Assembly (NCBI RefSeq): GCF_900129375.1
Contig: NZ_FQVN01000006.1
Location: 372,001 to 436,000, forward strand
Reading direction: 5' to 3'
Source of the DNA: Streptoalloteichus hindustanus
Lineage (GTDB): Bacteria > Actinomycetota > Actinomycetes > Mycobacteriales > Pseudonocardiaceae
Length of the DNA: 64,000 nt
The translations under genes were made by a program, and so were the position numbers. Of the stretch, positions 1 to 64,000 are shown piece after piece (the first letter of the stretch is position 1; each line of letters starts with the position of its first letter). Below the pieces are notes generated by a model, which worked only from the letters and a program-made list of their open reading frames with translations, had not been told where the DNA came from and ran no database searches.

Positions 1-734
1 GTCGCTACCCGCCCGGCTCGACCTTCAAGATCGTCACGGCCGCGGCCGCGCTGCAGGCCGGCACGGCCGGCGACGCCCCGCTGCCCTGTCCCGGCTCGTG
101 GATCGTCGACGGCTACCGGATTCCCAACAACGGCGGCTTCGACCTCGGCGCGGTGCCGTTGACCAGGGCGTTCGCCCGGTCCTGCAACACCACGTTCGCC
201 CAGCTCGCCACGAACCTGCCGGCCGACGCGCTGACCAGGGCGGCGCGCCAGCTCGGGCTCGGCGTGGACTTCGAGCTGCCCGGGGTCACCACGGTCACCG
301 GCGCGGCGCCGGCCACACCCGACGCCAAAGAGCGGGCCGCCGCCGGTTTCGGCCAGGGCAAGGTGGTCGCCAGCCCGTTCGGGATGGCGCTGGTGGCGGC
401 GTCGGTGGCACGCGGCTCGATGCCCACCCCCGTCCTGCTCAGGGGCGTGGAGACCAAGGTCGACACGCGGCCGGACGCGCCGCCGCCGGCGGTGCTGGAG
501 GCGGTGCGGGCGATGATGCGCGCCGTCGTGACCGAGGGCACGGGCATGCGGCTGGCGTCCGTGCCCGAGGTCCACGGCAAGACCGGGACCGCCGAGGTCG
601 GTGACGGCACGCGGTCGCACGGCTGGTTCGTCGGCTACCGGGGGGACCTGGCCTTCGCCACCCTGGTGGTGGACGCCGGCGATTCCACCCCGGCCCTGGA
701 CGTCACGGCGAAGTTCCTGTCCTCCACCGGGTGA
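1..734 (+). CDS. Penicillin-binding protein transpeptidase domain (5' end outside window)
   Basis: C-terminal part of a class B penicillin-binding protein, a D,D-transpeptidase that cross-links peptidoglycan outside the membrane. The frame is already open at base 3. All three transpeptidase motifs are visible: STFK with the acylated serine at bases 18-20 (preceded by YPPG), SCN at 180-188, and KTGTAE starting at 579. The domain ends with the usual small C-terminal strand and stops at 732-734. The N-terminal part, which would carry the membrane anchor and perhaps an NTF2-like domain, lies outside the window, so the exact PBP class is not determinable. Read in the frame beginning at base 3. Confidence 0.93.
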   Translation, partial: RYPPGSTFKIVTAAAALQAGTAGDAPLPCPGSWIVDGYRIPNNGGFDLGAVPLTRAFARSCNTTFAQLATNLPADALTRAARQLGLGVDFELPGVTTVTGAAPATPDAKERAAAGFGQGKVVASPFGMALVAASVARGSMPTPVLLRGVETKVDTRPDAPPPAVLEAVRAMMRAVVTEGTGMRLASVPEVHGKTGTAEVGDGTRSHGWFVGYRGDLAFATLVVDAGDSTPALDVTAKFLSSTG

Positions 735-813
735 AACAACCCGATTGTGGAGTGATGATCGTTGGTCCTGCCGCTAGCGTCGTAGCAGGTTGTAGCACAT
801 GGAGTTGAGGACA

Positions 814-1086
814 GTGGAAACCATCGGTGTGCGAGAACTTCGGCAGAACGCCAGCGCGTATCTGCGGCGGGTGGCGGCGGGGGAGAGCTTCACGGTCACC
901 GACAGGGGCCATCCGGTCGCCCTCCTCCGACCCGTGGGTCCGGAGTCGTCGCTACGGGAGCAGCTGATCGCCAACGGTGAGCTGATCCCGGGTCGCGGCG
1001 GACGCTTCCCGGAGCCTCTTCCCCCACTTCCCGGTGTGAGCGCCTCGGAGGAGTTGCAGCGGCTGCGGGACGAGGAGCGCTGGTGA
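814..1086 (+). CDS. Phd/YefM-type antitoxin (VapB partner)
   Basis: A 90-residue antitoxin of the Phd/YefM family. The N-terminus (ETIGVRELRQNASAYLRRV) is the typical DNA-binding half, followed by the strand segment FTVTDRGHPVALLRP; the C-terminal tail (about residues 50-90, [15 protein letters not shown]) would wrap the toxin. I chose GTG at 814 because GGAG at 801-804 is well spaced and family members begin near this point. ATG at 799 would add five residues. Its stop overlaps the toxin start (GTGA, 1083-1086), so the pair is translationally coupled. The family represses its own promoter; no operator is obvious by eye. Confidence 0.88.
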   Translation: METIGVRELRQNASAYLRRVAAGESFTVTDRGHPVALLRPVGPESSLREQLIANGELIPGRGGRFPEPLPPLPGVSASEELQRLRDEERW

Positions 1087-1478
1087 TCTACTTCGACTCC
1101 TCGGCCCTGGTGAAGCTGGTGCGGCAGGAGGCGGAGACGCCCGCGCTCGCGCGGTGGGTGGACGAGCTGACTGATCAGCAACGCGTCACCAGCTCGCTGG
1201 CGCGGGTCGAGGTGGTCCGTGCGGTCCGGGGGCAGGGAGACGACGCCCTTCGCCAGGCGGGGGCCGTCCTGGTGGAGATCGACCAGTTGCCGATGACCTT
1301 CGACGTGCTCGACGCGGCTGGCGCCCTGCCGCTCCCCCTGCGCTCCCCGGACGCCATTCACCTGGCGACCGCGATCCGGCTCCGGGCGAGCCTGACCGCG
1401 TTCGTGACCTACGACAAGAGGTTGCTCGCCGCCGCGGAGGAGGTTGGCCTGCCCGTCGCCTGCCCGGGCGCCCCGTAA
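1083..1478 (+). CDS. PIN-domain ribonuclease toxin, VapC family
   Basis: A 131-residue PIN-domain protein, normal VapC length. The acidic metal-binding residues expected for the family are present: Asp in the opening [10 protein letters not shown], Glu in LARVEVVRA, Asp in [10 protein letters not shown] and Asp in [10 protein letters not shown]. VapC proteins cleave RNA, often tRNA or rRNA, when the antitoxin is degraded; the target cannot be read from sequence. The GTG start overlaps the antitoxin stop. The methionine aminopeptidase start lies only ten bases beyond the stop, so read-through into that essential gene is possible. Confidence 0.9.
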
Positions 1479-1488
1479 GGTGGGGGCC

Positions 1489-2346
1489 ATGTCCGTGAGA
1501 GCACCGCTCGCGCCGGGCCGGCAGTCACCGCGCCGTCCGGTTCCGGCCACCATCGAGCGCCCCGAGTACGTGGACCGGCCGGCGCCGGCCAGGAACACGG
1601 ACCCGTGGGTGCAGCCGCCCGAGGTGATCGAGGCCATGCGCGTCGCCGGCAAGATCGCCGCGCAGGCCCTCCAGGAGGCCGGCAGGGCGGTGCGCCCCGG
1701 CGTGACCACGGACGAGATCGACAAGGTGGCGCACGAGTTCCTGTGCGACCACGGCGCCTACCCCTCGACACTGGGCTACCGGGGCTTCCCCAAGTCGTGC
1801 TGCACCTCGCTGAACGAGGTCATCTGCCACGGCATCCCGGACTCGACGGTGGTCGAGGACGGCGACATCGTCAACATCGACGTCACCGCCTACATCGGCG
1901 GCGTGCACGGCGACACCAACGCGACCTTCCTCGCCGGCGAGGTGTCCGAGGAGGCGCGGCTGCTGGTCGAGCGCACGCACGAGGCGACCATGCGGGCGAT
2001 CAGGGCGGTGCGCCCCGGTCGTCAGCTCAACGTCGTCGGCCGGGTGATCGAGTCCTACGCGCGGCGCTTCGGCTACGGCGTGGTGCGCGACTTCACCGGG
2101 CACGGCATCGGCCGCTCGTTCCACAGCGGGCTCGTGGTGCTGCACTACGACGAGCCGAGCGTGGACACGCCGCTGGAGCCCGGCATGACGTTCACGATCG
2201 AGCCGATGATCACGCTCGGTGGGATCGACTACGACATGTGGGACGACGGCTGGACCGTCACCACGCGGGACAAGAAGTGGACCGCCCAGTTCGAGCACAC
2301 CGTGGTGGTCACCGACGACGGGGCGGAGATCCTCACCCTGCCGTGA
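1489..2346 (+). CDS. map: Methionine aminopeptidase, type I
   Basis: Cytosolic metalloenzyme that removes the initiator methionine from nascent proteins. 285 residues, the length of the actinobacterial MapB form with an N-terminal extension ([10 protein letters not shown] segment) before the pita-bread catalytic core. The five metal ligands are visible: D131 (NIDVT), D142 (HGDTNAT), H205 (FTGHGIG), E238 (IEPM) and E269 (QFEHT). ATG at 1489 is preceded by a strong AAGGTGGGGG ribosome site; an upstream start at 1444 would lie inside vapC. It converges with the hydrolase gene and overlaps its 3' end by 14 bases. Confidence 0.96.
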
Positions 2347-3058
2347 GCTCGTCGAGCAGCGCGAGCAGCGCGTCGGCCACCGGGTTCGGCTCGGTGGCCG
2401 GTGCCAGGTGGTGGGCGGGCGCATGCCGCACCGGCCACCCCCAGCGACGGGCGGCTTCGGCCTCCTGCCCGTAGGGCGTCCGGCTGAGCAGCAGGTAGCC
2501 GACCCGGCCGGGCCAGGACACGTCCGGGCGGGGCTCGTCCAGGAACGCGGCGGGCACCCGGACCTGCTCCCGCGCGATCCGCTCGCGCAGCGCCGGGTCG
2601 TCCACCAGCTCGGGCAGCGGGTCCGGCTGGAACCAGTCGCTCCACGGCGGCAGGCGGTCGTCGACGACGAACCGCCGGAGGAAGGCGTCCAGCTCCGGGG
2701 CCGCCTCGTGGAACGAGCGGCCGGGCGTGGGCAGGGTGGAGTCCAGCAGCACCAGGGCGAGGACCTGCCGGTCGAGGGCGTCGGCCAGGCCGGGCAGCAG
2801 GGGGCCGGCCCCGCTGTGGCCCACCAGCACCAGCGGGCCCTGCGCCGCGTTCGAGCCGACGACCTCGGCGAACACCTCGGCCAGCCGCCGGTGGATCGCG
2901 CCGTCGGCGGCGCCGGCCGGCGGCGGGGCCAGCGCGGGCCGCAGGTCCGGCACCAGGGCGGGCCGGCCCCGGCGCAGCACCGCGGCGGCCAGCGGGCGCA
3001 GGCTGCTCGGCCCGAGGAACGGGCTGTGCACCAGGACGGTCGTCGGGGACTGCGGCAT
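2333..3058 (-). CDS. Alpha/beta hydrolase family protein
   Basis: A 241-residue alpha/beta-hydrolase-fold protein of unknown substrate. It opens with a core strand ([15 protein letters not shown]) and carries a nucleophile elbow GHSGAGP about residue 80, with the serine flanked by glycines. A strand [11 protein letters not shown] follows, and a histidine near the C-terminus (PAHHLAP) may complete the triad. ATG at 3058 gives a normal N-terminus. The gene is divergent from cobyric acid synthase (48 bp gap) and overlaps the end of map. Similar small hydrolases act as esterases or thioesterases; nothing here decides that. Confidence 0.85.
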
Positions 3059-3106
3059 GCCCCGGATGATGTCACCCGACGCGGGTGGGGGAGTGGAGGG
3101 GAAGCC

Positions 3107-4645
3107 GTGGGCGGAGCGTTGCTGGTCGCCGGGACCACCTCGGACGCGGGCAAGAGCGTGCTGGTGGCGGGGCTGTGCCGGTGGCTGGCGCGGCGCGGGC
3201 TGCGGGTGGCGCCGTTCAAGGCGCAGAACATGTCGAACAACTCGGTCGTCACGCCCGACGGCGGCGAGATCGGCAGGGCGCAGGCGCTCCAGGCGGCCGC
3301 CGCCGGCCTGGAGCCGAGCGTGCGGTTCAACCCGGTGCTGCTCAAGCCCGGCGGCGACCGCAGCTCCCAGGTCGTCGTGCTGGGCAGGGCCATCGGCGAG
3401 GTGACCGCGTTGTCCTACAGGCAGCGCAAGGCCGAGCTGGCCCGCACCGTGCACGAGACCCTCGACGGGTTGCGGCGCGACTTCGACGCGGTGGTGTGCG
3501 AGGGCGCGGGCTCCCCGACCGAGATCAACCTGCGGGCCAACGACATCGCGAACATGGGGCTGGCGCGCGCGGCCGGGATGCCGGTGCTGGTCGTGGGCGA
3601 CATCGACCGGGGCGGCGTGTTCGCGCACCTGTTCGGCACGCTGGCCCTGCTCGACCCGGCCGACCAGGCGCTGGTCGCCGGGTTCGTGATCAACAAGTTC
3701 CGGGGCGACCCGGCCCTGCTCGAACCCGGGCTGCGGCAGCTCCGCGCGTTGACCGGCCGGCCCGTGCACGGGGTGCTGCCCTGGCGCGAGGAGCTGTGGC
3801 TGGACGCCGAGGACTCGCTGTCCTACGCGGCGGACGGGGTGGTGGGTCGGCCCAGGCCGCCGCGGGGGCGGCAGTGGCTCCGGGTGGCTGTGATCCGGTT
3901 GCCGCGCATCTCCAACGCGACCGATGTGGAGGCGCTGGCCGCCGAGCCCGGCGTCGCCGTGCGCTTCGCCACCGAGCCCTCCCGACTGGCCGACGCCGAC
4001 CTGGTCGTGGTGCCCGGGTCGAAGGCCACCGTGTCGGACCTGGACTGGTTGCGGCGCACCGGCCTCGCCGAGGCGGTGCGGGCGCACGCGGCGCGGGGCC
4101 TGCCCGTGCTGGGCATCTGCGGTGGCTTCCAGATGCTGTCCCGCCGCATCGACGACCCGGTGGAGTCGGCGGCCGGGGAGGTGCCCGGGTTGGGGCTGCT
4201 CGACGTTGACATCGCCTTCGCGCCGGACAAGACGCTGGCGCGGCCGACGGGTGCGGCGTTCGGTCACGCGGTCGCGGGCTACGAGATCCACCACGGCCAG
4301 GTCGTGCGTCGGGGTGATCGGCTGGTCCCGTTGGTGGAGTTGCCCGGCAGTGCGCCGGAGGGCGTGGTGTCGGGTGGTGTCGCTGGCACGCACTGGCACG
4401 GGCTGTTCGAGAACGACGACTTCCGTCGGGCGTTCCTGCGCTGGGCGGCGGAGCGCGCCGGGCGCGACGGCTTCGTGCCCGCGCCGGACGTCGCCTTCGC
4501 GGCGGCGCGCGCCGCCCAGCTCGACCTGCTCGGTGACCTCGTCGAGCAGCACCTCGACACCGACGCGGTGCTGCGACTGCTCGACGAGGGCGCCCCGGCG
4601 GGGCTCCCCGCGCTGCCGCCCGGCGCTCCGCCGCTGGAGCCCTAG
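3107..4645 (+). CDS. cobQ: Cobyric acid synthase
   Basis: Glutamine-dependent amidase that amidates four side chains of adenosylcobyrinic acid a,c-diamide to form cobyric acid in B12 synthesis. 512 residues. An N-terminal dethiobiotin-synthetase-like ATP domain (GTTSDAGKS near residue 10, [10 protein letters not shown] near 38, [12 protein letters not shown]) is followed by a type 1 glutamine amidotransferase domain with nucleophile C338 ([10 protein letters not shown]) and H431 (THWHGLFEN). GTG at 3107 follows a GGAGGGG ribosome site. It stands alone: no other cobalamin genes are adjacent, and no cobalamin riboswitch fits in the 48 bp upstream. Confidence 0.95.
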
Positions 4646-4824
4646 GAACGGCTCGTACCCCGGAACCCGTCCCCGCCGCACAGACAGCCGTCAAATCCGT
4701 CACACGTGCCCGCAGATTCGGCTACCCCAGGGCGTCGATTCGTCCAAAACGGTGTTATTCGGGGGAACCCCTAATTTCATGGTGGCGGGTGGTGCGAGGC
4801 GGGGCAAGTCCCCAGTTCGTGCTG

Positions 4825-4835
4825 TCCATTGTGGA
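4825..4835. repeat. Short palindrome TCCA(C/T)(A/T)GTGGA, copy 1
   Basis: TCCATTGTGGA in the spacer downstream of cobyric acid synthase. One of five near-identical 11-mers in this window (others at 13201, 15581, 44539 and 44673). Function unknown. Confidence 0.5.
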
Positions 4836-4887
4836 TCCTCGGCTCTGGGGGTGCGGCGGAGGCGGACCCCGGGCGAGGTCAGTCGCC

Positions 4888-5424
4888 TCACGCTCGGTCA
4901 GTTGCCTGCGACTCGTGAACGTCGACCACGAAGGTGGGCTTCTGGTCGCTCAGGTACTCCAGCGCCTTCAGACCTGTTCGGCCGTGGACGAAGTCCAACA
5001 TGAACGACGTCATCGATCCCTCATAGTGCCAGTAGCCGTCCAGTGCGCACTCGGCCACGACGACCGTCCACTTCTCCGGGTCACTGCCGTGCATGAGCCA
5101 GAAGAACGCGAAGTCCGTTCCGATGAGCGCCCAGGGAAGCAGACCTCCCTTGCTGGGATGGAAGCGGTACGGGAAGCCGGGGTTGATCTCGTCTATGTCC
5201 GGGAATTCGTCCAGCACCCACGAGTTGCCGCCCGAAAACCCCCGTGAAGACGGGGGGTGGATCTCCAGGAAGTCGTTGAAAAGCCCCGCCGGAAAGCGTT
5301 CCGCGAACTCCTTGTAGTCGGAGGGGAACCGGCAACCGCAGGCTCGCTCGACGGAGGGCCAGTCGAGCTGGCGGCCAACACCATCCCAGCCAACTGCGCG
5401 GGCGATTTCGTCAACAACCGTCTT
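4888..5424 (-). pseudogene. SUKH (SMI1/KNR4)-like protein, N-terminus without a usable start codon
   Basis: The minus strand encodes a SUKH-type domain: DWPSVERACGCRFPSDYKEF, then FPAGLFNDFLEIHPP, GGNSWVLDEF, the signature-like GLLPWALIGTDFAFFWL, and a tail GLKALEYLSD. SUKH proteins are commonly immunity proteins against contact-dependent toxins. The reading frame stays open upstream to 5502, but between there and the domain it contains no ATG, GTG or TTG. The first in-frame GTG is at 5217, which would discard the first half of the domain. A good AAGGAG ribosome site (5437-5442) lies upstream, but the nearest TTG (5417) is in another frame, suggesting a frameshift or lost start. Alternatives are CTG at 5472 or a sequence error. 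No toxin gene is adjacent. Confidence 0.6.
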
Positions 5425-5627
5425 CCTGCGAGGTGACTCCTTGTGTGGGCGCTGGACGTGACTTGGACGCAGGTTCGCTCCTGGCTGCCGACGAACAGTT
5501 GGTCAGGAGACGGTTCCGGACCTTACGGTCGTCCCCCGACACCGACGACCAACCGTGACTCTGACCGCGCCGCACCAACTCCTTCGGTTCGGCTCCAGTC
5601 TGCGAGGGGGGTCGGGCTCCTGCCCTC

Positions 5628-6035
5628 TCACTTCCCCGTTTTCTGTTCGCGGTCCGCGCTGGTGCCGCGCATGGTGTCGAGCAGGGCGCGGGCGAGATGT
5701 TCGCCCTCGGGGCCGAGGGCTTCGCGGTAGCGCGCGATCACGCGCTCCTCGCGACCGGGGTCGACGCGGCCGCCGCCGGTCTCGATCCGGCGCTGCTGGA
5801 TCCTGCGGGAGACGTCCCGCCGCTCCCGCAGGAGCTGGGCGATCTCCGCGTCGAGGTGGTCGATGTGGTGGCGGTGCTCGCTGATCTCGGCGTCGGCGGA
5901 CGGTCGCTGGCGGGCCGGCGCCGAAGTGCTGAGCGGGGCGGTGGTGGCGGACTCCCGGGGTGGCGCGCAGGCGGGGATCACGGCTAACGCGAGCGCGGTG
6001 AAGACGAGCGCGACGAGGCGGGACGGAAGGCGCAT
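5628..6035 (-). CDS. Chorismate mutase-like lipoprotein (AroQ-delta type)
   Basis: A 135-residue protein with a lipoprotein signal: positive N-terminus, hydrophobic stretch, and VIPAC with the lipidated cysteine at C23. After a Ser/Thr/Pro linker the rest resembles the all-helical AroQ-delta chorismate mutase of mycobacteria: IDHLDAEIAQLLRERRDVS, then QQRRIETGG, then REERVIARYREALGPEG. Chorismate mutase converts chorismate to prephenate. ATG at 6035 follows GAGGAGA; starting at 6098 would place 21 unlikely residues before the signal. Location outside the membrane is unusual for this enzyme family. The lysine usual in helix 2 appears to be Gln here, so activity is uncertain. Confidence 0.72.
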   Translation of the reverse strand: MRLPSRLVALVFTALALAVIPACAPPRESATTAPLSTSAPARQRPSADAEISEHRHHIDHLDAEIAQLLRERRDVSRRIQQRRIETGGGRVDPGREERVIARYREALGPEGEHLARALLDTMRGTSADREQKTGK

Positions 6036-6117
6036 GGGCGCGTCTCCTCTCGGAGTGGGGTGGGCCTCCCCGGGAGTGTCGGTCGCGGGGAGGCCCACCT
6101 CCAGTCCGGCCTGGCGA

Positions 6118-6804
6118 TCAGCTCCGCTCGGGCTGGCCGAGGCGGCGCAGCATCTCCTCCAGGAACCCGCCGGCCTCGACCGCGGCCCGCTCGGGGTCCT
6201 GGTCGCGCACGGCGTCGAGCAGCGCCGTGTGCGAGATCTGCTCCTCGGAGTGGGCGCGGAGGTCGAAGGTCGTGACCACGCTGGCCCGGACCGCCTCGGT
6301 GAAGCCCCGGTAGAGCTCGGTCAGCACCGGGTTGTGCGCGCTCTCGACCAGCAGCAGGTGGAACGCGGTGTCGGTCTCGGCGACGCGCTCGCCGTCGCCC
6401 TCGTCGGTGGCGGCGTCGCGCTCGGCGAGCGACTCCTCCAGCTGGCGCAGGTCCTCCTCGGTCCGGCGGGTGGCGGCGAGCCGGGCGCCCTCGACCTCCA
6501 GCGCGCGACGCACCTCCAGCACCTCGCGCAGCTCGGAGCCGCAGAGCCGGCGGACGGCGCCCGACAGCTCGCTGGTGGCCCGGACGAAGGTGCCGTCGCC
6601 CTGGCGCACCTCCAGCAGTCCGGCGTGGGCCAGCGCACGCACCGCCTCCCGCACGGTGTTGCGTCCCACGCCGAGGGCCGAGACCAGCTCCGGTTCCGGC
6701 GGGATGCGTTGCCCGACCGGCCATTCGCCGCTGGTGACCAGCTCCCGCATCTGCTCGATCACCTGCTCGACGAGGCCGGCTCGCCGGGTTGTGGCCAACG
6801 GCAC
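6118..6804 (-). CDS. FadR-family (GntR superfamily) transcriptional regulator
   Basis: A 228-residue repressor-type regulator. The N-terminal winged helix-turn-helix (about residues 10-75: GQRIPPEPELVSALGVGRNT, VREAVRALAHAGLLEVRQGD) is followed by an all-helical FCD ligand domain with metal/ligand residues typical of the family (DTAFHLLLVESAHNPVL). It is divergent from the MFS transporter gene, and a perfect 6-3-6 palindrome (6823-6837) lies in the shared promoter region. The likely arrangement is a local repressor of the transporter and itself. The inducer is unknown. Confidence 0.9.
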   Translation of the reverse strand: MPLATTRRAGLVEQVIEQMRELVTSGEWPVGQRIPPEPELVSALGVGRNTVREAVRALAHAGLLEVRQGDGTFVRATSELSGAVRRLCGSELREVLEVRRALEVEGARLAATRRTEEDLRQLEESLAERDAATDEGDGERVAETDTAFHLLLVESAHNPVLTELYRGFTEAVRASVVTTFDLRAHSEEQISHTALLDAVRDQDPERAAVEAGGFLEEMLRRLGQPERS

Positions 6805-6822
6805 CGTCTCATCCTTTCATCC

Positions 6823-6837
6823 AAACATCCTATGTTT
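6823..6837. promoter_or_regulatory. Palindromic operator AAACATcctATGTTT
   Basis: Perfect inverted repeat with six-base arms and a three-base spacer, located between the divergent FadR-type regulator (starts 6804) and MFS transporter (start 6853). Size and position fit a GntR/FadR dimer site controlling both promoters. Inferred, not shown. Confidence 0.65.
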
Positions 6838-6852
6838 GCCACACTAGGCGGC

Positions 6853-8148
6853 GTGACCGTCGAACCACAGGTGCAGCCCGACATCCGTCAGAAGGACAAC
6901 CCTGCCATTCCGGGCGCGGGCGTGGCAGAGGTGTCGGCGGAAAGTCGGCCGGCGGCGCGTCCCACTGCGGGCGCCGTGGCCGCCGCGGGCGGCGCGCTGC
7001 TCGTCGCCGGCGTCGTGCTGGCGGCGGCGAACCTGCGCCCGACGGTCACCAGCCTGGCCGCGGTGCTCTCCGAGGTCACCTCGGCGCTCGCCCTGTCCGA
7101 CACCTGGGTCAGCGTCGTGACCGCGGTCCCCACGCTGTGCTTCGGGCTGGCCGCGATGGTCACGCCGTGGCTGGCCAGACGGCTCGGCGCCCGGGGCGCC
7201 ATCGGGCTGGCCCTCGCCCTGCTGACGGTCGGTCTCGCGGTGCGCGTGCTGGGCGGCCCGTCGGTGCTGATGCTCGGCACGTTCGTCGCCAGCTCGGCGA
7301 TCGCGGTCGGCAACGTGCTGATCCCGGTGGTGGTCAAGGAGTCCTTCCCCGACCGGATCGGGCCGGTGACCGGCGCCTACAGCGCCTCGCTGACCGCCGG
7401 TGGCGCGGCCGCGGCCGCGTTCACCGTGCCGCTGGACCACGCCTTCGGCGGCTGGCGCGGGGCCGTGGGCGTGTGGGCCCTGCTGGCGCTGGCCGCGTTG
7501 CTGGTGTGGCTGCCGTCGCTGCGTGCGGCGCGTCGCCGCGCCAGCGCCGCCCCGAAGGCCGCTCCCGCTCCCGCGAGGCGCTCGCTGCTGCGCAGCCCGC
7601 TCGCGTGGGTGATCACCGTGTTCTTCGGTCTGCAGTCGTTGGTCGCCTACACCGTGATGGGCTGGCTGCCGAACATCCTGCGCGACGTCGCCGGCGTCGA
7701 CGCCGCGACCGCGGGCGTCCTGCTGGCCGTGGTGATGGTCATCGGCGTGCCGATCAGCTTCTTCGCGCCGACGCTGGCCGCCCGCTACCGGTCCCAGTCC
7801 GCGATGGCCGTCGCGATGGTGCTGTCCGGGCTGGCCGGCTTCCTCGGCCTGCTGCTGGCCCCCACCTTCGCGCCCGGCCTGTGGATCCTGCTGATCGGCG
7901 TGGGCCTGGGCATCTTCCCGCTGGCGCTGACGCTGATCAGTCTGCGGGCCCGCACCGGGCCGGACACGGCGGCGCTGTCCGCGATGGCGCAGAGCTTCGG
8001 CTACCTGATCTCGGCGACCGGCCCGTTCCTGGTCGGCAAGCTGCACGGCGTCACCGGGGGCTGGACGGCTTCGCTCGCGCTGCTGGTCGGCGTGCTGGTG
8101 GTGCAGATCGTGCTCGGCTGGCTCGCCGGCCGGCCCCGCCACGTCTGA
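6853..8148 (+). CDS. MFS transporter, CynX/NimT-like
   Basis: A 431-residue integral membrane protein with about twelve hydrophobic segments, after a roughly 40-residue polar N-terminus. It resembles the CynX/NimT group of the major facilitator superfamily (cyanate/nitroimidazole type): AAANLRPTVTSLAAVL in the first helix region, MVTPWLARRLGARGAI between helices 2 and 3, VLIPVVVKESFPDRIG after helix 5. The substrate is unknown. GTG at 6853 is chosen because ATG at 6832 lies inside the palindromic operator. It is probably controlled by the divergent FadR-type regulator. A strong hairpin terminator follows at 8232. Confidence 0.88.
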   Translation: MTVEPQVQPDIRQKDNPAIPGAGVAEVSAESRPAARPTAGAVAAAGGALLVAGVVLAAANLRPTVTSLAAVLSEVTSALALSDTWVSVVTAVPTLCFGLAAMVTPWLARRLGARGAIGLALALLTVGLAVRVLGGPSVLMLGTFVASSAIAVGNVLIPVVVKESFPDRIGPVTGAYSASLTAGGAAAAAFTVPLDHAFGGWRGAVGVWALLALAALLVWLPSLRAARRRASAAPKAAPAPARRSLLRSPLAWVITVFFGLQSLVAYTVMGWLPNILRDVAGVDAATAGVLLAVVMVIGVPISFFAPTLAARYRSQSAMAVAMVLSGLAGFLGLLLAPTFAPGLWILLIGVGLGIFPLALTLISLRARTGPDTAALSAMAQSFGYLISATGPFLVGKLHGVTGGWTASLALLVGVLVVQIVLGWLAGRPRHV

Positions 8149-8231
8149 GGCACACCGACGCGACGTTCGAGACGCATTCGACACGACGTCTGGGGCACGC
8201 CTGACACGACGTCCGCGCTCGTCCGGCGCGA

Positions 8232-8269
8232 CCGCCGGCCCGGTGGGGATCTCCCCGCCGGGCCGGCGG
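8232..8269. terminator. Bidirectional terminator hairpin
   Basis: Two 18-base arms (one T-G wobble) around a two-base centre, between the convergent MFS transporter and mycothione reductase genes. Just upstream (8165-8215) the spacer carries an imperfect repeat of GACACGACGTC. Confidence 0.8.
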
Positions 8270-8319
8270 CGTTTCGCGTCCGGCCGCCCGGTTGAGCGGT
8301 GGGCCAGTCGACCGACGGG

Positions 8320-9702
8320 TCAGTTGAGCGGCAGGTTGAGCAGCGCGTTCTCCACCAGCTCCGGCATGGCCGGGTGGATCCAGTACTGGCCGCGGGCCAT
8401 GGTGCTGGCGTCCAGGCCGAAGTGCATCGCCTGCACCAGCGGCTGGATCAGCGTCGGCGCCTGCGGGCCGATGATGTGCGCGCCGAGCAGCCGGCCGTCG
8501 GCCGGGTCGGCGAGCAGCTTGCAGAAGCCGGTGGTGTCCTCCATCGCCCAGCCGTAGGCGATGCCGGCGTACTCGTGGGTGGCGGTCACGTACCGCACGC
8601 CCCGCGCCCGTGCCTGCTGCTCGGTCAGGCCGACCGAGGCGACCTGCGGCGAGGAGAACACCGCGTGCGGGACGAACCGGTGGTCGGTGCTCACCGGGGC
8701 GTTCGGGTGCAGGAGGTTGTGCTGCACGACCCTGGCCTCGTGGTTGGCCACGTGCTTGAGCTGGTACGGCGAGCTGAGGTCGCCCAGCGCGTAGATCCCG
8801 TCCACCTCGGTGCGCTGGTGGCAGTCGACCACCACGCGCCCGTCCGGGTGGGTGCCGACGCCGGTCGCGGCCAGGTTCAGCAGGTCGGAGTTGGGCCGGC
8901 GGCCGACCGCGACGAGCAGCGCCTCGCCCTCGACCACCTCGGCGCCCGCGGGCCCCTCCAGGTGCAGCCGGGTGACGTCGCCGTGCCGCTCGGCCCGCAC
9001 GGCCTTGCGGTTGCGCCGCACGTCCCAGCGCCGCTCGGCGAGCTCGGTGAAGCGGGCGGCGACCTCCTCGTCCTCGCCGCGCAGCAGGACGTCGGAGCGG
9101 GCCACGAGCGTGACGTCCACCCCGAACGAGCTGAAGACGTGGGCGAACTCGGTGGCCACGAACCCGCTGCCGAGGATCACCATCCGCGGCGGCAGCTCCG
9201 CGAGCCGCATCACGTCCTCGTTGGTGTGGTAGCCGACCCGCTCGATGCCGTCCACGTCCGGCACGACCGGCCGCCCGCCGGCGGCCAGCACGAACCGGTC
9301 GGCGGTGAACACCTGCTCGCCCTCGGCGGTGGTCACGGCGAACCGCTTGGGGCCGACGAACCGGCCCAGGCCCTCGTAGACGGTGACGTTGGGGCAGTCC
9401 TCGGCGCGGTACCGCCGGCCGCCCTCGGCGATCGGGTCGATCCGCCCGAAGATCCGGTCGCGCACCTCGGGCCAGCGCACCCCGCGCAGCTCGGCGTCCA
9501 CGCCGAGCCGGGCGCCGGCGGCGGGCGCGGCGGCCAGGTCGGCGGTGTGCACGTACATCTTCGTGGGGATGCAGCCCACGTTGACGCAGGTGCCGCCGAA
9601 CACGCCCTTCTCGACGATCGCCACGTCCCAGTCGTCGAACCTCGGGTCGAGGATCGAGTTGCCGGAGCCGGTCCCAATGATCACCAGGTCGAAGTGCCGC
9701 AC
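8320..9702 (-). CDS. mtr: Mycothione reductase
   Basis: Flavoprotein disulfide reductase that uses NADPH to reduce mycothione to mycothiol, the actinobacterial low-molecular-weight thiol. 460 residues, matching the family. FAD-binding start IIGTGSGNS, redox-active disulfide [13 protein letters not shown] about residues 35-50, NAD(P)-binding [11 protein letters not shown], second FAD motif [20 protein letters not shown], and the interface domain ending with the catalytic base region [16 protein letters not shown]. The short GTGSGNS glycine motif separates it from lipoamide dehydrogenase. GTG at 9702 is the only sensible start. Monocistronic between two terminators. Confidence 0.93.
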
Positions 9703-9795
9703 GTGCCCATCCTGTCCTCTCAGGGTTGTCCTCCACGGCAACCAGGCGGACGCCACGCCGATTCCTGCGGGTCGCGGTGGCGTGCCCCGCACGGC

Positions 9796-9831
9796 GGAGG
9801 GCGCCGCCCACGTCGGTGGACGGCGCCCTCC
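9796..9831. terminator. Terminator hairpin after PEBP gene
   Basis: Eleven-base perfect arms (GGAGGGCGCCG and complement) separated by 14 bases, immediately beyond the stop of the minus-strand PEBP gene and before mycothione reductase. Confidence 0.7.
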
Positions 9832-9841
9832 TGGCGATCGC

Positions 9842-10372
9842 TCAGTTCTGGTAGGTCGGCGTGACGACCGCCCTGGCCAGGGTGTGGAAGGCCAGGTTGA
9901 AGCTGACCACGGCCGGCGTGGCCGACTCGTCGACGTCCAGCTTGTCCACGTCCACCGCGTGCACAACGAAGTAGTAGCGGTGCGCGCGGTCGCCCTCGGG
10001 CGGGGCGGCGCCGCCGAAGCCGGCGTACCCGTAGTCGTTGCGCACGTGGAACGCGCCGGCCGGCAGGTTGGCGCCGTCCCTGGCACCGGCGTCGGCCGCC
10101 AGCTCGGTCACCGAGGCCGGGATGTTCACCGCGACCCAGTGCCAGAACCCGCTCGGCGTCGGCGCGTCCGGGTCGAAGCAGGTGACGACGAAGCTCCTGG
10201 TGCCCTCCGGGAAGCCGCTCCACGCCAGCGCCGGCGAGGTGTTGCCGCCGGAGAACGCGTGCCGGTCCGACATCGGCTCGCCGTCGCGCACGTCCGGGCT
10301 GGTCACGGTGAACGAGCCGACCTGGGGCAGCAGCTCGTAGGGGTCGGGGGCGACAGGGCGTTCGAGGCTCAT
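9842..10372 (-). CDS. YbhB/YbcL family PEBP (Raf kinase inhibitor-like) protein
   Basis: A 176-residue phosphatidylethanolamine-binding-protein fold, cytosolic as no signal peptide is present. Family signatures are visible: [19 protein letters not shown], the [16 protein letters not shown] anion-pocket motif (DPDAP), and [21 protein letters not shown] (GPxPPxGxHRYxF-like). Bacterial members have no settled function. ATG at 10372 overlaps the stop of the upstream VanZ-RDD gene by four bases, so the two are co-translated. A terminator hairpin follows at 9796-9831. Confidence 0.92.
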
Positions 10373-11601
10373 CGGCGTTCCTCCGCGAGGGTGTCTTGCG
10401 GGACACCCGCAGCGGGCCGGTGGTCGTGGGCGCGGACGGGGTGGGACTGCCCACGGACCCCACGAACACCGCCCGTGTCGGGGTGATCGTTCGTCGGGGC
10501 CAGCGTAGTGGCGGCGCCGACCGCGCGTGCGTCCGCCACGTGCAGCCCGGCGAGCGCGCAGGCCAGGCCGCGGTGCCCCCGTCGCCAGGCCACGACGAGG
10601 CTGACCGCGCCGAGCAGGAACGCGGACAGCCCGGCCCACGCCGACCCGAGGAGGGTGAGGCCGCCGAGCACCGAGAACCCGCCGATGCCGCCGGCCCAGC
10701 GGACGATGCGGCGGCCGACGCCGGGCCGCCCGCCGTCCGCGGTCGTCGACCGGATCCGCACGACGCGCTCGCCGAGCGTGGCGTCCCCGGCGAGCACGAA
10801 GGCCAACTGGGCCAGCGCCGGGACCCCGTACATCAGCGTGGCCAGCATCAGTGGCCACAGTGGACCCTCGACGTCGCCGTTTCCGTTGGCCCAGAAGGCC
10901 ATGCTCGTGACCACCACGAGAGTCGAGCCCGTGAGGCCCACGGCGAACAGGTCGCAGAGCATGCCGAGCAGACGTCGGGCCCTGGTGACCGGGCGCGGCG
11001 CGCCGGCCGGGGCGTCGACCCGCTGGCCGGGCACCAGGCGCAGCACCGGGGCGATCAACGCCCCGAGCAGCGCGCCCGCGGTGTTGGCCAGCAGGTCGTC
11101 GACGTCGAACAGCCGGTACGGGCACGGGTAGAGGAACCAGACGCCGGTGACCTGGGTCAGCTCGATCAGCAGCGACGCGCCGAAGCCGACCAGGGTGGTG
11201 ACCGCGACGCTCCTGCCGAACAGGTGGCGGACGAACATCCCGGTCGGCACGAGGAGGGCCACGTTGAACGCCACCTGCTGGAACGCCGGGTTCCGCAGCA
11301 GCGCGCCGACGCCGGCGCCGACCCGCTCGTGCCGGATGTCGGCGAGGAACGCCAGCGGGCGGAGCTGGGTGTGGACCCCGCGGCCGGAGCAGAAGTCGGG
11401 CGTGATCTCCGGCAGCGGCAGCAGCACGTAGGCGATCACCGCGAGGGCGTGGACCAGCAGGCCGAACGCCAGCACCGCCTGCCCCGGGCCCAGCTCGCCG
11501 CGCCGCCGGTACTGGCGCGCCACGTAGGGGACGAACAACAACACCGCCAGCACGAGCCCGGCGAACACCGCCACGACGGCGGGCAGCACGCGGTTGCTCA
11601 A
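10369..11601 (-). CDS. VanZ-RDD family membrane protein
   Basis: A 410-residue membrane protein with two modules. The first 180 residues or so form a VanZ-like domain with several helices and the motifs [23 protein letters not shown] and [16 protein letters not shown]. An RDD-type domain with further helices follows ([17 protein letters not shown], then [10 protein letters not shown]). A polar tail of about 50 residues ends the protein. VanZ gives low-level teicoplanin resistance in enterococci; actinobacterial members are mostly uncharacterised. The start is TTG at 11601, supported by GGAGGAG five bases upstream; GTG at 11590 is an alternative. Confidence 0.85.
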
Positions 11602-11718
11602 TATCTCCTCCGATCGGTCCGAGCCGGAGCAGACGCTAAACGACCGATCGAGTGAAGATCACGTCCGTCAGGGCCGGGCCGGAGCCGGGCCGGGGTCGAG
11701 CCGGTGGCCGACCCCGGC

Positions 11719-11766
11719 GGGCACGACGGCGAGTGGGCACGACGGTGAGCGGGCGTGACGGTGAGC
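11719..11766. repeat. Tandem repeat, 16-bp unit, three copies
   Basis: Three adjacent imperfect copies of GGGCACGACGGTGAGC (11719, 11735, 11751), with a decayed fourth starting at 11767. It sits in the non-coding spacer between the VanZ-RDD and PspC genes. The unit is not a multiple of three, so it is not a coding repeat. Confidence 0.75.
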
Positions 11767-11800
11767 GGGTGCGGTGGCGCCGGGGTGGCGGCCCGACCGG

Positions 11801-11989
11801 TCAGTGCCGGACCGGGGCCGGCATCAGCAGCGCGAGCACCAGGTAGAGCAGGAACTGGGGGCCGGGCAGCAGGCAGGACAGCACGAACGCCAGCCGCACC
11901 TTCCCCGGGCTCCAGCCGAAGTGCTGGGCGATGCCCCCGGCGACGCCCAACAGCACCCGGTCCTGCGAGCGGGTCATGCGGATCGCCAT
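11801..11989 (-). CDS. PspC domain protein
   Basis: A 62-residue single-domain PspC protein: a short basic start (MAIRMTRSQDRVLLGVAGG), then GIAQHFGWSPGKVRLAFVLS leading into one membrane segment (LLPGPQFLLYLVLALLMP). PspC domains occur in phage-shock envelope-stress systems and in actinobacterial sensor proteins; the free-standing form is common and poorly understood. ATG at 11989 follows GGAGGTTCGAG; the longer frame would add 25 arginine-rich residues without a ribosome site. Confidence 0.85.
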   Translation of the reverse strand: MAIRMTRSQDRVLLGVAGGIAQHFGWSPGKVRLAFVLSCLLPGPQFLLYLVLALLMPAPVRH

Positions 11990-12328
11990 CTCGAACCTCC
12001 GTGGTCTTCTCTCGCCTGTCGGCGTCGGCGCGGGTTTCCCGCGACGCCGCCGGATGCGCGCCAAGCGCTCCCGGCGGTTCGTCGCGGGACCTGCCGTCGG
12101 TCACCCCCTGTGGCCCGACGAGATCCACGATCACCCGAGGGGCCGGCCGTCCGCGTCGCTCCGCGGTGCGGTTCGCAGGTCCGCCCGGGGCGGTACCCGG
12201 GCTCCGCCCACGGGCGGAGCCCGCCCGTCGGGCCTCCGGGTAGAGTGAGCTGGATCTCACCCTGCGCAACGCCCCCGGGCCCGGCGGCGTCTTGTCCGTT
12301 CGGGTGTCGCCGGAAGGGGGCCGTTGGA
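11990..12328. other. Divergent intergenic region between PspC and deacetylase genes
   Basis: About 340 bases without a credible gene. It must hold the promoters of both flanking genes. The only structure I see is an inverted repeat GTGAG-N6-CTCAC at 12245-12260, about 70 bases before the deacetylase start, similar to one upstream of dxs. Confidence 0.6.
12245..12260. promoter_or_regulatory. Inverted repeat GTGAG-CTGGAT-CTCAC
   Basis: Five-base perfect arms with a six-base spacer ending in AT, upstream of the polysaccharide deacetylase gene. It shares arms, spacer length and final AT with the repeat at 38020-38037 ahead of dxs. Possible binding site of a common regulator; unproven. Confidence 0.4.
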
Positions 12329-13135
12329 GTGGGTGACAGGTCGGCCTGGGCGCTGGGCGCCCTCGCCGTGGTTGCGGTGTCCGTGCTCGTCGCCTGCGGC
12401 TCGCCCGCCGACCCGGTGGCGGCGCCGAACAGCCCGGCGCCCCCGCAGCGGCAGAGCGCGGCGCCCGGCACGACGACCGCTCCGTCGGGTCCCGCCGTCC
12501 CCTCCTTCACCGCCCCCTATCCCGTAGGGGAGAAGCAGGCGAACGCCCCCGCCGGCCGGGACGGCAGGGCGCCGGTGGTCACCAGGATCGAGACCACCAA
12601 GCCGGTGGTCTTCATCACGATCGACGACGGCGCGGTCCGCGACCCGGCCGCGATCGACCTGGTCCGGCGCTCCAACGCGCGGCCCGTCCTGTTCCTGACC
12701 GACAAGTACGTCGAGAACGACCACGAGTACTTCCGCCAGCTCCGGGACGCGGGCGCGACGATCGAGAACCACACCATCAGCCACCCGGACCTCAAGGGAC
12801 GGCCCTACGAGGCGCAGCGCAAGGAGATCTGCGGGGCCTCGGACAAGTACGGGCAGGCCTACGGGCGTCGACCGGTGTACTTCCGTCCGCCGTACGGGAA
12901 GTACGACGGGAACACGCTGCGCGCCGCCGCCGACTGCGGCGTGCGGGCGGTGGTCAACTGGACGGCGGCGGTCAACGACGGGGTCGTGCAGTTCCAGGTG
13001 GGCAACCGGCTTCGGCCGGGCGACATCGTGCTCATGCACTTCCGCAAGACCTTCGTCGCCGACTACCAGGCGTTCCTGCACCGGGCGGCGCAGGACGGCC
13101 TGACGCCGGTTCCGCTCGGCGACTTCCTCGGCTGA
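12329..13135 (+). CDS. Polysaccharide deacetylase (NodB homology) lipoprotein
   Basis: A 268-residue cell-surface enzyme of carbohydrate esterase family 4, which removes acetyl groups from peptidoglycan or other polysaccharides. It has a lipoprotein signal ending in VLVAC (C23), then a Pro/Ser/Thr-rich linker to about residue 75. NodB motifs follow: FITIDDGAV (catalytic Asp), ENHTISHPDL (zinc histidines), RPPYGKYD (active-site groove), and RPGDIVLMHFRK near the end with the catalytic His. Starts at GTG 12329, chosen because it gives a complete lipoprotein signal. Confidence 0.9.
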   Translation: MGDRSAWALGALAVVAVSVLVACGSPADPVAAPNSPAPPQRQSAAPGTTTAPSGPAVPSFTAPYPVGEKQANAPAGRDGRAPVVTRIETTKPVVFITIDDGAVRDPAAIDLVRRSNARPVLFLTDKYVENDHEYFRQLRDAGATIENHTISHPDLKGRPYEAQRKEICGASDKYGQAYGRRPVYFRPPYGKYDGNTLRAAADCGVRAVVNWTAAVNDGVVQFQVGNRLRPGDIVLMHFRKTFVADYQAFLHRAAQDGLTPVPLGDFLG

Positions 13136-13200
13136 TCCGCCGAACTCGTCCGACGACGGCGCGGCGCGGGACGCCGGCCGGGATGCGGCGACCGTGAGTG

Positions 13201-13211
13201 TCCACAGTGGA
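13201..13211. repeat. Short palindrome, copy 2
   Basis: TCCACAGTGGA in the spacer between the deacetylase and M48 peptidase genes. Part of the five-copy family described at 4825. Confidence 0.5.
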
Positions 13212-13394
13212 CCTACGGTGACCGGTTGCCCCGGCGGGGAAGTCGGACGGTCGTGCTCCGTCCGCGTACCCCGCCGGCCGCGTCGGATCTTTCGCTAGGT
13301 TGGCAGGGACGTGTCCGGTCGGCGGACCGTCCCGGCAGCGTGGTCGTGGTCGTGGACCACCGGCCGTCGCCACATCCGAGGGGGAGAAGACAGC

Positions 13395-14489
13395 ATGAGC
13401 GACTCCGAGCCCGGCAACGAGGTCCTGGCGGTCGAGGGCCGGTCCCTCATCCGCTTCCCCGAGATCAGCCCGCGGGCGTACGAGCACCCCGCCGACCGGG
13501 GCGCGCTGGCGACCGCCAGGGCGTTGCCGGGCTTCGACCAGGTGCTCAAGGCGATCTCGGGCGCGGTGGGCGAGCGCAGCGAGCGCCTGCTCGCGCTCGC
13601 CTCGTCGGTGCGGGTCTCCGAGCGGCAGTACCCGAAGCTGGACCGGCTGCGCCGGGAGTGCGCGGAGATCCTCGACCTCGACCCGGTGCCGGACGTGTTC
13701 GTGCAGCGCGACCCGCGCCCGAACGCCTACACCGTCGGGATGGACCAGCCCTTCGTCGTGCTCACCACCGGGTTGGTGGAGTTGCTGGACGACGAGGCGC
13801 TGCGCTTCGCCGTCGGCCACGAGATGGGCCACGCGCTGTCCGGCCACGCGCTCTACTACACGCTGCTGCGCCGGCTCGTGCAGATGGTCACCGGTCTGTC
13901 CTGGATGCCCGTGGGCTACTGGGGGATGCGCGCGGTCATCGCGGCGCTGACCGACTGGTACCGCAGGGCCGAGCTGTCGGCCGACCGGGCGGGCCTGCTC
14001 TGCGTGCAGGACCCCGGAGCGGCGCTGCGGGCCCACGTCCTGCTGTCCGGCGCCTCGCACGTGGACGAGATCGACACCGCCGCGTTCCTGCAGCAGGCCG
14101 CGGAGTACGACGCGGTCGAGTCGGTGTGGGACAGCGTGCTCAAGCTCGGCCACCTGGACGGCCTCGTCCACCCGCTGCCCGTGGTGCGGGCCGCCGACCT
14201 GCAGCGGTGGGCGGCGGGCGAGCAGTACCGGGCGATCCTGGCCGGCGACTACCCGCGGCGCGGCGAGGACCCGACCGCTACGTGGACGCAGGACGTGAAG
14301 GACGCGGCGCGCTCCTACAAGGACGCCCTGGCCACGTCGGCGGACCCGTTGGCGAAGGTGCTCAACGAGGTCGGCGAGACGTTGTCCGACGCGGCGAGCA
14401 AGGTCTGGCAGCGGTTCAACGGCCGCAACGGCGAGAACGGTGGGCAGCGCGACGGCGAGGACGCCGGGCGGCGCGACAGCAAGGAGTGA
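13395..14489 (+). CDS. M48 family metallopeptidase (HtpX/Ste24-like)
   Basis: A 364-residue protein with the M48 zinc motif HEMGH: H142, E143, H146 (within FAVGHEMGHALSGHALYY), with E193 in RRAELSADRAG as third ligand. Cores of this type degrade damaged membrane proteins or process peptides. No signal peptide is present; two moderately hydrophobic stretches (about residues 150-185) may associate with the membrane. The C-terminal 60 residues are polar, rich in Asn/Gly/Arg/Glu and probably disordered. ATG at 13395 follows GGGGAGAAGA. A hairpin follows at 14538. Confidence 0.9.
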   Translation: MSDSEPGNEVLAVEGRSLIRFPEISPRAYEHPADRGALATARALPGFDQVLKAISGAVGERSERLLALASSVRVSERQYPKLDRLRRECAEILDLDPVPDVFVQRDPRPNAYTVGMDQPFVVLTTGLVELLDDEALRFAVGHEMGHALSGHALYYTLLRRLVQMVTGLSWMPVGYWGMRAVIAALTDWYRRAELSADRAGLLCVQDPGAALRAHVLLSGASHVDEIDTAAFLQQAAEYDAVESVWDSVLKLGHLDGLVHPLPVVRAADLQRWAAGEQYRAILAGDYPRRGEDPTATWTQDVKDAARSYKDALATSADPLAKVLNEVGETLSDAASKVWQRFNGRNGENGGQRDGEDAGRRDSKE

Positions 14490-14537
14490 GGGCGCTCGCC
14501 AGCGTCGGTTTTCCTGCCGCTATAAGCGAATGACCTG

Positions 14538-14582
14538 GCCGCCCGGTGTGCTCCGTCGGAGACGACGGGTGCGCCGGGCGGC
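14538..14582. terminator. Hairpin after M48 peptidase gene
   Basis: Nine-base perfect arms (GCCGCCCGG and complement) enclosing a smaller CTCCGTCGGAG stem, about 50 bases after the M48 stop. Probable terminator. Confidence 0.55.
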
Positions 14583-14690
14583 GTCACGTTCGCTGCCCGC
14601 CGCGCCGCGCCGCGGGCGACCACTCGGCCTACGTCTTCCGGCTCTGGCGCGACCCGTATTGGTTCGGTTGCACTGTGTCCACCCTTGATT

Positions 14691-14706
14691 CCCTGTGCAG
14701 ACAGGG
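14691..14706. promoter_or_regulatory. Inverted repeat upstream of first trypsin-like gene
   Basis: CCCTGT-GCAG-ACAGGG, 48 bases upstream of the protease start. It could be an operator or an mRNA hairpin. No equally clear copy was found before the other three proteases. Confidence 0.35.
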
Positions 14707-14753
14707 GAAACGGGGTGTGGCAACGAAGTGACAACTGAACAAAGGAGACAGCC

Positions 14754-15548
14754 ATGGCGGGAACCCTGCGCCGCCTGGCCGCGCTCGCCGGCGCCCTCAG
14801 CGCGGCGGTCGCGGTCTTCCTCTCCTCCGGAGTGTCGGCGCTCGCCGCGGAGCGGTCCGACGTCACCCCCTTCATCGTCGGTGGAAGCCGTGTGAGCACC
14901 AGCACGTACCCGTGGGTCGTGCAGCTCACCACGGACAGCGGATTCCAGTTCTGCGGCGGCACCCTGGTGCGGCCGAACAAGGTCGTGACGGCCGCGCACT
15001 GCACCACGGGCGAGGCGCCGAGCGCGATCCGCGTCGTGGCCGGTCGCGACGACAAGCGGAGCTCGGCGGGCGAGGTCGCCGATGTGAGCGACATCTGGGT
15101 GCACCCCCGCTACGGCAGCCAGGCCGGCAACGACGTGTCGGTGCTGACCCTGGACCGGGAGCTGTCCTACACGCCGCTGCCCCTCGCGTCGCCGGAGGAC
15201 ACCGGACTCTACGAGCCGGGCACGAACGCGACGATCCTGGGCTGGGGCCTCACCAGGGAGGGCGGTTCACCGTCGCGCTACCTGCTGGGCGCCACCGTTC
15301 CGCTGGTGGCGGACCAGAAGTGCTCCTCGACCTACCCCCAGTACACCGCCCGCGGTGAGGTGTGCGCTGGCTTCCCGAGGGGCGGCACGGACACCTGCCA
15401 GGGCGACTCCGGCGGCCCGCTGGTGGCCGGTGGCAAGCTCATCGGCGTGACGTCGTGGGGCCAGGGCTGCGCCCGGGCCGGCAAGCCCGGCGTCTACGCC
15501 CGCGTGGCGGGCCACCACGCCGAACTGTCCGCCCAGCTCGACTCCTGA
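14754..15548 (+). CDS. Secreted trypsin-like serine protease 1 (family S1)
   Basis: A 264-residue secreted protease. Signal peptide of about 32 residues (two Arg, then a long Ala/Val/Leu core ending ALAA), short propeptide, then mature N-terminus FIVGGS (I41). Catalytic triad H82 (TAAHC), D127 (GNDVSVLTLD), S219 (CQGDSGGPL). D213 sits at the base of the S1 pocket, predicting cleavage after Arg/Lys. Cysteine pairs fit a streptomycete trypsin. ATG at 14754 follows AAAGGAGACAGCC. It is the first of four paralogues, and is closest to number 2 (shared GGSPSRYL/GGPSSRYL and GCARAGKPG segments). Confidence 0.95.
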   Translation: MAGTLRRLAALAGALSAAVAVFLSSGVSALAAERSDVTPFIVGGSRVSTSTYPWVVQLTTDSGFQFCGGTLVRPNKVVTAAHCTTGEAPSAIRVVAGRDDKRSSAGEVADVSDIWVHPRYGSQAGNDVSVLTLDRELSYTPLPLASPEDTGLYEPGTNATILGWGLTREGGSPSRYLLGATVPLVADQKCSSTYPQYTARGEVCAGFPRGGTDTCQGDSGGPLVAGGKLIGVTSWGQGCARAGKPGVYARVAGHHAELSAQLDS

Positions 15549-15565
15549 GTTCCCGAACCGGCGAA

Positions 15566-15606
15566 CACGGCACGGCCCCGTCCACAGTGGACGGGGCCGT
15601 GCCGTG
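15566..15606. terminator. Strong bidirectional terminator hairpin
   Basis: Twenty-base perfect arms around a single central base, between the convergent protease 1 and MmpS-like genes. Its centre is the 11-base palindrome TCCACAGTGGA at 15581-15591. Confidence 0.85.
15581..15591. repeat. Short palindrome, copy 3
   Basis: TCCACAGTGGA forming the apex of the terminator hairpin at 15566-15606. Confidence 0.5.
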
Positions 15607-15619
15607 CCATGGGCGGGGA

Positions 15620-16048
15620 TCAGGAGCTGCTGCAGCTCGCGACGGCGAACGGTCCCTCCGCGCTGGCGGTCCTCGGTTCCCTGCCCTCGGCCCTGATCGA
15701 GCACGTCACCGTGCCGCCCTCCGGGCCGGCGCTCACGGTCAGCGTCGCGCCCCTGGTCTCGCCCACGACGTCGACTTCCTTGCGCCACGGCAGTTTCGCG
15801 CCCTGTTCAGTCTGGGTGCTCGTGTTGCCCCCGCTCATCGTCGAGTAGCCGATCGTGACGCCGGTGGCCGTTCCCGTGACCTCGTAGGTCAGCCTCACCG
15901 GCTTCGGCCCGTCGTCGAGGACGTCGCGGAGCACGGCGTACCCGGCGACAGCGACGAGAACGACCAGGACGGCGAGCACCGGCCACAGGCGCCTCCCGCG
16001 CCCGGTCGGGGAAGCGCTCGCGGTGCCGTCGGATTGGGACGTGGACAT
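15620..16048 (-). CDS. MmpS family membrane accessory protein
   Basis: A 142-residue protein with a polar N-terminus of about 22 residues, one transmembrane helix (LWPVLAVLVVLVAVAGYAVL), and an extracytoplasmic beta-rich domain with the MmpS pattern VRLTYEVTGTATGVTIGYST, a LPWRKEV segment, and a final TVTCSI...ASCSS disulfide pair. In mycobacteria MmpS proteins assist MmpL RND lipid/siderophore exporters. No MmpL gene is present here. ATG at 16048 is preferred because GAGAGAGG is seven bases upstream; ATG at 16054 is too close to it. Confidence 0.85.
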   Translation of the reverse strand: MSTSQSDGTASASPTGRGRRLWPVLAVLVVLVAVAGYAVLRDVLDDGPKPVRLTYEVTGTATGVTIGYSTMSGGNTSTQTEQGAKLPWRKEVDVVGETRGATLTVSAGPEGGTVTCSIRAEGREPRTASAEGPFAVASCSSS

Positions 16049-16150
16049 GGTCATGCCTCTCTCATCGGATGTCACCGCTCGTCCGTGACGGCGCCGGATT
16101 CGGGTGTCTGCCACCGGGCTCGGTGGGGCCCGGCGCACCGGTGGGACCGG

Positions 16151-17122
16151 TCAGCGGACCGAGTCCAGCCATGTGTCCACTTCGGACAGAGCGTGCCGGC
16201 GGACCGGTTCGGCCGACAGGAAGAGGTCGTGCATCCCGCCCTCGATCGGCGTGGTCGTGACCCGGCGGCCGATCCTCGGCGCCCAGCGGGCGATCTGCGC
16301 GACGTCCAGCACGGTGTCGGCGCGCAGCACGTCGTCCTGCCACCGCTTCTCCCTGCGCCGCCGGGCGCTGCCCACGATGCTGCGCGCCGAGTGGAGGACG
16401 AGCACCGGGACCCGGACGTCCAGCCCGCGGTGCAGCCGGGCCTGGCCGCGGCGGATCGCCCGCAGCCAGCCCGCGCGCACCGGGAAGCCCTCGATCGGCT
16501 TCCACTCGGTGCGGAAGTCCCACTCGCCGTGGTGGTCGACGTGAATGCTCTGGCCGTAGACCGGGGAGAGGCCCTTCGGCAGCACCCAGGTCGGCCACAG
16601 CCCGCCGACGACGTCGACCAGCGCCGTGCCGACCGTGCGCGTGAGCCAGGGTTCGGCGAGGTCCAGCCACGGGCTGTTCAGCACGAGCGCGTCCAGCACG
16701 TCGTCGTGGCGGCGTTCGTGCGCCCACAGCGAGGCCACCAGCCCGCCGGTGGAGTGGCCGAGGAGGACCAGGCCGCGGTGCCCGTCCTCCTCGCGGATCA
16801 CCCGCGCCGCGGTGTCGAGCTCCTCGAAGTACAGGCTCAGGTCGGTGACGTAGTTCGGCATCTCGCCCTGGCGCAGGGAGCGGCCGTGGGCCCGGAGGTC
16901 GACGGCGTAGAAGTCGAAGCCCCGCGCCGCGAAGTGGCGGGCCAGCTCGACCTGGAAGAAGTAGTCGACGAAGCCGTGCACGTGGAGCACGGCGCCCCTG
17001 GTCGCGCCCTCCGCCGCGGTGGCCGGGTGGCGGACCAGGGTCGCGGACGCCGGGTGGTCGGGCTCACCGCCCAACGGCAGCTCGCGGGTCTGGAACGGGT
17101 GACCAAGGATGTCGGGCGGCAC
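16151..17122 (-). CDS. Lysophospholipase/monoacylglycerol lipase-like alpha/beta hydrolase
   Basis: A 323-residue alpha/beta hydrolase of the serine aminopeptidase S33/monoacylglycerol lipase group. Oxyanion-hole segment AVLHVHGFVDYFFQ, LRAHGRS after strand 4, nucleophile elbow LLGHSTGG, and a catalytic histidine in the late motif IEGGMHDLFLS; the acidic residue is likely in the VPVLVLHSARS strand region. No signal peptide, so probably cytosolic. GTG at 17122 is the first start that leaves a sensible N-terminus. It is divergent from protease 2 and convergent in function with no neighbour. Confidence 0.88.
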   Translation of the reverse strand: MPPDILGHPFQTRELPLGGEPDHPASATLVRHPATAAEGATRGAVLHVHGFVDYFFQVELARHFAARGFDFYAVDLRAHGRSLRQGEMPNYVTDLSLYFEELDTAARVIREEDGHRGLVLLGHSTGGLVASLWAHERRHDDVLDALVLNSPWLDLAEPWLTRTVGTALVDVVGGLWPTWVLPKGLSPVYGQSIHVDHHGEWDFRTEWKPIEGFPVRAGWLRAIRRGQARLHRGLDVRVPVLVLHSARSIVGSARRRREKRWQDDVLRADTVLDVAQIARWAPRIGRRVTTTPIEGGMHDLFLSAEPVRRHALSEVDTWLDSVR

Positions 17123-17375
17123 GGCTCCAGTCTCCCCGTCCCCGGCTGGGGTCACCGTCCGCGCGGGGTCCGGACACCGGACCGGACTCGGAGCGCGTCG
17201 CCGTCCCGGCCGGCGCCAGCCGACGGGCGCGGTGAACACCGCCGGCGACCGGGGTCGATCGTCCGTCCGGATGATCGCCGTCACGGACGGGTGGACTGCT
17301 CCGCGCGCGCCCACACGGTGATCCGTTCTGCGTAACGTGCCGCTCGTTCCCCTCGCGTCCGGGAAGGAGAGCGCC

Positions 17376-18272
17376 ATGCCGCGTGCCCGCCGTGGTCCAC
17401 GCGCCCTGATCGGAACCCTGCTCGTCGCCGCGGTCGTCGCCAGCGCCACGGTGCTCGTCGGCGGGACGGGCACGCTCGCGGCGACACCGGAGGGGCGCGC
17501 CGGCGGCCCCGTTCTCCTCCCGCCGGCGGAGGGCGACCGGGTGCGGGTGTCCCGCTCGGGCCGGCGCCGGCCCGTCGAGCCGCTCGTGGTCGAGCCGTTC
17601 GTCGTCGGCGGTCAGCGGGCGAGCATCGCGGAGCACCCGTGGGTGGTCCACCTGACCACGAGCAACGGCTACCAGTACTGCGGCGGGGCGATCGTGGCGC
17701 CGAACAAGGTGCTCACGGCGGCGCACTGCGTGGCCCGCCGGGCCCTGTCCGATCTGCGGGTGATCGCCGGCCGGGAGGACAAGCAGTCCGCCGAGGGCGT
17801 CGTCGCCGGCGTGGCGAGCGCCTGGGTGCACCCGTCGTTCCAGTCGACGAACCGGGGTGACGACGTCGCCGTGGTCACGCTCGACCGGACGGTCCCCTAC
17901 CCGGCGGTGGCGGTGGCCGGCGCGGCCGACGCCGCGCTCTACCAGCCGGGGGCCGAGGCCGCGGTGATCGGCTGGGGCGACACCGCCGAGGGCGGGCCGT
18001 CGTCGCGCTACCTCATGAAGGCGGTCGTGCCGGTCATGCCCGACGGGGACTGCTCCAGCGCGTTCCCCGAGTACGACGCGGGCCGCATGCTCTGCGCGGG
18101 CTATCCGGAGGGCCGCATCGACGCGTGCCAGGGCGACTCCGGCGGGCCGCTCGTGGCCGGTGGCAAGGTGATCGGCCTGGTGTCGACGGGGGAGGGCTGC
18201 GCGCGCGCCGGGAAACCGGGGATCTACACGCGGGTCGCCGTCTACGAGGACCTGGTGCGGCCGCGGATCTGA
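17376..18272 (+). CDS. Secreted trypsin-like serine protease 2 (family S1)
   Basis: A 298-residue paralogue of protease 1. Signal peptide to about residue 37 (ending LAATPEG), then an unusually long, basic propeptide of roughly 40 residues (RVRVSRSGRRRPVEP) before the mature start FVVGGQ. Triad H117 (TAAHC), D163 (DDVAVVTLD), S255 (CQGDSGGPL), with Asp six residues before the serine, giving trypsin specificity. The Arg-rich propeptide could be cut by a sister trypsin, which would make a zymogen cascade possible. ATG at 17376 follows GGAAGGAGAGCGCC. Confidence 0.94.
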   Translation: MPRARRGPRALIGTLLVAAVVASATVLVGGTGTLAATPEGRAGGPVLLPPAEGDRVRVSRSGRRRPVEPLVVEPFVVGGQRASIAEHPWVVHLTTSNGYQYCGGAIVAPNKVLTAAHCVARRALSDLRVIAGREDKQSAEGVVAGVASAWVHPSFQSTNRGDDVAVVTLDRTVPYPAVAVAGAADAALYQPGAEAAVIGWGDTAEGGPSSRYLMKAVVPVMPDGDCSSAFPEYDAGRMLCAGYPEGRIDACQGDSGGPLVAGGKVIGLVSTGEGCARAGKPGIYTRVAVYEDLVRPRI

Positions 18273-18734
18273 CGCCGGCGTCTCGCGCTCGCGTGATCAC
18301 GGAAGGGAATCGTCGCTTCGTCTCGTCATCGGGGGATTCGCGGGGGAAACCACTTTCTCCTCTGTCGCGCGGCTCCTGATGTCGGGACCTCTCGAAATAT
18401 TGATCACCGCCGGATCACCTTGCGCGGCGCGGAAAACGAGAAGTCGGGCGTCGTCATCGCCGTGCGCGGCACGGTAAGCCGACCAGACTCGGTCTGACAG
18501 GAGTGACTGTCCCGGCCGTCCTGGTCACCTGACCTGTCACGACGTTCGTGGGCCTCGGGAGCACGAACGGGCGGCTCGGGGAACACGCGACGCGGCGTGT
18601 CGGCGAGTTGACCTTTCCGGGTGGTTCCCGCGTCACACGTGGGGGTCGAGTTCTGGATCTCGGTTTGTGCCTGATCCCCGCCGCTGTTCCCGTGGAGGGG
18701 CACCGGAATCGTCGGGAGCGGAAGGGAGACCGAG
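18273..18734. other. Intergenic region upstream of protease 3
   Basis: About 460 bases with no convincing gene on either strand. It is less GC-rich near 18290-18420 than the surroundings, and presumably holds the protease 3/4 promoter. Short imperfect repeats (CTGACAGGAGTGACTGTC near 18495) are visible. No long hairpin terminator follows protease 2. Confidence 0.6.
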
Positions 18735-19568
18735 ATGGGGAACACCGCGCGTCGTCGGGGCGGACCGCGTCGGATGGTCAGGTGGGTGTGGAGCACGGCG
18801 GCGGCCGTGGTCGTCGCGGCCTTGTCGGTGGTGCCGGCCACCGCGCCGGCGTCGGCGAGCGACGGCCCCGACGGGCGGGTCGTCAACGGCCAACCCGTTT
18901 CGATCGAGGACTTCCCGTGGATGGTGGCGGTGGCCACCCCGTCCGGACAACCGTTCTGCGGCGGGGCCGTCGTCGCGCCGCAGAAGGTGCTCACCGCGGC
19001 CCACTGCGCGGAGAAGGCGAAGGCCAACGACCTGCGGGTGATCGCCGGCCGGACCGACCTGCAGTCCGAGGGCGGCATCGTCGCCAAGGTGGTGCGCACC
19101 TGGTCGCACCCGAAGTTCCACGACCCCACGCCCTACTCCAACGACGTCGCCGTGCTGACCGTCGACCAGGACCTGTCGCAGTCCGCGCTCCGGATGCCGA
19201 CCAGGGACCGGGACCGCCGGCTCTACGACGCCGGCCGCAAGGGCGTCATCCTCGGGTGGGGCCGCACCAGCGAGGGCGGCGACGCCTCACCCCGGCAGCT
19301 CATGGGCGCGATGGTGTCGGTGCTGTCCGACCGGACGTGCGAGAAGGCGTACGGCGCGGAGTACCTGCCCGACCGCATGGTCTGCGCCGGGTACGAGCGC
19401 GGTGGCACCGACGCCTGCCAGGGCGACTCGGGCGGCCCGCTGGTGGTCGACAACCGGGTGATCGGGATCATCTCCTGGGGGACGGGGTGCGCCCGGCCCG
19501 GCAAGCCCGGCGTCTACGCGCGGGTGCTCACCTACTCGCGGCAGCTCAGCCAGGAAATCCAGCAGTAG
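18735..19568 (+). CDS. Secreted trypsin-like serine protease 3 (family S1)
   Basis: A 277-residue secreted protease. Basic start with several Arg, hydrophobic core (VWSTAAAVVVAALSVVPA), cleavage near ASASDG, mature start RVVNGQ. Triad H90 (TAAHC), D137 (SNDVAVLTVD), S232 (CQGDSGGPL); S1 Asp present (TDACQGDS). Protease 4 begins 13 bases after its stop, so the two form an operon. Compared with 1 and 2 this pair shares DLRVIAGRTDL/RLRVVAGRTDL and GWGRTSEGGDASPRQL/GWGRTEESGTASPRQL, marking a second sub-branch. Confidence 0.95.
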   Translation: MGNTARRRGGPRRMVRWVWSTAAAVVVAALSVVPATAPASASDGPDGRVVNGQPVSIEDFPWMVAVATPSGQPFCGGAVVAPQKVLTAAHCAEKAKANDLRVIAGRTDLQSEGGIVAKVVRTWSHPKFHDPTPYSNDVAVLTVDQDLSQSALRMPTRDRDRRLYDAGRKGVILGWGRTSEGGDASPRQLMGAMVSVLSDRTCEKAYGAEYLPDRMVCAGYERGGTDACQGDSGGPLVVDNRVIGIISWGTGCARPGKPGVYARVLTYSRQLSQEIQQ

Positions 19569-19580
19569 CGGGTGGGGACG

Positions 19581-20387
19581 ATGACCAGATCCCGACGCTG
19601 GCGGCTCCGGTCCACGCTGCTGCCGCTGGCCGTGCTGATGTCCCTGGTCCTGCCGGCCCTCTCGCCGGCGGGGGCGCACGCCCGGGCCGACGGGCGGATC
19701 ATCGGCGGCACGCCCGTCGACATCGCCGACCACCCGTGGGTGGTCGCCCTGGTCGACACGACCACGAAGCGCGCGTTCTGCGCGGGGGCGCTGGTCGCGC
19801 CGGCGAAGGTGGTCACGGCGGGGCACTGCCTGCTCAACCGGGACCGGCGTCGGCTCCGCGTGGTGGCCGGCCGGACCGACCTGTTCGCGAAGGACACCGG
19901 GACCATCGCCCGCGTCGCCGGCGCCGCGGTGCACCCCGGTCTGCACACGCCGATGCCCTACGTGAACGACGTGGCGGTGTTGACGTTGGACGGGGCGTTG
20001 CCCTACGGAACGGTGCCGTGGGTGTCGCCGCGGGAGGACGAGACCTACGAACCGGGGACCACGGGCTGGGTGTTCGGGTGGGGGCGGACGGAGGAGTCCG
20101 GAACGGCCTCGCCGCGCCAGCTCAGGACGGTGTCGGTTCCGCTGTGGGACGGGGACGCCTGCGAGGCGGCGTACCCGGACCGGATCGACCAGTCGGCGAT
20201 GGTCTGCGCCGGGACGGGCGGGTCCGACTCGTGCCAGGGCGACTCCGGCGGGCCGCTGGTCGTCGACGGTCGGCTCGTCGGCCTCGTCTCCTGGGGCACC
20301 GGGTGCGGGCGACCCGACCTGCCGGGCGTCTACACCCGGCTGGACCGGTACGCGACCTGGATCGACCGCGCGGTGCGCGCCGCGTGA
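19581..20387 (+). CDS. Secreted trypsin-like serine protease 4 (family S1)
   Basis: A 268-residue secreted protease, last of four. Arg-rich start, hydrophobic signal core (LLPLAVLMSLVLPAL), cleavage near AHA, mature start RIIGGT. Triad H82, D130 (VNDVAVLTLD), S222 (CQGDSGGPL), with trypsin-type Asp. Deviations from its sisters: the histidine motif is TAGHC rather than TAAHC, and the usual CGGxxV is CAGALV, so the active site surroundings are slightly altered. ATG at 19581 is used (GGTGGGG upstream); GTG at 19572 is possible. A perfect terminator follows. Confidence 0.93.
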   Translation: MTRSRRWRLRSTLLPLAVLMSLVLPALSPAGAHARADGRIIGGTPVDIADHPWVVALVDTTTKRAFCAGALVAPAKVVTAGHCLLNRDRRRLRVVAGRTDLFAKDTGTIARVAGAAVHPGLHTPMPYVNDVAVLTLDGALPYGTVPWVSPREDETYEPGTTGWVFGWGRTEESGTASPRQLRTVSVPLWDGDACEAAYPDRIDQSAMVCAGTGGSDSCQGDSGGPLVVDGRLVGLVSWGTGCGRPDLPGVYTRLDRYATWIDRAVRAA

Positions 20388-20389
20388 CG

Positions 20390-20431
20390 ACGGATCGGCG
20401 GGGGTGGCACACGCCACCCCCGCCGATCCGT
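20390..20431. terminator. Bidirectional terminator hairpin
   Basis: Perfect 19-base arms with an ACAC loop, immediately after protease 4 and before the convergent LysE gene. Confidence 0.85.
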
Positions 20432-20438
20432 GTCCGGG

Positions 20439-21062
20439 TCACTGGAAGGCGAGCGCCACCGACATCGCGAGGAAGGCGGTCGCGCTGAGCGCCTCAAGCG
20501 CGTTGTGGACGGAGCGGCGCCGCAGCCGCGGGGCGATCCGGGACGCGGTGAGCACGAGCGCCAGCTCCCAGGTGGCGGCCAGCGCGGTGAACACGCCGCC
20601 GAGCAGGGCGAGCTGGGCGGTCGGGCTGCCCGCCGAGCCGATGAACTGGGGCAGGAAGGCCAGGCAGAACAACATCATCTTCGGGTTGGTGATGTTGCAC
20701 AGGAAGCCCTGGCCGAAGCCGCCGCCGGTCGGCCCGTCGGCGCTGTCGGCGACGACGCCCTCGCGCCAGCCCCTGGCGAGCGCCCGCGCGGTGCTCAGCG
20801 CGAGGTAGCCGAGGTAGGCGGCGCCCAGCCAGCGCAGCCCGGTGAGGATCGCGGGGTGCTGGGCCAGCACGATGCCCAGCCCGGAGACGACCAGCGCGAC
20901 CTGGACGAGTCCCGCGGTGTGGATGCCCAGCAGCGTGCGCAGACCCGCGTGCCGGCCGGCCCGGAGCGAGGTGCGCAGCAGCAGGAACGCGTCCAGCCCC
21001 GGGGTCAACACGAACACGACGGAGGCCAGCAGGAACGCCGGGAGCAAACCGAGGTCCAGCAC
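20439..21062 (-). CDS. LysE family translocator
   Basis: A 207-residue membrane protein with about six hydrophobic segments and the LysE/RhtB signature FVLTPGLDAFLLLRTSLRAG at the N-terminus and GFLCNITNPKMMLFCLAFLP in the middle. Such proteins export amino acids or similar small solutes; which one is unknown. GTG at 21062 follows a GGGAGGGG ribosome site. Monocistronic, converging on protease 4. I looked upstream (21063-21319) for a lysine riboswitch and did not recognise one. Confidence 0.9.
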   Translation of the reverse strand: MLDLGLLPAFLLASVVFVLTPGLDAFLLLRTSLRAGRHAGLRTLLGIHTAGLVQVALVVSGLGIVLAQHPAILTGLRWLGAAYLGYLALSTARALARGWREGVVADSADGPTGGGFGQGFLCNITNPKMMLFCLAFLPQFIGSAGSPTAQLALLGGVFTALAATWELALVLTASRIAPRLRRRSVHNALEALSATAFLAMSVALAFQ

Positions 21063-21319
21063 GGCACACCCCTCCCTTCCACCGATCAGGAGCCGAACAA
21101 ATCACTGTGAACTAGGCCACTTGCCTGGTGAATCTTCGGCTGATCACGAGACTAGCAGAAGGATTTACGGGTTCTTGAGAGATGTGAGCCAGATCTTGAC
21201 GCCACTCCCGGGCGTGGGCCGGAGAAACTGCGGTCGGCGGGGGTCCCCGGCGGAGAATCCGTTGGTCCGATCCGCCTCGTCCCTGCCGCTGTCGGGTGTC
21301 GCCCTGGTATTCAGGGGGC

Positions 21320-21784
21320 GTGACCGCTCAGCCCCTCGCCACGACCGTGCACGTCGCCCGTCCCGACCAGCTCACCGTCCCGGTGCTGTACGCGCTGCTC
21401 AGGCTGCGCTCGGACGTGTTCGTGGTGGAGCAGGACTGCGTGTACCCGGACATGGACGGCCGTGACCTCGACCCCGAGGTGCTGCACCTGTGGGTCTCGC
21501 CCGCCGACGACCCCGAGGAGGTGCTGGCGTGCCTGCGGGTGCTGCCCGAGCCGGACGGCGGCACGCGCATCGGGCGCGTGGTGACGGCGAAGGCCGCGCG
21601 CGGGCGGGGGCTCGCCGGTGACCTGATGTCCGCGGCCCTCGCCGAGGTCGGCTCCGCGCCGTGCGTGCTCAGCGCGCAGACCTACGTCAGGGACTTCTAC
21701 GCCTCGTTCGGGTTCGAGGCCGTCGGCGAGGAGTACCTGGAGGACGGCATTCCGCACGTCGACATGCGGCGCGCCGGGCGCTGA
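21320..21784 (+). CDS. GNAT family N-acetyltransferase, ElaA-like
   Basis: A 154-residue acetyltransferase of the ElaA type. Characteristic N-terminal pattern YALLRLRSDVFVVEQDCVYPDMDG RD, then the acetyl-CoA pyrophosphate loop RVVTAKAARGRGLAGDLM, and the late segment LSAQTYVRDFYASFGFE. The acceptor is unknown. GTG at 21320 lies directly after an AGGGGG tract; GTG at 21296 would add eight residues and is the alternative. Converges with the GntR regulator gene with a 22-base gap. Confidence 0.88.
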   Translation: MTAQPLATTVHVARPDQLTVPVLYALLRLRSDVFVVEQDCVYPDMDGRDLDPEVLHLWVSPADDPEEVLACLRVLPEPDGGTRIGRVVTAKAARGRGLAGDLMSAALAEVGSAPCVLSAQTYVRDFYASFGFEAVGEEYLEDGIPHVDMRRAGR

Positions 21785-21806
21785 GCGTCGACGGCTGGGC
21801 GCGGGA

Positions 21807-22457
21807 TCAGCTCAGCCAGCTCAGGATCACGCTCAGGCTGTCGGCCCAGTTGGCCGTGACGAGCTGGGCTGCGCCTTCCCGGTCGCCCTTCCGGATCGCC
21901 GCGAGGATGCCCCGGTGCTGCTCGTCGGAGCGCTCGCGGCGGCTCACCTCGCGCATGTAGGCGAGCTCGTAGCGCGAGAGGTTGGTGCGCAGGGTTCGCG
22001 TCAACGCGCTCAGGCGGGCGTTGTGGGCCGCGTCGACCAGACCGTCGTGGAAGGCGGTGTCGAGCTGCCAGCGCCGCACCGGGTCCTCGCTCCGGGCGAG
22101 GTCCTCGGCGAGCTCGGTGAGCGTCGGCAGGTCGACGCTGTCCAGCTCCGCCTCCCGCACGGCGAGGGCCTCCAGTGTGCCGAGGATCGGGTACAGCTCG
22201 GCGGCCTCGCGCCCGTCCAGTGGGCGCACCGCGAATCCCCTGGCCAACGCGGACTGGAGGACGCCCTCCGCCTCCAGCCGGAGCAGCGCCTCGCGGACGG
22301 GGGTGCGGGAGACGCCGAGCTGGCGGGTGAGGGTGGCCTCGGTGACCGGGCAGCCCGGCGCCAGCTCGCCCCGCGCGATCATGCCGGCGATGCGGGTGTA
22401 GACCGCCTCGCGGAGCGGCTCGGCGCGGGGGATCGGGGCCTCGACCATGGGCGGCAT
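21807..22457 (-). CDS. GntR family (FCD-domain) transcriptional regulator
   Basis: A 216-residue regulator: winged helix-turn-helix at residues 15-75 (PVTEATLTRQLGVSRTPVRE, LEAEGVLQSALARGFAV) and a helical FCD ligand domain (LDTAFHDGLVDAAHN, RSDEQHRGILAAI). It is divergent from the threonine dehydratase gene. A near-palindrome, CGTAT-N5-ATACG, overlaps its own start codon and a second copy lies 23 bases before the dehydratase, so it most likely represses both. ATG at 22457 is used; ATG at 22448 is possible. Confidence 0.92.
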   Translation of the reverse strand: MPPMVEAPIPRAEPLREAVYTRIAGMIARGELAPGCPVTEATLTRQLGVSRTPVREALLRLEAEGVLQSALARGFAVRPLDGREAAELYPILGTLEALAVREAELDSVDLPTLTELAEDLARSEDPVRRWQLDTAFHDGLVDAAHNARLSALTRTLRTNLSRYELAYMREVSRRERSDEQHRGILAAIRKGDREGAAQLVTANWADSLSVILSWLS

Positions 22458-22474
22458 CGTATTCGATATACGAA
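22456..22474. promoter_or_regulatory. GntR operator 1
   Basis: ATCGTATTCGATATACGAA, containing CGTAT-TCGAT-ATACG. Overlaps the start codon of the GntR gene, fitting autorepression. Shares ATCGTATTCGA-ATAC with operator 2. Confidence 0.75.
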
Positions 22475-22638
22475 GTGATCCACGACGGTGGCGACCCGGG
22501 TTCCACCGATCGTCAGGTGGTTTCCCCGGGCATGGGACGCCCGAGGGTGTCCTTCCTTCACTCTCGCGTCAAGCCTCGCGCTCCAGGTGTCGCGGCGGGC
22601 GGGGCCTGGGGTGAGGGTCGAGAGCCGAAGCCGTGGTA

Positions 22639-22656
22639 GGTATTTCGAATACGATA
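22639..22656. promoter_or_regulatory. GntR operator 2
   Basis: On the minus strand TATCGTATTCGAAATACC, matching operator 1 in 15 of 16 core positions. It lies 23 bases before the threonine dehydratase start, where repressor binding would block transcription or translation. Confidence 0.75.
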
Positions 22657-22678
22657 GGCGAGGGCTAGCCTGCCGTGC

Positions 22679-23641
22679 ATGACGCAGAGCGCGCTGTCGC
22701 TGTCTCCCGAGCGCATCGAGCGGGCGGCACGGGAGATCGACCCCGTGTTCCGGAACACCCCGCAGTTCGCCGACGACCACCTCAACGCCGTCCTCGGCCG
22801 CGAGGTCGTGGTGAAGGTGGAGACGGTCAACCCGATCCGCTCCTTCAAGGGCAGGGGCGCCGACTTCTTCCTCCGCCAGCTCGGCCGGGTCCCCCAGGTC
22901 GTGTGCGCCTCGGCCGGCAACTTCGGCCAGGGCCTGGCCTACGCCGGCCGCGCGCTCGGCGTCGACGTGCACGTGTTCAGCGCCGAACGCGCCAACCCGG
23001 ACAAGGTCGCGCGCATGCGGTCCCTCGGCGCCAGGGTGACGCTGGGCGGCGCGGACTTCGACGAGGCGAAGGAGGCCGCGCGGGAGTACGCGGCCGGCCA
23101 AGCCGACCGGGTCTTCGTCGAGGACGGGCACGAACCCGGCATCGCCGAGGGCGCCGGCAGCATCGCCGTGGAGCTGCTGGGGAGCTCCCGCGAGTCCGCG
23201 CCGCCCGACACCGTGGTGGTCCCCCTCGGCAACGGCGCCCTCGTCGCCGGCGTTGCGCGGTGGATCAGGGAGGTCGCGCCGGCGACCAGGGTGGTGGCGG
23301 TGTGCGCCGCCGGCGCGCCGTCCATGGAGCTGAGCTGGCGAGCCGGTGAGCCCGTGCCGACGGAGCGGGTCGACACCATCGCGGACGGGATCGACGTCCG
23401 GGTCCCGGTCCCGGCGGCCGTGGCGTGGGCGCGCGAGCTGGTCGACGACGTCGTGCTCGTCGACGACGACGAGATGCTGGCGATGGTCCGCGTCGTGCGC
23501 GACACCCTCGGCCTGCTGGTCGAGCCGGCGGCGGCGAGCGGCCTGGCGGCGATCCGGCGGCACGACATCCCCGGCGACCGGCTGGCGACCGTGCTCACCG
23601 GGGGCAACGTCTCCGCCCAGGTCCTGGCGCGGCTCGGCTGA
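22679..23641 (+). CDS. Threonine/serine dehydratase-like PLP enzyme
   Basis: A 320-residue fold-type II PLP enzyme of the IlvA/serine racemase/dehydratase family. The PLP lysine is in PIRSFKGRGADFF (about residue 58). The substrate loop CASAGNFGQGLAYA, phosphate-binding VPLGNGALVAGVARWI and EPAAASGLAAI motifs are present. There is no C-terminal ACT domain, so it is of the short catabolic type; exact substrate (Thr, Ser or a relative) is undetermined. The divergent GntR regulator and paired operators suggest induction by substrate or product. Confidence 0.88.
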   Translation: MTQSALSLSPERIERAAREIDPVFRNTPQFADDHLNAVLGREVVVKVETVNPIRSFKGRGADFFLRQLGRVPQVVCASAGNFGQGLAYAGRALGVDVHVFSAERANPDKVARMRSLGARVTLGGADFDEAKEAAREYAAGQADRVFVEDGHEPGIAEGAGSIAVELLGSSRESAPPDTVVVPLGNGALVAGVARWIREVAPATRVVAVCAAGAPSMELSWRAGEPVPTERVDTIADGIDVRVPVPAAVAWARELVDDVVLVDDDEMLAMVRVVRDTLGLLVEPAAASGLAAIRRHDIPGDRLATVLTGGNVSAQVLARLG

Positions 23642-24424
23642 TCAGCGCCGGCTCGCCGCGCGGAGCCACGCCAGGAGGGCGGCGCGCCCGAGGCTCTCCG
23701 GATCGGCTCCGAGGGCGTCGAGGGTGAGCGCCTGCCGGGTGGCGTGCGGCAGCGCGGCGGCCCAGCGCTCGGCCACCTCGGCCGGGTGGACGGGATCGTC
23801 GACGCAGTACGCCACTCCGGCGGGGGCGGTGATCCGACGCAGGTCGTCGGCCCCGGGGGCGGGGTGGCGCGCGGCCGCGCGCAGCGAGTCGGCCAGGCCG
23901 GAGCCGTGCCACCGCCAGGAGCGGGTCAGCTCGGCGGCCAGCCAGTCGGGCACGCCGTCGGTGGCGGCCCGCAGCGCGGCCTCCACGCCGAGCCGGTCGA
24001 CGGCCTCCGCGCTGGCCAACGCGGCCAGGGCCGCCGGCGCGGTGCCGACGCCGTCGACGCCGTGGGTCCCGTCGGCCCTGCCGGCCCCGTCGGTCGCCCC
24101 GGTGGCGAGCCCGAACCAGCCGGGCAGGGCCAGGAGGAGGCCGGCGCACCGCTCCGGCCGCCGTGCGGCCCACTCGGCGGCCAGGTGCGCGCCCAGCGAC
24201 ACGCCGCCGACGACCACCGGGCGCCCGGCCTCCTCGGCGGCGGCGTCCAACGCGGCCAGGTGGTGGTCGACCAGGCGCGGCCCCGGCCGCGGCGGCACCG
24301 CGACGAGCCGGAACCCCCACGCGGCCAGCGGCCCGGCGAACGCCGCCCGCACGAACTCCGCGTCCGAGCCCGTGCCCGGAAGGATCACCGCCACCGGGCC
24401 CAGTGATCGACTCACCCACTCCAT
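23642..24424 (-). CDS. Alpha/beta hydrolase family protein
   Basis: A 260-residue predicted hydrolase: VAVILPGTGSDAEFVRAAFA oxyanion region, nucleophile elbow VVGGVSLGAHLAAEW (GVSLG) and a late ITAPAGVAYCVDDPVHPAEV acidic/His region. A Gly/Asp-rich insertion (residues about 135-150) follows the LALPGWF strand. It sits next to the OB-fold/DUF3159/CeoBC block, the position of Rv2695-type hydrolases in mycobacteria as I recall, so it probably belongs to the conserved neighbourhood. The first ATG of the frame is used. Substrate unknown. Confidence 0.82.
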   Translation of the reverse strand: MEWVSRSLGPVAVILPGTGSDAEFVRAAFAGPLAAWGFRLVAVPPRPGPRLVDHHLAALDAAAEEAGRPVVVGGVSLGAHLAAEWAARRPERCAGLLLALPGWFGLATGATDGAGRADGTHGVDGVGTAPAALAALASAEAVDRLGVEAALRAATDGVPDWLAAELTRSWRWHGSGLADSLRAAARHPAPGADDLRRITAPAGVAYCVDDPVHPAEVAERWAAALPHATRQALTLDALGADPESLGRAALLAWLRAASRR

Positions 24425-24531
24425 CCACTGATCATCTCCTGGAGCGACGCGTCCGCGCCCCGCTCATGGTTACGCTGGCGAGTGGACGGCTCGTCCGGGA
24501 CGGCGGGCCCCGAGGCGCACAGGAGCGCGAG

Positions 24532-24912
24532 ATGACGGGCAACGGAGGCGGCTACTGGCGCCGCCTCGTACGTCGGCTCACCAGCGACGTGACCGAGCTG
24601 GACGCCGACGACCTCTCCCGGCGGGTGGAGGCGGTGGGCGCGTGTCGCGCCGTCGACTGCCGGTCGGGCGAGGAGGCGACCGTACTCGGTCGGCTACGGA
24701 GTGTGGAACACTGTCCGCGCGACGCGGTCGCGACGCTGGAGGCGGAGCTGTACGACGGCACCGAAGGCGTCACGCTGGTCTGGTTGGGCCGGCGCCGCAT
24801 TCCCGGTATCGAGCCGGGACGCACGATCAAGGCTCGGGGCCGCATCGCCGTCAGGGACGGCCGCAAGGTCCTCTACAACCCCTACTACGAGCTGCAGACG
24901 ACCAACTCATGA
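24532..24912 (+). CDS. OB-fold nucleic acid binding protein
   Basis: A 126-residue cytosolic protein with a single OB-fold (about residues 45-125: ATVLGRLRSVEHCPRDAVAT, then GVTLVWLGRRRIPGIEPGRT and GRKVLYNPYYEL). Members of this actinobacterial family lie next to DUF3159 and dut in many genomes; they are thought to bind nucleic acid but have no defined role. ATG at 24532 follows AGGAGCGCGAG. Its stop overlaps the DUF3159 start (ATGA), so the two are translated together. Confidence 0.9.
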   Translation: MTGNGGGYWRRLVRRLTSDVTELDADDLSRRVEAVGACRAVDCRSGEEATVLGRLRSVEHCPRDAVATLEAELYDGTEGVTLVWLGRRRIPGIEPGRTIKARGRIAVRDGRKVLYNPYYELQTTNS

Positions 24913-25760
24913 CCGAACCCACCGCCCATCGCGCCGCGGAGGACGCCGCCGTCCCCGCCGCCGCGGCACCGCTCCCCGGGAGGGACATGGCCCAGGACAG
25001 CGTGCGGGACCCGGAGCGGGAGCCCGCCCCGGACGCCGAGCGGCAGCAGACCATGCTGGAGATGATGGGCGGGGTCCACGGACTGGTCTACTCGTCGGTC
25101 CCCGTCCTGGTGTTCATCCTGGTCAACGTGTTGACCGGGTTGACCCCCGCGATCTGGTCGGCGCTGGGCGTCGCGGTCGCCATCGCGGTGTGGCGGGTGA
25201 TCCGCAGGGAGCCGGTGCAGCCGGCGATCTCCGGCCTGTTCGGGGTGGGCATCGCCGCGTTCATCGCGCACCGCACCGGCTCGGCCAAGGGGTTCTTCCT
25301 GTTCGGGATCTGGGTGAGCCTGGTCTACGGCGGGGTCTTCCTGGTCTCGGCGCTGGTCCGGTGGCCGCTGGTGGGCGTGGTGTGGTCGGCGCTCAACGGC
25401 ACCGGGTTCGGCTGGCGCTCCGACCGCCGCGTCCGGCTGGCCTACGACCTCGCCACGCTGGCGTGGGTGGTCGTCTTCGGCGCCCGGTACGTGGTGCAGC
25501 AGTGGCTCTACGACAACGACCTGACCGGCTGGCTGGCCGCGGCCCGGCTCGGGATGGGCTGGCCCCTGACCGGTCTGGCGTTGCTGGTCACGGTCTGGGC
25601 GGTGCGCAGGGACACCCAGCGGGTCGCGCGGGAGAACGGCGAGGCCGGGAACCAGGCGGGCAGCGACGCGACCAGTACCGAGGGCGCCGCGGGCGCCAAG
25701 GGAGTGGTGAACCCGGGGACCGGCCCGGAGCAGACGACGTCCGCGTCCTCACCGTCCTGA
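24909..25760 (+). CDS. DUF3159 family membrane protein
   Basis: A 283-residue membrane protein with a polar, Pro/Ala/Glu-rich N-terminus (about 55 residues), then about five or six helices: VPVLVFILVNVLTGL, ALGVAVAIAVWRVI, GLFGVGIAAFIAHRT, FFLFGIWVSLVYGGVFLVSA, LATLAWVVVFGARYVVQQWL and WPLTGLALLVTVWAV. The DUF3159 core LEMMGGVHGLVYSSVPVLVF is obvious. A Gly/Ser/Ala-rich tail of about 50 residues ends it. Restricted to actinobacteria, function unknown, translationally coupled to the OB-fold gene and convergent with ceoC. Confidence 0.92.
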   Translation: MTEPTAHRAAEDAAVPAAAAPLPGRDMAQDSVRDPEREPAPDAERQQTMLEMMGGVHGLVYSSVPVLVFILVNVLTGLTPAIWSALGVAVAIAVWRVIRREPVQPAISGLFGVGIAAFIAHRTGSAKGFFLFGIWVSLVYGGVFLVSALVRWPLVGVVWSALNGTGFGWRSDRRVRLAYDLATLAWVVVFGARYVVQQWLYDNDLTGWLAAARLGMGWPLTGLALLVTVWAVRRDTQRVARENGEAGNQAGSDATSTEGAAGAKGVVNPGTGPEQTTSASSPS

Positions 25761-25838
25761 CGGCCGTCCCCGGCGATGCGGGCCGGACGACGCCCGCTCC
25801 CCGAACGGCACGCGGAGACAGAAACAGGACAGACGACG

Positions 25839-25880
25839 GGTGCCCCTGGTCGAGGAGATCTCTCCGCGACCAGGGGCACC
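25839..25880. terminator. Bidirectional terminator hairpin
   Basis: Perfect 14-base arms (GGTGCCCCTGGTCG and complement), with an inner GGAGATCTCTCC-like stem, between convergent DUF3159 and ceoC. Confidence 0.8.
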
Positions 25881-25910
25881 GGTTCGTTCGGGGTCGGGCG
25901 GCCGGCCGGC

Positions 25911-26567
25911 TCAGCCGTCGAGCGCCGCCCTGATCTGCTGCTCGACGTTGATGGCGGCCACGAACAGCAACTCGTCGCCGGCCTCCAGCGGGTCGTCCGG
26001 CTGCGGCACGATGACCCGGCCGCCGCGCAGGATGGTCACCAGCGCGGCGTCCTGCGGCAGGTCCAGCCGGCCCACCGGCCGACCGGCCAGCGGCGTGTCC
26101 TCCGGCAGGGTGACCTCCACCAGGTTGGCCTGGCCCTGCCGCAGCGTCAGCAGGCGCACCAGGTCGCCGACGCTGACCGCCTCCTCGACCATCGCCGCGA
26201 GCATGCGCGGCGTCGAGACGGCCACGTCCACGCCCCACGCCTCGGTGAACAGCCACTCGTTGCGCGGGTCGTTGACCCGGGCGACCACCCGGCGCACCGC
26301 GAACTCGGTCTTGGCCAGCAGCGCGACCACCAGGTTCACCTTGTCGTCGCCGGTGGCGGCGATGACCACGTCGCACAGCTCCATGCCGGCCTCCTCCAGG
26401 GAGGACAGCTCGCAGGCGTCGGCGTGCACCCACTCGGCCTGCTCGACGCTGTGCGGGTCGAACTGCGCCCGGTCCCGCTCGATGAGCATGACCTGGTGGC
26501 CGGCGGTCAGGAGCTCCTGGGCGATCGAGCGGCCGACCGCGCCGGCCCCGGCGATGGCGACGCGCAT
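25911..26567 (-). CDS. ceoC: TrkA-type potassium uptake regulatory protein CeoC
   Basis: A 218-residue RCK protein: N-terminal Rossmann domain with VAIAGAGAVGRSIAQEL and the acidic LIERD that ends strand 2, ending about residue 130, then a TrkA-C (RCK-C) domain (VEVTLPEDTPLAGRPVGRLD, GRVIVPQPDDPLEAGDELLFV). RCK proteins bind NAD(H) or nucleotides and gate K+ transporters from the cytosolic side. It overlaps ceoB by ATGA, and the pair is divergent from a KimA-type transporter, its likely partner; no TrkH/TrkG pore gene is present here. Confidence 0.93.
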   Translation of the reverse strand: MRVAIAGAGAVGRSIAQELLTAGHQVMLIERDRAQFDPHSVEQAEWVHADACELSSLEEAGMELCDVVIAATGDDKVNLVVALLAKTEFAVRRVVARVNDPRNEWLFTEAWGVDVAVSTPRMLAAMVEEAVSVGDLVRLLTLRQGQANLVEVTLPEDTPLAGRPVGRLDLPQDAALVTILRGGRVIVPQPDDPLEAGDELLFVAAINVEQQIRAALDG

Positions 26568-27232
26568 CAGTGGGACTCCTCGGGGGGCTGCGCGGCGGCG
26601 CCGCAGACGACGGTGACGGTGCCGGACAGGGCCGCGACGTAGACGTCGTCGTCGGCCTGCACCACGGTGTCCGCCGTGGGCAGCACCCCGGTGCCGAACC
26701 GCATGATGAACGCCACGCGGCAGCCGGTGGTCTCCTCGACCTCGGCCACCCGCCGCCCGACCCAGTCCTCGTGCAGCGGCAGCGGCAGCACCGCCACCGT
26801 CCCGGACGGGTCGCGCCACGCGGTGGCCACGCCCTCGGGCAGCAGCATCCGCATGAGGCGGTCGGTGGTCCACGGCACGGTGGCGACGGTGGGGATGCCC
26901 AGCCGCTCGTACACCGCCGCCCGCTTGGCGTCGTAGATGCGGGCGACCACGTGCTGGACCCCGAAGGTCTCCCTGGCCACCCTGGCGGAGATGATGTTGG
27001 AGTTGTCCCCGTTGGAGACGGCGGCGAACGCGCCGGCGCGCTCGATGCCGGCCTCGACGAGCACCTGCCGGTCGAAGCCGATCCCGACCACCTGCTGGCC
27101 GTGGAACTCACCGCCCAGGCGGCGGAACGCCTGGGAATCCTTGTCGATCACGGCCACGGTATGTCCGAGCCGCTCCAGGGCCGTGGCCAGCGATGACCCC
27201 ACGCGACCGCAGCCCATGATCACGACGTGCAC
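26567..27232 (-). CDS. ceoB: TrkA-type potassium uptake regulatory protein CeoB
   Basis: A 221-residue RCK protein, first gene of the ceoBC operon. Rossmann start VVIMGCGRVGSSLATAL, AVIDKD after strand 2, and SNGDNSNIISARVARETF; the RCK-C domain begins near residue 145 and ends VYVAALSGTVTVVCG. GTG at 27232 follows GAGGAGGGG; the 145-base gap to the divergent KimA gene must hold both promoters. In actinobacteria the two proteins presumably form one heteromeric ring. Confidence 0.93.
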   Translation of the reverse strand: MHVVIMGCGRVGSSLATALERLGHTVAVIDKDSQAFRRLGGEFHGQQVVGIGFDRQVLVEAGIERAGAFAAVSNGDNSNIISARVARETFGVQHVVARIYDAKRAAVYERLGIPTVATVPWTTDRLMRMLLPEGVATAWRDPSGTVAVLPLPLHEDWVGRRVAEVEETTGCRVAFIMRFGTGVLPTADTVVQADDDVYVAALSGTVTVVCGAAAQPPEESH

Positions 27233-27377
27233 GACGTGCCCCTCCTCGATGACGTGGGCTGTGGCAACTTACCCGCCGGCGAGTCCGCCGTCATGGCGGG
27301 TACCCCGGTGTGCTCGGGAGCACGCCGTCGGGCGTTGATGCGCCAACAAGGTGATAGAAGCGCATACGCTACGCCCC

Positions 27378-29396
27378 GTGTCGAAGTTCGCTACCGCGGC
27401 GAAACGCATCCTCGTCGGACGGCCCTTCCGGAGCGACAGACTGTCGCACACCCTGCTGTCGAAGCGGATCGCGCTCCCGGTGTTCGCCTCGGACGCGATG
27501 TCCTCCGTCGCCTACGCGCCGGAGGAGATCTTCCTCGTGCTGTCCCTGGCGGGGCTGTCGGCGTTCGCCTTCGCGCCGTGGGTCGGTCTGGTCATCGTCG
27601 TCGTCATGCTGGCGGTCGTCGCCAGCTACCGGCAGAACGTGCACGCCTACCCGTCAGGGGGCGGCGACTACGAGGTGGCCACGGTCAACCTCGGCAAGTC
27701 CGCCGGCCTCACCGTCGCCAGCGCGCTGCTGGTCGACTACGTGCTCACCGTGGCCGTGTCGATCTCCTCGGCGATGGCCAACATCGGCTCCACGATCCCG
27801 TTCGTCGCCGAGCACAAGGTGCAGTTCGCGGTGGTGGCGATCGCCCTGCTCACCGCGGCCAACCTGCGCGGCATCCGGGAGTCGGGCTCGGCCTTCGCGG
27901 TGCCCACCTACGCGTTCATGGTCGCCATCATCGGCATGATCCTGTTCGGCCTGTTCCGGGCGTTCGTGCTGGGTGACGAGATGCGCGCGGAGAGCGCGGG
28001 CCTGGAGCTGCGGCCGGAGGGCGACCACCTGGCCGGCCTCGCCTTCGTCTTCCTCCTGCTGCGCGCGTTCTCCCAGGGCTGCGCCGCGCTGACCGGCGTC
28101 GAGGCGATCAGCAACGGCGTCCCGGCGTTCCGCAAGCCCAAGTCCCGCAACGCGGCGACCACGCTGCTGATGATGGGCCTGATCGCGGTGACCATGCTGA
28201 TGGGCCTGATCATGCTGGCCCAGGTCACCGGCGTGAAGATGGCCGAGGACCCGGCCCACCAGCTCGTCAACGCGCCCCAGGGCTACGAGCAGAAGACCAT
28301 GGTCGTGCAGCTCGCCGGCGCCGTGTTCGACCACTTCCCGGCCGGCCTGTACTTCGTCACCGGCGCCACCGCGCTGATCCTGGTGCTGGCCGCGAACACC
28401 GCCTTCAACGGCTTCCCGGTGCTGGGCTCGATCCTGGCCCAGGACCGCTACCTGCCCCGCCAGCTGCACACCAGGGGCGACCGGCTGGCCTTCTCCAACG
28501 GCATCCTGTTCCTGGCCGGGTTCGCGATCCTGCTGGTCATCGCCTTCGACGCCGAGGTGTCGCGGCTGATCCAGCTCTACGTCGTCGGCGTGTTCGTGTC
28601 GTTCACCATGAGCCAGACCGGCATGATCCGGCACTGGAACCGGCTGCTGCGCACCGAGACCGACGCGTCGGCCCGCCGCCGGATGCGCCGCTCGCAGGCG
28701 ATCAACGCCTTCGGCCTGTTCATGACCGGGTCGGTGCTGGTCATCGTGCTGATCACCAAGTTCACCAAGGGCGCGTGGATCGCGCTGGCCGCGATGGCCG
28801 CCATCTACGCCCTGATGACGGCCATCCGCCGGCACTACGACCGGGTGGCCAGGGAGCTGGAGATGGAGGAGCGGGCCGCGGTGCTGCCGTCCCGCAACCA
28901 CTCCATCGTGCTGGTCTCCAAGCTGCACATGCCGACCCTGCGGGCGATCGCCTACGCCAGGGCGACCCGGCCGGACGTGCTGGAGGCCGTCACGGTCAAC
29001 GTCGACGACGCGGACACCCGCGCCCTGGTGCGGGAGTGGGAGAAGCAGGACATCCCGGTCGCGTTGAAGGTCGTGGAGTCGCCGTACCGGGAGATCACCA
29101 AGCCGGTGCTGGACTACGTCCGGCGGGTGCGCAGCAACAACCCGCGGGACGTCGTGACGGTGTTCATCCCCGAGTACGTGGTGGGCCGCTGGTGGGAGCA
29201 GCTGCTGCACAACCAGAGCGCGTTGCGGCTCAAGGGCCGCCTGCTGTTCCAGCCGGGCGTGATGGTCACCAGCGTGCCGTGGCAGCTCGCGTCGTCGGCG
29301 CGCGTGCACGAGAAGGAGGTGCACGCTCCGGGGTCGGTGCGGCGTGGCCTGGAGGCCGTGGAGACCGAGCGCGCGCGGACGGGCGGCAAGCCGTGA
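27378..29396 (+). CDS. KimA-type potassium transporter (APC superfamily)
   Basis: A 672-residue membrane transporter with 12 helices in residues 40-480 and a large soluble C-terminal domain. It matches Bacillus KimA (YdaO) in many diagnostic stretches: FASDAMSSVAYAPEEIF, YPSGGGDYEVATVNLG, LLLRAFSQGCAALTGVEAIS, VFVSFTMSQTGMIRHW and LLHNQSALRLKGRLLF. KimA is a high-affinity K+/H+ symporter, inhibited by c-di-AMP in Bacillus. Often annotated as an amino acid permease. GTG at 27378 has no clear ribosome site and could be leaderless. Divergent from ceoBC. The TrmA-type gene overlaps its stop. Confidence 0.9.
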   Translation: MSKFATAAKRILVGRPFRSDRLSHTLLSKRIALPVFASDAMSSVAYAPEEIFLVLSLAGLSAFAFAPWVGLVIVVVMLAVVASYRQNVHAYPSGGGDYEVATVNLGKSAGLTVASALLVDYVLTVAVSISSAMANIGSTIPFVAEHKVQFAVVAIALLTAANLRGIRESGSAFAVPTYAFMVAIIGMILFGLFRAFVLGDEMRAESAGLELRPEGDHLAGLAFVFLLLRAFSQGCAALTGVEAISNGVPAFRKPKSRNAATTLLMMGLIAVTMLMGLIMLAQVTGVKMAEDPAHQLVNAPQGYEQKTMVVQLAGAVFDHFPAGLYFVTGATALILVLAANTAFNGFPVLGSILAQDRYLPRQLHTRGDRLAFSNGILFLAGFAILLVIAFDAEVSRLIQLYVVGVFVSFTMSQTGMIRHWNRLLRTETDASARRRMRRSQAINAFGLFMTGSVLVIVLITKFTKGAWIALAAMAAIYALMTAIRRHYDRVARELEMEERAAVLPSRNHSIVLVSKLHMPTLRAIAYARATRPDVLEAVTVNVDDADTRALVREWEKQDIPVALKVVESPYREITKPVLDYVRRVRSNNPRDVVTVFIPEYVVGRWWEQLLHNQSALRLKGRLLFQPGVMVTSVPWQLASSARVHEKEVHAPGSVRRGLEAVETERARTGGKP

Positions 29397-30691
29397 CCGG
29401 ACGACCTTCCCCGGGTGACCGGGTCGACGCGCACGGGCCGGCGGGCGAAGCCGCGACCTCGGCTTCGGCCTCGCCCGCCGGCGAGCGGCGCCGGGACCGG
29501 CCGGACTGGACGGGGCGGCGCCTGGAGCTGGAGGTGGGCGCCCCGGCGCACGGCGGGCACTGCGTGGCCCGGTTCGAGGGGCGGGTGGTGTTCGTCCGGC
29601 ACGCGTTGCCGGGGGAGCGGGTGCTCGCCGAGGTCACCGAGGACCACGGCGGGTCCTTCTGCCGGGCCGACGCCGTCCGGGTGGACGCCGCGTCGCCGGA
29701 CCGGGTGCCGCAGCCCTGTCCCGTCGCCCGGCCGGGCAAGTGCGGTGGCTGCGACTGGCAGCACGCGACCGCCGACGCGCAGCGCCGGATCAAGGCCCAG
29801 GTGGTGGCCGAGCAGTTGCGGCGCATCGCCGACGTCGAGTGGCCGGTGGCGGTCGAGGCGCTGCCCGGCGGTCTGCTGGACTGGCGCAGCCGGGTGCGGA
29901 TGGCGGTGGACCCGGCCGGCCGGCCGGGCTTCCGCCAGCACCGGGGGCACGCGGTCGTGCCGGTCGAGCACTGCCCGATCGCCGTGCCCGGCGCGGTCGA
30001 GGCGGTCGCCGACCGGCGCTGGCGGCGCGACCTGGAGCTGGAGATCGTCGCCGACGACGCCGGCGAGGTGCACGTCAGCGAGCTGCGGCCGGACCGGCCG
30101 GCGCGGCTGGTCGCCGGCGGCGGCGTGGTGGTGGAGCGGGCCGTCGGCCGAGAGTGGCGGCTCTCGCCCGGGGTGTTCTGGCAGGTCCACCCGGCGGCGG
30201 CCGACGCGCTGGCCGACACCGTGCGGGAGTGGGCGCAGGCCCCGGCGGGCGGCCTGGCGTGGGACCTCTACGGCGGTGTCGGGCTGTTCGCCGCCGTGCT
30301 GGCCGAGCAGGTCGGCGCGGACGGCTCGGTGCTGGTGGTCGAGTCGGCGCGGCGTTCGGTGTCGGACGGGATCGCCAACCTGGGCGACCTGCCGCAGGTG
30401 CGGTGGGAGGTGGGCCGGGTCGAGCGCGTGCTGGGCTCGCCGGAGCTGGCCGACGAGCGGCCGGACGTCGTGGTGCTGGACCCGCCCCGCAAGGGCGCCG
30501 GCCGCGCGGTCGTGGACGCGATCGCCGACCGGGACCCGGAGCGGGTCGTGCACGTGGCGTGCGACCCGGCGGCGCTGGCCAGGGACGTCGGCCTGTTCCT
30601 CGACCAGGGCTACACCCTGGCCGGGTTGCGGGCGTTCGACGCGTTCCCGATGACCCACCACGTGGAGTGCGTGGCCCTGCTGACCCGGTGA
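29393..30691 (+). CDS. TrmA/RumA-type class I SAM-dependent RNA methyltransferase
   Basis: A 432-residue RNA (uracil-5-)methyltransferase-like enzyme. Following a disordered 45-residue start come a TRAM domain (LELEVGAPAHGGHCVARFEG, VFVRHALPGERV), an iron-sulfur cysteine cluster (CPVARPGKCGGCDWQH) as in RumA, and a Rossmann SAM domain: LAWDLYGGVGLFAAVLAEQ, VVVLDPPRKGAG and the nucleophile in HVACDPAALARD. The precise rRNA or tRNA uridine is unknown. GTG start overlaps the KimA stop (GTGA), so it is co-translated with the transporter, as in mycobacteria. Confidence 0.92.
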   Translation: MTGRPSPGDRVDAHGPAGEAATSASASPAGERRRDRPDWTGRRLELEVGAPAHGGHCVARFEGRVVFVRHALPGERVLAEVTEDHGGSFCRADAVRVDAASPDRVPQPCPVARPGKCGGCDWQHATADAQRRIKAQVVAEQLRRIADVEWPVAVEALPGGLLDWRSRVRMAVDPAGRPGFRQHRGHAVVPVEHCPIAVPGAVEAVADRRWRRDLELEIVADDAGEVHVSELRPDRPARLVAGGGVVVERAVGREWRLSPGVFWQVHPAAADALADTVREWAQAPAGGLAWDLYGGVGLFAAVLAEQVGADGSVLVVESARRSVSDGIANLGDLPQVRWEVGRVERVLGSPELADERPDVVVLDPPRKGAGRAVVDAIADRDPERVVHVACDPAALARDVGLFLDQGYTLAGLRAFDAFPMTHHVECVALLTR

Positions 30692-30785
30692 TGGGCCGCT
30701 GACCGTGAGGGGCGGACCGGGGAGGTCAGGCAAGCCGAGCGCTCAGGTCATGGGTGGGCGTGCCGGGCGGCCCTAGCGTCGGCGC

Positions 30786-31988
30786 ATGGGCGATGCGTTC
30801 ATTCTGGACGCGGTGCGCACCCCGCGCGGCAAGGGCAAGCGCGGCGCGCTGCACAGCGTCAAACCCGTGGAACTGGCGGCGACCGCGTTGCGCGGGCTCG
30901 CCGAGTGCGCCGAGCTGGACACCAGCCTGGTCGACGACGTGGTGTGGGGCTGCGTGACCCCGGTGGGGGAGCAGGGCGGTGACATCGCCCGGGCCGCCGT
31001 GCTGCACGCCGGCTGGCACACGGACGCGCCGGGCGTGCAGGTGAACCGGTTCTGCGCGTCCGGGCTGGAGGCGGTGAACCTGGCGGCGGCGAAGGTCGCC
31101 GCCGGGTGGGAGGACCTCGTGGTCGCCGGCGGCGTGGAGTCGATGTCGCGGGTGCCCATGGGCTCCGACGGCGGCGCCTGGTACGGCGACCCCGAGCTGA
31201 ACCTGGCAACCGGGTTCGTGCCGCAGGGCGTGTCGGCCGACCTGATCGCCACGATGGAGGGCTTCGGGCGGGCGGAGTTGGACGCCTACGCCGCGCGGTC
31301 GCACCGGCTGGCCGCCGAGGCGCGCGCCGCCGGCCGCTTCGACCGCTCGGTGGTGCCGGTGGTCGACCGGCTGGGCGTGGCGGTGCTGGCGGAGGACGAG
31401 GCGATCCGGCCGGAGACCTCGGTGGAGTCGCTGGCCGGCCTCGCGCCCAGCTTCGCCGGGGTCGGCGCGGCCGGCTTCGACGCCGTGGCCGTCGACCGGT
31501 ACCCGGCGGTGGAGCGGATCGAGCACCGGCACACCGCGGGCAACTCGTCGGCGATCGTGGACGGGGCCGCCGCGATGCTGCTCGGCTCGGCCGCGGCGGC
31601 GGAGCGGGTCGGCCTGCGGCCCAGGGCCAGGGTGCTGGCCACCGCCGTCGTCGGCACCGAGCCGACGATCATGCTCACCGGGCCGGCCCCCGCGGCGCGG
31701 CGGGCGCTGGCCAGGGCCGGCATGTCCTTCGCCGACGTCGACCTGTTCGAGGTCAACGAGGCCTTCGCCGCCGTGGTGCTGAAGTTCCTCCGGGACACCG
31801 GGGTGCCCGAGGACCGGGTGAACGTCAACGGCGGCGCGATCGCGTTGGGCCACCCGCTGGGCGCGACCGGCTGCATGCTCGTCGGCACGCTGCTGGACGA
31901 GCTGGAGCGGCGGGATCTGGGCACGGGCCTGGTGACCCTGTGCGTGGGCGCCGGCATGGGCGTCGCGACCGTCGTCGAGCGGGTCTGA
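30786..31988 (+). CDS. fadA: Thiolase (FadA of mycobacterial trifunctional enzyme type)
   Basis: A 400-residue acetyl-CoA acyltransferase, final step of fatty acid beta-oxidation. Start [16 protein letters not shown], active-site nucleophile in [17 protein letters not shown] (C near 92), [27 protein letters not shown], general-base His in [18 protein letters not shown], second Cys in [11 protein letters not shown]. Sequence and gene order resemble Mycobacterium Rv0859-Rv0860. Its partner FadB starts 12 bases after the stop. No clear ribosome site precedes ATG 30786. Confidence 0.92.
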
Positions 31989-31999
31989 GGGGGCGGACG

Positions 32000-34153
32000 A
32001 TGAACGAGATCATCCGGTGGGAGCGCGACGCGCGCGGTGTGGTCACGCTGACCATGGACGCGCCGGGCAGGTCGGCCAACACCCTGGACTCCGCGTTCCG
32101 CACGGCCTTCGCCGAGGTCGTGGACCGGCTGGAGGCGGAGCGGGACGACATCAGCGGCGTGGTCCTCACGTCGGCGAAGCGCACCTTCCTCGCCGGCGCC
32201 GACCTGACCGAGATGCTGGCGGTCGGCGAGGAGCACGTGCCCCGGCTGACCACCGAGCTGGACGGCTTCAAGACCCTGTTGCGGCGGCTGGAGACGCTGG
32301 GCCGGCCGGTGGTCGCCCTGGTCAACGGGTCCGCGCTGGGCGGCGGGTTCGAGCTGGCGCTGGCCTGCCACCGCCGCGTGTGCGTGGACGATCCCGGGCT
32401 CCGGGTCGGGCTGCCCGAGGTGATGCTCGGCCTGCTCCCCGCGGGCGGCGGTGTCACGAGGTACGTGCGGTTGCTCGGGCTGGCCGCGGCGCTGCCGTTG
32501 TTGTTGGAGGGCAAGCGCCTCCGGCCGGCCCGCGCGCTCGCGGCGGGGCTGGTGCACGAGCTGGCGCCCGACGCGGCGACCGGGTTGGAGCGCGCCAGGG
32601 AGTGGATCGCGGCCAACCCGGACGCGCGGCAGCCGTGGGACAGCCCGGGGTACGCCATCCCGGGCGGCGGGCTGAGCGATCCGGTGGTGCGGCAGGTGAC
32701 CGCGGCGGCCCCCGCCATGCTCCGGAAGCGGACCCACGGCACCCTGCCGGCGCCCGAGCGCATCCTGTCGGCCGCCGTGGAGGGCATGGCGGTGGACGTC
32801 GAGACGGCGCAGCGCGTCGAGACGCGGTACTTCGCCGACCTCGTCACCGGGCAGGTCGCCAAGAACATGATCACCGCGTTCTGGTTCCAGCTCAACGAGG
32901 TCAACGCCGGTCGGTCGCGCCCGGACGGCGTCCCGGCGCGCGAGGCGCGGCGGGTGGGGGTGCTGGGCTCGGGGATGATGGGCGCCGGCATCGCCAGGGT
33001 CACCGCCGAGGCCGGCATCGAGGTCGTGCTCAAGGACGTCACCGCCGAGGTCGCGGCGGCCGGCCGGGACCGGATCGCGGCCGAGCTGGCGGCGGTCGTC
33101 GCCGCCGGCCGGTTGGCGGAAGCCGACCGGGACGCCGTGCTGGCCAGGATCACGCCCACCGGGTCGGACGCCGACCTGGCCGGCTGTGACCTGGTGATCG
33201 AGGCGGTGCCGGAGAACCGGGAGCTGAAGAACGCGGTGCTGGCCGCCGCGGAGGACGTGGTCACGGGGTCCCGTCCGGACGCGGTCGTCACGTCCAACAC
33301 CTCGACCCTGCCGATCACCGGCCTGGCCGCGGCGCTCCGCCTGCCGGAGCGGTTCTGCGGCCTGCACTTCTTCTCCCCGGTCCCGAAGATGCCGCTGGTC
33401 GAGATCATCCGCGGCCGGGACAGCGGCGACGAGGCGCTGGCCACCGCCTTCGACTACGTGCGGCGGATCGGCAAGACGCCGATCGTGGTCAACGACGGCC
33501 GGGGCTTCTTCACCTCGCGCGTGTTCGGCACCTACGCCACCGAGGGCATCGCGATGGTGGCCGAGGGCGTGCTCCCGGCGCTGGTCGAGAACCAGGCCCG
33601 GCTCGCCGGGTTCCCGGTCGGCCCGCTGGCCGTCTCCGACGAGGTCTCGCTGTCGCTGATGTGGCACATCCGCGAGCAGACCGCCGCCGACCTCGCCCGC
33701 GAGGGCCGCGCGCTGCCCGACCACCCCGCTTTCCCGGTCGTCGACCTCATGGTCAACGAGCTGGGCCGGGCGGGGCGCGCCGCGAAGGCCGGGTTCTACG
33801 ACTACCCCGCCGACGGGCCGAAGCGGCTGTGGCCGGAGCTCACGACGCGGTTCCACCGTCCGGAGCTGGAGGTCGACGCGCGGACGCTGCGGGACCGGCT
33901 ACTGTTCGCGCAGGCGCTGGAAGCCGTGCGGTGCCTGGCGGACGGCGTGCTGACCTCGGTGGCGGACGCCAACATCGGCAGCATCATGGGCATCGGCTTC
34001 CCGCCCTGGACCGGGGGCGTGCTGCAGTTCGTCAACGGCTACGGGCTCCCCGCGTTCGTGGCCCGCGCCGACGAGCTGGCGGCGGCGCACGGCGACCGGT
34101 TCGCCGTGCCGGACCTGCTCCGGGAGCGGGCCGCCGAGGGCAGGCCGTTCTAG
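32000..34153 (+). CDS. fadB: Multifunctional beta-oxidation protein (enoyl-CoA hydratase/3-hydroxyacyl-CoA dehydrogenase)
   Basis: 717 residues, alpha subunit of the trifunctional enzyme. An N-terminal crotonase domain (LTSAKRTFLAGADLTEM oxyanion segment, ALGGGFELALACH, LPEVMLGLLPAGGG with catalytic Glu) is followed by a NAD-binding dehydrogenase domain beginning near residue 312 (VGVLGSGMMGAGIARV, TSNTSTLPIT, catalytic His in FCGLHFFSPVPKM) and the C-terminal dimer domains (GRGFFTSRVF). Strong similarity to Rv0860-type FadB. ATG at 32000 follows AGGGGGCGG. Operon with thiolase. Confidence 0.94.
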   Translation: MNEIIRWERDARGVVTLTMDAPGRSANTLDSAFRTAFAEVVDRLEAERDDISGVVLTSAKRTFLAGADLTEMLAVGEEHVPRLTTELDGFKTLLRRLETLGRPVVALVNGSALGGGFELALACHRRVCVDDPGLRVGLPEVMLGLLPAGGGVTRYVRLLGLAAALPLLLEGKRLRPARALAAGLVHELAPDAATGLERAREWIAANPDARQPWDSPGYAIPGGGLSDPVVRQVTAAAPAMLRKRTHGTLPAPERILSAAVEGMAVDVETAQRVETRYFADLVTGQVAKNMITAFWFQLNEVNAGRSRPDGVPAREARRVGVLGSGMMGAGIARVTAEAGIEVVLKDVTAEVAAAGRDRIAAELAAVVAAGRLAEADRDAVLARITPTGSDADLAGCDLVIEAVPENRELKNAVLAAAEDVVTGSRPDAVVTSNTSTLPITGLAAALRLPERFCGLHFFSPVPKMPLVEIIRGRDSGDEALATAFDYVRRIGKTPIVVNDGRGFFTSRVFGTYATEGIAMVAEGVLPALVENQARLAGFPVGPLAVSDEVSLSLMWHIREQTAADLAREGRALPDHPAFPVVDLMVNELGRAGRAAKAGFYDYPADGPKRLWPELTTRFHRPELEVDARTLRDRLLFAQALEAVRCLADGVLTSVADANIGSIMGIGFPPWTGGVLQFVNGYGLPAFVARADELAAAHGDRFAVPDLLRERAAEGRPF

Positions 34154-34331
34154 GTCTCGGTGCACCGGCACGACCTGACCGTCGAGCAGTGGCAGACCTT
34201 CCACACCGGGGCAGGACGAGTGGACGGCCACCGTCTTCGCCCCGGTCGTCTGTCGCGTTTGGACAGTGGTAAGGCGGTGATCCGAGCAGCTCAAGCAGTA
34301 TCGGGCGATCGTCGCGACCGGTGTGACGGAG
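34154..34331 (+). pseudogene. Remnant of an IS5-family-like transposase
   Basis: Two short stretches resembling the ends of an IS5-type transposase. RHDLTVEQW (34160 onward) is like the N-terminal (R)HxLTDxQW start. SEQLKQYRAIVAT (34281 onward) is like the C-terminal EQFKQYRAIATRYD. They lie about 120 bases apart with stops between, so most of the gene would be deleted. No terminal inverted repeats were recognised. The match is short, hence moderate confidence. Confidence 0.4.
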
Positions 34332-34354
34332 CGCCCTGCCCTGACAGGGCAGGG
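34332..34354. terminator. Terminator hairpin
   Basis: Perfect nine-base arms GCCCTGCCC/GGGCAGGGC with a five-base loop, between the convergent fadB and AraC-family genes. Another GCAGGGCGTGG follows, so alternative pairing exists. Confidence 0.6.
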
Positions 34355-34443
34355 CACGGCAGGGCGTGGTGGATCAGCCACGCTGATCACGTGGCTTCGA
34401 CAACGCGGCCCAGCTCCGGCTGGCACCCCCGTGCCGTGCGACC

Positions 34444-35493
34444 TCAGCGCGGTACGGGGGCGCTCGCCGCCCGGTAGGAGCCAGGGCTCGCGCCCGTCCA
34501 CCGGCGGAACGCGCGGTGGAACGCGCTGGCCTCGGAGAAACCCAGTCGCAACGCCAGTTCCTCGATCGACTCGCGCCCGGCGACCAGCGCCGCCACGGCG
34601 GCGTCCCTGCGGACCTGGTCCTTGATCCGGCTGAACGCCGCGCCCTCCTCGCGGAGCTGGCGGCGCAGGGTCTGCGGGCTCACCGACAGCCGCGCGGCCA
34701 CCTCATCCAGCCCGGGCAGGCCGGGTCCGCTCGGGCTGGCCGCCCCGGCGCGCACCGCCCTGGCCAGCAGGGTGTGCACCCGGGCGCCGACCGTCCGGTC
34801 GTAGTCGCGGCGGGCCAGCAGGTCGGCGGGGGAGCGGTGGAGGAAGCCGGCCAGGCTCGCCTCGTCCTGCAGCACCGGCCGGTCGAGGTGGGCGGCGGCG
34901 AAGCTGACCGCGGTGCGGGGCGCGCCGAACTCCTGCGGGCAGCCGAAGATGAGGTCGTACTCGGCGCGGTGCGCCGGCTGCGGGTAGTCGAACTCGGCCA
35001 GCAGCAGGGGAATCCGCGTCCGGACGAGCCAGTTGGCGAACCGGTGCGCGATCACGAGCACCGACTCCGTCAGGAAGTGGTCCGGATCGTCCACCATGGA
35101 CAGTCGGGCCGCGAAGCGCGCGGTGTCGCCGACGACCTCCAGGCGCAGCGGGTCGGTGTCGGCGTCGGTGTCAGCGAACAACGCGTAGAACGACGCCGCG
35201 CGCTGGAGCGCCGTGCGCAGGTCCGGGCTGTGCACGGCGAGCAGTCCCATCGTGGCGAACGTGCCGCGCCGGCTGCGGTCGGCGCCGAAGCCGAGGAACT
35301 CGTCGTCCAGCGCGTTCCAGAGCCCCTTGACCAGCCGGGCGAACTGGTCCGCGGTGACCCGCGCCCTGGGCTGGGCCAGCAGCACCGGGGCGATGCCGGC
35401 GGCCGTGAGCAGCGGGTCGACCGCCAGCCCGCGCCGCCGCGCGCCGCGGAGGGCGGCCGTGACGTGGTGGATCGCGATCGTGCGTGTCGTCAT
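34444..35493 (-). CDS. AraC family transcriptional regulator (OruR-like)
   Basis: A 349-residue activator-type regulator. The N-terminal 190 residues match the arabinose-binding-like domain of OruR/ArgR relatives (GIAPVLLAQPRARVTADQFA, FGADRSRRGTFATMGLLAVH). The C-terminal two helix-turn-helix AraC domain spans about residues 255-345 (VAARLSVSPQTLRRQLREEG, IEELALRLGFSEASAFHRAF, RRWTGASPGSYR). Divergent from the acyl-CoA dehydrogenase/CaiB operon, which it probably activates in response to a fatty-acid-like or branched substrate. Confidence 0.93.
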   Translation of the reverse strand: MTTRTIAIHHVTAALRGARRRGLAVDPLLTAAGIAPVLLAQPRARVTADQFARLVKGLWNALDDEFLGFGADRSRRGTFATMGLLAVHSPDLRTALQRAASFYALFADTDADTDPLRLEVVGDTARFAARLSMVDDPDHFLTESVLVIAHRFANWLVRTRIPLLLAEFDYPQPAHRAEYDLIFGCPQEFGAPRTAVSFAAAHLDRPVLQDEASLAGFLHRSPADLLARRDYDRTVGARVHTLLARAVRAGAASPSGPGLPGLDEVAARLSVSPQTLRRQLREEGAAFSRIKDQVRRDAAVAALVAGRESIEELALRLGFSEASAFHRAFRRWTGASPGSYRAASAPVPR

Positions 35494-35638
35494 CGCCTCG
35501 TGGTGGGCCGGGCTGGGCCGGGTCGGGTGCCGGATGACCGGGGATGACCGCTGCGGTCACCCGGATCGAGCGGCGACGCCATGGGCGCCGGCCGCCGGGT
35601 GCGCCTAGCGTGCCAGACGGCAACCGGAGGTGATCGAC

Positions 35639-36778
35639 GTGCGGCGTCAGCACTACGAGGCGGGGCACGAGGAGTACCGCTCCGCCTTCCGCGGCTTCCT
35701 GCAACGCGAGGTCGTTCCCCGGCAGGAGCGGTGGCTGGCCCAGGGCATCGTCGACCGCGACGTGTGGCGGTCGGCCGGCGAGCACGGGTTCCTGCTGCCG
35801 TGGGCCGAGGAGCGGCACGGGGGGCTGGGGCTCACCGGGTTCCGCTACGAGCAGGTGCTCATCGAGGAGCTCGCGGCGATCGGCGAGACCGGACTGGCGA
35901 TCCCGCTGCACTCCGCCGTCGTCGCGCCGTACCTGGCCGCGCACGGCACGCCGGAGCAACGCGACCGGTGGCTGCCCGGCGCGGTCAGCGGCGACGTGGT
36001 GCTCGCGCTCGCGATCACCGAGCCGGGCACCGGCTCCGACGTCGCCGGCATGACCACCAGGGCCGAGCGGGACGGCGACCACTGGGTGCTCACCGGGTCC
36101 AAGACGTTCATCTCCAACGGGGTGCACGCCGACCTGGTGATCGTGGCCGCGCGCACCGACCCGGAGCAGCGGCACGCCGTCGGGCTGTTCCTGGTGGAGG
36201 CCGGCGCCCCCGGGTTCGCGCGGGGGCGGAAGCTGGACAAGCTCGGCCTGCGCTCCCAGGACACCGCCGAGCTGTTCTTCGACGGCGTGCGGGTCGGCCC
36301 GGAGGGGGTGCTCGGCGACCCCGCGCGGGGGTTCGGCGCGATCATGGGCATGTTCGCGCAGGAGCGGCTGACCGTCGCGGCGGGTTGCGTGGCCGGCGCG
36401 GAGGCCGCCCTGGGGCTTGCCGTGGAGCACGCCAAGGGCCGGGAGGCGTTCGGCCGGCCGCTGGCGAAGTTTCAGGACACCCGGTTCCGGCTGGCCCAGA
36501 TGCGCACCGAGGTCGACGTGGCGCGCGCGTTCGTGGACCGGTGCGCGCTGGCCCACGAGGTCGGCGACCTCGGCCCGGCGGACGCGGCCGAGGCCAAGCT
36601 GTTCGCCAGCGAGGTGCTGGGCCGGGTGGCCGACGAGGCCGTGCAGATCCACGGCGGCACGGGCTTCATGTGGGAGCACCCGGTCTGCCGGGCCTACGCC
36701 GACGCCCGCGTGCAGCGGATCTACGCCGGCACCTCGGAGATCATGAAGGAGATCATCGGCCGGGCGCTGCTCGGCTGA
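35639..36778 (+). CDS. Acyl-CoA dehydrogenase
   Basis: A 379-residue FAD enzyme that introduces the alpha-beta double bond into acyl-CoA. N-terminal helical domain, then the beta domain with LAITEPGTGSDVAGMTT and WVLTGSKTFISNGVHAD, then the C-terminal four-helix domain (QERLTVAAGCVAGAEAA, GGTGFMWEHPVCRAYADARV, IYAGTSEIMKEIIGR). The base corresponding to the catalytic Glu is in the late YADARV/YAGTSE region. GTG at 35639 is eight bases from GGAGG, better than GTG at 35630. CaiB-type gene follows 13 bases later. Confidence 0.93.
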   Translation: MRRQHYEAGHEEYRSAFRGFLQREVVPRQERWLAQGIVDRDVWRSAGEHGFLLPWAEERHGGLGLTGFRYEQVLIEELAAIGETGLAIPLHSAVVAPYLAAHGTPEQRDRWLPGAVSGDVVLALAITEPGTGSDVAGMTTRAERDGDHWVLTGSKTFISNGVHADLVIVAARTDPEQRHAVGLFLVEAGAPGFARGRKLDKLGLRSQDTAELFFDGVRVGPEGVLGDPARGFGAIMGMFAQERLTVAAGCVAGAEAALGLAVEHAKGREAFGRPLAKFQDTRFRLAQMRTEVDVARAFVDRCALAHEVGDLGPADAAEAKLFASEVLGRVADEAVQIHGGTGFMWEHPVCRAYADARVQRIYAGTSEIMKEIIGRALLG

Positions 36779-36791
36779 GTCGCCGGAGGGG

Positions 36792-37943
36792 ATGGGCGTG
36801 CCAGGACCGTTGCGCGGCCTCCGGGTGGTGGAGGTCGCGAGCCTCGCCCCTGCGCCGTTCGCGTGCACCGTGTTGTCCGACCTGGGCGCGGAGGTCCTGC
36901 GGGTCGACCGCGCGGACCGCGTGCCGGCGGCGCCGCCGGCCGACCCGCCACCGGACCCGCTGGCCAGGGGGCGCCGCTCGGTCGGCGTCGACCTCAAGCG
37001 ACCCGAGGGCGTCGCCGCCGTGCTGCGCCTGGTCGAGCGGGCCGACGTGCTGGTCGAGGGGTTCCGCCCCGGGGTGTGCGAGCGGCTGGGCCTCGGCCCG
37101 GACGTGTGCCTGGCCCGCAACCCCCGACTGGTCTACGGGCGGCTCAGCGGCTACGGCCAGGACGGCCCGCTCGCGCCCCGCGCCGGGCACGACATCACCT
37201 ACCTGGCGATCTCCGGGGCGCTGTGGCCGGTCGGTCCCGCGGACCGGCCCCCGGTGCCCCCGCTGAACTACGTGGCCGACTTCGGGGGCGGCGGGATGCT
37301 GCTGGTCGCGGGTGTGCTCGCGGCGCTGTGGGAGCGGGAGCGCTCCGGGCGGGGCCAGGTGGTCGACGCGGCCATGGCCGAGGGCTCGGTGCTGATGACC
37401 GCGATGCTGCACGGCTTCCGCGCCGTGGGCATGTGGCGCGACGACCGGGGGAGCAACCTGCTCGACGGGGCCGCGCCGTTCTACTCCTGCTACACCTGCG
37501 CGGACGGGCGGTACGTCGCGGTCGGCGCGCTGGAGCCCCAGTTCTACGCGGCGCTGCTGACCGGGTTGGGCCTCGACGACGAGGACGTGCCGGACCGGCA
37601 CGACCGGGCCAACTGGCCGGCGCTCCGGGACCGGTTCGCCGCGGTGTTCGCCACCCGGACCCGGGACGGGTGGGCGGAGGTGTTCGGCGCCAGCGACGCG
37701 TGCGTCGCCCCCGTGCTCAGCCCGGCGGAGGCCGTCGACCACCCGCACCTGCGCGCGCGCCGGGCGTTCGTCGACGTCGCGGGCCTGCCCCAGCCGGCGC
37801 CCGCCCCGCGGCTGTCCCGCACGCCGGGCTCCGTCGCGGGACCCGCGCCCCACGCCGGGCAGCACACGACCGAGGCGTTGCTCGACTGGGGCTTCACCGC
37901 CGAGGAGGTCGACGCGCTCCGCGCCACCGGCGCCGCGCGCTGA
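36792..37943 (+). CDS. CaiB/BaiF family CoA-transferase or alpha-methylacyl-CoA racemase
   Basis: A 383-residue type III CoA-transferase-fold protein. N-terminal RVVEVASLAPAPFACTVLSD and GAEVLRVDR, RRSVGVDLKRPEG, VEGFRPGVCERLGLGPD, then YGRLSGYGQDGPLAPRAGHD with the His-Asp pair seen in alpha-methylacyl-CoA racemase (Mcr), and VVDAAMAEGSVLM. The Mcr-like GHD and the adjacent acyl-CoA dehydrogenase favour a racemase for branched acyl-CoA chains; a true CoA-transferase is possible. Controlled with its neighbour, probably by the divergent AraC regulator. Confidence 0.88.
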   Translation: MGVPGPLRGLRVVEVASLAPAPFACTVLSDLGAEVLRVDRADRVPAAPPADPPPDPLARGRRSVGVDLKRPEGVAAVLRLVERADVLVEGFRPGVCERLGLGPDVCLARNPRLVYGRLSGYGQDGPLAPRAGHDITYLAISGALWPVGPADRPPVPPLNYVADFGGGGMLLVAGVLAALWERERSGRGQVVDAAMAEGSVLMTAMLHGFRAVGMWRDDRGSNLLDGAAPFYSCYTCADGRYVAVGALEPQFYAALLTGLGLDDEDVPDRHDRANWPALRDRFAAVFATRTRDGWAEVFGASDACVAPVLSPAEAVDHPHLRARRAFVDVAGLPQPAPAPRLSRTPGSVAGPAPHAGQHTTEALLDWGFTAEEVDALRATGAAR

Positions 37944-38294
37944 TCTTCCGCCCGCCTTCCTGTCCCGGGCCGGCGCCCGCCGGTTACGGCGTTCGTGTGC
38001 CCGACCACCGCCCGCGTCGAGTGAGACACATCTCACTTACGGCGTTCGGGTGGCATGTCCCCCGATGACGCGAGGTCGCGCGGGGTGACGGATCACCCAT
38101 CACGGGGAGGAAATGGCCGGTCGCACCGCGTGACGTCAACCTGCCGCCCCTCCCGAACGTCCCACGACCGGTCGCCGAGAGCACCCGAACGGGTCTCCGT
38201 AGACTGGCCGGAAGTCGCCCACCGGGCGGCGCGTCCGGCGACAGGGCCCACGACAACGGCCTGACAGGTAGCCCGGTACAGGAGAGGTGAAGCG
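37944..38294. other. Intergenic region upstream of dxs
   Basis: About 350 bases without a gene. Contains a perfect inverted repeat (38020-38037) and presumably the dxs promoter and 5' leader. I saw no thiamine-pyrophosphate riboswitch. Confidence 0.6.
38020..38037. promoter_or_regulatory. Inverted repeat AGTGAGA-CACA-TCTCACT
   Basis: Perfect seven-base arms around CACA, about 257 bases upstream of dxs and about 77 bases after the CaiB-type gene. Operator-like rather than a terminator (short, not GC-rich, no T run). Related to the repeat at 12245-12260. Confidence 0.5.
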
Positions 38295-40223
38295 GTGACG
38301 CTGCTGGAATCCGTGCAGAGCCCTGCCGACCTGAAGCGGCTGGAGCACGGGGAGCTCACGCGGCTCGCCGACGAGATCCGCACTTTTCTCGTGGACAAGG
38401 TCTCCCGGACGGGTGGCCACCTCGGCCCGAACCTGGGCGTGGTGGAGCTGACGCTGGCCGTGCACCGCGTGTTCGACTCCCCGCGCGACGCCGTGGTCTT
38501 CGACACCGGCCACCAGGCGTACGTCCACAAGATCGTCACCGGTCGGCGGGACGGCTTCGACGGGCTGCGCACGAAGGGCGGACTGTCCGGCTACCCCTCG
38601 CGGGCCGAGAGCGAGCACGACCTCGTCGAGAACAGCCACGCCTCGACCGCGCTGTCCTACGCCGACGGCCTGTCCAGGGCCTTCCAGCTCCGCGACGCGC
38701 GGCGGCACGTCGTCGCCGTCGTGGGCGACGGCGCGCTGACCGGCGGCATGTGCTGGGAGGCGCTGAACAACATCGCGGCCGACCAGGACCGGCCGGTCGT
38801 GATCGTGGTCAACGACAACGGGCGCTCCTACTCGCCGACCATCGGCGGCCTCGCCGACCACCTCGCCGCGCTGCGCCTGCGCCCCGGCTACGAGAAGGCG
38901 CTGGAGAGCGGCCGGCGCGCGCTGCAGCAGACGCCCGTCGTCGGCAAGCCGCTCTACGCGGCGCTGCACGCGGCCAAGCGCGGCATCAAGGACGCGCTGA
39001 GCCCGCAGATCATGTTCGAGGACCTGGGCCTGAAGTACCTCGGGCCGGTGGACGGCCACGACCTGCGCGCGCTGGAGGCGGCCCTGCACCGGGCCAAGGC
39101 CTTCGGCGGGCCGGTGATCGTGCACGCGGTGACCCGCAAGGGCAACGGCTACGCGCCGGCCGAGAACCACGAGGCCGACCAGATGCACGCCACCGACGCG
39201 ATGGACCCGGTCACGGGCGAGCCGCTGGTGGCCAAGAAGACCTCGTGGACCTCGGTGTTCTCCCAGGAGCTGGTCAAGCTCGGCGCGGAGCGCGAGGACC
39301 TGGTGGCGATCACCGCCGCGATGCGGGGGCCGACCGGCCTCCAGCCGTTCGCCGACGCCTTCCCCGAGCGCAGCTTCGACGTCGGCATCGCCGAGCAGCA
39401 CGCGCTGACCTCGGCCGCCGGCATGGCCATGGGCGGCCTGCACCCGGTCGTCGCGGTCTACGCGACGTTCCTCAACCGCGCGTTCGACCAGCTCCTCATG
39501 GACGTCGCGCTGCACCGGCAGCCGGTGACCGTGGTGCTGGACCGCGCGGGCATCACCGGCAGCGACGGCGCCAGCCACAACGGCATGTGGGACATGTCGA
39601 TCCTCGGTGTGGTGCCGGGCATCCGGGTCGCCGCGCCGCGGGACGCCGTCACGCTGCGGGAGGAGCTGCGCGAGGCGGTCGCGGTCTCCGACGGCCCGAC
39701 GGTGCTGCGCTTCTCCAAGGGCGGGGTGATCCCCGAGCTGCCCGCGGTGGAGCGGGTCGGCCAGGTCGACGTGCTGCGCCGGGGCGAGAGCAGGGACGTG
39801 CTGCTCGTCGCGGTGGGCGCGTTCGCCAAGCTCGGCGTCGCCGCCGCGGAGCGGCTGGCCGACCAGGGGATCGGGGTCACGGTCGTCGACCCGAGGTGGG
39901 TCACCCCGGTGCCGACCGAGCTGGTCGGGATGGCCGCCGAGCACCGGCTCGTGGTCACCGTCGAGGACGGCGGCCGGCACGGCGGGTTCGGCTGGGCGCT
40001 GGCGGCCGCGCTGCGCGACGCCGACGTGGACGTCCCGCTGCGCGACCTCGGGGTGCCGCAGCGCTTCCTCGACCACGCCTCGCGGGACGAGGTGCTGGCC
40101 GAGCTGGGCCTGACCGCGCAGGACGTGGCGCGCCGGGTGACCGGCTGGGCCGCCGGGCTGCTCGGCGACACGTCGGTGGACGAGGCGGCCCTGCCGGCCG
40201 CCGAGGACGCCGACCACCGCTGA
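38295..40223 (+). CDS. dxs: 1-deoxy-D-xylulose-5-phosphate synthase
   Basis: First enzyme of the MEP isoprenoid pathway: condenses pyruvate and glyceraldehyde 3-phosphate using thiamine diphosphate. 642 residues. TPP domain with [43 protein letters not shown] (Mg/TPP motif) and [11 protein letters not shown]; transketolase pyrimidine domain with [15 protein letters not shown] (catalytic Glu) and [19 protein letters not shown]-terminal domain [14 protein letters not shown] at 38295 follows AGGAGAGGTG. Monocistronic, with a strong terminator at 40254. Confidence 0.97.
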
Positions 40224-40253
40224 CCCGCGCCCCGGGCTCTCCCGTTCGTCCCT

Positions 40254-40294
40254 CCGGTCGTCCCCGCCGTGCTGTCGTCGGCGGGGACGACCGG
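40254..40294. terminator. Terminator hairpin after dxs
   Basis: Perfect 15-base arms (CCGGTCGTCCCCGCC and complement) with an 11-base loop, 30 bases after the dxs stop. Confidence 0.8.
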
Positions 40295-40417
40295 TTACTC
40301 ACCGCTACCTGCCTCACCGCATCGCACCCCCTGCCAGGCGAGCCGCACCGGGTCGCCGCCGGGAAGAAGTGACGAACCGTGGTCACTGTTCCCCGAGTCG
40401 TGTGGCACCGTTGTGGG

Positions 40418-41092
40418 GTGCGCATCCTGGTCGTGGAGGACGAACAGCCACTCGCGGACGCGGTAGCGCGGGGGCTGCGGCGGGAAGGGATGGCCGTGGA
40501 CGTCGCCTACGACGGCGACGCCGGCCACGAGAAGGTCAGCATCACCCGGTACGACGTCGTGGTCCTCGACCGGGACCTGCCCGGGATGAACGGGGACGAG
40601 CTGTGCCGGGAGATCGTCTCCTCCGGCGCGCTCACCAGGGTGCTGATGCTCACCGCGAGCGGCACGATCGAGGACCGGGTCGCCGGGCTCTCCCTGGGCG
40701 CCGACGACTACCTCGCCAAGCCGTTCGCCTTCCCCGAGCTGGTGGCCCGGGTGCGGGCCCTGGGCCGACGGGCGACCCCGCCCACCCCGCCGGTGCTCAC
40801 CGCCGGGGACGTCGTGCTCGACCCGGCCCGCCGCACCGTCACCAGGGCCGGCCGGCTCGTCGAGCTGACCCGCAAGGAGTTCGGCGTGCTTGAGGTACTG
40901 CTCGCCGCCGGCGGCGCGGTGGTGAGCAGTGAGGAGCTGCTGGAGCGGGTGTGGGACGAGAACGCCGACCCGTTCACCACCACGGTGCGGGTCACCGTCA
41001 TGACGTTGCGCAAGAAGCTGGGCGAGCCCGGCGTCATCGAGACCGTGGTCGGGTCCGGCTACCGCGTGCCGACAGCCGCCTCCGGCGCCTGA
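40418..41092 (+). CDS. OmpR-family response regulator
   Basis: A 224-residue response regulator. Receiver domain with acidic pair E7/D8, phosphorylation site D51 (VVLDRDLPGMNG), Thr in LMLTASG and Lys in DYLAKPFAFPEL; a C-terminal winged-helix output domain (LTRKEFGVLEVLLAAGGAVV, TTTVRVTVMTLRKKLGEPG, ETVVGSGYRVP). GTG at 40418 is chosen at the family start VRILVVEDE. The preceding GGGG is too close to be a good ribosome site, so it may be leaderless. The histidine kinase starts four bases after the stop. Confidence 0.95.
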   Translation: MRILVVEDEQPLADAVARGLRREGMAVDVAYDGDAGHEKVSITRYDVVVLDRDLPGMNGDELCREIVSSGALTRVLMLTASGTIEDRVAGLSLGADDYLAKPFAFPELVARVRALGRRATPPTPPVLTAGDVVLDPARRTVTRAGRLVELTRKEFGVLEVLLAAGGAVVSSEELLERVWDENADPFTTTVRVTVMTLRKKLGEPGVIETVVGSGYRVPTAASGA

Positions 41093-41096
41093 GCCC

Positions 41097-42272
41097 ATGG
41101 CCGTGACCATCGGGACGCCGCCGGCCACCGGGTGGTGGGGCGTGCGCCGGCGGCGGGGACCGGGGCTGCGGCTGCGGATGACCCTCGTCGCCACCGGGCT
41201 GGTCGCCGGGGCGAGCGCCCTGCTGCTGTGGCTGGGCTGGCTGCTCGTCGGCGGTGTGGTGGCGGCGGTGCCCCGGCTGCCCGACGGCAGCCGGGTGCGG
41301 GTCGACGGCCACGAGATCCCGGCCGACCAGCTCGGGGTGGTGCTCGGCCGGCACGCGCGGGAGCAGGTGCTCACCAGCGGGCTGGTGGCGTTCCTCTGCG
41401 TGGTCGCGGCGACCGCGATCCTCGCGTGGGTGTTCACCGGCCGGGTGCTGGCGCCGGTGCACGAGGTCACCGAGACCGCCCGCCGGCTCTCCGCGGAGTC
41501 GCTGGGCGAGCGCATCCGGCTGGAGGGGCCGAGGGACGAGGTCGCGGAGCTGGCCGACACCTTCGACCAGATGCTCGACCGGCTGCAGGCGACCTTCGAC
41601 TCGCAGCGCCGGTTCGTGGCGAACGCCAGCCACGAGCTGCGCACGCCGCTGGCCGTGATCCGGACCGAGCTGGACGTGACCCTGTCCGACCCGGACGCTG
41701 ACACCGAGGAGCTGCGCCGGATGGCCGGCGTGGTGCGGGACGCCGCGATGCGCGCCGAGCAGTTGGTCGAAGCGCTCCTGCTGCTCGCCCGCACCGACGC
41801 GGCCGGGTTGGCCGTGCACGAACCCGTCGACCTCGCGGCGGTGGTGGCCAGCGCGTGGCGCGGGGCACGGGCGGACGCGCAGCGGCGGGGCCTGCGGCTG
41901 TCCTTCGACACGCGACCGGCGCTGGCCGTGGGTGACCCGGCGCTTCTCGAACGGGTGGCGGGGAACCTGTTGGAGAACGCCGTGCGGCACAACGTCGACG
42001 GCGGCTGGCTGACCGTGCGCACCGAGGCGGGGCCGGGGTGGAGCCGGCTGGAGGTCGCCTCCTCCGGCCCGGTGATCCCCCCTGAGCGGGTGACCGAGTT
42101 GTTCGAGCCGTTCCGCAGGGGCGTCGTCGCCCGGACCGGCAAGTCCGGCGCCGGCCTGGGCCTGTCGATCGTGCGGGCCGCGGTGGCCGCCCACGGTGGC
42201 CGCCTGCGCGCCGCGCCCGTCGCCGCCGGCGGCCTCGCCGTGTCCGTCGAACTCCCCGCCGCCCCGGCCTGA
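41097..42272 (+). CDS. Sensor histidine kinase
   Basis: A 391-residue membrane kinase. Transmembrane helices near residues 28-55 and 95-117 enclose a short extracytoplasmic loop of about 40 residues. HAMP linker (RVLAPVHEVTETARRLS) follows, then the HisKA domain with phospho-acceptor H179 (FVANASHELRTPLAVIRTEL) and a HATPase domain: N box NLLENAVRHN and G box KSGAGLGLSIVRAAVAAHGG. Partner of the upstream OmpR-type regulator. The small sensor loop gives no hint of the signal. Confidence 0.95.
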   Translation: MAVTIGTPPATGWWGVRRRRGPGLRLRMTLVATGLVAGASALLLWLGWLLVGGVVAAVPRLPDGSRVRVDGHEIPADQLGVVLGRHAREQVLTSGLVAFLCVVAATAILAWVFTGRVLAPVHEVTETARRLSAESLGERIRLEGPRDEVAELADTFDQMLDRLQATFDSQRRFVANASHELRTPLAVIRTELDVTLSDPDADTEELRRMAGVVRDAAMRAEQLVEALLLLARTDAAGLAVHEPVDLAAVVASAWRGARADAQRRGLRLSFDTRPALAVGDPALLERVAGNLLENAVRHNVDGGWLTVRTEAGPGWSRLEVASSGPVIPPERVTELFEPFRRGVVARTGKSGAGLGLSIVRAAVAAHGGRLRAAPVAAGGLAVSVELPAAPA

Positions 42273-42395
42273 CCGGCGCCGGGGCCCGGCCGCCACCCGA
42301 TCGTCGGTGATCTTGTCGTGCCGACCCGCGGGGGCCACGTCCCTCGGTAGGGTCCGAGGTCGGGTGTCACCGGTGTGCGTGAGGGGGCGAGAGGC

Positions 42396-42947
42396 GTGGG
42401 CGAGCCCGTGTTCGGGCTGGACGGCGCGCGGACCGAGCAGGAGCTCGACCGCTGGGCCGCCGAGGTCACGGCCAAGGCCGAGCGGTACCAGGACATGCAG
42501 CAGCAGGTGTCGTCGATCAGCTCCACGGCGGCGTCCTCGGACGGCGCCGTGCGGGTCACCGTCGACTCGTCGGGAGTCCTGACGGGGTTGGAGATCTCCG
42601 ACCGGGTGCGGCAGATGTCCGGCTCCGAGGTGGCCGCGCTGGTGCTGACGACGATGCGCCGCGCCCAGGCCCGGATCACCGACCAGGTCGCCGAGGTGAT
42701 GCGATCCACCGTGGGCGACGACGCGCAGACCGTCGAGGCGGTGGTGGGCAACTACCGGCAGCGGTTCCCCGAGCCCGAGCCGGAGGAGGCGACCGGCTCG
42801 GTGGGCGCCGAGGAGATGCGGTTCGCCCCCGGAGACGACGCCGACGACACCGACGAGGCCGAGCCCCCGCGCCCGACGCCGCCGCCTCGGTCGCGGCCGC
42901 GCCGGGACGACGACGAGGAGTGGGGCGGGGACTCGTTCCTGCGCTAG
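42396..42947 (+). CDS. YbaB/EbfC-like DNA-binding family protein
   Basis: A 183-residue protein with an N-terminal coiled helix (residues 10-45, EQELDRWAAEVTAKAERYQD), a YbaB-like core (VRVTVDSSGVLTGLEISDRV, ALVLTTMRRAQARITDQVAE) and an acidic Pro/Arg-rich tail. YbaB proteins bind DNA as dimers; actinobacteria often carry divergent copies directly before type VII secretion substrates, as here. GTG at 42396 (AGGGGG upstream). The EspC-like gene begins 22 bases after the stop, so it likely opens the toxin operon. Confidence 0.85.
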   Translation: MGEPVFGLDGARTEQELDRWAAEVTAKAERYQDMQQQVSSISSTAASSDGAVRVTVDSSGVLTGLEISDRVRQMSGSEVAALVLTTMRRAQARITDQVAEVMRSTVGDDAQTVEAVVGNYRQRFPEPEPEEATGSVGAEEMRFAPGDDADDTDEAEPPRPTPPPRSRPRRDDDEEWGGDSFLR

Positions 42948-42969
42948 CACGGCCTGAGGGGGATCGACG

Positions 42970-43278
42970 ATGGCGGATGGTTACGACGTCCTGTTCGACG
43001 AGCTGCGGGCGCACGCGAGCCGGTTGGACGCGTTGGGGGAACGGCTGGGCGCGGCCCTCGACGCGGCTCGCCAGGTGTCGATGGGCGACGAGGCGTACGG
43101 GAAGATCTGCTCCTTCTTCGTGCCGGTCGTGCACGCGGTGAGCGACCCCGGCGTGGAGGTGTTGGGGCGAGCGGCGGACTCGATGGCGGAGACCGCGCGG
43201 GAGGTCCGCGAGACCGGCCAGACCTACGAGACGACCGAGCAGGCCAACACCCGGCCGTTCGCCGCCGGGGGCGCGTGA
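42970..43278 (+). CDS. EspC-like type VII secretion target
   Basis: A 102-residue small helical protein of the ESX-1 EspC/WXG100-like superfamily: two long helices (residues 5-35 LFDELRAHASRLDALGERLG, and 62-95 VLGRAADSMAETAREVRETGQTY) separated by a turn (GDEAYGKICSFF), with no signal peptide. Such proteins are exported by or target partners to type VII secretion. ATG at 42970 follows GAGGGGGATCGACG. Its stop overlaps the RHS toxin start (TGATG), so it is probably its secretion chaperone. Confidence 0.82.
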   Translation: MADGYDVLFDELRAHASRLDALGERLGAALDAARQVSMGDEAYGKICSFFVPVVHAVSDPGVEVLGRAADSMAETAREVRETGQTYETTEQANTRPFAAGGA

Positions 43279-46200
43279 TGGCCGACAACCCGTTAGTCGC
43301 GCAGCGCAAGGACTCGACGACCGCGATCACCGGCATCGGCATCGCCGAGTCCGCCGCGGACGTCTACAACGGAGTCGAGAGCAAGTCGTGGCTGGAGGCC
43401 GGCCTCGGCGCGGCCGGCGTGGGCCTGGAGGCCCTGTCGCTGGCCCTCGACCCGGTCGGGACGCTGCTGCAGTACGCGGTGTCCTGGTTGATGGAGCACG
43501 TCAAACCGCTCTCGGACGCCCTGGACTGGCTGGCCGGCGACGCCGACCAGATCGCGGCGTACGCGCAGACGTGGAAGAACGTCGCACAGGCGACCGGGCA
43601 GGTGGCGCAGGACTACGCCGCCGAGGTCGCCAAGGGCACCGCGGGTTGGGCGGGCGCGGCGGCCGACGCCTACCGGGCGGCGGCGAGGCGGCACGGCGAG
43701 CAGATCACCGCGGCGGGGACCGCGGCCGACACCATCGGCACGGTGGTCGAGGTCGTCGGTGTGCTGGTCGGCGCGGTCAGGGAGATCGTGCGGGACCTAG
43801 TCTCCGAGTGCGTGGCCACGCTGATCGCCCGGATTCCCCAGTGGATCGCCGAGATCGGCGGCACGTTGGGCATCGCGACGCCGCACGTGGTGGCGTCGGC
43901 GGCGTCACTGATCGCCAAGTGGGTCAACCGGATCAAGGACTTCATCAAGAAGTTGGTGCGCTCGCTGGAGAAGCTGCGCCCGTTGATGAAGCGGCTGGGC
44001 GAGATCTGGGACGCCATCAGGAAAGCGCTGACCAAGGGCCGCGGCGGCGCACCGCACGCGCCCCGGAGCCCGGACACGCCCACCTCGCCGGCCTCGACGA
44101 AGCCCACGGGCGCCAAACCGCCTGACAAGCCGACGACTTCCCCGGCCGGCACCAGCCCCACCGCCAGCCACCCGCCCGACGGCGGCCATCCGACCTCCCC
44201 GACGTCGACCAACCCGTCGACGTCGCCGGGCAGCACCTCCACCACACCCAGCACCCACGGACGACCGGTCACACCCGGCGGCAGGCCGCCCGCCCCCGGC
44301 GGGAAGAAACCCCGTGGCGGCGGGAAGAAAACCTCGCCCGACCGCCCGAAGAACCCGAACGGCACCAGCAAGCAGACGAAGGACCGGACCTGCTCCCGCG
44401 ACCCCATCGACGTCGCCACCGGCGAGATGGTGTTGCGGCAGAACGATGTCGAGTTGGCGGGCGTGCTTCCCCTGGTGCTGTCCCGCACCCACGTGTCGTC
44501 CTACCGGTCGGGGCGGTGGTTCGGCCGATCCTGGTCGTCCACTGTGGACCAGCGGTTGGAGGTGGACGACGAGGGCGTCGTCCTCGTCGCCGACGACGGC
44601 TTGACGCTGGTCTACCCGACGCCGACGGCCGGCGCGTCCGTCCTGCCCGAGACCGGCGCCCGCTGGCCACTGTCCATTGTGGACGACAATTATGTGGTGA
44701 CTGTCCCCGAACTGGGGCAGACTCTGCACTTCGCTCCAGGCAACGGGAGCGGCCTGCCGTTGCGGGCGATCGTGGACCGCAACGGGCACCGGGTCGACCT
44801 GGACTACGACGACAGCGGCGTCCTGGCCGGCCTCCGGCACTCCGGCGGCTACCGGATCACCGTGGAGAGCGCCGCCGGCCTGGTCACGGCCCTGCGGCTG
44901 GCCGGCGGGGACCGGGGCGGCGACCTGGTCCTGGTCCGCTACGTCTACGACGACGCGCGCCGCCTGGTCGAGGTCCGCAACTCCTCGGGGCAGGCGCTGC
45001 GGTTCGACTACGACAACGCGGGCCGGATCACGGGGTGGCAGGACCGCAACGGCGTCTGGTACCGCTACGTCTACGACGAGCACGGCCGCTGCGTGCGCAC
45101 CGTCGGGGCCGACGGCTTCCTGGACGGCACCCTCGCCTACGACACCGACAACCGCGTGACCGTGGTGACCGACTCGCTCGGCCACCGCACGACCTACCAC
45201 CTCAACCAGCTCGGCCAGGTCATCCGCGAGGTCAACCCGCTGGGCCAGGCCACGCTGTCGGAGTGGGACCGCTACCACCGGCTGCTGTCCCGCACCGACC
45301 CCCTGGGACGCGTCACCCGCTACCGCTACGACGAGGCCGGCAACCTCTTGGCGGTGACGCGACCGGATGGCACCGAGGCCGTCGTCAGCTACAACGAGCT
45401 GAGCCTGCCGGTGCGCGTCGAGGAGCCGGACGGCGCCGTGTGGCAGCGGTCCTACGACGAGCGCGGCAACCTCCTCTCCGTCACCAACCCGACCGGTGCC
45501 ACCACCCGCTACACCTACGACCAGCGAGGGCAGCTCACCTCCGTCGTCGACGCCCTGGGCAACACCCGCCGCGTGGAGACCAACGCCGCTGGTCTGCCGG
45601 TCGCGGTGACCGACCCGCTGGGCGCGACCACGCGCTACACCCGGGACGCCTTCGGGCGCGTCACCGACATCACCGACCCGCTCGGCGGGGTGACCGACCT
45701 CGGCTGGACGGTGGAGGGCAAACTCGCCTGGCGCACCCTGCCCGACGGCTCCACCGAGCGCTGGCGCTACGACGGCGAGGGCAACCTCGTCGAACACGTC
45801 GACGCCCTCGGTCAGGCCACCCGCACCACCTATGTCGGTTTCGACCTGCCCGCCACTGAGACGGCGCCTGACGGCTCCCGCCTGACCTTCACGCACGACA
45901 CCGAACTGCGCCTGGTCGCGGTGACCAACCCGCAGGGCCTGGTGTGGCGCTACGAGTACGACCCGGCCGGAAACCTCGTCCGCGAAACCGACTTCAACGG
46001 CCGCGTCCTGACCTACACCTACGACGAGGCCGGCCAACTCGCCTCCCGCACCAACGGCGCCGGTCAGTCCATCCACTACACCCGCGACGTGCTGGGCAAC
46101 GTCGTCGAGCAACGTTCTCCCGACGGCACAAGCACTTTCGCCTACGACCCAGCCGGCCGAATGATCCGCGCGGCCAACACCCACGCGGAACTGACCTTCC

Positions 46201-47798
46201 ACCGCGACCCGCTCGGCCAGGTCCTGACGGAGACCTGCGCCGACCGCTCCGTCGTCTCCACCTTCGACCCGCTGGGCCGCCGGCTCCTGCGGCAGACGCC
46301 CTCCGGCGCGGTGAGCCGGTGGGAGTACGACGCCGGTGACCAGCCCGTCGCCCTGCACACCGCCGGCCGCACCCTGCGCTTCCGCCACGACGCGGCCGGC
46401 CGCGAGATCCAGCGTGCCCTGGACACCGGCCCGGTCCTGGCCAGCACCTGGGACCCGGCCCACCGCCTGCTGTCCCAAACCCTCACCGCGCCCGCGCAGC
46501 CGGCACCCGCGTCCCAGGCGCGCGTGGTCCAGCACCGCGCCTACCACTACCGTCCCGACGGCTACCTCACCGGCGTCGACGACCACCTCAGCGGGCCCCG
46601 CCGCTTCGACCTCGACGCCGCCGGCCGCGTCACGGCCGTCCACGCCCCGGGCTGGACCGAGCGCTACGCCTACGACCCCGCCGGCAACCTCACCCACGCG
46701 GCCTGGCCCACGCCTCCCGCCGCACCCGGCGCCGAAGCCCAGGGCGACCGCGCCTACGCCGGCACCCTCATCCAGCGGGCCGGCAACGTCCACTACCAGC
46801 ACGACCCCCAGGGCCGGGTCCTGCTCCGCCAGCACCGCACCCTCTCCGGCAAGACCCTGACCTGGCACTACACCTGGGACGCCGAGGACCGCCTCACCGC
46901 TGTCACCACCCCGGACGGCCAACGCTGGCGCTACCTCTACGACCCACTAGGCCGGCGCATCGCCAAACAACGACTGGCCCCCGACGGGATTTCGGTCGTC
47001 GAGCAGGTCGATTTCACCTGGGACGGAGTCGTCCTGGCCGAGCAGACCCACACTCTGCTCCAGCCCACCGGCCCCGCCAGCCGCACCACCACCTGGGACT
47101 GGGAACCCGGCACCTTCCGGCCGATCGCCCAGGTGGAGCGCTCGCCCCTGCGCGACGCGCCCCAGGAATGGGTCGACCAGCAGTTCTACGCGATCGTCAC
47201 CGACCTGGTCGGCACCCCCACCGAACTCGTCGACCCCGCCGGCAACCTGGCCTGGCACCACCGCAGCACCCTCTGGGGCGCCTACCTCCCCAGCCCCCGA
47301 ACCCCGGCCTACTGCCCACTCCGCTTCCCGGGCCAGTACCACGACCCCGAAACCGGCCTCCACTACAACTACTTCCGCTACTACGACCCCCTCACCAGCC
47401 GCTACACCACACCCGACCCGCTCGACCTGGCCGGCGGCCCGAACCCTCACACCTACGTCCCCAACCCCGCTGCCTGGTTGGACCCCTTGGGGCTTGCTCC
47501 GTGCACAGTTCGTATGCGTCACTACACGAACGCGAAAGGTAAGGCAGGCATTCTGGAGACAGGGATAATCAAGGCGAGCGACCAGAACAAGGTATTCATG
47601 GTTCCGGCCAAGGGAAAGCCCATGAGCCCGCGAGACGCCGAGGCGGCCCTCGGTATCGGTCGGGGCCGTGGTAGGCATGTGCTTGAGTTCGACGTGCCAG
47701 TGGACCGGGTGACAAAGGAGTGGAACTCGGTGATGAAGATCTATGAGTGGACTGCGATTGGCGATCTTGCTGTCACCAAGATCAAGGTGGTGCGCTGA
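43278..47798 (+). CDS. RHS-repeat polymorphic toxin with ADP-ribosyltransferase-like tip
   Basis: A 1506-residue toxin. Order of parts: N-terminal helical type VII-like region (residues 1-255; GWAGAAADAYRAA resembles a WXG helix-turn-helix, with hydrophobic helices near 140-215); Pro/Thr/Ser/Lys-rich linker (255-370); DUF6531 (DPIDVATGEMVLRQNDVELAG); YD/RHS repeats to about 1300 with many xYxYDxxGx units; the conserved core end (LRFPGQYHDPETGLHYNYFR, YDPLTSRYTTPDPLDLAGG, DPLGL). The last 98 residues are the variable toxin: MRHYTNAKGKAGILETGIIK resembles HYD1-type ADP-ribosyltransferase toxins. Base composition becomes AT-richer at the tip, consistent with tip exchange. ATG 43278 overlaps the EspC stop. 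Confidence 0.93.
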   Translation: MADNPLVAQRKDSTTAITGIGIAESAADVYNGVESKSWLEAGLGAAGVGLEALSLALDPVGTLLQYAVSWLMEHVKPLSDALDWLAGDADQIAAYAQTWKNVAQATGQVAQDYAAEVAKGTAGWAGAAADAYRAAARRHGEQITAAGTAADTIGTVVEVVGVLVGAVREIVRDLVSECVATLIARIPQWIAEIGGTLGIATPHVVASAASLIAKWVNRIKDFIKKLVRSLEKLRPLMKRLGEIWDAIRKALTKGRGGAPHAPRSPDTPTSPASTKPTGAKPPDKPTTSPAGTSPTASHPPDGGHPTSPTSTNPSTSPGSTSTTPSTHGRPVTPGGRPPAPGGKKPRGGGKKTSPDRPKNPNGTSKQTKDRTCSRDPIDVATGEMVLRQNDVELAGVLPLVLSRTHVSSYRSGRWFGRSWSSTVDQRLEVDDEGVVLVADDGLTLVYPTPTAGASVLPETGARWPLSIVDDNYVVTVPELGQTLHFAPGNGSGLPLRAIVDRNGHRVDLDYDDSGVLAGLRHSGGYRITVESAAGLVTALRLAGGDRGGDLVLVRYVYDDARRLVEVRNSSGQALRFDYDNAGRITGWQDRNGVWYRYVYDEHGRCVRTVGADGFLDGTLAYDTDNRVTVVTDSLGHRTTYHLNQLGQVIREVNPLGQATLSEWDRYHRLLSRTDPLGRVTRYRYDEAGNLLAVTRPDGTEAVVSYNELSLPVRVEEPDGAVWQRSYDERGNLLSVTNPTGATTRYTYDQRGQLTSVVDALGNTRRVETNAAGLPVAVTDPLGATTRYTRDAFGRVTDITDPLGGVTDLGWTVEGKLAWRTLPDGSTERWRYDGEGNLVEHVDALGQATRTTYVGFDLPATETAPDGSRLTFTHDTELRLVAVTNPQGLVWRYEYDPAGNLVRETDFNGRVLTYTYDEAGQLASRTNGAGQSIHYTRDVLGNVVEQRSPDGTSTFAYDPAGRMIRAANTHAELTFHRDPLGQVLTETCADRSVVSTFDPLGRRLLRQTPSGAVSRWEYDAGDQPVALHTAGRTLRFRHDAAGREIQRALDTGPVLASTWDPAHRLLSQTLTAPAQPAPASQARVVQHRAYHYRPDGYLTGVDDHLSGPRRFDLDAAGRVTAVHAPGWTERYAYDPAGNLTHAAWPTPPAAPGAEAQGDRAYAGTLIQRAGNVHYQHDPQGRVLLRQHRTLSGKTLTWHYTWDAEDRLTAVTTPDGQRWRYLYDPLGRRIAKQRLAPDGISVVEQVDFTWDGVVLAEQTHTLLQPTGPASRTTTWDWEPGTFRPIAQVERSPLRDAPQEWVDQQFYAIVTDLVGTPTELVDPAGNLAWHHRSTLWGAYLPSPRTPAYCPLRFPGQYHDPETGLHYNYFRYYDPLTSRYTTPDPLDLAGGPNPHTYVPNPAAWLDPLGLAPCTVRMRHYTNAKGKAGILETGIIKASDQNKVFMVPAKGKPMSPRDAEAALGIGRGRGRHVLEFDVPVDRVTKEWNSVMKIYEWTAIGDLAVTKIKVVR
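44539..44549. repeat. Short palindrome, copy 4
   Basis: TCCACTGTGGA inside the coding sequence of the RHS toxin (DUF6531 region). See 4825. Confidence 0.5.
44673..44683. repeat. Short palindrome, copy 5
   Basis: TCCATTGTGGA inside the RHS toxin coding sequence, 134 bases after copy 4 and identical to copy 1. Confidence 0.5.
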
Positions 47799-48076
47799 TG
47801 GGCGACGTTCGGGAGTGTGTGAGTATTCCCGTCGCGGATGCTTCTCGTGCCTTTCAGGATTTGAACGAGTATGTTGTCTCTCTCGATCGAATAATGTCCA
47901 GGATTGGGACCGGAGGGAAAGACCCGCAAATCCTTCTGCAGTATTTTTCTGATCGGGATGTATTCCGTCGTATCGCCTGGCTGAGGGGTGTGATGGGAGA
48001 GGCTCTCGAGGATGTTATTGGTGAGGACGAGGTAGACCGCATCGGTGAGGATTCCTACGTATTTGGAGAAGAATAG
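47798..48076 (+). CDS. Putative immunity protein for the RHS toxin
   Basis: A 92-residue protein of no recognised family. Predominantly helical by eye (ASRAFQDLNEYVVSLDRIM, VFRRIAWLRGVMGEALEDVI), acidic at the C-terminus (GEDEVDRIGEDSYVFGEE), no signal or membrane segment. ATG overlaps the toxin stop (TGATG), the standard position of an immunity gene. It is clearly AT-richer than flanking genes with non-typical codons (tat, att, ttt), which suggests acquisition together with the toxin tip. Function inferred only from position. Confidence 0.75.
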   Translation: MGDVRECVSIPVADASRAFQDLNEYVVSLDRIMSRIGTGGKDPQILLQYFSDRDVFRRIAWLRGVMGEALEDVIGEDEVDRIGEDSYVFGEE

Positions 48077-48110
48077 TAAGTAAAACTATTGTGGTGAAAC
48101 TGAGGTGACC

Positions 48111-48491
48111 GTGCCATCCGCCAAGGAGAGCTTCATCACTTCGCTCACGGCGATCTCGCGTCAAGTGGGGTCTCGCGTTGAGGACCTGGACTCCGCCTTC
48201 GTGAGGAGCCTTCTGGACTACGGGTCGCAGACCGAAGACAACCAGAGTTGTGTCGAGCGGATCGGCGTTTGCGAAGAGGTCTCGCGGGACGGCTCTCGTG
48301 TCAGGCGTCTGGGCCTCAGGTCGATAGGTGTTCCTGCGGCGGACCTGCTGAACGCGGCTGAAGGGGTGGAGGTGCCGGAGTCGGTTCGAGCGGAGTTTCC
48401 GGATGTTGGGCAGGCGGACTGGGATGCGGCGCTGAGGCTCGCAACATTGGTCTTGACTGCTCTTGAAGCGCGTGTCGGGGAAGATGGCTGA
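48111..48491 (+). CDS. Hypothetical protein, second immunity candidate
   Basis: A 126-residue cytosolic protein I do not recognise. It starts with an amphipathic helix (AKESFITSLTAISRQVGSRV), has Ser/Glu/Arg-rich middle part (CVERIGVCEEVSRDGSRVRR) and ends in a helix (WDAALRLATLVLTALEARVG). GTG at 48111 is used because GAGG lies six bases upstream; GTG at 48105 overlaps that site. It follows the first immunity candidate by 34 bases, with the same reduced GC content, so it may be a remnant immunity gene or a second one for a lost tip. Confidence 0.65.
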   Translation: MPSAKESFITSLTAISRQVGSRVEDLDSAFVRSLLDYGSQTEDNQSCVERIGVCEEVSRDGSRVRRLGLRSIGVPAADLLNAAEGVEVPESVRAEFPDVGQADWDAALRLATLVLTALEARVGEDG

Positions 48492-48519
48492 TTGAATCAG
48501 TGCGAGCTTCGGCGCGAGT

Positions 48520-49470
48520 TCATGTCAGACCGCTCCGAGCTTTTCCTGGTGCCACCCCATTTCGTGGCTCTTCAGGCGGTTGGACGCCCAGGCGTTTGGC
48601 GAGGTTGATGGCGTCGAACGGGGCGTGGACTTTGATGTCGTTGTCGAAGTAGACGTAGACGTCGCGGCCCGCTGGCCGGGGCGGGGCGGGTGCGCCCACG
48701 GTGTGTTCGCTCTGGGGATCACGGCCGGCGAGCCAGGTACGGATTCGGTCGGCCCACCGGTCCAGGGCCTCGTCGGTGTAGCCGCTGGTGTACAGCTCGA
48801 CGTCGCCGTGGAGCCGGACGTAGACGAAATCGGAGGTCACATCCTCCAAGTAGGGCCACTTCCCCGCGGTGTCAGCAACAACCAGCCCAATATCGTGCTC
48901 GCGCAGCAGTTCGATGAAGGACGGGTCGCAGAAGCTGGGATGCCGCACCTCCAGCGCGTGCCTTAGCGGCTGCTCGACTTCGGTTGTCGTCCAGGAACGC
49001 CCCTCCAGTCGGTGATCGTGTTTCTCCGCCAGTGCGGCCGCTTCCGACGTCGTGCGCGGGAGCAGGGTGAAGAACGCGGCCAACTGGTCGGCGTCGAAGG
49101 GCAGGCGGGGCGGGAGCTGCCACAGCAGCGGGCCGAGTTTGGGGCCGAGCGTGAGCAGACCGGACGCGAAGAAGTTCGCCAGCGGTGTTTCCACCTCCCG
49201 GAGCTTCTTCATGTGCGTGATGAACCGACCGCCCTTCACCGCGAACAGGAAGTCGTCCGGGGTCCGCTCGCGCCACGAGCGGTAGCTCTCCGGCCGTTGC
49301 AGCGAGTAGAAGGAGCCGTTGATCTCCACGGAGCCCACTTGGCGCGACAGGTGGTCCAGCTCCCGCCGCTGCGGCAGCCCCGCCGGGTAGAAGGTGCCGC
49401 GCCAGGGCGGGTACAGCCAGCCCGAGGTTCCCACCCGTGCCCGGCCGCGCGTCGGCTCCGTTCTCGCCAT
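48520..49470 (-). CDS. DUF72 domain protein
   Basis: A 316-residue TIM-barrel-like DUF72 protein: VGTSGWLYPPWRGTFYP start, VEINGSFYSLQRPESYRSW, DDFLFAVKGGRFITHMKKL, LEVRHPSFCDP, FVYVRLHGDVELYTSGYTDE, VYVYFDNDIKVHAPFDA. All DUF72 landmarks are present. Function unknown; the fold resembles metal-dependent sugar isomerases or endonucleases. The last 25 residues are variable. ATG 49470. Convergent with the toxin/immunity operon and downstream-adjacent to the fadBA operon, whose terminator lies just beyond its start. Confidence 0.9.
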   Translation of the reverse strand: MARTEPTRGRARVGTSGWLYPPWRGTFYPAGLPQRRELDHLSRQVGSVEINGSFYSLQRPESYRSWRERTPDDFLFAVKGGRFITHMKKLREVETPLANFFASGLLTLGPKLGPLLWQLPPRLPFDADQLAAFFTLLPRTTSEAAALAEKHDHRLEGRSWTTTEVEQPLRHALEVRHPSFCDPSFIELLREHDIGLVVADTAGKWPYLEDVTSDFVYVRLHGDVELYTSGYTDEALDRWADRIRTWLAGRDPQSEHTVGAPAPPRPAGRDVYVYFDNDIKVHAPFDAINLAKRLGVQPPEEPRNGVAPGKARSGLT

Positions 49471-49528
49471 GGTGGTGCTGTACCCGGTCGCGGGCGTCGG
49501 TAGCCCGTCGGAGAACGATCAAGAAAGA

Positions 49529-49566
49529 ACGGGGCCGGCCACCCCCGGAGGGATGACCGGCCCCGT
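49529..49566 (-). terminator. Intrinsic terminator of fadBA operon
   Basis: Ten-base arms ACGGGGCCGG/CCGGCCCCGT, followed on the minus strand by TCTTTCTTGATC, a T-rich tract. The clearest classical intrinsic terminator in the window. Confidence 0.8.
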
Positions 49567-49579
49567 CACGGGCGGAGCG

Positions 49580-51706
49580 TCAGGCGGGCACGGAGGCGAC
49601 GCCCGGCGCCAGGAACCGCTTGCCGTTGACCTTCTCGGACACGCCGGCCCGGTCCAGGTACGGCGTGATGCCGCCGAGCCAGAACGGCCAGCCGGCGCCG
49701 AGGATCATGCACAGGTCGATGTCCTGCGCCTCGGCCACCACGCCCTCGTCCAGCATCAGCCGGATCTCCTGGGCCAGCGCCTCCAGCGCGCGGTCGCGCA
49801 CCTGCTCGGCGGTCAGCGGCCGGTCGCCCGGCTGCCACAGCTCGGCGACCTCGGGGTCGACCTTCTGGTTGCCCTGCTCGTCCCAGGTCCAGACGGCGGT
49901 CTTGCCGGCGGCCACGAACCGCTTCATGTTCTCGCTGACGCCGAACCGGTCCGGGAACGCGCCGTGCATGGTCTCGGCCACGTGCAGCGCCACGGCCGGC
50001 CCGACGAGCTGGAGCAGCACCATCGGGCTCATCGGCAGGCCCAGCGGCTCCAGGGCCTTGTCGGCGACCTCGAACGGCGTGCCCTCGTCCACGGCCGAGA
50101 TGACCTCGCCCAGGAACCGGGTGAGCAGGCGGTTGACCACGAACGCCGGGGCGTCCTTGACCAGCACGCAGGACTTCTTGAGCTGCTTGCCCACGGCGAA
50201 GGCGGTGGCCAGCGCGGCGTCGTCGGTCCGCTCGCCCCGCACGATCTCCAGCAGCGGCAGCACGGCGACCGGGTTGAAGAAGTGGAACCCGACCACGCGC
50301 TCCGGGTGCCGGAGCTTCGAGGCCATCTCGGTGACCGACAGCGACGAGGTGTTGGTGGCCAGCACGCACTCGGGTGAGACGTGCTGCTCCACCTCGGCGA
50401 ACACCTGCTGCTTGACCGACATCTCCTCGAACACGGCCTCGATCACGAAGTCCGCGTTCGCGAAGGCCGCCTTGTCCAGCGAGCCGGTGACCAGCGCCTT
50501 GAGCCGGTTGGCCTCGTCGGGCGAGACGCGGCCCTTGCCGAGCAGCTTGTCGATCTCGGCGTGGACGTAGCCGACGCCCTTGTCGACGCGCGCCTGGTCG
50601 ATGTCGGTGAGCACCACCGGCACCCGCAGCCGCCGCACGAACAGCAGCGCGAGCTGGCTGGCCATCAGGCCGGCGCCGACGACGCCGACCTTGGTGACCG
50701 GCCGCGCCAGCGCCTTGTCCGGGGCGCCGACGGGCCGCTTGGCCCGCTTCTGCACCAGGTTGAACGAGTACAGGCCGGCCCGGAGCTCGTCGGACACGAG
50801 CAGGTCGGCCAGCGCCTCGTCCTCGGCGGCGAAGCCGCGGTCGAGGTCGTTCTCGCGGGCCAGCTCCAGCAGCTCCAGCGCCCGGAGCGGGCCGGGCGCC
50901 GCGCCGTGGGTCCTGCCCTCGACGACGGCCCGGCCGCGGGCCAGCGCCGCGTCCCACGCCGCGCCGCGGTCGATCTCCGGGCGGGCCGGCGTGACCTCGC
51001 CCCGCACGACCCTGGCCGCCCAGAGCAGGGACTGCTCCAGGTAGTCGGCGCTGTCCAGCACCTCGTCGAAGATGCCCAGCTTGGCGGCCTGCGCCGGCTT
51101 GAGCATCCGGTTCTGGTTGAGGGCGTTCTCCAGGATCACCGTCACGGCCGCGTCCGGGCCGATCAGGTTCGGCAGGAGCTGGGTGCCGCCCCAGCCGGGA
51201 ACCAGGCCGAGGAAGCACTCCGGCAGCGCGATCGCCGCCGCGTTGGCGGCCACCGTGCGGTAGTGGCAGTGCAGGGCGATCTCCAGGCCGCCGCCCATCG
51301 CCGCGCCGTTGACGAAGGCGAAGGTCGGCACCTCGGACTCGCGCAGCCGGCGGAACACCGCGTGGCCGGTGCGCCCGATGGTCAGCGCCTGCTCGCGGTC
51401 GTCGATCTGGGCGGCGCCGGTGAGGTCGGCGCCCACGGCGAACACGAACGGCTTGCCGGTGACGGCGACCGCCACCGGGTTGCCGGCGAACGCCTCGTCC
51501 AGCGCGGCGTCCAGGCTGAGCAGGCCGCCGGGGCCGAAGGTGCTCGGCTTGGTGTGGTCGTGCCCGTTGTCCAGGGTGACCAGCGCGACCCGGCCGTCCA
51601 GGCCGGGCACCTCGACGAACCGGGTGGCGGCCCTGGTGACGACCTCGCCGGGGTTGCTGTCGTGCAGCGCCTTCGCGGCCGCGCGCAGCTCAGCGGTGTT
51701 GCTCAC
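49580..51706 (-). CDS. fadB: Multifunctional 3-hydroxyacyl-CoA dehydrogenase/enoyl-CoA hydratase, second copy
   Basis: 708 residues, the same enzyme type as the gene at 32000 but a divergent paralogue. Crotonase domain with GKPFVFAVGADLTGAAQ, AMGGGLEIALHCHYR and LPECFLGLVPGWGG; then a dehydrogenase domain (VGVVGAGLMASQLALLFV, ATNTSSLSVTEMA, FHFFNPVAVLPLLE) and a C-terminal half (FVVNRLLTRF). The GLMAS motif replaces the usual GxMGxG, so NAD binding is slightly atypical. GTG at 51706 overlaps the thiolase stop (GTGA). Intrinsic terminator downstream. Confidence 0.94.
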   Translation of the reverse strand: MSNTAELRAAAKALHDSNPGEVVTRAATRFVEVPGLDGRVALVTLDNGHDHTKPSTFGPGGLLSLDAALDEAFAGNPVAVAVTGKPFVFAVGADLTGAAQIDDREQALTIGRTGHAVFRRLRESEVPTFAFVNGAAMGGGLEIALHCHYRTVAANAAAIALPECFLGLVPGWGGTQLLPNLIGPDAAVTVILENALNQNRMLKPAQAAKLGIFDEVLDSADYLEQSLLWAARVVRGEVTPARPEIDRGAAWDAALARGRAVVEGRTHGAAPGPLRALELLELARENDLDRGFAAEDEALADLLVSDELRAGLYSFNLVQKRAKRPVGAPDKALARPVTKVGVVGAGLMASQLALLFVRRLRVPVVLTDIDQARVDKGVGYVHAEIDKLLGKGRVSPDEANRLKALVTGSLDKAAFANADFVIEAVFEEMSVKQQVFAEVEQHVSPECVLATNTSSLSVTEMASKLRHPERVVGFHFFNPVAVLPLLEIVRGERTDDAALATAFAVGKQLKKSCVLVKDAPAFVVNRLLTRFLGEVISAVDEGTPFEVADKALEPLGLPMSPMVLLQLVGPAVALHVAETMHGAFPDRFGVSENMKRFVAAGKTAVWTWDEQGNQKVDPEVAELWQPGDRPLTAEQVRDRALEALAQEIRLMLDEGVVAEAQDIDLCMILGAGWPFWLGGITPYLDRAGVSEKVNGKRFLAPGVASVPA

Positions 51707-52932
51707 TTGTCGCCCCCGTTCCAGTGCGGGTTCTCCCAGATCACGGTGCCACCCATGCCGATGCCGATGCACATCGTGGTGATGCCGTACCGGACGTCGG
51801 GGCGCTCGGCGAAGTGCCGGGAGAGCTGGGTCATCAGGCGGACGCCGGAGGAGGCCAGCGGGTGGCCGCAGGCGATGGCGCCGCCCCACGGGTTGACCCT
51901 GGGGTCGTCGTCGGCGATGCCGAAGTGGTCCAGGAAGGCCAGGACCTGCACGGCGAACGCCTCGTTGATCTCGAACAGGCCGATGTCGTCGATGGTCAGG
52001 CCGGCCCGCCGCAGCGCCTTCTCGGTCGCCGGGACCGGGCCGACGCCCATGACCTCGGGGTCCACGCCGGCGAAGGAGTAGCCGACCAGCCGCATGCCCA
52101 CGGGCAGGCCCAGCTCGGCGGCGGTCTCCTCGTCGGCCAGGAGCGCGGCGGTGGCGCCGTCGTTGAGGCCGGCGGAGTTGCCGGCGGTGACCCGGCCGTG
52201 CGGGCGGAACGACGTCTTCAGCCCGGCCAGGGCCTCCATCGTCGTGCCCGGGCGGGGCGGCTCGTCGGCGGTGGCCAGGCCCCAGCCGTGCTCGGCGGAG
52301 CGGGTGGCCACCGGCACCAGATCGGCGCTGATCTTTCCGGCCTTGAGCGCCGCCGCGTACTTGGCCTGCGAGGCCACGGCGTAGGCGTCGGCCCGCTCCT
52401 TGGTCAGGTGCGGGAACCGGTCGTGCAGGTTCTCGGCGGTCTGGCCCATGACCAGCGCCGACGGGTCGACGAGCTTGTCGGCCAGGAACCGGGGGTTCGG
52501 GTCGACGCCCTCGCCCATCGGGTGCCGGCCCATGTGCTCGACGCCGCCGGCGATGACGACGTCGTAGGCGCCGAAGGCGATGCCGCTCGCGCTGGTGGTC
52601 ACCGCGGTCATGGCGCCGGCGCACATCCGGTCGATGGCGTAGCCGGGCACCGACTTGGGCAGCCCGGCGAGGATCGCCGCGGTGCGGCCGATGGTGAGGC
52701 CCTGGTCGCCGATCTGCGTGGTGGCGGCGACGGCCACCTCGTCCACGCGCTCCGCCGGCAGCTCCGGATGCCGCCGCAGCAGCTCGCGGATGACCTTGAC
52801 GACGAGGTCGTCGGCGCGGGTCTCGGCGTACATGCCCTTCGGGCCGGCCTTGCCGAACGGCGTGCGGACACCGTCGACGAAGACCACGTTCCGAACGGCG
52901 CGCGGTGCTGCGGGTGCAGCGGGTGCGGCCAC
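51703..52932 (-). CDS. fadA: Acetyl-CoA C-acyltransferase (thiolase), second copy
   Basis: 409 residues, first gene of the second beta-oxidation operon. FVDGVRTPFGKAGPKGMY, nucleophile Cys in AIDRMCAGAMTAVTTSASG, GGVEHMGRHPMGEG, FEINEAFAVQVLAFL, His in WGGAIACGHPLASSG and second Cys in TTMCIGIGMGG. GTG at 52932 is six bases from GAGGAG; the upstream start at 52968 would place that site inside the gene. The N-terminal 15 residues are Ala/Pro-rich. A palindrome about 140 bases upstream (53071) may be its operator. Confidence 0.93.
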   Translation of the reverse strand: MAAPAAPAAPRAVRNVVFVDGVRTPFGKAGPKGMYAETRADDLVVKVIRELLRRHPELPAERVDEVAVAATTQIGDQGLTIGRTAAILAGLPKSVPGYAIDRMCAGAMTAVTTSASGIAFGAYDVVIAGGVEHMGRHPMGEGVDPNPRFLADKLVDPSALVMGQTAENLHDRFPHLTKERADAYAVASQAKYAAALKAGKISADLVPVATRSAEHGWGLATADEPPRPGTTMEALAGLKTSFRPHGRVTAGNSAGLNDGATAALLADEETAAELGLPVGMRLVGYSFAGVDPEVMGVGPVPATEKALRRAGLTIDDIGLFEINEAFAVQVLAFLDHFGIADDDPRVNPWGGAIACGHPLASSGVRLMTQLSRHFAERPDVRYGITTMCIGIGMGGTVIWENPHWNGGDK

Positions 52933-53070
52933 GGCGTGCTCCTCTGTGCTCGTTCGAGGTACAGGCAACGACTGCGGCCGGGGGCGGGGCGCCGGGGACG
53001 CGGCTCGGGTCGTCGAGACGCGGGCCCGCGGCGCTGCCGCTACTGGCCGGTAACACGCACTCTAGCCCCA

Positions 53071-53086
53071 GTTACTGAGCAGTAAC
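53071..53086. promoter_or_regulatory. Inverted repeat GTTACT-GAGC-AGTAAC
   Basis: Perfect six-base arms, four-base spacer, upstream of the fadBA operon, with CCGGTAAC nearby at 53048. The TTACT...AGTAA pattern resembles operators of TetR-type fatty-acid regulators, so a lipid-responsive repressor elsewhere in the genome may bind here. Confidence 0.55.
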
Positions 53087-53201
53087 CACCAAGGTGGGCG
53101 TGTCTGCTGCGTCACAGCGGCCGTCACCTGCTCGCCGGCTTCCCGGTGCGCCGTCCGAGTCGCGTCCGATCGGAGGGCACGCCGGGAAGCCACGAGCGCT
53201 T

Positions 53202-54446
53202 CTAGGCGGGCTCGGCCCGCAGGGCCTCGCTGAGGCGCTCCGCCGTCAGCTCGACCTGCCACCGCCGGGCGCCGCCGGCGCCCAGCGTCTCGGCCACCCC
53301 GGTCGCCGAGGTGTCCTCCGGCGGCTGCCAGCAGGTCCGCCGCACCAGGTCGGGGGAGAGCAGGTTCTCCACGGGCAGCCGGTGCTCCGTGGCGAGCTCG
53401 CTCAACGCCGCGCGCGCCGCGGTCAGCCGGGCGGCCGCGACCGGGTCGCGGTCGGCCCACCGGTTCGGCGGCGGGGGACCGTCGTTGGCCGGGCTGACCT
53501 CGGGCAGCTCGCGGCGCGCCAGCCGGCGGGCCCGCTCCAGCGCGCCCATCCACACCCCGGCGAGCCGCCGCTGCGCCCTGCCCCGGTAGACCGGCAGCTT
53601 GAGCAGCTCGGCGATGCCCTCGGGGCTGGCGACGACGGCGTCCACGATCGCGCTGTCCGGCAACACCCGGCCGGGCGCGATGTCCCGCTCGCGGGCGATG
53701 GAGTCCCTGGCCTCCCACAACGCGCGCACGGCGGCGAGCTGCCGGGGGTTGCGCAGCCGGTGGATGCCGGACGTGCGCCGCCACGGCTCGGACCGGGGCT
53801 GCGGCAGCGGGGCGGTGCGCACCGCCTCGAACTCCTGCAACGCCCACCCGAGCTTGCCCTGGGCGCTCAGCTCCTCCTCCAGGGACTGGCGCAGCGGGAT
53901 CAGCAGCTCGACGTCCAGGGCGGCGTAGGTCAGCCAGTCGGCGGGCAGCGGCCGCCGGGACCAGTCGGCGGCGCCGTGCCCCTTCTCCAGCCGGTAGCCG
54001 AGCATGCGCTCGACGAGCGCGCCCAGCGCCACCCGGTCGAAGCCGGCGAGCCGGCCGGCCAGCTCGGTGTCGAACAGGGTCGTCGGCCGGAGGTCGAGCT
54101 CGGCGAGGCAGGGCAGGTCCTGCGAGGCCGCGTGCAGCACCCACTCGGTGTCGGCGAGCGCCTCGACCAGCGGCTCCAGCCGGCCGCCGAGGGCGACCGG
54201 GTCCACGAGCACGGTTCCCGCGCCGTCCCGGCGGAGCTGCACCAGGTAGGCGCGTTGGGAGTAGCGGTAACCCGAGGCCCGTTCGGTGTCCACCGCCACC
54301 GGGCCGTCGGCCGCGGCCAACGCCGCGGCGGCACGCCGCAACGCCGCCTGGTCCGCCACCACCGGGGGAACGCCCTCGGCGGGTTCGGTCAGCGGCACGG
54401 GCTCGGAGCCGGTGGGACCGGTGGGGTCGGCGTAGGGAGCTTCCAC
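53202..54446 (-). CDS. rnd: Ribonuclease D-like 3'-5' exonuclease
   Basis: A 414-residue DEDD-type exoribonuclease. Exonuclease domain (residues 25-200) with the four acidic positions: D and E in VAVDTERASGYRYSQ, D in LHAASQDLPCLAEL, and the Y...D of WLTYAALDVELLIPL. HRDC domain near 220-300 (RNPRQLAAVRALWEARDSIA, DIAPGRVLPDSAIVDAV). The tail of about 100 residues contains a further helical domain. Takes part in tRNA or rRNA 3'-end trimming. In actinobacteria it lies next to DUF3000, dxs and hemE, as here. Confidence 0.92.
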   Translation of the reverse strand: MEAPYADPTGPTGSEPVPLTEPAEGVPPVVADQAALRRAAAALAAADGPVAVDTERASGYRYSQRAYLVQLRRDGAGTVLVDPVALGGRLEPLVEALADTEWVLHAASQDLPCLAELDLRPTTLFDTELAGRLAGFDRVALGALVERMLGYRLEKGHGAADWSRRPLPADWLTYAALDVELLIPLRQSLEEELSAQGKLGWALQEFEAVRTAPLPQPRSEPWRRTSGIHRLRNPRQLAAVRALWEARDSIARERDIAPGRVLPDSAIVDAVVASPEGIAELLKLPVYRGRAQRRLAGVWMGALERARRLARRELPEVSPANDGPPPPNRWADRDPVAAARLTAARAALSELATEHRLPVENLLSPDLVRRTCWQPPEDTSATGVAETLGAGGARRWQVELTAERLSEALRAEPA

Positions 54447-54630
54447 GGCCGCTGACCCTACGTCGAAACGGCCGGTCGCGGGGGTGTTCGGGGAGGCACG
54501 GGCGACGGAGCGGGGCCGGTGACGGCCGCCGGGTGCGACGGCGGCCGGGCACGGCGTGACCCCGACCCGTCGGTCCTCGGGGTGATCCGGGGACCGACGG
54601 GTCGGCGGCGCACGTCGCGGCGTCCGCGCC

Positions 54631-55347
54631 TCAGCGGATCACGCCGGCCCGCATGGCCAACGCGACCATCTGGGCCCGGTCACCGGTGCCCAGCTTGCGC
54701 CCGATCCGCGACAGGTGACTCTTCACCGTGAGCGCGGACAGGTTGAGCGCTTCGCCGATCTCCTTGTTCGACCGGCCGTCGGCGACCAGTTGCAGCACCT
54801 CCACCTCACGCGCGGACAACTCCCGCGGCGTGTTGTCGGTGCCGGGAACCCTGGTCCCGGCGGCCAGCACCGGAGCGACGCTCGGATCGGCGTACACGCC
54901 GCCGTCGAGGACCCGCCGCACGCCGTCGGTGACCACCATCGGCGAGGCGGACTTCAGCAGGTAGGCCTGAGCGCCTGCCTGGAAGGCCGCCCGCACCGCG
55001 TAGGGGTCGTCGGACGAGGCGAGTACCACGATCCGCGGCCAGCCCTGGGCACGGAGCTCCGTGACCAGGTCGATGCCGCTCCCGTCCGGGAGTCCGAGGT
55101 CGAGGATCGCGAGGTCGCACGGTCCGGTGGCCAGGGCGCGCGCCCTGGCCTCGGCCACCGATGCGGCCTCGTGCACGGTGCCCGCTCCCATCTGCTGCAA
55201 CCGGGCGGCGATCGCCTCCCGGAGCAGCGGATGGTCATCGACCACCAGCACCGAGAACAGCTCCTCCCGCGGGTGCGGGACCATGTTCGCCGGCAACGAG
55301 CCGGCTGGCGTGGTTCGAACGGCCTGACCTAAGCCGACGGCAGCCAC
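54631..55347 (-). CDS. NarL/LuxR-type response regulator
   Basis: A 238-residue regulator. Following a 30-residue leader, a receiver domain begins SVLVVDDHPLLREAI with phospho-acceptor D83 (AILDLGLPDGSG) and K near 133 (AYLLKSASP), joined to a LuxR helix-turn-helix (ELSAREVEVLQLVADGRSNK, EIGEALNLSALTVKSHLSRI). GTG at 55347 is supported by GGAGGTAGTGAC. No sensor kinase is adjacent, so it is orphan in this window; the same gene sits between RNase D and DUF3000 in other actinobacteria as I recall. Confidence 0.92.
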   Translation of the reverse strand: MAAVGLGQAVRTTPAGSLPANMVPHPREELFSVLVVDDHPLLREAIAARLQQMGAGTVHEAASVAEARARALATGPCDLAILDLGLPDGSGIDLVTELRAQGWPRIVVLASSDDPYAVRAAFQAGAQAYLLKSASPMVVTDGVRRVLDGGVYADPSVAPVLAAGTRVPGTDNTPRELSAREVEVLQLVADGRSNKEIGEALNLSALTVKSHLSRIGRKLGTGDRAQMVALAMRAGVIR

Positions 55348-55600
55348 GTCACTACCTCCCTGGAGTCGGTCGTGCCCCCCGACCGGCACCGGGACTCTCG
55401 ACCGATCAGCCGCGCCACTGATCGACCGAAAGTGGTGTCGACGGAGGCAGCGTAGCCGCCCGAGAGGGTCTGCGGGACGATCAATCGGGTAAGTATCTCG
55501 ATCGAGTTGTGACGAGTTGGTGGGTCGTTAGCACGATCGTGGGAATGCGGGCAGGGTGGCTAACGCCGCTGGCTTTCCCGGCGACAAGGAGGAGTTAACA

Positions 55601-56791
55601 GTGTCTGTGCACGCCACCGGGGACGCATTCGCCCGTGCCAGGGATCTCCTCGGACGCGCGCCGGTCGTCGACGGCCACAACGACCTGCCCTGGGCGTTGC
55701 GCCAGATGGCGGTGCGTGACGACGGCCGTTCGGATTTCACCCGTTTGGACTACACGGCGCTGGATCGGGTGGACCTCACCCAGGAGCAGCCCGGCCTGCA
55801 CACGGACCTGCCCCGACTGCGCCGTGGTGGCGTCGGCGCCCAGTTCTGGTCGGTCTACGTGCCCTGCCGCCTCACCGGGCACGCGGCGGTGACCGCCGTC
55901 CTGGAACAGGTCGAGCTGGTCCACGAGCTGGTGCTGCGGTATCCGGACCACCTGGCCCTCGCCCGGACCGCCGACGACGTGGAGCGCGCGGTGGCGGCCG
56001 GCCGGATCGCCTCGCTGCTCGGCGCCGAGGGTGGCCACGCCATCGCCGAGTCGCCGGGCGTCCTGCGGGCGCTGCACCGGCTGGGGGTGCGGTACCTGAC
56101 CCTGACCCACAACGAGAACGTGCCGTGGGCCGACTCGGCGACCGACGAGCCGGTCGCGGGCGGGCTCGCCGGGTTCGGGCGCGAGGTCGTGCGGGAGATG
56201 AACCGGCTCGGCATGCTGGTCGACCTCTCGCACGTCGCCGCCACCACGATGCGTGACGCGCTCGCCGTGTCCGGTGCGCCGGTCGTGTTCAGCCACTCCT
56301 CCTGCCGCGCGGTGGCGGACAACCCGCGCAACGTCCCGGACGACGTGCTCGCGCGGCTGGCCGACAACGGCGGCGTGTGCATGATCACCTTCGTGCCGGC
56401 GTTCGTGTCGGCCGAGCGGGCGGCGTGGGAGGTCGAGCTGCGCGCGGAGATGGCGCGGGCCGGCGAGGACTACCGCGACCTGGCCGCCCGCGCCGCGGCG
56501 GGGCGGCGGCGGGCGGAGCGGGTGCCCCGGCCGGGCGCGACGCTCGCCCAGGTGGTCGAGCACGTCGAGCACGCCCGCGAGGTGGCCGGCGTCGACCACA
56601 TCGGGCTCGGCGGCGACTACGACGGCGTCGACGAGTTCCCCCCGGGCATGGAGGACGTCACCAGCTACCCGTCCCTCATCGCCGCGTTGCTGGAGCGCGG
56701 CTGGAGCGAGGACGACTGCGCGAAGCTCGCCGGGCGCAACGTGCTGCGCGTGCTGCGCGACGCCGAGTCGGTGGCCGCGAGCCTGCGGTAG
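55601..56791 (+). CDS. Membrane dipeptidase-like zinc dipeptidase (M19)
   Basis: A 396-residue renal-dipeptidase-type enzyme. Metal ligands of family M19: H-x-D in [10 protein letters not shown], Glu in [11 protein letters not shown], His in [11 protein letters not shown] and [25 protein letters not shown] and [20 protein letters not shown] complete the signature. No signal peptide, so cytosolic, unlike the mammalian enzyme. Hydrolyses dipeptides, possibly D-amino-acid-containing ones from peptidoglycan turnover. GTG at 55601 follows AAGGAGGAG. Confidence 0.92.
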
Positions 56792-56818
56792 GCGTCGCGA
56801 ACGGATGTCTGACACTGG

Positions 56819-56843
56819 GCCGCCCGGCGGAGCGCTGGGCGGC
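56819..56843. terminator. Possible terminator after dipeptidase gene
   Basis: Seven-base perfect arms with an 11-base loop, 28 bases after the dipeptidase stop. No T run. Confidence 0.45.
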
Positions 56844-56943
56844 TCAACGTCGTAACAGCCCCACTGCGGTCGGGTGGCTCGCGAGCGACGACATCCCGGG
56901 TGGGGACGGGCGCACGGCTCGCGGAGAGCGCCCACCCCTGTTC

Positions 56944-56957
56944 TGTAAGCGCTTTCA
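56944..56957. promoter_or_regulatory. Orphan LacI-family (cre-like) operator TGTAAGCGCTTTCA
   Basis: Fits the LacI/CcpA consensus TGWAANCGNTNWCA at every fixed position. In actinobacteria such sites control sugar and glycoside hydrolase genes, but the flanking genes converge here, so no promoter is expected. Confidence 0.5.
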
Positions 56958-57154
56958 ATAACGGCTGGCAGAGGTCCGGCCGCGCTTCCCGCGTTTCCGG
57001 GAACACCACCGACGCCACTCCGGTTTCGGCGGGTGCGGCGAGGTCGCGCCCGTCACCGTTCACCTATACGCGTAAGGGCTCTGGCCAGCGTGAATGGTCG
57101 GAGGAGAGACGAGTAAAGAGATGGGGTGCGCGGGCTCGTCGCCCTGTTGGGCGC

Positions 57155-57718
57155 TCAGCCGCTCTTCCGGTGGCTGAGGTAGGCCACGCCCACCGGGGGC
57201 AGTCCCGCCGCGTTCGCCAGCAGCTCGCAGAACGCCTCGCCGTGCGTCGTCAGCTCGGGGTCCAGCGCCGTCCACGAGCCCCGGAGTTCGAGGTCGTGCG
57301 TGTGCGGCGGGCCGGAGATGTCCCCGAACCGGGCGGAGGAGGTCAGCGTGATCGTGCCGCCCAGCGCGACGTGGGCGGCGCCGCACGCCTCCAGCGCCTC
57401 GGTCAGCCACGACCACCCGACGTCGGGCAGCAGCGGGTCGGTCGCCACCTCGGGGTCCAGTTCCGCCCGCGCGTAGACGACCAGCCGCAGCACCCCGCCC
57501 CACGCCTCGTCCCCGTCCGGGTCGTGCAGCAGCACGAGCCGGCCGGTGGCGAGCTCGCCCGAGGGGCCCTCCACCTCGGCGGCGAGGGCGAACGTCCACG
57601 GGGCGAGCCGCTGGGGCGGGCGCACCTCGTCGAGTTCCACCTCGGGCCGCGGCCGCACCGAACGCAACGCCGCCACCGCCCGCCGGAACACCTCGGGCAC
57701 TCCCGACAACCCGGTCAC
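57155..57718 (-). CDS. DUF3000 family protein
   Basis: A 187-residue cytosolic protein of the actinobacteria-specific DUF3000 family: [67 protein letters not shown] and [16 protein letters not shown] are typical. No function known; conserved next to hemE and RNase D across actinobacteria. GTG at 57718. Divergent from hemE with 167 bases between, which contain both promoters. Confidence 0.92.
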
Positions 57719-57885
57719 GCCGTGACTGTATGCCTCGACGCGTCGTATTCGCCGCCAGACGCGCCGACCGCGTCGCCGGTGAGGGGATCGACCGGAGGCC
57801 GCCCGGCGGTGTGGCCGACGCCTCCCCGGCCCGGCCCCGGGGGAGGGCCGACCGGGTGACGGCCGCGTGCGACGATGGTGGGGAG

Positions 57886-58971
57886 ATGACGAACGCAGCG
57901 CCGGTCTCGGCCCGCCGGGACCTCACCCAAGCCCCGTTGCTGGTCGCCGCGCGCGGCGGCGCCCCCTCCCACGTCCCGGTCTGGTTCATGCGGCAGGCCG
58001 GCCGCTCGCTCCCGGAGTACCGCGAGGTCCGCGCGGGCGTGCCGATGCTCCAGGCGTGCTTCACCCCCGAGCTGGCCTGCGAGGTCACCCTCCAGCCCGT
58101 GCGCAGGCACGGGGTGGACGCGGCGATCCTGTTCAGCGACATCGTGGTGCCGCTGGCCGCGGCCGGGGTGGACCTGGACATCGTGCCGGGCACCGGCCCG
58201 GTGGTGGCCGACCCGGTGCGCTCGGCGGCCGACGTCGCCGCGCTGCCGGCGCTGGACCCGGCCCAGGTGGAGCCGGTGGCGCAGGCCGTGCGGCTGCTGG
58301 TCGGCGAGCTGGGCCAGACCCCGCTGATCGGCTTCGCCGGCGCGCCCTTCACCCTGGCCTCCTACCTCGTGGAGGGTGGCCCGAGCCGGCACCACGAGCG
58401 CACCAAGGCGCTGATGCACTCCGACCCGGAGACCTGGCACGCGCTGCTCGACCACCTGGCCGGGCTCACGCTGGAGTTCCTGCGGGTGCAGGTGGCGGCC
58501 GGCGTCGACGCGCTGCAGCTGTTCGACTCCTGGGCCGGCGCGCTGTCCGAGGCCGACTACCGCCGGTTCGTGCTGCCGCACTCGCGGCGGGTGCTGTCCG
58601 GCCTGGCCGACGCGGGCGTGCCGCTGATCCACTTCGGCGTCGGCACCGGCGAGCTGCTCGGGGCGATGCGGGAGGCCGGCGCGGATGTTGTGGGCGTCGA
58701 CTGGCGCGTGCCGCTGGACGAGGCCGCGCGGCGGGTCGGTCCCGGCGTCGCGTTGCAGGGCAACCTCGACCCGGCGCTGCTGTTCGCCGGCTGGGACGTC
58801 GTCGAGGCCGAGGTGCGCCGGATCGTCGAGCAGGGCCACGCCGCCGACGGGCACATCTTCAACCTCGGTCACGGCGTGATGCCGGAGACCGATCCCGCGG
58901 TGCTGACCAGGGTGGTCGAGCTGGTCCACTCCCTGCCGGTCGCCCCGGAGCGGGAGCGGGTCCGGTCGTGA
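57886..58971 (+). CDS. hemE: Uroporphyrinogen decarboxylase
   Basis: Decarboxylates uroporphyrinogen III to coproporphyrinogen III. 361 residues. Signature [16 protein letters not shown] near residue 30, [59 protein letters not shown] and [13 protein letters not shown] with the late His. ATG at 57886 follows GGTGGGGAG. Overlaps hemY by GTGA: first gene of hemE-hemY-hemQ. Confidence 0.96.
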
Positions 58972-60413
58972 CCCCGGCGCGGGTGCTGGTCGTCGGGGGC
59001 GGGATCTCCGGCCTGGTGGCCGCGTACCGCCTGCGGACCCTGCTCGGGGAGCGGGCCGAGATCGTCGTCGTCGAGCAGTCCGACCGGATCGGCGGCAAGC
59101 TGCGCACGGTCGAGCTGGCCGGCGAGGGCTACGACGTGGGCGCCGAGGGGTTCCTGCTGCGCCGGCCCGAGCTGCTGGACCTGGTCACCGAGCTGGGGCT
59201 GGCCGACGAGCTGGTGACCCCGGCGCTGCTGGCGTCGCGGGTGCGGGCGGCGGGGCAGTCGGTCCGGGTCCCCCCGCGCACCCTGATGGGCGTGCCCGCC
59301 GCGCCGGAGGTGCTGCGGGAGGTGCTCTCGCCGGCCGCGGTGCGGCGGGTGGCCGACGAGCCGGCGCTGCCCCCGCTCGACCTGGACGGCGCGGACGTGT
59401 CGGTCGGCGGGCTGCTGCGCGCTCGGTTGGGTGACGAGGTGGTCGACCGGCTGGTCGACCCGCTGTTGGGCGGCGTGTACGCCGGCCGGGCCGACGACCT
59501 GGGCCTGCGCGCCACCATGCCGCAGTTGGCCGCGGCGCTGGACCGCGGCGCGGGCTCCCTCGTCCGGGCGACCGCCGAGGTGGTCCCGGCGCCGAACCCG
59601 GACGCGCCGCGCCCACCCGTCTTCGGCGCGCTGCGCGGCGGCTTCCGCGTCCTGGTGGACCGGCTCGCCGCCGCGTCCCGCGCCCGGCTCCGCCTCGGCC
59701 AGCCGGTGCGCTCGCTGACGCGCGCCGAACGCGGCTGGCGGGTGGAGATCGGGCCGGCCCCGCGCCCGGAGGTGGTGGACGTCGACGGCGTGGTGCTCGC
59801 CGTGCCGGCGCCGGCCGCCCGGCGGCTGCTCGCCGACGTCGCGCCGGTGGCGGCCGCCGCCTACGGGCGGGTCGACGTCGCCTCCATGGCGGTCGTGGCG
59901 CTGGCGCTGCCGGCCGGCACCCAGCTGCCCGAGGCCAGCGGGGTGCTGGTCGCCGAGGGCGAGCGGTGGGCCGACGGCACCCCGTTCACGGCCAAGGCGT
60001 TCACGTTCTCCAGCCGGAAGTGGGGGCACTTCGGCGACCGGGTGCTCGTGCGGGGCTCGGTGGGCCGGTTCGGGGACGCGGCCGTGTTGCGGCGCGACGA
60101 CGCCGATCTGGTGCGCGCGGTGCGCGCCGACCTGGCGGAGCTGACCGGCGTCCGCGTGGAGCCGTCGGACGCCGCGGTGATGCGGTGGGGCGGTGGTCTG
60201 CCGCAGTACGCGGTCGATCACAACGACGTGGTCGCGACCATCGAGAGCACCGTCGCTGACCAGCCAGGACTCGCCGTGGCGGGCGCCACGTTGCACGGTG
60301 TCGGCCTGCCGGCCTGCGTGGCGACGGCGGACGCCGCGGCCCGCCGTGTCGCTGCCCACCTCCCGGCCGACGCGGTCGCCGGGAGTGGGACGATGGGCGC
60401 ATGGCCCGCCTGA
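58968..60413 (+). CDS. hemY: Coproporphyrinogen III/protoporphyrinogen oxidase
   Basis: A 481-residue FAD flavoprotein that oxidises coproporphyrinogen III to coproporphyrin III in the actinobacterial (coproporphyrin-dependent) haem route. FAD motif [81 protein letters not shown], and the C-terminal FAD-binding segment [20 protein letters not shown]. The GTG start overlaps the hemE stop, and the hemQ start lies 13 bases inside its 3' end. Often named hemG in databases; the presence of HemQ supports CgoX/HemY activity. Confidence 0.94.
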
Positions 60414-61093
60414 ACTACGCCGAGCTCAACAACACCATCCGGTACACGATGTGGTCGGTCTTCCGGATCCAGCCGGGGGCGCTGCCCGCGGACCGCGGTC
60501 CGGCCGCGCGGGAGGCGCAGGAGTACCTCGACGCCCTGGAGGGCAAGGGGGTCGTGGTTCGCGGTGTGTACGACGTCGCCGGTCTGCGCGCCGACGCGGA
60601 CTACATGATCTGGTGGCACGCCGAGGAGATCGAGCAGGTGCAGGCCGCCTACACCGGGTTCCGCCGCACCGCGCTGGGCCGTGCGTCGACTCCGGTGTGG
60701 AGCAACGTGGCGCTGCACCGGCCCGCCGAGTTCAACAAGAGCCACATCCCGGCGTTCCTCGCCGGCGAGGAGGCGCGCAAGTACGTGTGCGTCTACCCGT
60801 TCGTCCGCTCCTACGAGTGGTACCTGCTCCCCGACGAGGAGCGCCGCGCGCTGCTGGCCGAGCACGGCCGCGAGGCGCGGGACTACCCGGACGTGCGGGC
60901 CAACACGGTGGCCTCGTTCGCGCTGGGTGACTACGAGTGGATCCTCGCCTTCGAGGCCGACGAGCTGCACCGCATCGTGGACCTGATGCGGCACCTGCGG
61001 GGCACCGACGCGCGGCGCCACGTGCGGGAGGAGATCCCGTTCTACACCGGCACCCGCGTGGTCCCCTCCGAGCTGGTCCTCAACCTGCCCTGA
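60401..61093 (+). CDS. hemQ: Coproheme decarboxylase HemQ (chlorite dismutase family)
   Basis: A 230-residue enzyme that converts iron coproporphyrin (coproheme) to haem b, the last step of the route used by monoderm bacteria. Chlorite-dismutase fold: [51 protein letters not shown] (reactive-Tyr region), [13 protein letters not shown] with H155 as likely axial ligand, and [20 protein letters not shown] at 60401 overlaps hemY by 13 bases, so hemE-hemY-hemQ are translationally linked. A ferrochelatase gene (hemH) is not in the window. Confidence 0.96.
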
Positions 61094-61138
61094 GCCACGC
61101 TCCTCGGAGGCAGCGCCGCGCCCGGCGACGTCCGCCGC

Positions 61139-61162
61139 GCGCGGCCTTCTCATCGGCCGCGC
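61139..61162. terminator. Possible terminator hairpin after hemQ
   Basis: Eight-base arms GCGCGGCC/GGCCGCGC with an eight-base loop; it overlaps the last codons of the convergent gene at 61150. Confidence 0.45.
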
Positions 61163-61530
61163 CGCCACCACCAGCGGCGGCGCGGCGGTAGCACCTCGCC
61201 GCGTTGGGCCAACCAGTCCGCGAAGGAGCTCGCGTCCTGCCGTGTGGTCGATCCGGCCCGGCGGGGGTTGGCCGCGGCGTAGGCGTCGAACAGCGGGCTG
61301 AACCGGTCGCCGAGCTGGTCGACGAGGTCGGGTCGGAGCCGGGCGACGATCCGCCGGCGCTTCGCGCGGAGCGCCCTGGCCTGGGCCCGCACGCGCTCGG
61401 CGTCGAATCCCGGTGGTGGGTCGGCCGAGAGCACCAGGGCGCGCAGCAGGTCGGTCTGCGCGGCGGCCAACCGATGGCGGCGCTCCGCGTCACCCGGGTC
61501 CACGCCGCCGTCGCGAGTTCCTCCGCTCAT
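61150..61530 (-). CDS. Small helical protein, probable partner of DUF692 enzyme
   Basis: A 126-residue cytosolic protein, mainly helical, ending in a very basic tail ([12 protein letters not shown]). An N-terminal helix ([20 protein letters not shown]), [20 protein letters not shown], then [21 protein letters not shown], a pattern reminiscent of the DUF2063/HvfC-MbnC-type partner proteins that dock DUF692 oxidases to their substrates. ATG at 61530 overlaps the DUF692 stop (ATGA). I recognise similarity only by pattern, not by a firm family match; actinobacterial relatives are annotated SCO6045-like. Confidence 0.75.
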
Positions 61531-62348
61531 GTCCACTGCGGCCGCACGACGTCCCGGATGGCGGCCAGTTCGGCCGCGAGCTCCTCGTCCGAGGGGTAGC
61601 GGTCGTCCCGTTCGAGCAGCACCCCGGGTGGGTCCACCCGCCGCCGCAGCTCGGCGAGGAGGTCGAGCACCGGCTGGGTCACCGGGTGGGCGTGCGTGTC
61701 GTGGTAGAGCCCGTCCTCCCGCTCGGCCCCGCCCGCGACGTGCACGTAGGCGAGCCGCTCCCACGGCACGGCGTCCAGGAACGCCAGCGGGTCGCTGCCC
61801 AGGTTCCGCGCGTTGACGTGCAGGTTGGCCACGTCGACCAGCAACCAGCACCCGGTGCGCTCGACCAGCTCGGCCAGGAACTCGCCCTCGCCCAGGTCGG
61901 CGTCCGGCCAGTCCAGCAACGCGGCCACGTTCTCCAGCGCCAGCGGGACCGGCAGCTCGGCCTGCGCGTCGAGCACGTTCGCGACCAGCACCTCCAGCGC
62001 GTCCCTGGTCCGGGGCACCGGCAGCAGGTGCCCGGCCTCCCAGCCCCCGCCCCGGACGAACGCCACGTGGTCGCTGACCAGCGGCGCGCCGAGCGCCTCG
62101 GCGACCGCGGCCAGGTGCGCGACCCGGGACCGGTCGACCGGGTCGGCGCCGCCCAGCGACAACGAGACCGCGTGCGGCAGCACCGGGACGCCGCGCCCGC
62201 GCAGCACCCGCAGGGACTCCGGCAGGTTTCCCGGCCGCACGCCCTCCGCGACCACCTCGACGAAGTCCACTCCGGGCAGGCTCTCGACCGTCAGGTCGAT
62301 CTCGGGGCGCCAGCCGATGCCGAGACCGAGCCGGGGGAGGGCACTCAT
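61527..62348 (-). CDS. DUF692 (MNIO superfamily) enzyme
   Basis: A 273-residue TIM-barrel protein of the DUF692 group, the multinuclear non-haem iron oxidases that modify cysteines of ribosomal peptides (MbnB, TglH relatives). Ligand-type motifs in order: [26 protein letters not shown] (His), [12 protein letters not shown] (Asp/His), LALENVAAL (Glu), [14 protein letters not shown] (Asp/Asn/His), AYVHVAGG (His), YHDTHAHPV (Asp/His/His) and LLERDDR (Glu). ATG at 62348 follows AGAGGTGATCGC. The next gene, the small helical protein, overlaps it; a Cys/Gly-tailed membrane protein is encoded upstream. Confidence 0.92.
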
Positions 62349-62408
62349 GCGATCACCTCTCGTCGTCGGGTGGTGACAGGTCCCTGTGGTCCTTCCCGTG
62401 GGGAGAGT

Positions 62409-62474
62409 GGGCTCGTCCCGCCCCGGCCCGCCGGGGAGATTCCCCCCTACCCGGCGGTGGCGCGGGACGAGCCC
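62409..62474. terminator. Long stem-loop between TIGR04222 gene and DUF692 gene
   Basis: Perfect 13-base arms (GGGCTCGTCCCGC and complement) enclosing 40 bases that can form a second GC hairpin. It follows the TIGR04222 stop by 11 bases. May be a terminator or attenuator that reduces DUF692 expression relative to its putative substrate. Confidence 0.55.
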
Positions 62475-62484
62475 GTCATGGCGG

Positions 62485-63351
62485 TCACCCTCCGCAGCCG
62501 CCCCCACCGCAGCCGCCGCCCCCTCCACCGCCAGATCCCCCGTCGGAGCCCCCGCCCGACCCCCCGTCGCCACCGCTGGCACTGGAACCTCCGCCGCCGT
62601 CGGAAGAGGAGCGCTCGCCGGACAGGAGGGCGGCCCGCTCCGGCCCCGGCGGCATCGCCGTGATCCCGACCAGCGCGAGCATCATGGGCAGTTCGGCCGT
62701 GGGAACCTGCGAGTACCGCCGGGCGCGCGCCGTCGCCACGAGCTGGTCGCCGAACGTCGTGCGCAGCGGGTGGGGGCGGACCAGGCCGAGCACGACCACG
62801 AGCGCGGTGAGGGCGAGGAGGAGCGACAACCAGAGCACCGGCCGGTTGAGCTCGATCCCGTTGACCAGGCGCAGCACGCCCACCACGCCGACCAGGGCCG
62901 CCGGCAGGACCGCCCTGGTCGCGCCGGCCCGCGCGTGCTCCGGGTCGACGACCGCGCCGGAGGCCACGAGCCGGCGCTCGATCTCCTCGACGGCCGGCAG
63001 GGTCCGCGCGGCCGCGCGGAGCTGACTCACGGTCAGGGCGCGGCCGACGGCGACCAGGCTCAGCAGGTCCGCGTCGATCACCCACGACGCCGGCACGCCG
63101 GTCGCCCGCAGGCCACCGCCGCGGGAGACCCGCAGCGCGCCAGAGGTGACCAGCCGTCCGACCGCGAGGTCGGCCAGCCGGGACGGACCGCCGGCCAGGT
63201 AGGCCAACTCCTCCGAGCTCAGCGTCCGGGGACGGCCGTCCGCCACGCGCATCCTGTGCCGCGCCGCGACCAGCCACACCGCGGCCAGTCCGAGCGCGAC
63301 CACGTACACCAGAAGGAACTCCGGGCCGCTCAACCCCCAGGGCTCGTTCAT
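62485..63351 (-). CDS. TIGR04222 membrane protein with Gly/Cys-rich C-terminal tail
   Basis: A 288-residue protein. N-terminal helix ([20 protein letters not shown]), an intracellular region with [20 protein letters not shown] and [19 protein letters not shown], two central helices ([37 protein letters not shown]), then a further soluble part ([16 protein letters not shown]) and an extreme tail of about 45 residues of Gly/Ser/Asp ending GGGGGCGGGGCGG. The two cysteines are in this tail and absent elsewhere. Typical of the TIGR04222 family. ATG at 63351; the upstream paralogue ends 22 bases before it. Confidence 0.9.
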
Positions 63352-63373
63352 CCCCGTCCCCCCGTTCTCTCCG

Positions 63374-64000
63374 TCAGACCACGCCGTGGCTGTTGGACCC
63401 GGTGACGCTGTCGCCCCGCCACCACCCGGGCGGCCACCCCGCCGTCCCGCTCCCGTCGCCGGACGGGTCGCGCGGGTGGTCGGGGTGGGCGGCCAGGCCG
63501 TCCAGGGCGACCACGCCCGCCGGGCCGGCGACCCGGACCACGGCCGGGTCGAAGCCGGCCAGCGGGGTTCCGTCGTCGGTGGTGGGCTCCCACACGGCCC
63601 GGCGGGCCGCCCGGAGCACCCGGTCGCCGGCGGCGGTGCGGGTCGGCGGCCGCCGGCGGCGCACCCAGACGGCGGCGAGCAGGGTCAGCCCCACCAGTCC
63701 GGTGTCCCAGTCGATCGGCTCGCCCGACACGAGCCCCGTGCACCACCGGACCAGGCCGACGGCGGCGAGGAGGAGCAGGGGCAGCACCGCCACCGCCCGC
63801 GCCCTGCCCACGGCGTGCGGGTCGACCGCGTAGCCGGCGCGCACGAGGCGCGCGCCCAGTGCGTCGACCGCCGGGGAGCGGCCGACCTCGGCCAGCACCC
63901 TGGCCAGCGGCCTGCCGTGGGTGGGTACCGCTCGCGCCACGAGCTCGTCGACGCCGGTGGCGGTGGTGGGCGGCGGAACCGGGACCAGGACGCCCGCCGC
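63374..64000 (-). CDS. TIGR04222-like membrane protein (start outside window)
   Basis: The C-terminal 208 residues of a paralogue of the gene at 62485. Frame remains open to the right edge of the window (AAGVLVPVPPPTTATGVDEL), so the start is outside; an internal GTG at 63940 is not the likely start. Shares the pattern AVDALGARLVRAGYAVDP, two helices (VAVLPLLLLAAVGLV, GLVGLTLLAAVWV) and [14 protein letters not shown]. Its tail (GSNSHGVV) lacks Gly/Cys repeats, so it would not be a substrate but perhaps a partner. Confidence 0.85.
   Translation of the reverse strand, partial: AAGVLVPVPPPTTATGVDELVARAVPTHGRPLARVLAEVGRSPAVDALGARLVRAGYAVDPHAVGRARAVAVLPLLLLAAVGLVRWCTGLVSGEPIDWDTGLVGLTLLAAVWVRRRRPPTRTAAGDRVLRAARRAVWEPTTDDGTPLAGFDPAVVRVAGPAGVVALDGLAAHPDHPRDPSGDGSGTAGWPPGWWRGDSVTGSNSHGVV

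Follow-up and report, generated by a model that had tools for sequence, protein, structure and literature searches.

A DUF692/MNIO enzyme encoded with a partner protein and a Cys-tailed TIGR04222 membrane protein in Streptoalloteichus hindustanus: a candidate modification system

The window (the whole stretch of 64,000 nucleotides of Streptoalloteichus hindustanus DNA that was analysed) closes with a minus-strand operon, which runs from one TIGR04222 gene through a second TIGR04222 gene and a DUF692/MNIO gene to the gene of a 126-aa partner protein. This raises the question of whether the enzyme and its partner act on the cysteines in the tail of a full-size membrane protein, as a sequence-only reading of the locus had proposed. 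The view that such tails are substrates is not new, because Antoine et al. 2025 (PMC12452194, in the portions available to us) proposed the Cys-tailed, Gly/Ser-rich subset of TIGR04222 proteins as MNIO substrates. The partners named there are short DUF2063-like "PME-type 2" proteins, and example A of this type, 115 aa long, comes from Saccharothrix sp. NRRL B-16314, which is also the source of locus L277 in our named sample. Like the clusters of that source, the window locus combines a TIGR04222 protein bearing a Gly/Ser/Cys tail with an adjacent MNIO gene and a short, DUF2063-like partner; judged by its sequence, it belongs to this recently described TIGR04222-MNIO class, for which modification is a prediction. 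To the published picture we add the tracking of the MNIO clade by tail cysteines, fusions of enzyme and partner, a predicted cytosolic tail, an apparent likeness to GOLPH3/GPP34, and hemQ and msrB as neighbours.

The operon, the enzyme and its partner

Both TIGR04222 membrane proteins of the earlier reading, one of them with a Cys tail, were recovered, scoring 105 and 121 bits against a TIGR04222 cut-off of 43. The first is a tail-less companion of 284 aa (63374..64000, minus strand, continuing to 64228 past the window edge). The second (62485..63351, minus strand; 288 aa) is predicted, from an AlphaFold2 model with a pLDDT of 86.9 and from positive-inside counts in relatives, to have three TM helices, with a GPP34-like soluble domain between TM1 and TM2 and a TM2-TM3 hairpin. 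Finally, a Gly/Ser-rich tail of low pLDDT, predicted to be disordered (residues 251-288; 62488..62601, minus strand), contains two Cys, the proposed modification site, and ends in ...GGGGGGGCGGGGCGG. The gap between this gene and the MNIO gene (62349..62484, minus strand) contains a 13-bp perfect hairpin (MFE -78.5 kcal/mol and z -2.65 for 62349-62490), which could possibly control expression, for example by setting unequal levels of the Cys-tailed protein and the MNIO. The same hairpin was not found before the MNIO gene in nine relatives with a comparable substrate-enzyme gap (40-400 nt), one of which (L295) has a 13-bp inverted repeat of different sequence.

The enzyme (61527..62348, minus strand, ATG at 62348; 273 aa) matches PF05114 (MbnB_TglH_ChrH) with 274 bits against a cut-off of 25 (E 1.2e-81), and its residues H59, H94, E139, D172, N175, H203, D217, H219, E246 and D248 show no variation across the 188 aligned rows, of which 166 are distinct because some genes entered the set twice. 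The same residues are intact in nine of the ten rows first dropped from the alignment, the tenth being a truncated protein. We take their role as metal ligands from work on MbnB/TglH, and in a comparison with MbnB/TglH most of them align with identical residues. These data bear out the assignment of a DUF692 enzyme with the expected metal-ligand motifs; by its conserved residues the protein is a canonical MNIO, and iron-dependent oxidation is predicted. The nearest named maturase model is BufB (MNIO_BufB, NF050167), matched with 195 bits, below the cut-off of 310, and no signal peptide was seen by eye.

Counting the window enzyme, the genome encodes three MNIOs. Both of its TIGR04222 genes above cut-off belong to the window operon, and each of the two further MNIOs is accompanied by a full-length DUF2063-type partner on a contig that has no TIGR04222 match. 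One paralogue (L009, contig C5, 4540-5493, minus strand) is BufB-like, with 302 bits against the cut-off of 310, and has VLKNTSS where the family has LEN, so that a conserved Glu ligand is changed to Lys and the protein is therefore maybe inactive or altered. Convergent with the partner gene of this paralogue is an ORF with His-rich runs (2918-3649, plus strand). On contig C18 (L008), a 59-aa Arg-rich, Cys-free ORF (4754-4933, minus strand) runs 4 nt into the start of a BufB-type MNIO gene, and is possibly a Cys-free precursor or a chance frame.

The partner gene (61150..61530, minus strand) shares 4 nt (ATGA) with the end of the MNIO gene and encodes a PME-type 2-like protein of 126 aa with four long helices. 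Its closest structural match is MbnC, the partner of the MNIO enzyme MbnB, in agreement with the earlier view of a small helical, partner-like protein. The structure is related to known MNIO partners, with no DUF2063 Pfam match; a PDB sequence search with the single sequence and with a profile gave no useful match, and comparison of the partner profile with the two DUF2063 proteins of the same genome (22%) led nowhere. The partner gene directly follows the MNIO gene in 79 of 81 family-sample loci, with one fused. In the named sample (80 relatives fetched by MNIO alignment), a clean profile finds the partner in 78 loci, separate in 59 and fused to the enzyme in 19, and both remaining loci (L316, L346) break off at a contig end close to the MNIO gene. 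In contrast, the available text of PMC12452194 puts the share of TIGR04222 clusters with a partner at 10% or more, and many clusters seem to have none. The fusion passages of that source that were covered (12 of 14) contain no description of MNIO-partner fusions; these are an addition of the present work, and they bear on the published puzzle of the seemingly partner-less clusters. They are also in line with a proposed role, in which the partner would bind the enzyme and present the substrate.

The locus is like the bufferins (BufA with BufBC) in that an MNIO and a partner accompany a Cys-bearing substrate and the enzymes are related, as the MNIO_BufB match indicates. It differs from them in the position of its enzyme below the BufB cut-off and in its putative substrate, since in place of a Sec-type soluble precursor with a signal peptide and a periplasmic location there is a multi-TM protein, whose tail is cytosolic by topology prediction. 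The window partner is, moreover, too short for the RRE-type second half of DUF2063-RRE partners. With methanobactin MbnBC and pearlin TglHI the locus shares the MNIO family, the metal-site residues and, in its partner, a resemblance to MbnC, but the substrates of those systems are small peptides (table of PMC12452194, as available) and not membrane proteins.

Tail cysteines and MNIO in related genomes

A Cys tail was defined as a Gly/Ser-rich end with at least two Cys in the last 45 residues. By this definition, a Cys-tailed TIGR04222 protein is encoded on the MNIO strand in 68 of the 80 named loci, four of the other 12 (L306, L316, L319, L352) being truncated where the contig ends close to the MNIO gene, and 32 loci encode a tail-less TIGR04222 protein. 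Among the tail cysteines of relatives, 1275 of 1330 are followed by Gly or Ser. That the two Cys of the window tail are a chance product of a low-complexity frame was considered and rejected, as relatives contain 284 distinct Cys-bearing tails.

Of 296 class-level genomes, 62 have both TIGR04222 and MNIO, 22 have TIGR04222 only, 14 have MNIO only and 198 have neither; the TIGR04222 counts are lower bounds, with nine candidates scored per genome. Where a Gly/Ser-tailed TIGR04222 protein is present, tail Cys were found in 47 of 48 MNIO-positive versus 3 of 12 MNIO-negative genomes, the latter having been searched for TIGR04222 less exhaustively (nine candidates each); four of the positive genomes (G153, G172, G434, G444) count as Cys-tailed solely via distal single-Cys proteins found by whole-genome search, G373 (whose ORF runs off the contig) and G573 were left out, and G539, with a BufB-type MNIO only, was counted apart. 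The MNIO-negative exceptions are G401, with an MNIO fragment at a contig edge; G555, with Cys upstream of the Gly run; and G490, whose end is rich in Ser and Cys, not in Gly. In G539 and G595, where the sole MNIO found is BufB-type by the NCBIfam cut-off, the Gly tails are Cys-free. No MNIO was found in G213 and G298 of the family sample, and their Gly/Ser tails lack Cys; G340, also of this sample, has no such tail. In two draft genomes, G289 and G296, Cys tails occur but no MNIO was found. Of 20 distal TIGR04222 loci fetched from MNIO-positive genomes, hand-picked among the matches listed, 18 are Cys-tailed, and therefore gene linkage with the MNIO is not required.

The co-occurrence is not complete. 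Only tail-less TIGR04222 proteins were found in 12 of the 60 MNIO-positive genomes assessed. Ten of these were searched over their full length with the family model, and scoring of the first-look candidates in that search was complete outside G532 (85 of 99 scored) and G515 (85 of 86); the two not covered by it are G424 and G374. The ten are labelled Streptomyces-type from their group (f5/g6) and a gene order as in the named Streptomyces loci. In two loci of tail-less genomes, a DUF4142 protein lies between the enzyme and the tail-less TIGR04222 protein, and in L260 (7372-8211) and L333 (9107-9907) the DUF4142 protein occupies the place held by the Cys-tailed TIGR04222 protein in other Streptomyces loci. 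No TIGR04222 was found in the stretch of four named Streptomyces loci. Some Streptomyces-type genomes (L359, L360, L362, L363) encode a distal TIGR04222-like protein with a Gly-rich end and a single Cys.

On a tree of 59 proteins, compared without G401 and G490, the MNIO label changes only twice, giving one or two independent pairs, so that the association is a pattern and not a phylogenetically independent test. A Fisher p of 1.4e-7 for tail Cys against MNIO was rejected as a formal test because the rows share ancestry and so few pairs on the tree are independent. Tail Cys tracks the MNIO clade, though independent events are too scarce for a formal test. The earlier claim that the enzyme and partner act on the tail cysteines holds in part: gene linkage, the partner fold, the enzyme-partner fusions and the way in which tail Cys goes with this MNIO clade favour it, and the modification itself is predicted. 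Speaking against it are the genomes with only tail-less TIGR04222, a situation that the earlier reading had itself named as refuting and that is seen in part, in the ten Streptomyces-type genomes searched whole.

The side of the membrane and the rival readings

The tail of the second TIGR04222 protein is predicted to face the cytoplasm, against the reading in the available text of Antoine et al. 2025 (PMC12452194), where the TIGR04222 domain and its tail are extracytoplasmic/periplasmic from predicted topology. If that placement were right, the tail would be a membrane-tethered, bufferin-like site that is modified no later than during insertion and chelates copper on the outer side. Kyte-Doolittle analysis gives four hydrophobic segments in 21 of 69 TIGR04222 proteins, 20 of them N-out, and such a protein would therefore have its tail outside; in addition, the fourth segment of TIGR04222 protein P0003 scores almost as well as TM2. 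However, the fourth segment has a poor insertion score (0 of 68 relatives score below zero) and is a 12-residue helix in the AlphaFold model. Positive-inside counts agree with the cytosolic prediction at TM1 in 42 of 42 relatives, the enzyme has no signal peptide visible by eye, and the soluble domain appears to resemble GOLPH3/GPP34; GPP34 proteins are known as cytosolic. We therefore regard an outside tail as unlikely.

In profile searches no TIGR04222 member reaches the PF05719 (GPP34) gathering score, 3 of 69 match the model (best E 0.012), and P0003 does not match; a GPP34 search of the window's own genome gave no match, and neither did the control genomes. From GOLPH3/Vps74 and bacterial GPP34, the TIGR04222 proteins differ by the added TM1, the TM hairpin and the tail. 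In 12 of 69 TIGR04222 relatives a match to DUF2207_C was observed (best E 1.1e-5), which suggests that TIGR04222 and DUF2207 membrane proteins are perhaps related.

Two other readings concern the substrate itself. The tail cysteines might bind metal unmodified or form thiol adducts, while the MNIO and partner act on a different protein, such as the tail-less TIGR04222 protein or the DUF4142 protein of some Streptomyces. This would suit the MNIO-positive genomes with only tail-less TIGR04222, the MNIO-partner fusions in stretches where no TIGR04222 was found, and the published MNIOs whose targets include Asp, Asn or Phe (table of PMC12452194, as available); it leaves unexplained why Gly/Ser tails mostly lack Cys where this MNIO is absent and why a Cys tail is encoded beside the enzyme in most named loci, and we consider it somewhat improbable. 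Alternatively, an orthologous group may have inherited both the tail Cys and the MNIO by common descent, with no enzymatic link, as the two label changes and the one or two independent pairs would allow. Nevertheless, the set is kept together while the gene order is altered (TIGR-MNIO-partner versus fused MNIO-partner and then TIGR), and distal Cys-tailed copies occur in MNIO-positive genomes, so that descent as the whole explanation seems very unlikely.

On balance, it is rather probable that the locus encodes a two-component MNIO modification system with an integral membrane protein as substrate and a cytosolic tail. From the genes, residues, predicted folds and associations described here, we infer a reaction, a product, a metal and a haem link as follows. 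The cytosolic enzyme-partner complex, a single polypeptide in many Streptomyces, would dock on the TIGR04222 membrane protein, and the MNIO would oxidise the GCG cysteines of the tail on the inner membrane face. The likely product would be an S/N ligand of the thiooxazole or oxazolone-thioamide type, as in bufferins or methanobactin. Since the tail is predicted to be cytosolic, modification would be possible in place, with neither leader peptide nor export. The outcome would be a Cu or Fe site tethered to the membrane and facing the cytosol, which might serve or protect the neighbouring haem pathway or cope with redox stress; metal binding at the membrane, and a complex with the tail-less paralogue, had been suggested earlier and may hold. 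The fullest version, in which the MNIO and partner install metal-binding heterocycles on the cytosolic tail of a GOLPH3-like membrane protein, the resulting metal/haem site works with the coproporphyrin-dependent haem pathway, and the leaderless protein itself is the final product, is possible but tentative. If the proposed system exists, the MNIO chemistry known from peptide precursors would extend to the finishing of large membrane proteins in place, and a sizeable actinobacterial class so far assigned to the outer side of the membrane would work on the inner one.

Haem and msrB genes beside the locus

Three plus-strand haem genes converge on the MNIO operon (57886-61093): hemE, for uroporphyrinogen decarboxylase (57886..58971; TIGR01464, 423 bits, cut-off 303), a hemY/cgoX-type protoporphyrinogen oxidase gene (58965..60413; TIGR00562, 186 bits, cut-off 97.85) and hemQ, for hydrogen peroxide-dependent heme synthase (60401..61093; NF042928 HemQ_actino, E 7.4e-112, 372 bits, cut-off 235). 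An msrB gene lies beyond the window. When the proteins of the window or of its genome were used as queries, hemQ was found in the stretch of 45 of the 80 named loci, on the strand opposite to the MNIO in 44, and msrB in 35, of which 33 fall in a Pseudonocardiaceae-type group of 37 assigned by hand on the basis of record titles. The usual order in this group is msrB, TIGR04222 copies, MNIO, partner and convergent hemQ-hemY-hemE; in many Streptomyces it is fused MNIO-partner, Cys-tailed TIGR04222, tail-less TIGR04222 and convergent hemQ. Retention of the gene set despite rearrangement hints at a tie to haem synthesis or redox stress. SCO6045 presumably belongs to the Streptomyces version of the TIGR04222-MNIO locus. 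It is listed with a roughly 3-fold increase in a table on oxidative stress linked to HbpS-SenS-SenR (PMC4991794, in the part available). A haem or redox-stress role is the weakest step of the proposed mechanism. Our literature search found no paper treating DUF692 and hemQ together, and the main text of PMC12452194, as available, does not contain hemQ, MsrB, coproporphyrin, GOLPH3 or GPP34; the haem/MsrB neighbourhood is a first functional lead for the TIGR04222-MNIO class. Within the sample, the locus of a record titled Rhodococcus rhodnii NRRL B-16535 (L302, and L118) resembles that of Kibdelosporangium (L305), and the record may be misnamed.
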